The position numbers were made by a program, and so were the translations under genes. The notes beneath the pieces are model-generated. The model was given only the letters and a program-made list of their open reading frames with translations. It was not told the DNA's origin and made no database searches. From the IMG/VR virus record IMGVR_UViG_3300002835_001159, positions 1 through 22,883 of that record: a stretch of 22,883 bases of DNA. The stretch is one strand, 5' to 3'. The DNA comes from a virus. The number at the start of each line of letters is the position of its first letter. The stretch's first letter is position 1. Shown piece by piece: positions 1 to 22,883 of the stretch.

Positions 1-107
1 ATGCCTCACCACAGCCATGGCCTTACATATTTCCGAGCAAGGATGTTTGCCGTGCCTGATGACCAGGTAAGGATCCTACGTGTGTCGCAATTAAACAACA
101 GTGTGGC
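1..107. other. Left-edge segment without an assignable gene
   Basis: This stretch precedes the first promoter. Its first 100 bases are about 49% G+C, clearly higher than the AT-rich genes that follow. On the + strand one frame is open from base 1 to a TGA at 109-111 (36 codons), so it could be the 3' end of a gene starting outside the window. The peptide (PHHSHGLTYFRARMFAVPDD...) is not one I recognise. A minus-strand frame is also open for about 26 codons but has no usable start. I see no RNA gene here. Confidence 0.3.
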
Positions 108-136
108 TTGACATATATAACTACCCATGTTATAAT
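108..136 (+). promoter_or_regulatory. Sigma70-type promoter, TTGACA-N17-TATAAT
   Basis: A perfect -35 hexamer TTGACA (108-113) and a perfect -10 hexamer TATAAT (131-136) are separated by 17 bp. Transcription would start near 143, just before the AAGGA ribosome site (145-149) of the metallophosphoesterase gene. It is a vegetative host-polymerase promoter, as used for early phage transcription, and probably drives the block of overlapping genes that follows. Confidence 0.88.
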
Positions 137-158
137 ATCACCATAAGGAAATAATACT

Positions 159-1085
159 ATGAAGATTGCAGTTTGTTCAGATATTCACCTAGAATTTGGT
201 ACTATCAGCCTCGACAATACCGAAGGTGCTGATGTACTCATTCTTGGCGGTGATATTTGTGTTGCTAAAGATTTAAATACAAGGGACGAATATGCGCTTG
301 CTGACCGCTTTGGCCGCTCTGAGGCGTGGCATACATTCTTTCAAGAATGCTCTGCTAGATTCCCTCATGTTATCTACATCGCTGGAAATCACGAACATTA
401 TCACGGTGATTTTAGGGATACTATTACAAGGCTTCGTGATAAGCTTGGTTATCTACGCAATTTACATATCTTAGATAAACAAATTCTAACTGTTGATGAT
501 GTAACATTCATTGGCGGTACTTTGTGGACTGATATGAACAAGGAAGATCCAATTACATTGTTGCACATGAAAGGCATGATGAATGACTTCCGTTGTGTAG
601 ATAATAGTGACCGTGTGGTCAACTACAAAGCACCAATCTACAAAAAAGATGGGAATGGTGAATACATCACACAAAAAATTGGTGAAGTAAATTCATTGAT
701 TGAAGATGGTTTTGAATTCAAGCAACGTGTTTCTCGGTTCTCACCAGAAGATTCGGTTGAAGACCATCGTAAAATGTTGGGTTACATTCAGTCTGTGATT
801 GAAGGTAAGTTTGATGAAAAGTTTGTTGTTGTGGGTCACCATGCACCAAGCAAATCATCAACCCATCCTCGTTATGCTGATGAACAGATTATGAATGGTG
901 GTTATAGTAGCGCATTGGACGAATACATCATGGATCATCCACAAATCAAATTGTGGACTCATGGTCATACACATGAAGATTTCGACTATATGGTTGGTTC
1001 TACTCGTATTGTTTGTAACCCCCGTGGTTATGATGCATATGAAGACCGTGCTGATAGATTTCAATTGAAATTTGTGGAGGTTTGA
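159..1085 (+). CDS. Calcineurin-like metallophosphoesterase
   Basis: A 308-residue protein with the full set of metallophosphoesterase signatures: D8-x-H10 (SDIH), G-G-D32, G-N77-H78-E, G-H-H (226-228) and a terminal H268-G-H270-T-H272. These residues bind the two metal ions that hydrolyse phosphomonoesters or diesters. The length is usual for the family and the protein is presumably cytoplasmic, as there is no signal peptide or membrane segment. It is the first gene behind a perfect sigma70 promoter and its stop overlaps the next start (TGATG). Related enzymes are frequent in aquatic T4-like phages, but the substrate (nucleotide, nucleic acid or phosphoprotein) cannot be read from sequence. 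Confidence 0.88.
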   Translation: MKIAVCSDIHLEFGTISLDNTEGADVLILGGDICVAKDLNTRDEYALADRFGRSEAWHTFFQECSARFPHVIYIAGNHEHYHGDFRDTITRLRDKLGYLRNLHILDKQILTVDDVTFIGGTLWTDMNKEDPITLLHMKGMMNDFRCVDNSDRVVNYKAPIYKKDGNGEYITQKIGEVNSLIEDGFEFKQRVSRFSPEDSVEDHRKMLGYIQSVIEGKFDEKFVVVGHHAPSKSSTHPRYADEQIMNGGYSSALDEYIMDHPQIKLWTHGHTHEDFDYMVGSTRIVCNPRGYDAYEDRADRFQLKFVEV

Positions 1086-1342
1086 TGAACGAACAACTTA
1101 GAGAACTTGTCCGAGAATCTTACCTAGATGTATATGGTCTAGGCAAAGAACGGTATAAGTGGGAATATACAATTGAGAAATTCACCGAGATGATTGTGTT
1201 AAGGTGTACCGATATCATAAAAGAAAATAAACAATTTGCCAAGGATCATAGGTGGTCTTCCCGTGAATTGGCTGATGTATGTGTGTTTGAAATTGAAAAA
1301 ACTTTTGGAGTTGAAAATGGAAAAGAAACTGTATCTAGTTGA
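1085..1342 (+). CDS. Small conserved phage protein, unknown function
   Basis: An 85-residue soluble protein starting at the ATG that overlaps the previous TGA. A strong GGAGG ribosome site (1076-1080) fixes this start rather than the TTG three bases upstream. It is mostly helical and charged, with the segment RELVRESYLDVYG at the N-terminus and a predicted helix around FTEMIVLRCTDIIKEN. From memory, short proteins of this type (an N-terminal RELxxES-like segment and a central 'EKF-E-IV--C--II') recur near metabolic genes of T4-like marine phages. No function is known to me. It is translationally coupled on both sides. Confidence 0.75.
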   Translation: MNEQLRELVRESYLDVYGLGKERYKWEYTIEKFTEMIVLRCTDIIKENKQFAKDHRWSSRELADVCVFEIEKTFGVENGKETVSS

Positions 1343-1601
1343 AACTGTATCAATGTTTCGTATGCGTTATGTGGTTGAGGCTCATGAAGAATCTCATGCA
1401 CATGATGAATTCATTATGGAAATTGGCAAAGATTCTTTCAAAGAATTTTCACAACATCATATTGATGAGGTGATTGTTTCTAGTCGTGAATTATCTGCAA
1501 AAGATTATTTAAAATTGTTTGACGCAGATAACGATTACTGTAAGAATTGGGACATTGCCGACAAAATGAAATCAATCAACTCTATTGATTACAAAGAATG
1601 A
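1317..1601 (+). CDS. Small conserved phage protein, unknown function
   Basis: A 94-residue protein. The frame is open further upstream, but that part is the out-of-frame shadow of the preceding gene. ATG 1317 has GGAG at 1307-1310 and is the likely start, giving a 26-base overlap with the upstream gene. The N-terminus (YLVETVSMFRMRYVVEA) looks like a beta-rich segment, followed by an acidic and His-rich helix and a motif close to 'VIVSSRELSAKDYLKLFD-DNDY'. I recall similar small proteins in T4-like cyanophages and pelagiphages, always hypothetical. It ends in an ATGA overlap with the epimerase. Confidence 0.72.
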   Translation: MEKKLYLVETVSMFRMRYVVEAHEESHAHDEFIMEIGKDSFKEFSQHHIDEVIVSSRELSAKDYLKLFDADNDYCKNWDIADKMKSINSIDYKE

Positions 1602-2419
1602 AGAAGATTCTAATCACCGGTAGTTCTGGTTACATTGGCCAACACCTTTGTCAGGTGTTGAGTAATGAATATGTTGTTGGTTTGGATCGTGTGTTCAAAC
1701 CACAACTTGCAGAAAAATTTATACAAGAAGATATTGACAACATGAACTGTTTAGATGGCCACTATGATGTTGTGGTTCATTTGGCTGGATTGGTGAATGT
1801 CGGTGATTCTGTAAAATGGCCGATGCGTTACTACCAAACAAATGTTGGTGGTACAATGAATCTTTTGGAACGTGTGAGTTTTGACCATTTCATCTTTGCA
1901 TCAACTGGCGCAGCCTCTGGTGCAGAAAGTCCATATGCAATATCAAAAAAGATTACTGAAACAATTGTTCGTAATTATTGCACATTAACTAACAAAGACC
2001 AAACAATTTTCAGGTTCTACAACGTTATTGGTTCTGCATACGGAATTGATCCAACGAACCATGATGGTTTGATGTACAATTTAATGAAAGCGAGAGAAAC
2101 AGGTGAGTTCAATTTATATGGTAATGATTATGATACACTTGATGGTACCGCAGTTCGTGATTATATACACGTACTTGAAATATGCGAGGCCATTAAACTT
2201 GCTATTAGACGACCTTCAAATATCCTCTTGGAAAACCTAGGCAGCGGGCAAGGTTACACAGTACAACAAACCATAGATACATTCAAAAAGGTGAATGATT
2301 GTGATTTTAAAGTAAATGTGATGCCACGTAGAGCAGGTGACTTAGCACATTCTGTTTTGCATGATGTGTCACCGTATATGAAAAAAGTTTTTACACTGGA
2401 ACAAATGTTAAAATTATGA
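1598..2419 (+). CDS. NAD(P)-dependent epimerase/dehydratase (short SDR, GalE-like)
   Basis: A 273-residue extended-SDR protein. The N-terminal Rossmann signature is G8-S-S-G11-Y-I-G14, an acidic residue at the end of strand 2 (D30) suggests NAD preference, and the catalytic motif is Y113-A-I-S-K117 with S102/T103 in the expected upstream position. The 'RDYIHVLEICEAI' segment near residue 190 is typical of UDP-glucose 4-epimerase-like enzymes. It is shorter than the usual 310-340 residues, mainly in the C-terminal substrate domain, so the sugar-nucleotide substrate is uncertain. A role in sugar nucleotides for host surface or virion glycosylation is inference. It overlaps both neighbours by ATGA. 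Confidence 0.88.
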   Translation: MKKILITGSSGYIGQHLCQVLSNEYVVGLDRVFKPQLAEKFIQEDIDNMNCLDGHYDVVVHLAGLVNVGDSVKWPMRYYQTNVGGTMNLLERVSFDHFIFASTGAASGAESPYAISKKITETIVRNYCTLTNKDQTIFRFYNVIGSAYGIDPTNHDGLMYNLMKARETGEFNLYGNDYDTLDGTAVRDYIHVLEICEAIKLAIRRPSNILLENLGSGQGYTVQQTIDTFKKVNDCDFKVNVMPRRAGDLAHSVLHDVSPYMKKVFTLEQMLKL

Positions 2420-3078
2420 AAATCTATTTCTCAAATTATCGTAACCACTGGATTTCTCCATATACAATTTTGGAGAAGATTTTCTTTTGGCGTGAGATTG
2501 ACTATGATGAACCAATCATCGAAAAGTGGTCCAATCGTCTAATGCCATTGTCAACCGCATACATGAAATTCATGGACTTTATTCATCCACAAATTCGTTA
2601 TGTAAAAATCGACAGATGGGATACATGGAATATGGATGGCACATTGTCACCAATTATTCTTCCAATGTTGAAACAGTTGCACGCCACGAAACATGGTTCG
2701 CCTAATGTTGATGATAATGATGTGCCAGAAGAATTGAAGTCTACCTCAGCACCACCAAAAGAAAATGTATATGATGTGGATGCCAATCATTTCAAACGTT
2801 TCGATTGGGTCATGGATGAAATGATTTGGGCTTTTGAACAACTACAACCAGATAATGATTGGGAACAACTGTACACTTCTGGTGTTGCTGATTGGAATTT
2901 TGTGCCTGTTGATGTAGAAGGCAATGAAGTGCCTAAAAGTGAACAGAGATATACTGAAATGCGCCATGGACCAAATCATACATATGAGATAGATTGGGAA
3001 GCTCGCAACAAACACCAAGAACGCATCACTAATGGTTTGCGTTTGTTCGGCAAATATTATCAAGCACTATGGGACTAA
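2416..3078 (+). CDS. Conserved T4-like phage protein, unknown function
   Basis: A 220-residue protein rich in Trp and Tyr, with the striking segments IDRWDTWNMDGTL, IILPMLKQL, KHGSPNVDDNDVP and FDWVMDEMIWAFEQL. From memory, these blocks are strongly conserved in a protein found in many marine T4-like phages, usually near epimerases and other small genes, without an assigned function. No signal peptide, membrane segment or catalytic motif is visible. The start is the ATGA overlap with the epimerase. I cannot offer a mechanism. Confidence 0.85.
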   Translation: MKIYFSNYRNHWISPYTILEKIFFWREIDYDEPIIEKWSNRLMPLSTAYMKFMDFIHPQIRYVKIDRWDTWNMDGTLSPIILPMLKQLHATKHGSPNVDDNDVPEELKSTSAPPKENVYDVDANHFKRFDWVMDEMIWAFEQLQPDNDWEQLYTSGVADWNFVPVDVEGNEVPKSEQRYTEMRHGPNHTYEIDWEARNKHQERITNGLRLFGKYYQALWD

Positions 3079-3079
3079 T

Positions 3080-3259
3080 ATGGTTAATGTACTACAAAAA
3101 CTTGAAGAAGAAATGTCTGAGATAAAACTCCGTATAAAAGAGTTGGAACTCATTGAAAAAGAAAATGTGGCATTGCGTGAATTGGTGCATCACCTTGCAT
3201 CACGACCCGCACCATATCAACCAGACCCTTATGCACCACCATATAAGGTGACTTGTTAA
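3080..3259 (+). CDS. Small coiled-coil protein
   Basis: A 59-residue protein: residues 1-40 form a heptad-like charged helix (KLEEEMSEIKLRIKELELI), and the tail is Pro/Tyr-rich (PYQPDPYAPPY). The ATG at 3080 follows the previous stop by one base; an in-frame ATG at 3113 is an alternative start. The ribosome site is weak for both. It could be an oligomerisation module or a small virion part, but I do not recognise it. The gene overlaps the next one as TAATG. Confidence 0.6.
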   Translation: MVNVLQKLEEEMSEIKLRIKELELIEKENVALRELVHHLASRPAPYQPDPYAPPYKVTC

Positions 3260-3498
3260 TGTTATCATTCATTCATTATGTGTCGGCCTTACGTAGGTTG
3301 AAAGAATCCGAAAAGACTGTCTATATGTTAGGTGGTGAACAAGAAGCACCACCAATGATCCTGGCGCAACGGGATATGATTAAACATGAAGTTGAATATT
3401 ATCAAGAAGAATCCATCAAACTAGCATTCTTTATAGGTGCAGTTGCCTTAATTGGCACCGCAGTGTATAATCTACTTTTACAATTAGGAAAAATATGA
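3259..3498 (+). CDS. Small single-pass membrane protein
   Basis: A 79-residue protein starting at the ATG overlapping the previous stop, with AAGGTG at 3245-3250 as ribosome site. A charged helical N-terminal part (about residues 1-55) precedes one strong transmembrane segment near the C-terminus (LAFFIGAVALIGTAVYNLLL). No known domain is visible. It sits in a run of three small membrane proteins and ends with an ATGA overlap. It might act at the host inner membrane (for example superinfection exclusion or lysis timing), but nothing in the sequence proves this. Confidence 0.65.
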   Translation: MLSFIHYVSALRRLKESEKTVYMLGGEQEAPPMILAQRDMIKHEVEYYQEESIKLAFFIGAVALIGTAVYNLLLQLGKI

Positions 3499-3749
3499 AA
3501 ACTTGGTTACTTTGGTTAAAAGAAAATTATGTGAAACTCGTTGGTTACATACTAATGGTTGTTGCCATTTTATTGTTTATGTTGGCAATTGTCACCAGAC
3601 CTACACCAACAGTAGATGTATTAAAAGACTTTAAAGATGGTATTCAAAACCACCTTGTATGGTCGATTAAAGGTGAATGTTTCTTTGTACGTCCACACAC
3701 AGAGCAAACAGTATATTTAATTCGTGTGGCTGATTGTGATAAGAAATAA
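3495..3749 (+). CDS. Small membrane-anchored protein
   Basis: An 84-residue protein with one N-terminal transmembrane segment (about residues 16-34, GYILMVVAILLFMLAIVT) and a C-terminal domain of about 50 residues. That domain holds two Cys residues (GECFFV... and VADCDKK) and would lie outside the cytoplasm if the N-terminus stays inside. The two cysteines could then form a disulfide. No family is recognised. Translation is coupled to the preceding membrane-protein gene by an ATGA overlap. Confidence 0.65.
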   Translation: MKTWLLWLKENYVKLVGYILMVVAILLFMLAIVTRPTPTVDVLKDFKDGIQNHLVWSIKGECFFVRPHTEQTVYLIRVADCDKK

Positions 3750-3758
3750 GGAGTCACT

Positions 3759-4067
3759 ATGAGTTTATTTGTTGAAGTCAATTCTATTGAAAAGGGTTGT
3801 CCTGTTATTATTAATTTGGACCACATTATTGAAATTGCACCATTGGCTAATGGTGGATGTGCATTGTTTACGCTTGATGGTGCAGGTATGAATTCTAAAA
3901 ATGCCATGAAAGTTTCCGACAGTTATGATTTGTTTAGACAATTCGCTATGCAGACTGTAACAGTAGAAGATATTGAACGCCGTTTTCCTAAAGTTTCTAC
4001 ATCATCTGAAACTACAAAGAAAACTAAAAAATCAGAAGAAATTGAAATTCCTAAATTTGGTGGTTAA
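3759..4067 (+). CDS. Small conserved phage protein with lysine-rich tail
   Basis: A 102-residue protein with an excellent AAGGAG ribosome site (3748-3753). Residues 1-60 form a compact, probably beta-rich domain (FVEVNSIEKGCPVIINLDHI, IAPLANGGCALFTLDG), followed by a helix and a disordered Ser/Thr/Lys-rich tail. I recall close relatives as small hypothetical proteins of T4-like marine phages. The 'INLDHIIEI' strand pattern superficially resembles small flagellar FlbD-like proteins, but I would not assign that function. Confidence 0.72.
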   Translation: MSLFVEVNSIEKGCPVIINLDHIIEIAPLANGGCALFTLDGAGMNSKNAMKVSDSYDLFRQFAMQTVTVEDIERRFPKVSTSSETTKKTKKSEEIEIPKFGG

Positions 4068-4070
4068 ACA

Positions 4071-4301
4071 ATGAAGTTTGAAATGGCAGGTCAACACTAC
4101 AACTACTTGGGGGGTTTTAATGACAAACAACCAGGAACAAAAGTTACTATAGAATTTGAAGCAGAACAACTGCAAGACATTCTAGAAGAATTTACCATGT
4201 TTCTACGTGGATGTGGTTTTATAATTAACGGTACATTAGATGTGATACCAGATGAGGAATATTATGCAGCAACTATTCGCACCGACAATTCAATGGATTA
4301 A
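4071..4301 (+). CDS. Small acidic protein, unknown function
   Basis: A 76-residue acidic protein (many Glu/Asp) with an apparent alpha/beta layout: FEMAGQHYNYLGGFND, an amphipathic helix AEQLQDILEEFTMFLRGCGF and a C-terminal acidic stretch. There is no motif I can name. It begins three bases after the previous stop and its last 38 bases overlap the following membrane-protein gene. Confidence 0.62.
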   Translation: MKFEMAGQHYNYLGGFNDKQPGTKVTIEFEAEQLQDILEEFTMFLRGCGFIINGTLDVIPDEEYYAATIRTDNSMD

Positions 4302-4551
4302 AGATGATTGGCGCAGTAATCACATTCGTTTTGTTATTGAGTTGCTCGCTTGGGCTATTAGTATTGGTTGCTCAATTACCATGGCACTCACTGTACCATC
4401 TCCCCCTCTACTTGCTCTGTATCCTGTGTGGATCCTTGGTTGTGCTCTGTACGCTTGGGCTGCTTATACTAGGAAATCATTTGGCATGCTGGCTAACTAC
4501 ATCTTGTTGACAACTATTGACACCATTGGATTGATTAGGATGTTAACATGA
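4264..4551 (+). CDS. Conserved three-segment membrane protein
   Basis: A 95-residue protein. The start at 4264 is chosen because GAGGA at 4254-4258 lies 5 bases upstream; an ATG at 4252 lacks such a site. After a short basic segment (QWIKDDWRSNHIRF) there are about three hydrophobic helices (ELLAWAISIGCSITMALTV, LLALYPVWILGCALYAWAA, LANYILLTTIDTIGLIRML). I recall this as a recurrent hypothetical membrane protein of T4-like cyanophages. Its membrane topology loosely resembles half of a small transporter, but no function is established. Confidence 0.72.
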   Translation: MQQLFAPTIQWIKDDWRSNHIRFVIELLAWAISIGCSITMALTVPSPPLLALYPVWILGCALYAWAAYTRKSFGMLANYILLTTIDTIGLIRMLT

Positions 4552-4832
4552 GTACAACTTTAACAACCAATACATTCTACGGCATTTTGCCGAGTGTTAG
4601 TGCCGGAGGCACAGGTATGGCAATGCAGACAGCACAAGCAACATCATTCGTAATGGTTGAACCTATCGGTTATGAATTTCAGGTAGTTGAATATATGGAA
4701 GGCGATAGAATTGCAAAGGTTGCTTTACAGGTTAAACGAAACATACATGACCAATATGGCAACATAAAGACACATGGTATGTGGATGGATGTTCCTAGGA
4801 TTAAAATTCCTTATGTGGCGCCTGTGGTGTAA
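4548..4832 (+). CDS. Small conserved protein, unknown function
   Basis: A 94-residue protein translationally coupled by ATGA. The N-terminal third is Ser/Thr/Gly-rich and probably flexible (TTLTTNTFYGILPSVSAGG); the rest looks like a small beta-rich domain (YEFQVVEYMEGDRIAKVALQ). There is no signal peptide or catalytic motif. I do not recognise a characterised family. The last 20 bases overlap the next small gene. Confidence 0.62.
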   Translation: MSTTLTTNTFYGILPSVSAGGTGMAMQTAQATSFVMVEPIGYEFQVVEYMEGDRIAKVALQVKRNIHDQYGNIKTHGMWMDVPRIKIPYVAPVV

Positions 4833-4962
4833 AGCTTTAGGTGAAAAAAGTGGTAACAATAACAGCGAGGCCAATAAAATTGCTTGCATCCGGACTGTTA
4901 TTGTGTTATCATACATCATAACCAACCTTTTTATTATTGCCGGAGTAATCCATCACTGGTGA
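4813..4962 (+). CDS. Very small single-pass membrane protein
   Basis: A 49-residue protein from ATG 4813, beginning MWRLWCKALGEKSGNNNSEA and carrying one C-terminal transmembrane helix (TVIVLSYIITNLFIIAGVIH). The frame is open upstream to 4774, but that part is the shadow of the overlapping gene. The MWRLW-KALGEK start is a pattern I recall from tiny T4-like phage proteins. A weak AGGA lies 12 bases upstream, so translation may depend on coupling to the upstream gene. Function unknown. Confidence 0.6.
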   Translation: MWRLWCKALGEKSGNNNSEANKIACIRTVIVLSYIITNLFIIAGVIHHW

Positions 4963-4966
4963 CAAC

Positions 4967-5521
4967 ATGAACATTTTTTACCTTCACAATGACCCAAAAG
5001 TTTGTGCAGAAATGCATAACGACAAACATTGTATCAAAATGATCCTCGAATATGCTCAATTACTTTCTACTGCTCATCGTGTTCTTGATGGCACTTTGTC
5101 TGTTGGCCTCTCTGAAACTGGTCGAAAACAAAGCAGATATGTTCTTTCTGACGGCCGTGAGTCTGAGCTCTATGTTGCTACACATATCAATCATCCTTCA
5201 GCAATTTGGGTGAGAAAGTCTTATGAAAACTATGAGTGGTTGTATACTATGTTCATTGAATTGATGAAAGAATATACATATCGTTATGGTAAAAACCATG
5301 CCTGCGAAAAATTGATTGAATCACTATACACACCACCAACACATATTCCCAAAGGCGTTGGCTTCACAGAACCAACACCAGCAATGCCTGATGATGTAAA
5401 AGTGGCAGGCGATTCAATCAAGTCATACCGCAATTACTATATAAATAATAAGACGCACCTCGCTTCATGGCGAGGAAAATTTAACTCACGACCAGTGCCA
5501 AGCTGGTTTCAAACCGCATGA
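4967..5521 (+). CDS. Conserved phage protein, unknown function
   Basis: A 184-residue soluble protein with the N-terminal signature MNIFYLHNDPKVCAEMHNDK followed by HCIKMILEYAQLL and STAHRVLDG. The His/Asp/Cys clusters in the first 40 residues (H7, D9, H17, D19, H21) look like a possible metal or catalytic site, but this is only a reading of the pattern. Further blocks are HINHPSAIWVRKSYENYEWL and a C-terminal YRNYYINNKTHLASWRGK. I recall it as widespread and hypothetical in T4-like phages and some jumbo phages. It ends with ATGA coupling to the next gene. Confidence 0.8.
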   Translation: MNIFYLHNDPKVCAEMHNDKHCIKMILEYAQLLSTAHRVLDGTLSVGLSETGRKQSRYVLSDGRESELYVATHINHPSAIWVRKSYENYEWLYTMFIELMKEYTYRYGKNHACEKLIESLYTPPTHIPKGVGFTEPTPAMPDDVKVAGDSIKSYRNYYINNKTHLASWRGKFNSRPVPSWFQTA

Positions 5522-5793
5522 TTTATACATTTTTGAATAAAAATACAAGTGAAATTGAAGAACATACGATGCGCCTTGCAGAGTATGATGAGTTTAAGTT
5601 AAATAACCCCCATCTAGAACGTTACTTCACAGTCGATGGCATTCCAGGCCTAGGCGATGGTATGCGTATGGACACACCAGGAACTGGTAAGGCCGACTCC
5701 ACATTTGAAAAGTATGTCATCAATCGTATGAAGGAAACTATTCCTGGAAATACAATGAGTGGTCATAAAACTAAAATGCCAAGGGAATGGTAA
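5518..5793 (+). CDS. Small conserved phage protein, FmdB-like N-terminus
   Basis: A 91-residue protein. Residues 1-36 (YTFLNKNTSEIEEHTMRLAE...FKLNNPHLERY) resemble the N-terminus of short FmdB-type proteins seen in T4-like phages, but the zinc-ribbon CxxC that would follow in cellular FmdB proteins is absent. The remainder carries a Gly-rich loop (GIPGLGDGMRMDTPGTG) and a basic C-terminus. The function is unknown; a regulatory role would be speculative. The start overlaps the previous stop as ATGA. Confidence 0.68.
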   Translation: MIYTFLNKNTSEIEEHTMRLAEYDEFKLNNPHLERYFTVDGIPGLGDGMRMDTPGTGKADSTFEKYVINRMKETIPGNTMSGHKTKMPREW

Positions 5794-5984
5794 TGGCGCA
5801 GATACCAGCCCTATTTCTACCAAAAAAGAAAATTGAGGAGATACCTGAGGTAAAGAATTCCAGCAAGAATCGGAAGAAAAAGAAACCCGATACTACTAAA
5901 AAAGTTTCAGCAATATTTCAAAGGGGAATTGATGGTTACCAAAAAAACAACAGCCAGATACGCAGCGGAACAGTTACAAGATGA
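5793..5984 (+). CDS. Small lysine-rich protein overlapping phoH
   Basis: A 63-residue, very basic protein (an N-terminal LFLPKKK, then a KNRKKKKPDTTKK stretch). The start at 5793 overlaps the previous TAA and has AAGGGA at 5781-5786, which favours it over the ATG at 5787. Its last 53 bases overlap phoH in another frame. The good ribosome site and coupling support translation, but low complexity and overlap leave real doubt. It could bind nucleic acid non-specifically; this is inference. Confidence 0.5.
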   Translation: MAQIPALFLPKKKIEEIPEVKNSSKNRKKKKPDTTKKVSAIFQRGIDGYQKNNSQIRSGTVTR

Positions 5985-6696
5985 TGAGAATAAGACAAGG
6001 CATCAACCAGCAGTAAACAATTCATTGAGAATTAAACCAGACCATCTAAAGACGTTTGATCCACTAACAGAAAATCAAAGATTATTCTTTGAGATGTATA
6101 AAGGCGGTGCCTACTTTATGGGACTATTTGGTAGTCCTGGGGTAGGCAAAACTTTTTTGGCACTATATAAATCATTAGAAGAAGTATTAGACAAGTCCAA
6201 TTCATTCAAACAAGTAGTAGTTGTAAGGTCACTTGTGCAATTACGTGACGTTGGTTATTTACCAGGCAATCTTGAAGAAAAACAAGAAATCTATGAATTA
6301 CCTTACAAAGAGATTGCGGCCACATTATTTGGTCGTTCCGATGCATGGGATAGATTAAAGGAACAAAATCATGTACGATTTATTTCTACTACTGCCATTC
6401 GTGGTATTTCTATTGATGATGCTATTATTATAGTTGATGAAAATCAGAATTTGAATTGGTCAGAAGTAAATACAATTATCACCCGTGTTGGACATAGGTC
6501 CAAAATCATATTTTCAGGTGATTTTAAACAAACTGATTTGATTAAGAGTAACAAAGACCAAACAGCATTCCATAGTTTCTTGGAAGTGGCACGTAAGATG
6601 CCGTCCTTTCAAGAAATATACTTTACACCAGACGATATTGTTCGTTCCAGTTTAGTTAAACAATGGATTGTGGCCTGTGAAGACCTAGGTTACTAA
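5932..6696 (+). CDS. phoH: PhoH-like P-loop ATPase
   Basis: A 254-residue PhoH-family protein. Walker A is G67-S-P-G-V-G-K73-T, Walker B is IIIVDE (165-170) followed by NQNL, and TFDPLTENQRLFF upstream matches the usual PhoH lead-in. The ATG at 5932 has AAGGGG at 5921-5926 and is preferred over the TTG directly before it. PhoH proteins are ATPases with RNA-helicase or nuclease-related activity in some bacteria, and phoH is a common auxiliary gene of marine phages. Its role in infection is unsettled; the phosphate-starvation link comes from the E. coli gene name. The stop codon lies inside the first copy of a 22-bp tandem repeat. Confidence 0.93.
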   Translation: MVTKKTTARYAAEQLQDDENKTRHQPAVNNSLRIKPDHLKTFDPLTENQRLFFEMYKGGAYFMGLFGSPGVGKTFLALYKSLEEVLDKSNSFKQVVVVRSLVQLRDVGYLPGNLEEKQEIYELPYKEIAATLFGRSDAWDRLKEQNHVRFISTTAIRGISIDDAIIIVDENQNLNWSEVNTIITRVGHRSKIIFSGDFKQTDLIKSNKDQTAFHSFLEVARKMPSFQEIYFTPDDIVRSSLVKQWIVACEDLGY

Positions 6697-6735
6697 GATA
6701 AATACTATTCCAAACTAAGATAAATACTATTCCAA
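6692..6735 (+). repeat. Perfect 22-bp tandem duplication with late-promoter-like TAAATA
   Basis: Two exact head-to-tail copies of a 22-bp unit (6692-6713 and 6714-6735) separate phoH from the radical SAM gene. Each copy contains GATAAATA, one base away from the T4 late promoter core TATAAATA, and each would place a start about 10 bases downstream. The first copy includes the phoH stop codon. The duplication may double a late promoter (or another binding site) in front of the modification cassette. Promoter activity is inferred from the motif only. Confidence 0.85.
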
Positions 6736-6752
6736 TAATAAGAGGAAATAAA

Positions 6753-8204
6753 ATGATTTTTGAAATTGAAGCCACACGATTTGAAGATGGTGATAAAAGA
6801 GTTTTTCACTATGACAATATGGCTAATGTGTTGAAAGATTCTGATGGTAATGTGTTTGAATATCCGGCAGACCAAATGCCACAACATTCTTTGAAACCTT
6901 ACAAACCATTTGACAAGAATCGTCCACTAAAAAAATCAAAATTAATCAGCCATTTGAAGATTCAGATGGGGTTGAGTTGTAACTATTCTTGTGATTATTG
7001 TTCACAGAAGTTTGTTGAACGCCAACCAGAAACCTCTAAAAAAGATATTGATGTTTTTATGGAGAAATTAGATAATCTTCATTTTGATGAAGATGTTGGT
7101 TTAAGAGTTGAATTTTGGGGTGGTGAACCACTTGTTTATTGGAAAACAATGAAGCCATTGGCTGAGGCCATTGCAGAAAAATTTGACAGTTGGAAAACCA
7201 AACCACAATTCAGTGTTATCACCAATGGTTCGATACTAACTGATGAAATTATTGATTGGTTAATGATGATGGATTTTGCTGTGTCAATTTCACATGATGG
7301 ACCGGGTCAATTTGTACGTGGTCCTGATCCTTTTGATGATCCTGAACAAAAAGAACGTATTCTAGGATTCTATCGTATGATGACTAGACTTGGTAAAAGT
7401 TTTAGTTTTAATTCAATGTTGAACTCTAAAAACCAAAGTCGTAAAGAAATCTATGATTGGTTCGTAAATCTCACTGGTGATGAAAATGTTATCTTGGGTG
7501 AAGGTTCAATGGTTGATGCCTATGACGAAGAAGGTATATCATATTCACTAATCACAAAACAAGAACATTTCGATTTTAGGCAACGTGCCTTTGGTGAGTT
7601 GTATGGTACAGAAGGCCAAATTGGTTTTAGAGCACAATTAGGTAAAATTGATGATTTTGTAACTGGTGTATTGACTCATAGGGAATCTAAATATTTGGGT
7701 CAAAAGTGTGGTATGGATGATGAACACACTTTGTCTGTCGATTTACGTGGTAACATTATGACCTGCCAGAATGTGAGTTCTTTAGAAATTTCCAAGAACG
7801 GTGAATCACACCATGGTGGAAACTTAGAAGATTATGCAAAAGTTGAATTGAAGTCTGTTACGCATTGGTCTAACCGAAAAGAATGTCCAGAGTGTCCAGT
7901 GTTACATGTCTGTAAAGGTGCGTGTATGTTCTTGGATGAAAAGTTTTGGGATGTTTCTTGTGCTAATGCATACTCTGATAACGTGGCATTATTTGCGGCA
8001 GGATTCACAGTTATGACGGGTGGTTATATTCCGACACTAATTAAGAGTGATACTTTACCTCTTGAACGACAAGATATCTTTGGTAATATATTCACACACG
8101 AAGAAGATAAACAGAAAAAAATCATACCAATCAAGGTAATTAAAGAGATTATTGGTGAAGTGGATGAAGTTTTGGTTTATGGTAAATCTCGTTTAGAAAA
8201 CTAA
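6753..8204 (+). CDS. Radical SAM/SPASM-domain peptide maturase-like protein
   Basis: A 483-residue protein with a strong ribosome site (AGAGGAAA). The radical SAM cluster motif is C76-x3-C80-x2-C83, followed by the GGEP motif (123-126) that contacts SAM. The C-terminal half has a full SPASM pattern: C319, G333-x4-C338, then C378-x2-C381-x5-C387-x3-C391 and C403, enough for two auxiliary [4Fe-4S] clusters. Characterised SPASM proteins modify peptides or proteins, for example anaerobic sulfatase maturases, PqqE, and thioether-forming sactipeptide or ranthipeptide maturases. Residues 1-60 form a leader-like region without a clear RRE fold. The next gene, 28 bases on, encodes a Cys-rich protein, which makes it the obvious substrate candidate. 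Confidence 0.9.
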   Translation: MIFEIEATRFEDGDKRVFHYDNMANVLKDSDGNVFEYPADQMPQHSLKPYKPFDKNRPLKKSKLISHLKIQMGLSCNYSCDYCSQKFVERQPETSKKDIDVFMEKLDNLHFDEDVGLRVEFWGGEPLVYWKTMKPLAEAIAEKFDSWKTKPQFSVITNGSILTDEIIDWLMMMDFAVSISHDGPGQFVRGPDPFDDPEQKERILGFYRMMTRLGKSFSFNSMLNSKNQSRKEIYDWFVNLTGDENVILGEGSMVDAYDEEGISYSLITKQEHFDFRQRAFGELYGTEGQIGFRAQLGKIDDFVTGVLTHRESKYLGQKCGMDDEHTLSVDLRGNIMTCQNVSSLEISKNGESHHGGNLEDYAKVELKSVTHWSNRKECPECPVLHVCKGACMFLDEKFWDVSCANAYSDNVALFAAGFTVMTGGYIPTLIKSDTLPLERQDIFGNIFTHEEDKQKKIIPIKVIKEIIGEVDEVLVYGKSRLEN

Positions 8205-8208
8205 ATAA
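8201..8208 (+). promoter_or_regulatory. Possible late promoter (CTAAATAA)
   Basis: A CTAAATAA octamer lies across the stop codon of the radical SAM gene, 25 bases before the Cys/Asn-rich protein. It matches the TAAATA core of T4-type late promoters but not the preceding TA, so it is weaker than the 16228 site. It could give the virion-like gene its own late transcript. Confidence 0.35.
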
Positions 8209-8232
8209 TAACAACATTAGAGAGTAGAAAAA

Positions 8233-9123
8233 ATGACACTACCAGCATCAGGTCAACCCATTGGAGTATCAAACGTTAATGCAGCAGTTGGAAGGTCACC
8301 CACAACAAATGCAAGTTTGACTTTTTTAAATGGTTACATAAAACCAGTTATAAGACCGGGTACATCAAATTTAGGTTCTTTTAGTGGCCTAAGATTTTAT
8401 AGACAAAACACTGCCGGCAATTGTAATAATGTAAACAATAAAGCATGGAATTGTAATTGTGGTAATATTCAATGTAATTCAACAAACAACTGCACAGCAA
8501 TTAACTGTGCAAACTGTGACACACAATTTTGGTTACAAACTGGAGACTGTCAATTATCAACCACACCAGTGTACAACTGCACGAACAACCAAAATTGTTT
8601 CAGCTATAATTGTAATTGTTCGAAGATTATTTGTACAAAACTATTTGACCTCGGTTTAATGAAGAAAAATATCTTTGAGGCAGACCAAGCATTTGGTGAA
8701 CGTTTGCAAAAAACCAATCCGGATATCTACAATGGTTATCGTGCATGGGCGGAAATTGTTGTTGACTGGATGGATGGCAAAGGTCCTAAGATGATGCCTT
8801 GGATGTCCGATGATGAATTTAGTGCAGCTGCAAAGAAATGGTCCATCACTTGGGCTCACGATATTGCAACACCTTGGGCTGAAGAAATGGCATACTTAAT
8901 GGGTGAAAAGGAAACAGGCAGTCTGACAGGTAAAATGATGTTTGTGTTTGGTACACCAATCTGCAAGGTTATTGGTGTGTGGCAACGTTGGTTTGGACCA
9001 AGTAAAAAAGAACCTGGTTTCTTAAAAGGTGCTGGCCTTGTTGTAATTTTTGTAATGTTCAAGTTGGTTGCAGAACTAGGTCGTTTCATTGAGAAATTCA
9101 TACCAAGTAAAAAGGTTGCGTGA
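8233..9123 (+). CDS. Cys/Asn-rich virion-associated-like protein, candidate modification substrate
   Basis: A 296-residue protein in three parts. Residues 1-58 (MTLPASGQPIGVSNVNAAVG..., ending in GLRFYRQN) have the look of the N-terminal module of phage tail or appendage proteins. Residues 59-134 are extremely rich in Cys and Asn: 13 Cys (64, 74, 76, 81, 87, 92, 95, 106, 116, 122, 127, 129, 134) and about 20 Asn, often as NCNC. Residues 135-296 form a Trp-rich helical domain (GYRAWAEIVVDWM, MMPWMSDDEF) ending in a hydrophobic segment (268-286, GLVVIFVMFKLVAELGRFI). I recall C-terminal domains of this type in hypothetical T4-like phage proteins. Its place between radical SAM and oxygenase genes suggests a precursor-like substrate; a metal-binding domain is the main alternative. 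Confidence 0.8.
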   Translation: MTLPASGQPIGVSNVNAAVGRSPTTNASLTFLNGYIKPVIRPGTSNLGSFSGLRFYRQNTAGNCNNVNNKAWNCNCGNIQCNSTNNCTAINCANCDTQFWLQTGDCQLSTTPVYNCTNNQNCFSYNCNCSKIICTKLFDLGLMKKNIFEADQAFGERLQKTNPDIYNGYRAWAEIVVDWMDGKGPKMMPWMSDDEFSAAAKKWSITWAHDIATPWAEEMAYLMGEKETGSLTGKMMFVFGTPICKVIGVWQRWFGPSKKEPGFLKGAGLVVIFVMFKLVAELGRFIEKFIPSKKVA

Positions 9124-9413
9124 TGCCAGTATATTCTTCAACTAGACCGGTTAAAATATTGATTAACAATTTGGATTATACAGATGAACATCTGACACAT
9201 TTTTTTAACACATATAGTTTAAATGCCTTCGATTTAATGACACAACAAAAAAAAGAACGTGTTTTTGAAATGTTAACAAAACATGAAAATTTACTAACAA
9301 AATTTTATGGTAATGCTTTACTCAAAAGTGGAGTTTTTGTTCCAAAATTAGCTAGAGATAATGTTGATAATGTATATGTTACAGAATATAAAAAGTGGTT
9401 GGAAAAACAATGA
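9123..9413 (+). CDS. Small unknown protein in the modification cassette
   Basis: A 96-residue, mostly helical protein starting at the ATG overlapping the previous TGA (TGATG). Notable are Asn-rich N-terminal strands (VKILINNLDYTDEHL), a central helix (KKERVFEMLTKHENLLTKFYG) and the C-terminus EYKKWLEKQ. No Cys residues and no recognised domain. The following protein ends similarly (QFKEWFEKQNY) and has a comparable acidic helix in the middle, so the two may be distant paralogues. A chaperone or partner role for the cassette is conjecture. Confidence 0.65.
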   Translation: MPVYSSTRPVKILINNLDYTDEHLTHFFNTYSLNAFDLMTQQKKERVFEMLTKHENLLTKFYGNALLKSGVFVPKLARDNVDNVYVTEYKKWLEKQ

Positions 9414-9796
9414 AGAATTATTCACACACTTTACTACCAACAATAAAAACATATGATAATGAAAATATTTTATTTAATCAATCATTAATACCAAATTTTG
9501 TTAAAAAAACATTCTTCGAAAGAGTTGTTGCTTTAAGTGAAGAAGAAAGAGATGAATTTTTCCGCATGAGTTATGAGTATGAGGATGTATTATTTGAAAT
9601 GTTTGACGGCCAGATTGAGAATTTGACGGAAGCTGGTTGGACAACCGCAACCGATACAATCTTTAGAAATCCAACAGAAGAATATGAAAATTATGCATCT
9701 TTACCGAAAGATGCTGATTTGACAGATGAGGAACATCAGTTGAAATTGGAACACCTAAGACAATTTAAAGAATGGTTTGAAAAACAAAACTATTGA
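9410..9796 (+). CDS. Small unknown protein in the modification cassette
   Basis: A 128-residue acidic protein. The ATG at 9410 overlaps the previous stop (ATGA) and is preferred to an upstream in-frame ATG lying inside the preceding gene. It has an N-terminal part with SLIPNFVKKTFFERVVALSE, an acidic helix (EERDEFFRMSYEYEDVLFEM), and a C-terminal helix ending QFKEWFEKQNY that echoes the protein before it. I do not recognise a family. Confidence 0.65.
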   Translation: MKNYSHTLLPTIKTYDNENILFNQSLIPNFVKKTFFERVVALSEEERDEFFRMSYEYEDVLFEMFDGQIENLTEAGWTTATDTIFRNPTEEYENYASLPKDADLTDEEHQLKLEHLRQFKEWFEKQNY

Positions 9797-9805
9797 TTTT
9801 TTATT

Positions 9806-10513
9806 ATGACACAAAATATTATGACAAGAGAAGACAGAGAAAAATACCATTGGTATCAAAATGCACAGAACATGTTTTGGCAAAGTCCAATTTGGGAAGT
9901 ACAAACACGTTTTGATGAAGAATTTAATGAAACTCTGTTAGATGAAATTTATGGTATCGGCAAAGATATCGTATTGGGTAAAGACAAAGACCCAAACAAC
10001 AGTATATGGGACTACAGTAGACCCAACTTAGATATACTTAAACAAGAAATTATAGACATTGTAACCAAGAAAATTGTGCAAAATATTCCACAACTCAGAA
10101 TGTTAAATATTCGTGGTTGTGAACACTTCATGGGTTGGGTCAATGTGCGTGAACCAGGAGAACGCTTAGAGGTGCATGGACACACCGAATCTGCTATCGC
10201 AGCAACGTATTACATAAAGGCTAAAGAAGGTTGTGGTGACCTTGTGGCGTTTGATTCTGCACAAGCAATTGATTGGTTAAATAATACTCTAAGTAACACA
10301 CCAAAATTGCGAGAACGTAGGTTTAAACCAGTTGAAGGTAGATTGATATTTTTTCCATCATATGTTTTGCATGGCGTTAATGAAAATAAATCTGATGATT
10401 TACGCATTTCATTGTCAACCGACCTAAGAAAAGTTGTAGACAAAAATGCACAGAATACGGTAATTTTAAAATCGTGGGCTGGCCGCATGGCAAAAATTAG
10501 AGAATGGAAATAA
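9806..10513 (+). CDS. 2-oxoglutarate/Fe(II) oxygenase-like protein (PF13759-type)
   Basis: A 235-residue protein whose centre fits the phage-common putative 2OG-Fe(II) oxygenase family: 'EVH124-G-H126-TESAIAATYYI', then GDLVAFDS, then 'P-EGRLIFFPSYVLH189GV' and finally R200-I-S. The two His plus the distal His form the expected iron site and R200 the 2OG-binding position. Members of the superfamily couple 2OG decarboxylation to hydroxylation of protein, nucleic acid or small-molecule targets; no substrate is known for this branch. No clear Shine-Dalgarno site precedes the start (an alternative ATG is at 9821), unlike its neighbours. It is coupled to the next gene by a stop/start overlap. Confidence 0.85.
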   Translation: MTQNIMTREDREKYHWYQNAQNMFWQSPIWEVQTRFDEEFNETLLDEIYGIGKDIVLGKDKDPNNSIWDYSRPNLDILKQEIIDIVTKKIVQNIPQLRMLNIRGCEHFMGWVNVREPGERLEVHGHTESAIAATYYIKAKEGCGDLVAFDSAQAIDWLNNTLSNTPKLRERRFKPVEGRLIFFPSYVLHGVNENKSDDLRISLSTDLRKVVDKNAQNTVILKSWAGRMAKIREWK

Positions 10514-11043
10514 TGTTTACAAAACTGGAAACAAATTTTGAAAAACCATTATATGCAGTTACCGACCCACTAAAAAATTTCAAACATGAAGGTAAAGGTA
10601 TCGACTATAAAAAGATATGGTCACCTGAGGCTGACAAAATATATGGTGTGATACCAAAAAGGTATTGGCAGGACTTTCACTTGACAGTTATGACAATTGA
10701 TTGTATAATCCCACCACACACAGATACTGAAATTATCACCTCTATAAATTTCTATATGCAAACCGAAGGTTGCACAACAACTTTTTATAAACCGAAGGTG
10801 GAGATTCCAAAAACTGTACAGGTTGAGAATCAAACCAATGGACATATATATTTTGAAGAAGATTTAATTGAAGTTGGTAGTTTTGTTGCTAAAGATTATG
10901 ATATTTGGTTACTTGATGTAAGTCAAATACATGGCGTTAAGGGTAAATTTAATTTACGTAAAGCCATTACCTTAGGAACTTTTGTTCATAAGTATCAGGA
11001 CGTACTAGAAATGTTAAAGGAAACCAATAATGTCGTTTGTTAA
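10513..11043 (+). CDS. 2OG/Fe(II) oxygenase-like protein, paralogue A
   Basis: A 176-residue protein starting at the ATG that overlaps the previous TAA (an ATG nine bases earlier lies inside the upstream gene). An H69-x-D71 motif (PPHTDTE), distal H140 (IHGV) and R149-K-A give the facial triad and 2OG-binding Arg of the cupin-type oxygenases. It is clearly paralogous to the next protein: compare YGVIPKRYWQDFHLTVMTID with YKVIPERYWKDFQVTRMSIN. It is small for the superfamily but complete around the core. The substrate is unknown; tandem placement suggests the pair acts on related positions of one target. Confidence 0.75.
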   Translation: MFTKLETNFEKPLYAVTDPLKNFKHEGKGIDYKKIWSPEADKIYGVIPKRYWQDFHLTVMTIDCIIPPHTDTEIITSINFYMQTEGCTTTFYKPKVEIPKTVQVENQTNGHIYFEEDLIEVGSFVAKDYDIWLLDVSQIHGVKGKFNLRKAITLGTFVHKYQDVLEMLKETNNVVC

Positions 11044-11701
11044 ATTAAAACATACATATGAATATATGCCACACACCATTATACCACAAGGTAAGGCTGA
11101 TTCATTTGCTGGAAAATATGGACTAGGTGTAAGACACAGTACAATTTGGACACCAGAACCTGAAAAAGAAGTGTTGTATAAAGTTATACCTGAAAGGTAT
11201 TGGAAAGATTTTCAAGTAACAAGAATGTCTATTAATAGTTTGTTGTTACCACACGTTGATAATGATTTTATAACAACAATCAATTTTTATTATGACCCAC
11301 AGAATTACAGGACAGTTTTTTTCAAACCAAAACCAGGAGCAAATTCTTGGAAGACAGAAGAAGATAGACACCATGGTGTTGATGAGGGAACAATTATAGA
11401 CCAAAATGTGAATGTTGAGGAACTAAAAACCAGAGTTAAAGAATTTGTATCGGAGAAACAAAATATGCCGACATGTGAAGAAATAACATATGTTGATGCG
11501 GTATATACTTTCGATGATGTTTATGAAATTGGATCTTTTATTGCTCAACCTAGCGAAGCATACCTGTTAGATGTGAGAGTACCACATAATGTTGAACCTT
11601 TGGGTGGTGAAGCAAATCTTAGGAAAGCTTTTGCACTTAGGACCAAATTGTATGATTATGGCCAAGTATATGAAATGTTGCAGGAAACTGGAAATTTATA
11701 A
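11030..11701 (+). CDS. 2OG/Fe(II) oxygenase-like protein, paralogue B
   Basis: A 223-residue paralogue of the preceding protein, overlapping it by 14 bases. The conserved triad is H75-x-D77 (LPHVDND), H186 (VPHNVEP) and R198-K-A. Compared with paralogue A it carries an extra segment of about 45 residues between FFKPKPG and VYEIGSF (roughly 104-160), rich in charged residues, which could shape substrate binding. Both paralogues end with a similar helix (YDYGQVYEMLQET versus HKYQDVLEMLKET). The tandem duplication with divergence points to specialised but related reactions. Confidence 0.76.
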   Translation: MSFVKLKHTYEYMPHTIIPQGKADSFAGKYGLGVRHSTIWTPEPEKEVLYKVIPERYWKDFQVTRMSINSLLLPHVDNDFITTINFYYDPQNYRTVFFKPKPGANSWKTEEDRHHGVDEGTIIDQNVNVEELKTRVKEFVSEKQNMPTCEEITYVDAVYTFDDVYEIGSFIAQPSEAYLLDVRVPHNVEPLGGEANLRKAFALRTKLYDYGQVYEMLQETGNL

Positions 11702-11711
11702 AGGATAACAA

Positions 11712-12506
11712 ATGTTTTTTGAAAAATTAGACTACACAGTAAATATTGAGAAGTTGAAACAAGAAGTAAGGGATAGCGTTTTTACTTTGGGTGACCAAGT
11801 TATTCAAGGTGAAGAATATGAAACTCCAAAATACAATGGTTTTGGTGGTTGGAGTATTCTATGCAAAGAAGCCACATGGACTGGTGGTTGGGAAGCTATT
11901 CAGTTGGAAAAAGGTCAATCACTAGAATCATTTTTACCGACAGAAGAATTGATTTACAAAGCATACAAACATTTTAATGTATCTCATGGTTTGGAACATG
12001 ACAAACCAACGGAAGCTTATGTTGGCGAAATTAAGAAAGTTTTGGACGATATACGTGAAATGGGATTTTATCCAACCAGAGCAAGAGTTACTTGTTTGAA
12101 AGCAAATTCAAAAAGTTTGGTACACAGAGATGCTGAAGAAAAAGAATATATGGCTCGTATTCACATTCCACTATTCACAAATAAAAAATGTGTACACATT
12201 TGTCAAGGTAAAAATTTACACATGCCTGCTGATGGTGGCGTTTGGATTCTTTGGGTGAATCAATGGCACCAAATTAGAAATGATTCCGATGAAGATAGAT
12301 ACCATATCATTATGGATGCTTACGACACCAAAAAGGTAACAAAACATTTTAAATATGAAGGTGAGTTTGAACAAATGTTAAAATTTGTTGGTAGTATGAG
12401 AGAAAAGATTGATAGTGTAGAATTGACAGAAGAAGATATAGACTTCTTTGAAGCTATCAGACAAAAATATGTAACTAAAAAAATTAGAGATTTTGAAATT
12501 TATTAA
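11712..12506 (+). CDS. Aspartyl/asparaginyl beta-hydroxylase-like protein
   Basis: A 264-residue protein with AAGGA ribosome site. The region from about residue 122 to 205 fits the AspH-type fold: VTCLKANSKSLVH138-R-D140, RIHIPLFTN, then QWH186-QIRN and R196 ahead of HIIMDAYD. H138, D140 and H186 bind iron; R196 would hold 2-oxoglutarate. Family members hydroxylate Asp or Asn side chains of proteins or peptides, or free amino-acid derivatives. The Asn-rich protein encoded four genes upstream is therefore a natural candidate substrate. The N-terminal 120 residues are specific to this protein (GFGGWSILCKEATWTGGWEA). No signal peptide, so it acts in the host cytoplasm. Confidence 0.86.
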   Translation: MFFEKLDYTVNIEKLKQEVRDSVFTLGDQVIQGEEYETPKYNGFGGWSILCKEATWTGGWEAIQLEKGQSLESFLPTEELIYKAYKHFNVSHGLEHDKPTEAYVGEIKKVLDDIREMGFYPTRARVTCLKANSKSLVHRDAEEKEYMARIHIPLFTNKKCVHICQGKNLHMPADGGVWILWVNQWHQIRNDSDEDRYHIIMDAYDTKKVTKHFKYEGEFEQMLKFVGSMREKIDSVELTEEDIDFFEAIRQKYVTKKIRDFEIY

Positions 12507-12509
12507 ATT

Positions 12510-14027
12510 ATGACAGATATACACGGTATCGTTTTTACCGGTATGGAACGAACTAGAACAATTAGTCGACCAGCTGGTGCAGCAAGATTGAGGACAGTTT
12601 TAGACCAACATGGTTATAACATGGAAGTTATTGATTATTTTGGCAACTTCACGGATGAAGAAATTGAAACAATCTGTGCTAGATTTATTGGACCAAAAAC
12701 ACTGTTTGTTGGCGTCAGTATTACCTTCATCTATGCATTTGATAAGGTGAATCACCTATTCAATCATATTAAAGAAAAATATCCACACGTAAAGACTTTA
12801 ATTGGCGGCAATGAGACACCAATTAGTGGTATAGATTTAACTAAGGTTGATAGAATTTTTTGGGGATATGCCGAAGAAGCGGTATTACACTATTTAAAAT
12901 TCCTGACAAAAAAACGATTGGATGATTTAAAGTGGGTTCCTTATAGAGAAACTTTTTCTATCAATGCCGAAATGGTGTACAAGAATGATGATACTGATTT
13001 ATCCATAAAATGGTTGGAGAGCGACTTAATCAAAAACAATTTCTTGCCTATTGAAATTAGTAGGGGTTGCATTTTCAGATGCAGGTTCTGTGCCTTTCCA
13101 TTGTTGGGTAAAAAGAAGAACGATTACATTCGTCACGTAGATAATTTGGCTGCCGAATTGCGTAGAAACTATGAGATGTTTGGTGTAAACAATTATTGGT
13201 TTAATGATGATACGTTTAATGATAACGTGGTTAAATTAGATTATGTTGCTGAAGCAATTGCAAAGAGTGGTGTTAAGATTACATACACAGCGTTCTTACG
13301 TGCAGATTTGATTGAACGTTTTCCAGAAACTATACCCATGTTAGCGGACACTGGTTTGGTTGCTGCAACATTTGGTTTAGAATCACTGCATCCAGAGGCC
13401 AAGAAGGCCATTGGTAAAGGCCTAGATAATGAAAGACAGTTTGAAGCAATTAGACAGTTAAAGAAATATAAACCAATTTACACATATACTGGTATGATTT
13501 GTGGGTTACCTGGAGAACCAATCTCTAGTGTGTATAAAAGTCAGCAATTATTGTTGGACCAAAACTTTGAAGTATTTGATAATTGGGATTGGTGGCCTTT
13601 GTTGATTAGAAAAGGATCAGTCAGTCGTTTAAGTGAATTTGAAAAAGAATATGAAAAATGGGGTTACAGTGAAATGTTACCTGGAGAATTTAAAGTTCCC
13701 ACAGGTGATGATGATTTTAGATATGCACAACCTGATGAAGGAACAATGATTTGGAAAAACAAATATACAAACTGGTATACTGCAAGGCGTGTTGCTGATT
13801 CATTGAATAAAGAAACAGAACAACATCGAATCAAAGCTGGTAAATCAATTTACGGTAATGCTGATAAAGGTGTCAGTATCAACCATGATGTATTTGAACT
13901 GGTTGGTATGGGAGTTGATATTAAAGATATCATTGATGGAACATTTGACAAAACTTTTTTGAATAAAAAAATCGAAGAAGCAGACCAAACTATCCTTGAA
14001 TATAAAAACTTAAAGTTAGGATTATAA
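12510..14027 (+). CDS. Cobalamin-binding-type radical SAM enzyme
   Basis: A 505-residue protein. Residues 1-135 look like a B12-binding Rossmann domain (VLDQHGYNMEVIDYF, LFVGVSITFIYAFDKVNHLF, KTLIGGNETPISG), although the classical DxHxxG cobalamin ligand is not present, as in many class B enzymes. The radical SAM motif is C187-x3-C191-x2-C194 (ISRGCIFRCRFCAF), followed by NNYWFNDDTFND and TFGLESLHPEAKKAIGKG, typical of this class. Characterised relatives carry out methylations of unactivated carbon and other radical reactions, including peptide C-methylation in polytheonamide-type pathways. The C-terminal 150 residues (WDWWPLLIRKGS onward) are not recognised. It closes the cassette, stop abutting the next ATG. 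Confidence 0.88.
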   Translation: MTDIHGIVFTGMERTRTISRPAGAARLRTVLDQHGYNMEVIDYFGNFTDEEIETICARFIGPKTLFVGVSITFIYAFDKVNHLFNHIKEKYPHVKTLIGGNETPISGIDLTKVDRIFWGYAEEAVLHYLKFLTKKRLDDLKWVPYRETFSINAEMVYKNDDTDLSIKWLESDLIKNNFLPIEISRGCIFRCRFCAFPLLGKKKNDYIRHVDNLAAELRRNYEMFGVNNYWFNDDTFNDNVVKLDYVAEAIAKSGVKITYTAFLRADLIERFPETIPMLADTGLVAATFGLESLHPEAKKAIGKGLDNERQFEAIRQLKKYKPIYTYTGMICGLPGEPISSVYKSQQLLLDQNFEVFDNWDWWPLLIRKGSVSRLSEFEKEYEKWGYSEMLPGEFKVPTGDDDFRYAQPDEGTMIWKNKYTNWYTARRVADSLNKETEQHRIKAGKSIYGNADKGVSINHDVFELVGMGVDIKDIIDGTFDKTFLNKKIEEADQTILEYKNLKLGL

Positions 14028-14686
14028 TGTTCATTTATTGCCCACCAAAAGAGATTCCAAAAATTGAATCTCAAACTTTTCCTGACGGGAAAAGATATTA
14101 TGTCACGCCTGATGGTAAAAAGTTACCATCGGTGACCACAGTGGTGGGTGCTCAGAAAAAAGAGGCCATCATGGCATGGCGCCGTAGAGTTGGTGAAGAA
14201 GTTGCAAACAAAATCTCCAAACATGCTACATCCCGTGGTACTAATATGCATACCATGTGTGAATATTATTTGAACAATGAAACAAAACCACCAGGCACTG
14301 TTATGCCTGATGCCAAAGAGATGTTCATATCAATCAAACCACATCTAAACAAAATCAATAACATACACTACCAAGAGGTCGGACTGTGGTCTGCACAACT
14401 AGGATTAGCAGGTCGTGTAGATTGCATTGGTGAGTATGAAGGTAAGTTATCAGTCATTGATTTTAAAACATCAAAGAAGATTAAAAAGCGTGAAGATATT
14501 TTAGATTATTTTTGGCAATGTACTGCATATGCATTGATGTATGAAGAATTAGTTGGTACACCTATTGATGATTTGATAATCATTATGGCCGTGGATAACG
14601 AACAACCAATGATTTTCAAAGAAAAAACACAAGACCATATTGAAGGCCTGGTTAAAGCAATTGATTATTACCATAAAAACAGTTGA
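14027..14686 (+). CDS. PD-(D/E)XK nuclease, MGME1/RecB-like exonuclease
   Basis: A 219-residue nuclease of the PD-(D/E)XK superfamily. The core is GRVD132CIGEYEGKLSVID145FK147, preceded by H75 in 'RGTNMHTMCEYYL' and E117 in 'HYQEVGLW', matching the order seen in MGME1-like/RecB-type single-strand exonucleases. Such proteins are common in T4-like aquatic phages and probably take part in recombination, replication or DNA processing. It overlaps the last base of the radical SAM gene. The promoter of the tmRNA lies across its final codons. Confidence 0.86.
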   Translation: MFIYCPPKEIPKIESQTFPDGKRYYVTPDGKKLPSVTTVVGAQKKEAIMAWRRRVGEEVANKISKHATSRGTNMHTMCEYYLNNETKPPGTVMPDAKEMFISIKPHLNKINNIHYQEVGLWSAQLGLAGRVDCIGEYEGKLSVIDFKTSKKIKKREDILDYFWQCTAYALMYEELVGTPIDDLIIIMAVDNEQPMIFKEKTQDHIEGLVKAIDYYHKNS

Positions 14687-14711
14687 CAGACTAAATAATT
14701 TAATGTATAAT
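14683..14711 (+). promoter_or_regulatory. Sigma70-type promoter of the tmRNA
   Basis: TTGACA (14683-14688) and TATAAT (14706-14711) are both perfect and separated by 17 bp, with TG directly before the -10. The predicted start near 14718 fits the 5' end of the acceptor piece of the permuted tmRNA. The -35 lies inside the stop region of the nuclease gene. This is host-polymerase-type expression, probably early and strong. Confidence 0.9.
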
Positions 14712-14717
14712 GTGAAG

Positions 14718-15015
14718 TTATGGTTGTATGAAGCAACTAGAAAAGTGTTCTGGACGGGGGTGCGAATCCCCCCAGGTCCACCATAAGCATATTAGTGGTC
14801 TTGAAACCCACAATTCATAGTTAAGTCTATGTGCTAGTATGTTTCTGATGGGCCTGCATAGTTTCGACAGGGCAAATAGTACAGAAGTGGACAACTCATC
14901 AGAGAAGATGTTAAAACTAAATCAAAGTAAACGCAAACGACTCACAGTTCGCATTAGCAGCCTAAACGCCGCTTAGGGTTTCGGTTGGTTTCCTCGTAAC
15001 AGAATAACCAACCAC
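14718..15015 (+). ncRNA. ssrA: Circularly permuted (two-piece) tmRNA
   Basis: The tRNA-like 3' part comes first: T-arm GGGGG/TGCGAAT/CCCCC (14756-14772), acceptor strand CAGGTCC (14773-14779), discriminator A and encoded CCA (14781-14783). After a 66-nt spacer, the 5' part starts with GGGCCTG (14850-14856), which pairs over 7 bp (one G-U) with the acceptor strand and is followed by the tmRNA hallmark GTTTCGAC. ACAACT (14891-14896) can pair with GGTTGT (14722-14727), joining the two pieces. The tag frame starts at GCA 14933 and ends at TAA 14963. Two hairpins follow (CCTAA/TTAGG 14961-14977; GGTTGGTT/AACCAACC 14983-15013). The RNA rescues stalled ribosomes and tags the nascent proteins. Exact ends of the mature pieces are estimated. 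Confidence 0.93.
14933..14965 (+). other. tmRNA proteolysis tag reading frame (ANDSQFALAA)
   Basis: The resume codon GCA (14933-14935), preceded by AGTAAAC, opens a 10-codon frame encoding ANDSQFALAA and closed by TAA (14963-14965). The start AND and the end ALAA are the standard features recognised by SspB/ClpX-type degradation systems (E. coli ANDENYALAA). The F-ALAA ending resembles betaproteobacterial tags more than the ...VAA tags typical of Alphaproteobacteria. With the initial Ala charged on the tmRNA, the complete tag is A-ANDSQFALAA. Confidence 0.92.
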
Positions 15016-15029
15016 TTAGTGGAGACATA

Positions 15030-15632
15030 ATGAAGATACCTAAAACCATTTGGTCTAAAGAAGAAATTTTAATTGCAGATGAATTGTTGGAGTTGGCACC
15101 AAAGTTACGTGATGACTTTTTGGAGTATCATAAAGACTTTTACACTACATTTACTGGCGGCAACTCTTATGCTTCAAAAAATAAAAATGCAGTTTTGGAC
15201 GCAGAAGAACGTGTTATTTGGAAAGTTGAAGGACTAAGGTATTCTCTACCGCAAAAAGGCATCGAACGTAATATGTTCCTTGAACCTGAAATGAGAAATG
15301 CATTTCCTACTGCCTCATCTTTAACACAAAAATATATACAACATTGTGGTTGCAGTGGTTATAGCATATTGGATCCAGGTGGTGTTATCACTAGGCATGT
15401 TGATATAGAAAACTATTTAAGAAAAACAGTTAGAATACATATTCCACTCATTATTCCAGAAGGCGATGTGTATTTGGAAGTTAGAGGTGTTGAATTGGAT
15501 TGGTCAAATTTATTTGCATTTGATAATGGTGATTGGCACAGTGCATATAACAAAACAGAGAAAAGACGATTGGTTTACATCATAGATATATCAAGGTCTT
15601 TTTTAGGAATTCCGGAAATCGGAAGAGGTTAG
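15030..15632 (+). CDS. Aspartyl/asparaginyl beta-hydroxylase-like protein (second copy)
   Basis: A 200-residue AspH-like oxygenase with GGAG (15021-15024) as ribosome site, immediately after the tmRNA. The core is ITRH123-V-D125, RIHIPLIIPEG, then NGDWH170-SAYN and R179/R180 before LVYIIDI. H123, D125 and H170 bind Fe(II). The RIHIPL block is shared with the AspH-like protein at 11712, but the rest differs, so this is a second, divergent member. It may belong functionally with the modification cassette although the nuclease and tmRNA lie between. It is probably transcribed from the tmRNA promoter and processed away from the tmRNA precursor. Confidence 0.85.
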   Translation: MKIPKTIWSKEEILIADELLELAPKLRDDFLEYHKDFYTTFTGGNSYASKNKNAVLDAEERVIWKVEGLRYSLPQKGIERNMFLEPEMRNAFPTASSLTQKYIQHCGCSGYSILDPGGVITRHVDIENYLRKTVRIHIPLIIPEGDVYLEVRGVELDWSNLFAFDNGDWHSAYNKTEKRRLVYIIDISRSFLGIPEIGRG

Positions 15633-15680
15633 TTAGGTTCCTTAATACCTATCATTTTGTTTAACAACTAGGAGTTAATT

Positions 15681-16223
15681 TTGAAGAAAATCAGTTTTAT
15701 TTTGGCCTCTTTGGTCATCAGTGCTTCAGCAATGGCACAAGGTTATGGTTCATTGGAATATTCAGATGAAACAAACCGTGCAACAGATGCAAAAAACATT
15801 AAAGAAGCAGTTGTCATTGGTAATAAAGTTGGTTCTACCGACTATAGCCTTAAAATGGAAAACAGCCAGTCTGCACTTGGCAGTGGTTCAATTTCACAAG
15901 GATTAGAAGTTCGTGTGAGACAATCTATCGGTGCTTTCTACGTTGGTGGACGTTTGGGTGAAAGAGTAACCAGTTCAACACATTTTAGTCATTACGCAGT
16001 TGATGCTGGTGTTAAATTCCCATTGGTTGCTGGTTTGACTGGTGATGTTGGTGCTCGTTATCGTAATGCATTTGATACTACAAACGCATATCAAACGACC
16101 CGTGTTCACACAGCAGTCGGTTACGATTTGACCAAACAAGACAAAGTTGCAGTTCGTTGGAGCCGTTCATATGGTGACGAAGAAAAAGACGCATGGCGTC
16201 TACAGTACACACGTAGTTTTTAA
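15681..16223 (+). CDS. Secreted outer-membrane beta-barrel (porin-like) protein
   Basis: A 180-residue protein starting with TTG; AGGAG at 15670-15674, six bases upstream, fixes this start. Residues 1-19 are a classical Sec signal peptide (MKKISFILASLVISASAMA, cleavage before QG). The mature part alternates polar and apolar residues with many aromatic girdle positions (GAFYVGGRLGERV, DVGARYRNAFDTT, DKVAVRWSRSYG) and ends with a terminal Phe (RLQYTRSF), the signal used by the BAM machinery. The size suits an 8-stranded OmpA/OmpX-like barrel. It is almost certainly made to alter the host outer membrane, for example masking the phage receptor or changing permeability; which one is unknown. No T4 homologue is known to me. 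Confidence 0.85.
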   Translation: MKKISFILASLVISASAMAQGYGSLEYSDETNRATDAKNIKEAVVIGNKVGSTDYSLKMENSQSALGSGSISQGLEVRVRQSIGAFYVGGRLGERVTSSTHFSHYAVDAGVKFPLVAGLTGDVGARYRNAFDTTNAYQTTRVHTAVGYDLTKQDKVAVRWSRSYGDEEKDAWRLQYTRSF

Positions 16224-16227
16224 TACG

Positions 16228-16235
16228 TATAAATA
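16228..16235 (+). promoter_or_regulatory. T4-type late promoter TATAAATA
   Basis: A perfect TATAAATA octamer, the T4 late promoter recognised by the gp55-type sigma factor with gp33 and the sliding clamp, lies just after the stop of the outer-membrane protein gene. Transcription would start near 16241, exactly at the base of a hairpin, and run into the small protein at 16305 and the cell-wall hydrolase. The gp33 gene downstream supports use of this promoter class. Confidence 0.7.
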
Positions 16236-16240
16236 AGTAT

Positions 16241-16260
16241 ATGGGTTCGGTGGGACCCAT
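16241..16260 (+). promoter_or_regulatory. 5'-leader hairpin (or weak terminator)
   Basis: ATGGGTTC (16241-16248) pairs with GGACCCAT (16253-16260), 8 bp with one G-U pair, around a GGTG loop. No T-run follows (TTAAATAATCC), so it is not a standard intrinsic terminator. With the late promoter start predicted at about 16241, the hairpin would sit at the extreme 5' end of the late transcript and could stabilise the mRNA. Confidence 0.6.
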
Positions 16261-16304
16261 TTAAATAATCCACCAACACACTTACACAACACAAGGAGAA
16301 AACT

Positions 16305-16583
16305 ATGTCAAACATGACACCCTTTGAAATCCGTCTTGAACTATTAAAAATGGCAAGAGACATGTTATATGATTCATACAACGCAGAACGAGACCGTCTA
16401 CAACAAGACTGGCACATCAAATGCGAAACGGCAAGGTCTAAAGGTGAAATACCACCTGAACATCCAGGATTGCCGACCATCCCCTCAGAAACAGACATTA
16501 TTAGCAAAGCTACATCTTTAAATAGTTTTGTATCTAATACACCGGTAACACCTGAAATCAAGGTTACCAGAAAAACATCCTGA
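16305..16583 (+). CDS. Small conserved T4-like phage protein
   Basis: A 92-residue protein with AAGGAG at 16293-16298. The N-terminal helix MSNMTPFEIRLELLKMARDM is a pattern I recall as conserved in many T4-like cyanophages and pelagiphages, followed by a charged helix and a Pro-rich linker (PPEHPGLPTIPSETDI), then ISKATSLNSFVSN. No enzymatic motif. It has its own late promoter and is followed by a hairpin, so it may be a single-gene late transcript. Function unknown, possibly a small virion or assembly protein. Confidence 0.8.
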   Translation: MSNMTPFEIRLELLKMARDMLYDSYNAERDRLQQDWHIKCETARSKGEIPPEHPGLPTIPSETDIISKATSLNSFVSNTPVTPEIKVTRKTS

Positions 16584-16588
16584 GGGTT

Positions 16589-16605
16589 AAGGGGGTTTCC
16601 CCCTT
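16589..16605 (+). terminator. GC-rich hairpin after the small conserved gene
   Basis: AAGGGGG (16589-16595) and CCCCCTT (16599-16605) form a 7-bp stem with a TTT loop, 5 bases after the stop codon. The trailing sequence TAAAGAAACG has no T-run, so termination would be inefficient. It may protect the 3' end or reduce read-through into the hydrolase gene at 16626. Confidence 0.5.
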
Positions 16606-16625
16606 TAAAGAAACGAGGAGTAGCA

Positions 16626-17138
16626 ATGAAGTTTTTATCAACTTTATTATTTTCTTTATCATTATTGATTTTACCTTTAACATCCCAAGAACAAACATTT
16701 GCAATGGAAAGAGTGGTTTCACAGGATTTAAATAAGCAATTACTTTGCATGGCCAAAAACATCTACTATGAAGCCGCAAGCGAATCTTTTGAAGGTAAAT
16801 TAGCAGTAGCACAAGTTACAATGAATCGTGTGAATAGTCCATTTTATCCCAAAACAATTTGTGAAGTGGTATATCAAAAAACGGGCCGCACATACCAATT
16901 CAGTTGGGTTGGTGAGAATGTTGGACCGGTTAGGAGCAAATATGCATGGGAAGAATGCCTAATTGTCGCAAAGAAAGCCTTGACACAAACAAAATTACAT
17001 GATAAAATATATGAAACCAATTCAATGTTCTATCATGCCACCTACGTTAATCCAGAATGGAAATTAAGGTACGTTGCAAAAATTGGAAATCATCTGTTCT
17101 ATACGAAAGCTCAAAGTGCCAACAAAAACCGAAATTAA
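16626..17138 (+). CDS. Secreted SleB-type cell-wall hydrolase (endolysin candidate)
   Basis: A 170-residue protein with GAGGAG ribosome site. Residues 1-20 are a hydrophobic N-terminal signal or signal-anchor (MKFLSTLLFSLSLLILPLTS). The rest matches the Hydrolase_2/SleB fold: AKNIYYE49-A, FEGKLAVAQVTMNRV, TICEVVYQK, QFSW and later MFYHATYVNPEW and IGNHLFY. E49 is the expected catalytic acid of this transglycosylase-like family, with H137 and H156 conserved near the C-terminus. It would reach the periplasm by Sec and degrade peptidoglycan, so it may be the endolysin. I see no holin gene adjacent, which fits a signal-bearing, possibly holin-independent or pinholin-assisted enzyme. Confidence 0.85.
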   Translation: MKFLSTLLFSLSLLILPLTSQEQTFAMERVVSQDLNKQLLCMAKNIYYEAASESFEGKLAVAQVTMNRVNSPFYPKTICEVVYQKTGRTYQFSWVGENVGPVRSKYAWEECLIVAKKALTQTKLHDKIYETNSMFYHATYVNPEWKLRYVAKIGNHLFYTKAQSANKNRN

Positions 17139-17337
17139 TGAATTTAGTGAAATGATTAGTAAAAGCGTCAGTGAATTGGGTGGTACCCATATGGATGCAA
17201 TCATACATCATTGTGAACAAACAGGTATGGAAGTCGATGTGGCTTCTTCTTTAGTCTCTAGTGCATTGAAAGCAAAGATTAGAGAAGAAGCACAAGACCT
17301 AAACCTATTGAAGAAAAGTTCTAAATTGCCCCTATGA
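17116..17337 (+). CDS. 33: Late transcription co-activator, gp33-like
   Basis: A 73-residue helical protein read from GTG 17116 (the open frame starts further upstream, but only with a TTG inside the hydrolase gene). Key blocks are INEFSEMISKSVSELGGTHM, DAIIHHCEQTGMEVDVASS and AKIREEAQDLNLLKK. I recall such sequences as gp33 of T4-like cyanophages. In T4, gp33 binds the RNA polymerase flap and links gp55-directed late transcription to the sliding clamp. Position directly before gene 59, as in T4, supports the call. It overlaps the hydrolase by 23 bases and gene 59 by ATGA. Confidence 0.75.
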   Translation: MPTKTEINEFSEMISKSVSELGGTHMDAIIHHCEQTGMEVDVASSLVSSALKAKIREEAQDLNLLKKSSKLPL

Positions 17338-17942
17338 CCGAAACGACAGGATTTGAAGCATATGCCCTATATCAAAGCATTAAACTTCATTTTACTTCTG
17401 ATTCTTACGATTTTTTTCGTTACAACGGAAAGACCAACGTATCAAAGGACAACTTTGCAAACAATAAAGCCAAGTATTCTTTTTACAAGTTATCACGGAA
17501 GTACAACATAGATGAATTACGTACTTTTTATATTGCTAATTTCCTAGAAACCAATGTGAATTGGGTGGGAGATATATGTGGTATTGAAGGTGAAGAAAAC
17601 TACAAGAAATGGCAAAAAAGAAACCAGAGCTTGACATACCGATTCGAACAAGATATAATAAGTCTATTCACAGCAACACAATCACCTAATGAAATGTTGG
17701 TAGTTGTAGATGGACAATATCCATTGCTGTTGAGAGAGATGACTTATGGCAACATTAACATTGAGACGGTGTGTATACTTAATGACATTATGAATTTCTT
17801 ACCAATGTGGAACAAAAAAATAACAGATGATGTTATTTGGCCTACATTAAAAAGAAAAATTGAAAAGTACACACCGTTTCTTGTTTACGATAAAGATAAG
17901 TTTAAGACAATTTTAAAAGAAAGTTTGAGAGAACATGCCTAA
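17334..17942 (+). CDS. 59: gp59-like helicase loader
   Basis: A 202-residue protein whose N-terminus FEAYALYQSIKLHFTSDSYD with FFRYNGKTNVS matches the hallmark start of T4 gene 59 helicase assembly proteins. The usual length is about 215 residues. In T4 it binds fork DNA and gp32 and loads the gp41 helicase. The middle contains KYSFYKLSRKYN and the C-terminal half is helical (TVCILNDIMNFLPMWNKKI). The gene keeps the T4 order 33-59 but is separated from gene 32 by a nucleotidase gene. Start and stop overlap both neighbours. Confidence 0.88.
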   Translation: MTETTGFEAYALYQSIKLHFTSDSYDFFRYNGKTNVSKDNFANNKAKYSFYKLSRKYNIDELRTFYIANFLETNVNWVGDICGIEGEENYKKWQKRNQSLTYRFEQDIISLFTATQSPNEMLVVVDGQYPLLLREMTYGNINIETVCILNDIMNFLPMWNKKITDDVIWPTLKRKIEKYTPFLVYDKDKFKTILKESLREHA

Positions 17943-18429
17943 AATTAATTGCATCTACTTGGATATGGATGGCGTTATTGCCGATTTTGAAAAGAGATAC
18001 GTTGAACTGTTTAAAGTTCAGCCTAGTTCAACCAGAGAATATAAAGAATTCAATAAATTTTTTGATAAGTTTATTGCTGATGGTCACTTTGAAACACTTG
18101 AACTAATGCCAGATGCAATGGATTTGGTACGTGCATTACGTAATGCATTACCACCTACTCAAATTCTGTCCTCCACAGCAAGTGAGAAAAGACACAAAGC
18201 AATCTCTGAACAAAAGATTAAATGGTTGGAAACGCAGGGTATTGACTTCCAACGTAACTTGGTTCCAGGTAAAGAACTAAAGAAAAGATACGCAAGAACA
18301 GATACGTTAATCATTGATGATACAGAGAGTGTTATTAATGATTGGCGTGCTGCAGGTGGTGTGGCAATCTTACATAAAAATGTTGCCGATACCTTGGTAC
18401 AGTTGAAGTTTATACTTGACGATGCCTAA
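17935..18429 (+). CDS. HAD-like 5'(3')-deoxyribonucleotidase
   Basis: A 164-residue HAD-superfamily phosphatase. Motif I is D10-M-D12-G-V (YLDMDGVIADFEKRY), motif II is around ILSSTAS (77-83), a Lys-rich stretch PGKELKKRY supplies motif III and LIID128-D129-T is motif IV. The 'DMDGV-ADF' form and small cap fit 5'(3')-deoxyribonucleotidases (NT5C family), which dephosphorylate dNMPs. In a phage it could balance nucleotide pools or remove host-type nucleotides. It overlaps gene 59 by 8 bases, and the gene 32 promoter lies across its 3' end. Confidence 0.85.
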   Translation: MPKINCIYLDMDGVIADFEKRYVELFKVQPSSTREYKEFNKFFDKFIADGHFETLELMPDAMDLVRALRNALPPTQILSSTASEKRHKAISEQKIKWLETQGIDFQRNLVPGKELKKRYARTDTLIIDDTESVINDWRAAGGVAILHKNVADTLVQLKFILDDA

Positions 18430-18444
18430 ATAATATGATATAAT
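18416..18444 (+). promoter_or_regulatory. Sigma70-type promoter of gene 32
   Basis: TTGACG (18416-18421) and TATAAT (18439-18444) with a 17-bp spacer. The start would fall near 18451, leaving a 5' leader of about 56 nt that contains the three 11-nt repeats. A TAAATAA motif lies inside the spacer (18427-18433), so a late-type start might overlap. Gene 32 can thus be transcribed apart from the 33-59 transcript. Confidence 0.82.
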
Positions 18445-18459
18445 GAACTATGTGGACAA

Positions 18460-18492
18460 TCCGTTTATACTCCGTTAATATTCCGTTTATAC
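18460..18492 (+). repeat. Three tandem 11-nt repeats in the gene 32 leader
   Basis: Copies TCCGTTTATAC (18460-18470), TCCGTTAATAT (18471-18481) and TCCGTTTATAC (18482-18492) follow one another without spacing, ending just before the ribosome site (AGAAAGG, 18494-18500). The stretch is unlikely to fold. T4 gp32 represses its own translation by binding cooperatively to an unstructured leader next to a pseudoknot; these repeats could be an analogous operator. That role is inference. Confidence 0.85.
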
Positions 18493-18506
18493 TAGAAAGG
18501 TAAATC

Positions 18507-19388
18507 ATGGTAGATTTTTCAAATCTTAAAAAAAGTTCAGGCAATCTGGACACATTGAAAGCAAAAGTGGCAGAGCTCAACGCCTCCACTGAAGGTAAAT
18601 CCGATAAAGAAAACTTTTGGCGACCAGAAGTAGACAAAGCTGGCAACGGCATGGCTACGATTCGTTTTCTACCCGCAGCAGCAGTTGATGGTGAAGATGG
18701 TCTTCCTTGGGCTAAGATTTTCGAACATGGATTTCAAGGTCCTGGTGGTTGGTTAATCGACAAGTGTTTAACAACCAAGAACCAACAATGTCCTGTATGT
18801 GAACACAACAACAAATTGTGGAACTCAGGCATTGAAGCGAACAAAGACATTGTTCGTAAACAAAAACGTAAACTAAGTTACATTGCTAACGTTTATATCA
18901 TTTCTGATCCTAAGCATCCAGAGAACGAAGGACAAGTTAAATTGTTCAAGTTCGGTGCCAAGATTTTTGAGAAGGTTACAGGTGCAATGAATCCTGCATT
19001 TGAAGATGAAACACCAATCAATCCGTTTGATTTGTGGAAGGGTGCTAACTTTAAGTTACGTATCACTAAAGTTGCTGGTTATCAAAACTATGATAAGTCC
19101 GAATTCACATCACCATCTGCATTGTTGGATGACGATGAGAAGTTGGAGAAAATTTGGAAGTCACAATTCTCATTGACTGAGTTGACGGCTGACAAAGAAT
19201 TCAAGTCTTATGATATGTTGAAAACACGTTTGGATAAAGTACTTGGTTTGAATGATGAAGGTGATGCTCCACGAGCACGTACCACAGTTGAACAAGCTAA
19301 GGCTGCACCTAAGAAGCCAGTTGAAGTTGATATCGCAGCTACTGATGATGACGATATGGAATACTTTGCCAAGTTGGCTGAAGATTAA
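18507..19388 (+). CDS. 32: Single-stranded DNA-binding protein gp32
   Basis: A 293-residue gp32 homologue. The N-terminal cooperativity region is basic (FSNLKKSSGNLDTLKAKV). The zinc site of the core OB domain is visible as H74, C87, C95 and C98 (EHGFQGPGGWLIDKC, QQCPVC), the same H-C-C-C set as T4 gp32. The KRKLSYIANVYIISDPKHPE block is typical of the family. The C-terminus is acidic (DDDDMEYFAKLAED), used in gp32 to contact replication proteins. It coats ssDNA during replication and recombination and would partner with the gp59 encoded upstream. It has its own promoter and a strong terminator. Confidence 0.96.
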   Translation: MVDFSNLKKSSGNLDTLKAKVAELNASTEGKSDKENFWRPEVDKAGNGMATIRFLPAAAVDGEDGLPWAKIFEHGFQGPGGWLIDKCLTTKNQQCPVCEHNNKLWNSGIEANKDIVRKQKRKLSYIANVYIISDPKHPENEGQVKLFKFGAKIFEKVTGAMNPAFEDETPINPFDLWKGANFKLRITKVAGYQNYDKSEFTSPSALLDDDEKLEKIWKSQFSLTELTADKEFKSYDMLKTRLDKVLGLNDEGDAPRARTTVEQAKAAPKKPVEVDIAATDDDDMEYFAKLAED

Positions 19389-19419
19389 ACAAAAGCTCCT
19401 TTCTCAGAACTTTGTTTAG

Positions 19420-19442
19420 ACCCCGCTTCGGCGGGGTTTTTT
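19420..19442 (+). terminator. Intrinsic terminator after gene 32
   Basis: CCCCGC (19421-19426), TTCG tetraloop and GCGGGG (19431-19436) followed by TTTTTT (19437-19442); A19420 can pair with T19437. It is a textbook rho-independent terminator for + strand transcripts. On the minus strand the run after the stem is not U-rich, so it works mainly in one direction. It separates the two converging gene blocks. Confidence 0.96.
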
Positions 19443-19444
19443 GT

Positions 19445-20884
19445 TTATACAACCCTTGTGGAAGCAATAATTAATTGCATGAATGTTGGTTCATCATTAC
19501 GCACAGATATTTGACTAGGTCTTAATCCAGTTCTTTCTTGCTTCTGTGAGAGATTGCTTACTGTCTTGTTAATAATAGGTTTCATATCATTAGATGCGGC
19601 AGGTTTAGGTAAATTCAAATCAGAATTGGTATTTGATAATGATGAAACAGGTGCAGACTTAGGTACTGGCACAACTGGTTGCAATTTTTTAGGAACTGGA
19701 GAAGTAATTAAACCACCTTGTGCATCAAATTCCATTCCCGCTGGTGCTTGTGGTTTAATTACAGGTGCTGGTGGTACAGGTGTTGGTTTAGGTGCTTGAA
19801 ACTTATTCGGTGGCAAAGCAATCACATTACCTTCAGGATCAAACATCATATCTTCTGGTGCTGCAGGTTCTGCTCGGTGTTTACCTTCCTTTTTTAGTCT
19901 TAAATATTCGGTTTCATTTTTAATTCTTGCGGCTTTTGCTTCAGTTGCCACATTTGGTGAAATTACACCACCTACTACCTCCGTACCTCTAGCGATATTG
20001 GATTCAATCCTTTCGACCGCATTAAATTCTTTATAGTTCTGTTCATCCTTTTCATTATCAATTACAATATCAGTCCCATCAGGATTCTTTCCAACACCAA
20101 GATACTCACCTGCTAAAGCATCAGCACCATAAATCATTGCACCTACAGCTGCTGCAGCTGCCACAGTCGGTAACATACGTAGACCAAATTTACCTGCTTG
20201 TGTGAGTCCTTTAGAAAGTGGCATGCCTATTTTTTTAGCCATATCAAACATGAATTTTCGCATTTCACCAAGCATCTCTGCCAAGCCTTTGATATTATCC
20301 CATATGTTACCAAACATTGAAGTTTTTTCCATTGGTTCAGCAGTCATCTTACCACCAGAATTAATATGTTTCATCAACTTCTGTAGTGTGTCAACCAATT
20401 CTTTATGACGTTTACCTTTTTCCAAGGCAATTTCTTCCTCAGAATTTTTAGCCAATTGTTTTAACTTAATATCTTCTTCACGATTATTTTGTAGGAAAGA
20501 AAATATTTTTGCTAATTGTTGATTGATGCCTTCTGAATCACCGTCACCACCAACTTTCTTTAATCTATCTGCGGTGTTTCTGGTGCCAACAACACTTTTA
20601 GTACGGCCAGTAAAATAGTCAATATCTTTTTGATTACGACCAGTCATTTTACCAAACAAAGCGGGACCAAATCTGGATCCCATAGTCATAAATCTTACGA
20701 TATTCAAAGGATCAAATTTCTCTTTGATGCCTTTAATTCTAGCCTGAGCTTTCATTGAAATGGTTTTACCAACAGCACCAAGTACACTTCTATCACTTTG
20801 TGCTAGTTGGTCAAGCAATATGTCGGAAAATTTTGCTTTTCTGACACTTCTAGCCTGTTGATAATTTAGTTTATTATCTGCCAT
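19445..20884 (-). CDS. Putative virion (baseplate/tail) structural protein
   Basis: A 479-residue protein, last of the minus-strand block. The N-terminal 100 residues are basic (NYQQARSVRKAKFSDILLDQ...), then comes a helical segment with EEEIALEKGKRHKELVDTLQ, a hydrophobic Ala-rich stretch (PTVAAAAAVGAMIYGADALAG, about 240-260), a Pro/Ala-rich linker (roughly 345-410) and a C-terminal NDEPTFMQLIIASTRVV. The linker and Ala-rich part suggest an extended tail protein; the order after a gp26-like gene and a virion lysozyme places it among baseplate/tail genes. No enzyme motif. I cannot equate it with one T4 gene. Confidence 0.68.
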   Translation of the reverse strand: MADNKLNYQQARSVRKAKFSDILLDQLAQSDRSVLGAVGKTISMKAQARIKGIKEKFDPLNIVRFMTMGSRFGPALFGKMTGRNQKDIDYFTGRTKSVVGTRNTADRLKKVGGDGDSEGINQQLAKIFSFLQNNREEDIKLKQLAKNSEEEIALEKGKRHKELVDTLQKLMKHINSGGKMTAEPMEKTSMFGNIWDNIKGLAEMLGEMRKFMFDMAKKIGMPLSKGLTQAGKFGLRMLPTVAAAAAVGAMIYGADALAGEYLGVGKNPDGTDIVIDNEKDEQNYKEFNAVERIESNIARGTEVVGGVISPNVATEAKAARIKNETEYLRLKKEGKHRAEPAAPEDMMFDPEGNVIALPPNKFQAPKPTPVPPAPVIKPQAPAGMEFDAQGGLITSPVPKKLQPVVPVPKSAPVSSLSNTNSDLNLPKPAASNDMKPIINKTVSNLSQKQERTGLRPSQISVRNDEPTFMQLIIASTRVV

Positions 20885-20887
20885 TTT

Positions 20888-22597
20888 TTACTTTCTTTGG
20901 TGTGCTGGTCTATCATCAACCTTTGGTGTATTTGATGATTCGGTTGTGTTGTTTACGTTAGTTGTATTTTGTTGTATGTTTATTGGCGCAGGAGTGTCCT
21001 GTTTCTTCATATCTTTATTATCTTTTGATGCACTATCAATTCTATTACCCGTATTGCTTTGCGGTTGCATAAATTCGTTTAATTTCTTTTCATCCAAAGC
21101 CCCAAAAGACAAACCTATAACTTTTCCTTTTGTGGTACTTATTTTCTTTTTATATTCACCAACAGTTAATTTCGCAATTGTTTTGTTTGATTGTACTTGA
21201 GAATCACTCATAACATCAGACATTTTTGTATCATCAGAGGCAAAATATATTTTTGCTGCACCTTTCGGTCCAGCAAAATGCGTCATGTAAATTGTCGCTT
21301 CTGAAACAGGAACTTTTAAACGTTTTAGTTGTGTAACTTCATCCTTAAAAAAAGCATCATGTAAACGTTCTTGATTTTCTTTGTTGAATGGTTGATTTTT
21401 CCAATCTGGTCCAAAAACTTTTTCAGCTAAACCTTTATTTTTAGAATCGCCACGCAAAACTGAAGGCATAAATTGATATTTACCCATGGCAACACCAATA
21501 CTGCCTCTTTTGCCTTCTTTATTTTTAGGATTAAATTCTATTCTTCTTTGTTCAGCTAATTCCAAAACTTGTTGTAAAGACATATTTGTTAAATTGTACT
21601 TATTCCAATTAGTATCTTTTTTGCCCGCATTATTCATTATGTTATAAGATTTTTCAGACGTACCAGCGGATTCGTGTGTTGATATTTTATCACCAATTTC
21701 TTGAGCAAAACTTATACTTGTTGCAGCTGCAATCGCTGTTCCAATACCAATTTGAGTTGCAGTTGATGGTCCAGTTTTTGGTAATTCTGGTGGTTTTTGA
21801 GTCGCAGTAGGTGGCTTAACTGGTTCTGCATCTTTCTTTAATTTTTCAGATTTAGCTTTCTCCGCAGCCTCACGTTTTAATTTTTCTTGTTCCTCTTTCT
21901 TTAATTTTTCTGCTGTTTCTTTCTTAGCCTTTTCCTCAGCAGCTTTCTTAGCCTTTTCCTCAGCTTCTTTTTTGGCTTTGGTTTCAGCAGCTTTTTTGGC
22001 TGCCTCTTGAGCATCTTTTTTAGCCTTTTCTTCAGCAGCTTTTTTAACTCCGTCATCAACTTCTCTTTTGGCTTTTTCAACTGGTTTTTCAGCTGGTTTA
22101 GCTGGCTCTGCTGGTTTCTTTGCAGGTTCAGCTGGTTTAGTAGGTTCAGTTGGTTTAGTTGGCTCACCTGGTTTCTTAGGTGGCTCACCTGGTTTCTTAG
22201 GCGGTTCTTTGGCCTTTTCTTCTGCCTTCTTCTCACGGCGTATAACTGCTTTAGGTTTTGGTCTTCTACGTATAGTCAAGGCCTTGACTATTTCAGAGTG
22301 TCTTTTTTGTTCCTCAGAATCTTCTTCTTCTCTAAAGTTAACCTGTTGTTCACGTTCTAATTTTATATCGACACTGTTTTGCACCATCAATTTATAAATT
22401 TCACCGAGATATTCGGCGTTAGACATTGAATCGGTGTCAGTTATCTTTTCTGTTGAACCAAATTTTTTGTGCAGAATATCACCAATTTTATTGACAGACC
22501 TTTTTAAAAATCCAGCCGATTGTTTAGTTTTTTCAGACGCAACAGGGCTTGACGATTTATCGCCTGTGCCTTCTTTTTTATTTCCGAATAACTTCAT
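20888..22597 (-). CDS. Virion-associated lysozyme/transglycosylase with TolA-like linker
   Basis: A 569-residue protein. Residues 1-130 are charged and helical, 131-175 are PKKPGEP/PAEPAK-type repeats, and 176-258 are KAAEEKAKK-type helical repeats like the TolA stalk. A short hydrophobic stretch follows (283-297), then a lysozyme-like domain from about 300: E309 in STHESAG is the likely catalytic acid, and GVAMGKYQFMPSVLRG (368-383) is the transglycosylase/lysozyme core pattern. The C-terminus is Asn/Gln-rich. It is probably carried in the tail and cuts peptidoglycan during DNA injection, comparable in role to T4 gp5 but not in architecture. The start overlaps the preceding stop as ATGA. Confidence 0.8.
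   Translation of the reverse strand: MKLFGNKKEGTGDKSSSPVASEKTKQSAGFLKRSVNKIGDILHKKFGSTEKITDTDSMSNAEYLGEIYKLMVQNSVDIKLEREQQVNFREEEDSEEQKRHSEIVKALTIRRRPKPKAVIRREKKAEEKAKEPPKKPGEPPKKPGEPTKPTEPTKPAEPAKKPAEPAKPAEKPVEKAKREVDDGVKKAAEEKAKKDAQEAAKKAAETKAKKEAEEKAKKAAEEKAKKETAEKLKKEEQEKLKREAAEKAKSEKLKKDAEPVKPPTATQKPPELPKTGPSTATQIGIGTAIAAATSISFAQEIGDKISTHESAGTSEKSYNIMNNAGKKDTNWNKYNLTNMSLQQVLELAEQRRIEFNPKNKEGKRGSIGVAMGKYQFMPSVLRGDSKNKGLAEKVFGPDWKNQPFNKENQERLHDAFFKDEVTQLKRLKVPVSEATIYMTHFAGPKGAAKIYFASDDTKMSDVMSDSQVQSNKTIAKLTVGEYKKKISTTKGKVIGLSFGALDEKKLNEFMQPQSNTGNRIDSASKDNKDMKKQDTPAPINIQQNTTNVNNTTESSNTPKVDDRPAHQRK
21824..22207 (-). repeat. Low-complexity Pro/Lys/Ala/Glu repeat region inside the lysozyme gene
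   Basis: 22073-22207 encodes imperfect proline repeats, including two consecutive EPPKKPG/KKPGEP units nearly identical at DNA level. 21824-22072 encodes repeated KAAEEKAKK-like units. Together they give a rigid Pro rod followed by a long charged single helix, a plausible spacer across the virion or periplasm. Such DNA is prone to slippage and length variation between strains. Confidence 0.8.
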
Positions 22598-22790
22598 TTA
22601 TTTCTTTGTCGTTCTTTTAGTTTTTGGTTTTCTTCTTCCAAATATTGAATCAACATGGCGACATAGATATCTCGTTCCCAAGGTATCATATTTTCAAGTT
22701 CGGTAAGACTATACTTATGGTGTTGCATCAAAGAAAAGTTAGTCTTGTAGTAATTTTTTAAATCATCATAACAAAGTATTAGCCGAAAAA
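22594..22790 (-). CDS. Short ORF likely translated by -1 frameshift from the gp26-like gene
   Basis: A conserved-looking protein segment of about 60 residues: RLILCYDDLKNYYKTNFSLM, then QHHKYSLTELENMIPWERDI, then YVAMLIQYLEEENQKLKERQ. Between the slippery site and residue M of MQHH there is no ATG, GTG or TTG start in frame apart from a TTG directly before that ATG, and neither has a Shine-Dalgarno site; the frame is open upstream only as a shadow of the gp26-like gene. The layout (a short extension in the -1 frame after a chaperone-like gene) resembles the G/GT tail assembly chaperones. Alternatives are initiation at ATG 22842 or at internal ATG 22728. It overlaps the lysozyme start by ATGA. 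Confidence 0.62.
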
Positions 22791-22883
22791 ACTTTCGAGC
22801 CCTTCCACATCCAAGTGGTGTTCGAAACCACATTTGGAACAAGTCATATCAATTTTCTTAGATAGTTTAGGAATACTATTAAA
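22779..22883 (-). CDS. 26: gp26-like baseplate protein, C-terminal end (partial)
   Basis: The last 34 codons of a gene that begins beyond the right edge of the window: FNSIPKLSKKIDMTCSKCGF, then EHHLDVEGLESFFG and TAA. The C-x2-C followed by two His is a small zinc-binding knuckle that I recall at the C-terminus of T4-like gp26 baseplate hub proteins, and the downstream genes are tail genes. Only the tail of the protein is visible, so the name rests on this ending and the context. A slippery heptamer lies two codons before its stop. Confidence 0.65.
   Translation of the reverse strand, partial: FNSIPKLSKKIDMTCSKCGFEHHLDVEGLESFFG
22785..22791 (-). promoter_or_regulatory. Candidate -1 frameshift site U UUU UUC
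   Basis: On the minus strand TTTTTTC is positioned so that UUU and UUC occupy the P and A sites in the gp26 frame and can re-pair as UUU and UUU one base back, a valid X XXY YYZ heptamer. The zero-frame stop follows after one codon (GGC TAA), and the -1 frame stays open for about 64 codons. No strong downstream hairpin is obvious in the AU-rich sequence, which is the main weakness. Confidence 0.55.

Follow-up and report, generated by a model that had tools for sequence, protein, structure and literature searches.

A putative phage system for post-translational modification of tail-fibre tips, built on a radical SAM/SPASM enzyme and an Asn-Cys-rich partner protein

The window analysed here is the whole 22,883-nt stretch of IMG/VR virus record IMGVR_UViG_3300002835_001159 (positions 1-22,883), which carries the T4-like markers gp32 and a helicase loader. 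Nine ORFs on one strand at 6753-14027 encode, in this order, a radical SAM/SPASM enzyme (rSAM), a Cys/Asn-rich protein, two small proteins, the oxygenases or oxygenase-like proteins oxA, oxB and oxC, an AspH-like hydroxylase and a B12-type radical SAM enzyme. ORF coordinates, Pfam searches and alignments bore out this gene content and the intact metal-binding motifs, as read in the original prediction. The features are as follows.

6697-6704 and 6719-6726, + strand: two copies of GATAAATA between phoH and the first cassette gene, weak, T4-type late-promoter-like
6753..8204, + strand: radical SAM/SPASM maturase-like enzyme, phrog_1802 (Pfam, PHROG, NCBIfam, alignment)
8233..9123, + strand: proposed substrate, virion-like protein of 296 aa with a Cys/Asn-rich middle
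8419..8622, + strand: Cys/Asn-rich region (residues 63-130) with repeated Asn-Cys dipeptides, mostly pLDDT <50 in the model
8623..9096, + strand: C-terminal all-helical domain (residues 131-288, 'KIICTKL...ADQAFG'), recurring on Gly-rich phage proteins
9120..9413, + strand: small protein, no family assigned (best PHROG hit E 0.03)
9395..9796, + strand: small protein, no family assigned (best NCBIfam hit E 0.09)
9806..10513, + strand: oxA, 2OG-Fe(II) oxygenase (2OG-FeII_Oxy_5; PF13759, 63.8 bits against a cut-off of 27)
10504..11043, + strand: oxB, 2OG-Fe(II) oxygenase-like by motif and structure model, HxD...H...R invariant
11030..11701, + strand: oxC, oxB paralogue, oxygenase-like by alignment
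11712..12506, + strand: AspH-like aspartyl/asparaginyl beta-hydroxylase (PF05118, 35.5 bits against a cut-off of 22.6)
12510..14027, + strand: B12-type radical SAM enzyme, optional member (PF04055, 69.5 bits)
15030..15632, + strand: second small hydroxylase-like protein, possible accessory, assigned by eye (phrog_25472, function not annotated)

Gene overlap had been put forward as a sign of a cassette. Of the eight junctions between successive genes in the set of nine, four are overlaps and four are gaps of 3-28 nt, and genes elsewhere in the window are packed likewise (e.g., 2419/2416 and 5521/5518). Since tight packing is common across the window, we discarded gene coupling as an argument for the cassette.

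The first enzyme scores 39.2 bits against PF04055 (cut-off 29.5). Its CX3CX2C motif and seven SPASM cysteines (C319, C338, C378, C381, C387, C391 and C403) are invariant across 39 aligned sequences, the window enzyme among them, which places it within the radical SAM/SPASM enzymes. Its closest NCBIfam models are peptide maturases, all scoring far under their cut-offs: against the ranthipeptide maturase PapB (NF047865) the window enzyme reaches 80.4 bits for a cut-off of 340 and thus falls outside that family, and eight further related enzymes reach 50-107 bits. The best family matches of these enzymes are PapB, QhpD, CcpM and SCIFF, which form thioethers; structure 5wgg is SCIFF/CteB. Because the closest characterised families score so far under their cut-offs, thioether chemistry is an extrapolation. 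Pfam found no RRE/PqqD-like domain on the window enzyme at E 0.1, a search that a diverged domain could escape.

At E 0.1 the neighbouring 296-aa protein is matched by no family of Pfam, PHROG or NCBIfam. Its longest alternating run is NCNC, and in 54 distinct Cys/Asn regions of its relatives Asn precedes 628 of 790 cysteines, against 181 expected by shuffling. The fold of its C-terminal helical domain matched no solved structure, only phage relatives; the domain recurs on the Gly-rich proteins and in the model of a DUF4815 phage protein. Four of the Gly-rich proteins are also matched weakly by the N-terminal profile of the window family (L111, E 4e-4; L112, L113 and L105, E 0.003-0.005). Their records hold no full-length rSAM, four of them giving partial matches (E 4e-7 to 1e-11); the sole exception, L121, also carries a Cys/Asn gene of its own, 15 nt ahead of the full-length rSAM. 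The helical domain was therefore rejected as a mark of an rSAM substrate, a role also contradicted by the (Asn-Cys)n tails described below, which lack the domain yet have the enzyme.

Among the accessory proteins, oxA and AspH are 2OG-Fe(II) oxygenases by Pfam. Three 2OG oxygenase-like proteins had been predicted: the call holds by Pfam for oxA, whereas oxB and oxC have no Pfam match and are assigned by motif and model. Their H72, D74, H143 and R152 are invariant in 50 aligned sequences, and the oxB model adopts a beta-barrel-type fold (pLDDT 91.8) whose top PDB match is the 2OG protein hydroxylase MINA53 (E 2e-4, with a modest TM of ~0.47), followed by YcfD and NO66 interspersed with other cupins. 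Motif and predicted structure thus support a 2OG-oxygenase-like nature for both proteins, whose profiles matched neither oxA nor AspH in profile comparisons. The B12-binding domain of the last enzyme scores 29.4 bits, under the cut-off of 32.1. Relatives of the 9120-9413, 9395-9796 and 15030-15632 proteins were detected by tblastn in 24, 21 and 20 of 74 rSAM loci, respectively. B12 radical SAM enzymes and tryptophan halogenases recur in some loci with rSAM and Cys/Asn genes.

Linkage between enzyme and repeat is strong in both directions. All 74 window-type viral rSAM loci carry the Cys/Asn gene, lying ~50 nt or less downstream of the rSAM match in 70 and 0.7-1.5 kb downstream in 4. The predicted co-occurrence with two radical SAM genes therefore stands for the SPASM enzyme (74/74) and fails for the B12 enzyme (21/74). 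Cys/Asn homologues without the enzymes, which would count against the pairing, were found only on contigs that stop shortly past the gene.

An enzyme-blind scan of viral DNA for (Asn-Cys)4 returned 120 loci. The motif is in frame in 102 of them, and in 92 of these it comes no more than 20 aa before the stop codon; the tail count leaves out 10 loci with a motif farther from the C-terminus, of which two carry rSAM, and 18 loci lacking it in any ORF of 60 aa or more. A homologous rSAM accompanies 73 of the 92 tails, always on the same strand (73/73) and downstream in 72, at a median distance of ~1.28 kb; it is found in 0/120 (Ser-Asn)4 control loci and 0/18 loci lacking the motif in frame (Fisher p 2e-39 for 73/92 versus 0/120, contig kinship ignored). 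As for the other 19 tail loci, 12 have rSAM elsewhere in the record, three of them by weaker matches only, and in the last 7 the contig ends 0.07-1.42 kb from the tail on the downstream side. Genes for 2OG oxygenases occur in 71/74 window-type loci, 46/92 tail loci and 1/120 controls, by profiles that derive partly from tail loci and also score in 2/28 scan loci that have no tail gene; these profiles thus reveal no 2OG gene in half of the tail loci. The proposed pairing of Cys/Asn gene and SPASM enzyme accordingly extends to (Asn-Cys)n tails linked to homologues of the enzyme and to 2OG oxygenases.

The repeat sits at the C-terminus of tail-fibre-like proteins. The tail-bearing proteins listed are 65-704 aa long; several match tail-fibre families, and seven of eight tested matched PHROG tail families (weakest L186, E 0.0075). 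The unmatched one, L190, bridges both types of locus: its N-terminus matches the window-family profile built without the Cys region (E 8.5e-13), and it ends in (NC)7 without a helical domain, with the rSAM start 18 nt downstream. Two-sequence BLAST of L190 against the window protein gave 39% identity and was not significant (E 37 after composition adjustment). The helical domain follows the repeat in the window; elsewhere the repeat ends the protein or precedes a self-cleaving domain of Hint type, as in the tail fibre gp028 of Achromobacter phage JWF by Pfam, or Hint-like sequence, as in L257, L271 and L636 by pattern and L632 by eye. In 76 distinct (X-C)n tails, X is Asn at 348 of 410 positions. 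Adjacent repeat hexamers are identical in 65/216 cases in phage tails, against 93/118 in bacterial DNA repeats; the repeat codons are mixed, and selection therefore acts on the peptide. Bacterial (NC)4 occurs in at least 117 loci, chiefly simple DNA repeats, and rSAM in none of those listed, a zero limited by the 8-kb span of the loci: bacterial L271, once extended, proved to be a real case, its (NC)n gene with Hint-like sequence being followed by rSAM ~1.5 kb downstream.

Starting from the enzyme, an NC-rich ORF lies within 6 kb of rSAM in 116 of 148 loci, against 0/120 and 0/40 controls; a looser test reaching to 7.9 kb raised this to 131/148, with 1/120 and 3/40 controls also scoring. The rSAM and NC locus sets compared have contigs in common. 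The looser test regained 15 of the 32 loci missed by the strict one, leaving 17. Two of these, L617 and L586, are true exceptions as far as seen, with rSAM present and no Cys-rich tail gene found in 8 kb upstream. By eye, L629 (5 kb upstream) has the start of a Cys-alternating ORF downstream, L576 shows remnants of the repeat, out of frame, where the contig ends, and L607 and L639 offer <2 kb of upstream sequence; in the rest, the contig ends near rSAM on one side.

From these sequence patterns, we consider it probable that this is a widespread phage system for the post-translational modification of tail-fibre tips, thioether formation and hydroxylation being the probable reactions. We infer enzyme action on the repeat, its chemistry and its biological role as follows. 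In the infected cell, the SPASM radical SAM enzyme would target the Asn-Cys-rich part of a virion protein such as a tail fibre, where it most likely bonds the sulfurs of Cys to carbons close by through thioether links, so that a floppy (Asn-Cys)n tail may stiffen into a redox-stable knob at the tip of the fibre. The 2OG oxygenases might decorate the same protein, e.g., by Asn hydroxylation, joined in some phages by a B12 radical SAM enzyme or a tryptophan halogenase. Once modified, the tip could help in attaching to the host or in penetrating the envelope, or could be more stable. To the more specific reading, that a dedicated rSAM/SPASM enzyme with interchangeable 2OG, B12 and halogenase enzymes rebuilds the tail into a non-standard polycyclic tip as a device for host attachment or envelope penetration, we give even chances.

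The same enzyme-substrate pair might perform other chemistry, leaving the repeat epimerised or carbon-carbon cross-linked. Were every second residue epimerised, a gramicidin- or polytheonamide-like helix would form at the fibre tip; the strict (X-C)n pattern with mostly Asn at X would suit such an alternating D/L helix, and polytheonamide is Asn-rich and made with a radical SAM epimerase. Cysteines at alternate positions nevertheless invite sulfur chemistry, and the thioether-forming activity of the closest families points the same way, so we regard this alternative as unlikely. The density of cysteines would also fit a metal- or Fe-S-binding tip, the enzymes acting elsewhere or aiding metal loading, and metal-tipped phage spikes exist. 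However, SPASM enzymes of such lineage modify peptides, and loading a metal would not require the neighbouring genes for 2OG oxygenases, halogenases and B12 enzymes, which makes this explanation improbable. Release of a diffusible RiPP against host or competitors, the Cys/Asn peptide being modified and then cut from a Hint or helical carrier, could draw on the Hint or Hint-like sequences after the repeat noted above; it fits poorly with a motif that in most loci sits close to the stop codon, with tail-fibre matches upstream of the repeat and with ten window proteins among which Pfam found no peptidase or exporter family, and its probability appears equally small. Ordinary auxiliary metabolic genes, adjacent by chance, are a highly improbable account given the two-way linkage, even if certain marine T4-like phage genomes are rich in 2OG or radical SAM genes (e.g., PMC5332604).

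If modification of the fibre tip is right, natural-product-style chemistry is performed on the host-contacting part of the phage, with bearing on host range and tip stability, and a fibre gene expressed alone might give inactive fibre. The established targets of radical SAM maturases are peptides and a few enzymes; a literature search of partial coverage, preprints excluded, found no description of virus particles as their targets or of radical SAM modification of virion proteins. PapB, SCIFF/CteB, QhpD and CcpM resemble the window enzyme in SPASM architecture, in a Cys-rich neighbour gene and as nearest sequence relatives, but the phage partner is a virion-like protein or tail fibre instead of a short precursor. 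The original prediction had drawn a parallel to the polytheonamide (proteusin) pathway, which likewise combines radical SAM and B12 radical SAM enzymes with oxygenases on an Asn-rich target. This parallel was not upheld: the candidate substrate has no proteusin-type nitrile-hydratase-like leader by Pfam or NCBIfam at E 0.1, its length is not that of a short RiPP-type precursor with leader and core, and the B12 enzyme is present in some phage loci only. The earlier reading is thus partly supported, its RiPP analogy to be recast.

Radical SAM cassettes in the host-recognition/tail-fibre region of T4-like pelagimyophages are mentioned in passing in passages of PMC7029224 that give no substrate, motif or mechanism. 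Cyanophage Syn10 halogenase VirX1 was characterised with small molecules (PMC8407142), and HTVC008M gp079, a tryptophan halogenase, adjoins a 2OG oxygenase amid structural genes; halogenase relatives occur in some rSAM and Cys/Asn loci. The HTVC008M and Syn10 stretches viewed have no annotated radical SAM gene, many genes being hypothetical. If the proposed modification holds, phage halogenases and oxygenases without a known target would be virion-tailoring enzymes, and the repeat offers a testable target for those with unclear natural substrates.

Full-length rSAM relatives in cultured phages are limited to Achromobacter phages JWF and 2-1, and plasmids gave no match to the L109 enzyme at E 1e-20. 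JWF, whose rSAM is 44% identical and for which the literature search found no published virion proteome, is a siphovirus; the T4-like label thus applies to the window and does not bound the system. The 190 distinct rSAM proteins form 26 clusters at 60% identity, many contigs being near-duplicates. If the proposed system is right, these relatives add a large new set of radical SAM enzymes whose likely substrates are encoded next door. As a minor observation, the two GATAAATA copies upstream of the cassette resemble the T4-type late-promoter motif. The window contains no excess of ATAAATA (4 copies against 8.2 expected), and by eye the motif is retained in ~12 of 20 aligned upstream regions, chiefly of close relatives.

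Every one of the 74 viral loci retrieved with the window's radical SAM/SPASM enzyme (6753-8204) as sole query (window-type loci) carries a Cys/Asn-rich gene, no more than about 50 nt from the enzyme match in 70 and at 0.7-1.5 kb in four. The original prediction had this gene travelling with both radical SAM genes; that held for the SPASM enzyme throughout, and for the B12-type enzyme in only 21 of the 74. The genes that it named in the cassette are all present with intact motifs, as judged by an ORF check, Pfam and alignments. The proposed substrate, the 8233 product, opens with an N-terminal segment and closes with a helical C-terminal domain; between them, residues 63-130 are Cys/Asn-rich and mostly unordered in the structure model. 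Across 54 distinct relatives, Asn precedes Cys at 628 of 790 cysteines, versus 181 after shuffling.

The helical domain also closes other phage proteins, behind poly-Gly or poly-Pro linkers. A search of 44 records, 43 of them chosen because they match this domain over 118 residues or more, returned a full-length enzyme homologue in four (L100, L103, L109 and L121) and partial matches, nothing longer, in four more (E 4e-7 to 1e-11). The linkers of L100, L103 and L109 are of the Cys/Asn kind; in L121 the enzyme gene is far removed from those of the Gly-rich (Gly-type) proteins and starts 15 nt after the gene of a separate 143-aa Cys/Asn protein. In the cultured Synechococcus phage SynMITS9220M01 (L003:10669-12519), the same domain follows a long poly-Pro/poly-Arg linker and the gene adjoins a fibre gene.

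Farther enzyme relatives opened a wider view of this pairing. The enzyme of Achromobacter phage JWF (44% identity to that of the window) is encoded just downstream of a tail-fibre gene, with one gene intervening, and this fibre gene reads NCNCDCNCNCSC where a Hint domain begins (PF05203, 47.5 bits); in L109, a 101-aa ORF terminates in NCNCNCNCNC. By its sequence, the viral locus L190 is the link between the window form and the terminal-tail form of the repeat protein: the N-terminus matches a window-family profile built without the Cys region (E 8.5e-13; plain two-sequence BLAST against the window protein was not significant), the protein stops after (NC)7, with no helical domain, and the enzyme gene begins 18 nt downstream.

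An enzyme-blind scan of viral contigs for (Asn-Cys)4 codons gave at least 120 loci. Among the matches listed, the motif lay inside an ORF of 60 aa or more in 102 of 120, at most 20 aa from the stop in 92 of those (tail loci); 73 of the 92 had an enzyme homologue (phmmer E <=1e-10), always on the same strand, downstream in 72, at a median distance of about 1.28 kb, as against none of the 18 loci without such an ORF. A (Ser-Asn)4 control scan gave 0 of 120, and 24 records with the motif out of frame, internal or in very short or spurious ORFs gave none at E 1e-10. Of the 19 tail loci lacking a nearby enzyme, 12 have a match elsewhere in the record (three weak, E 2e-22 to 9e-19); in the other seven the contig ends 0.07-1.42 kb from the tail on the downstream side. 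The reverse test, whose loci share contigs and related sequences with the forward set, found, among the matches listed, an NC-rich (Asn-Cys-rich) ORF in 68 of 71 and 48 of 77 enzyme loci; under this strict pattern the two control sets, of 120 and 40 loci, had none. Loosening the pattern brought the two enzyme sets together to 131 of 148. Clustering at 60% identity sorts the 190 distinct enzymes, a set partly picked by motif, into 26 groups; in 24 of these, one or more members have a Cys-rich neighbour under the strict or the looser test.

The (Asn-Cys)n tail is carried on predicted tail fibres. PHROG tail families were matched by seven of eight repeat-bearing proteins tested (L186 at E 0.0075), the L190 protein giving no match. 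Of 216 pairs of neighbouring Asn-Cys hexamers in viral tails, 65 are identical, versus 93 of 118 in bacterial repeats, which argues that the peptide is kept, rather than a slipping DNA repeat. Hint self-cleavage after the (Asn-Cys)n stretch would expose the tail as a C-terminus. Hint domains follow such stretches at L004:5811-7262 (Pfam) and, by pattern or eye, at L257:2-850, L271:1340-2905, L632:4482-5996 and L636:5873-7306.

Oxygenase profiles, built on the oxygenases of the window and on five clusters of oxygenase-like proteins out of tail loci and thus biased towards the latter, matched 46 of 92 tail loci among the matches listed and 71 of 74 window-type loci (the other three are contigs ending early), compared with 1 of 120 control and 0 of 40 Gly-type loci. 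Four of five cluster representatives match Pfam 2OG families, one exceeding its cut-off. An oxygenase lies between tail and enzyme genes in 36 of 73 loci having both, among the matches listed. A third partner, which has no Pfam match and whose C-terminus looks beta-rich, occurs, among the matches listed, in 66 of the 92 tail loci and in 51 of the 77 that the second enzyme scan yielded, while the control sets, of 120 and 40 loci, have none; its absence from all 74 window-type loci leaves the window without it.

B12-type radical SAM genes adjoin other cassettes (L103, L156/L615 on a single contig, and L634). The L121 cassette combines one with three 2OG-like genes (one just under the Pfam cut-off) and a tryptophan halogenase (PF04820, 305 bits). 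Among the matches listed, the two enzyme scans gave halogenase relatives in 9 of 71 loci and 3 of 77, and the NC scan in 3 of 120; some of these relatives are weak matches, and the 120 controls have none. Phage halogenases such as VirX1 might naturally act on virion protein. Tryptophan halogenases near the enzyme, Cys/Asn and 2OG genes were seen at L652:10464-11648 and in 12 radical SAM-scan loci among the matches listed (e.g., L547, L552 and L569). Cultured Pelagibacter phage HTVC008M (L653, 53778-75076) has, among its structural genes, one for a tryptophan halogenase and five annotated as 2OG oxygenase genes; the annotations of this stretch include no radical SAM gene.

The families nearest to the window SPASM enzyme are peptide maturases, which form thioethers. 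In the linked candidate target, Cys recurs at every second position. The simplest and most likely reading is predicted tail cross-linking plus hydroxylation: the fibre tail would be cross-linked inside the infected cell, ahead of assembly, and oxygenases would hydroxylate the tail protein. Assignment to a RiPP pathway proper did not hold: the phage system has no short precursor, and its enzyme falls far under family cut-offs. By analogy, the system may still work like one. Radical SAM cassettes have been reported in pelagimyophage host-recognition regions (PMC7029224), and 12 radical SAM genes in a T4-like environmental genome (PMC5332604); the available portions of these papers give no substrate. 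Our literature search found no description of a phage enzyme/(Asn-Cys)n tail system.

T4-type replication genes in the 22.9-kb window bear out its T4-like assignment. Its gp32 shares 55-57% identity with that of cyanophages, and its DNA had no megablast match among phage records. Two GATAAATA copies upstream of the enzyme gene weakly suggest late expression. Two long genes lie on the opposite strand:

19445-20884 or 20888-22597, minus strand, long gene without PHROG match
the other of 19445-20884 and 20888-22597, minus strand, long gene with weak transglycosylase/virion matches

A DctP-type solute-binding protein is encoded near the L109 cassette (11866-12807; PF03480, 174 bits), and an ORF at L652:2708-3655 resembles it by eye. 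Small proteins near the cassettes of the window (15681-16223) and L109 (18824-19312) have, by eye, an apparent signal peptide and an outer-membrane beta-barrel look, and are possibly receptor decoys or superinfection exclusion factors.
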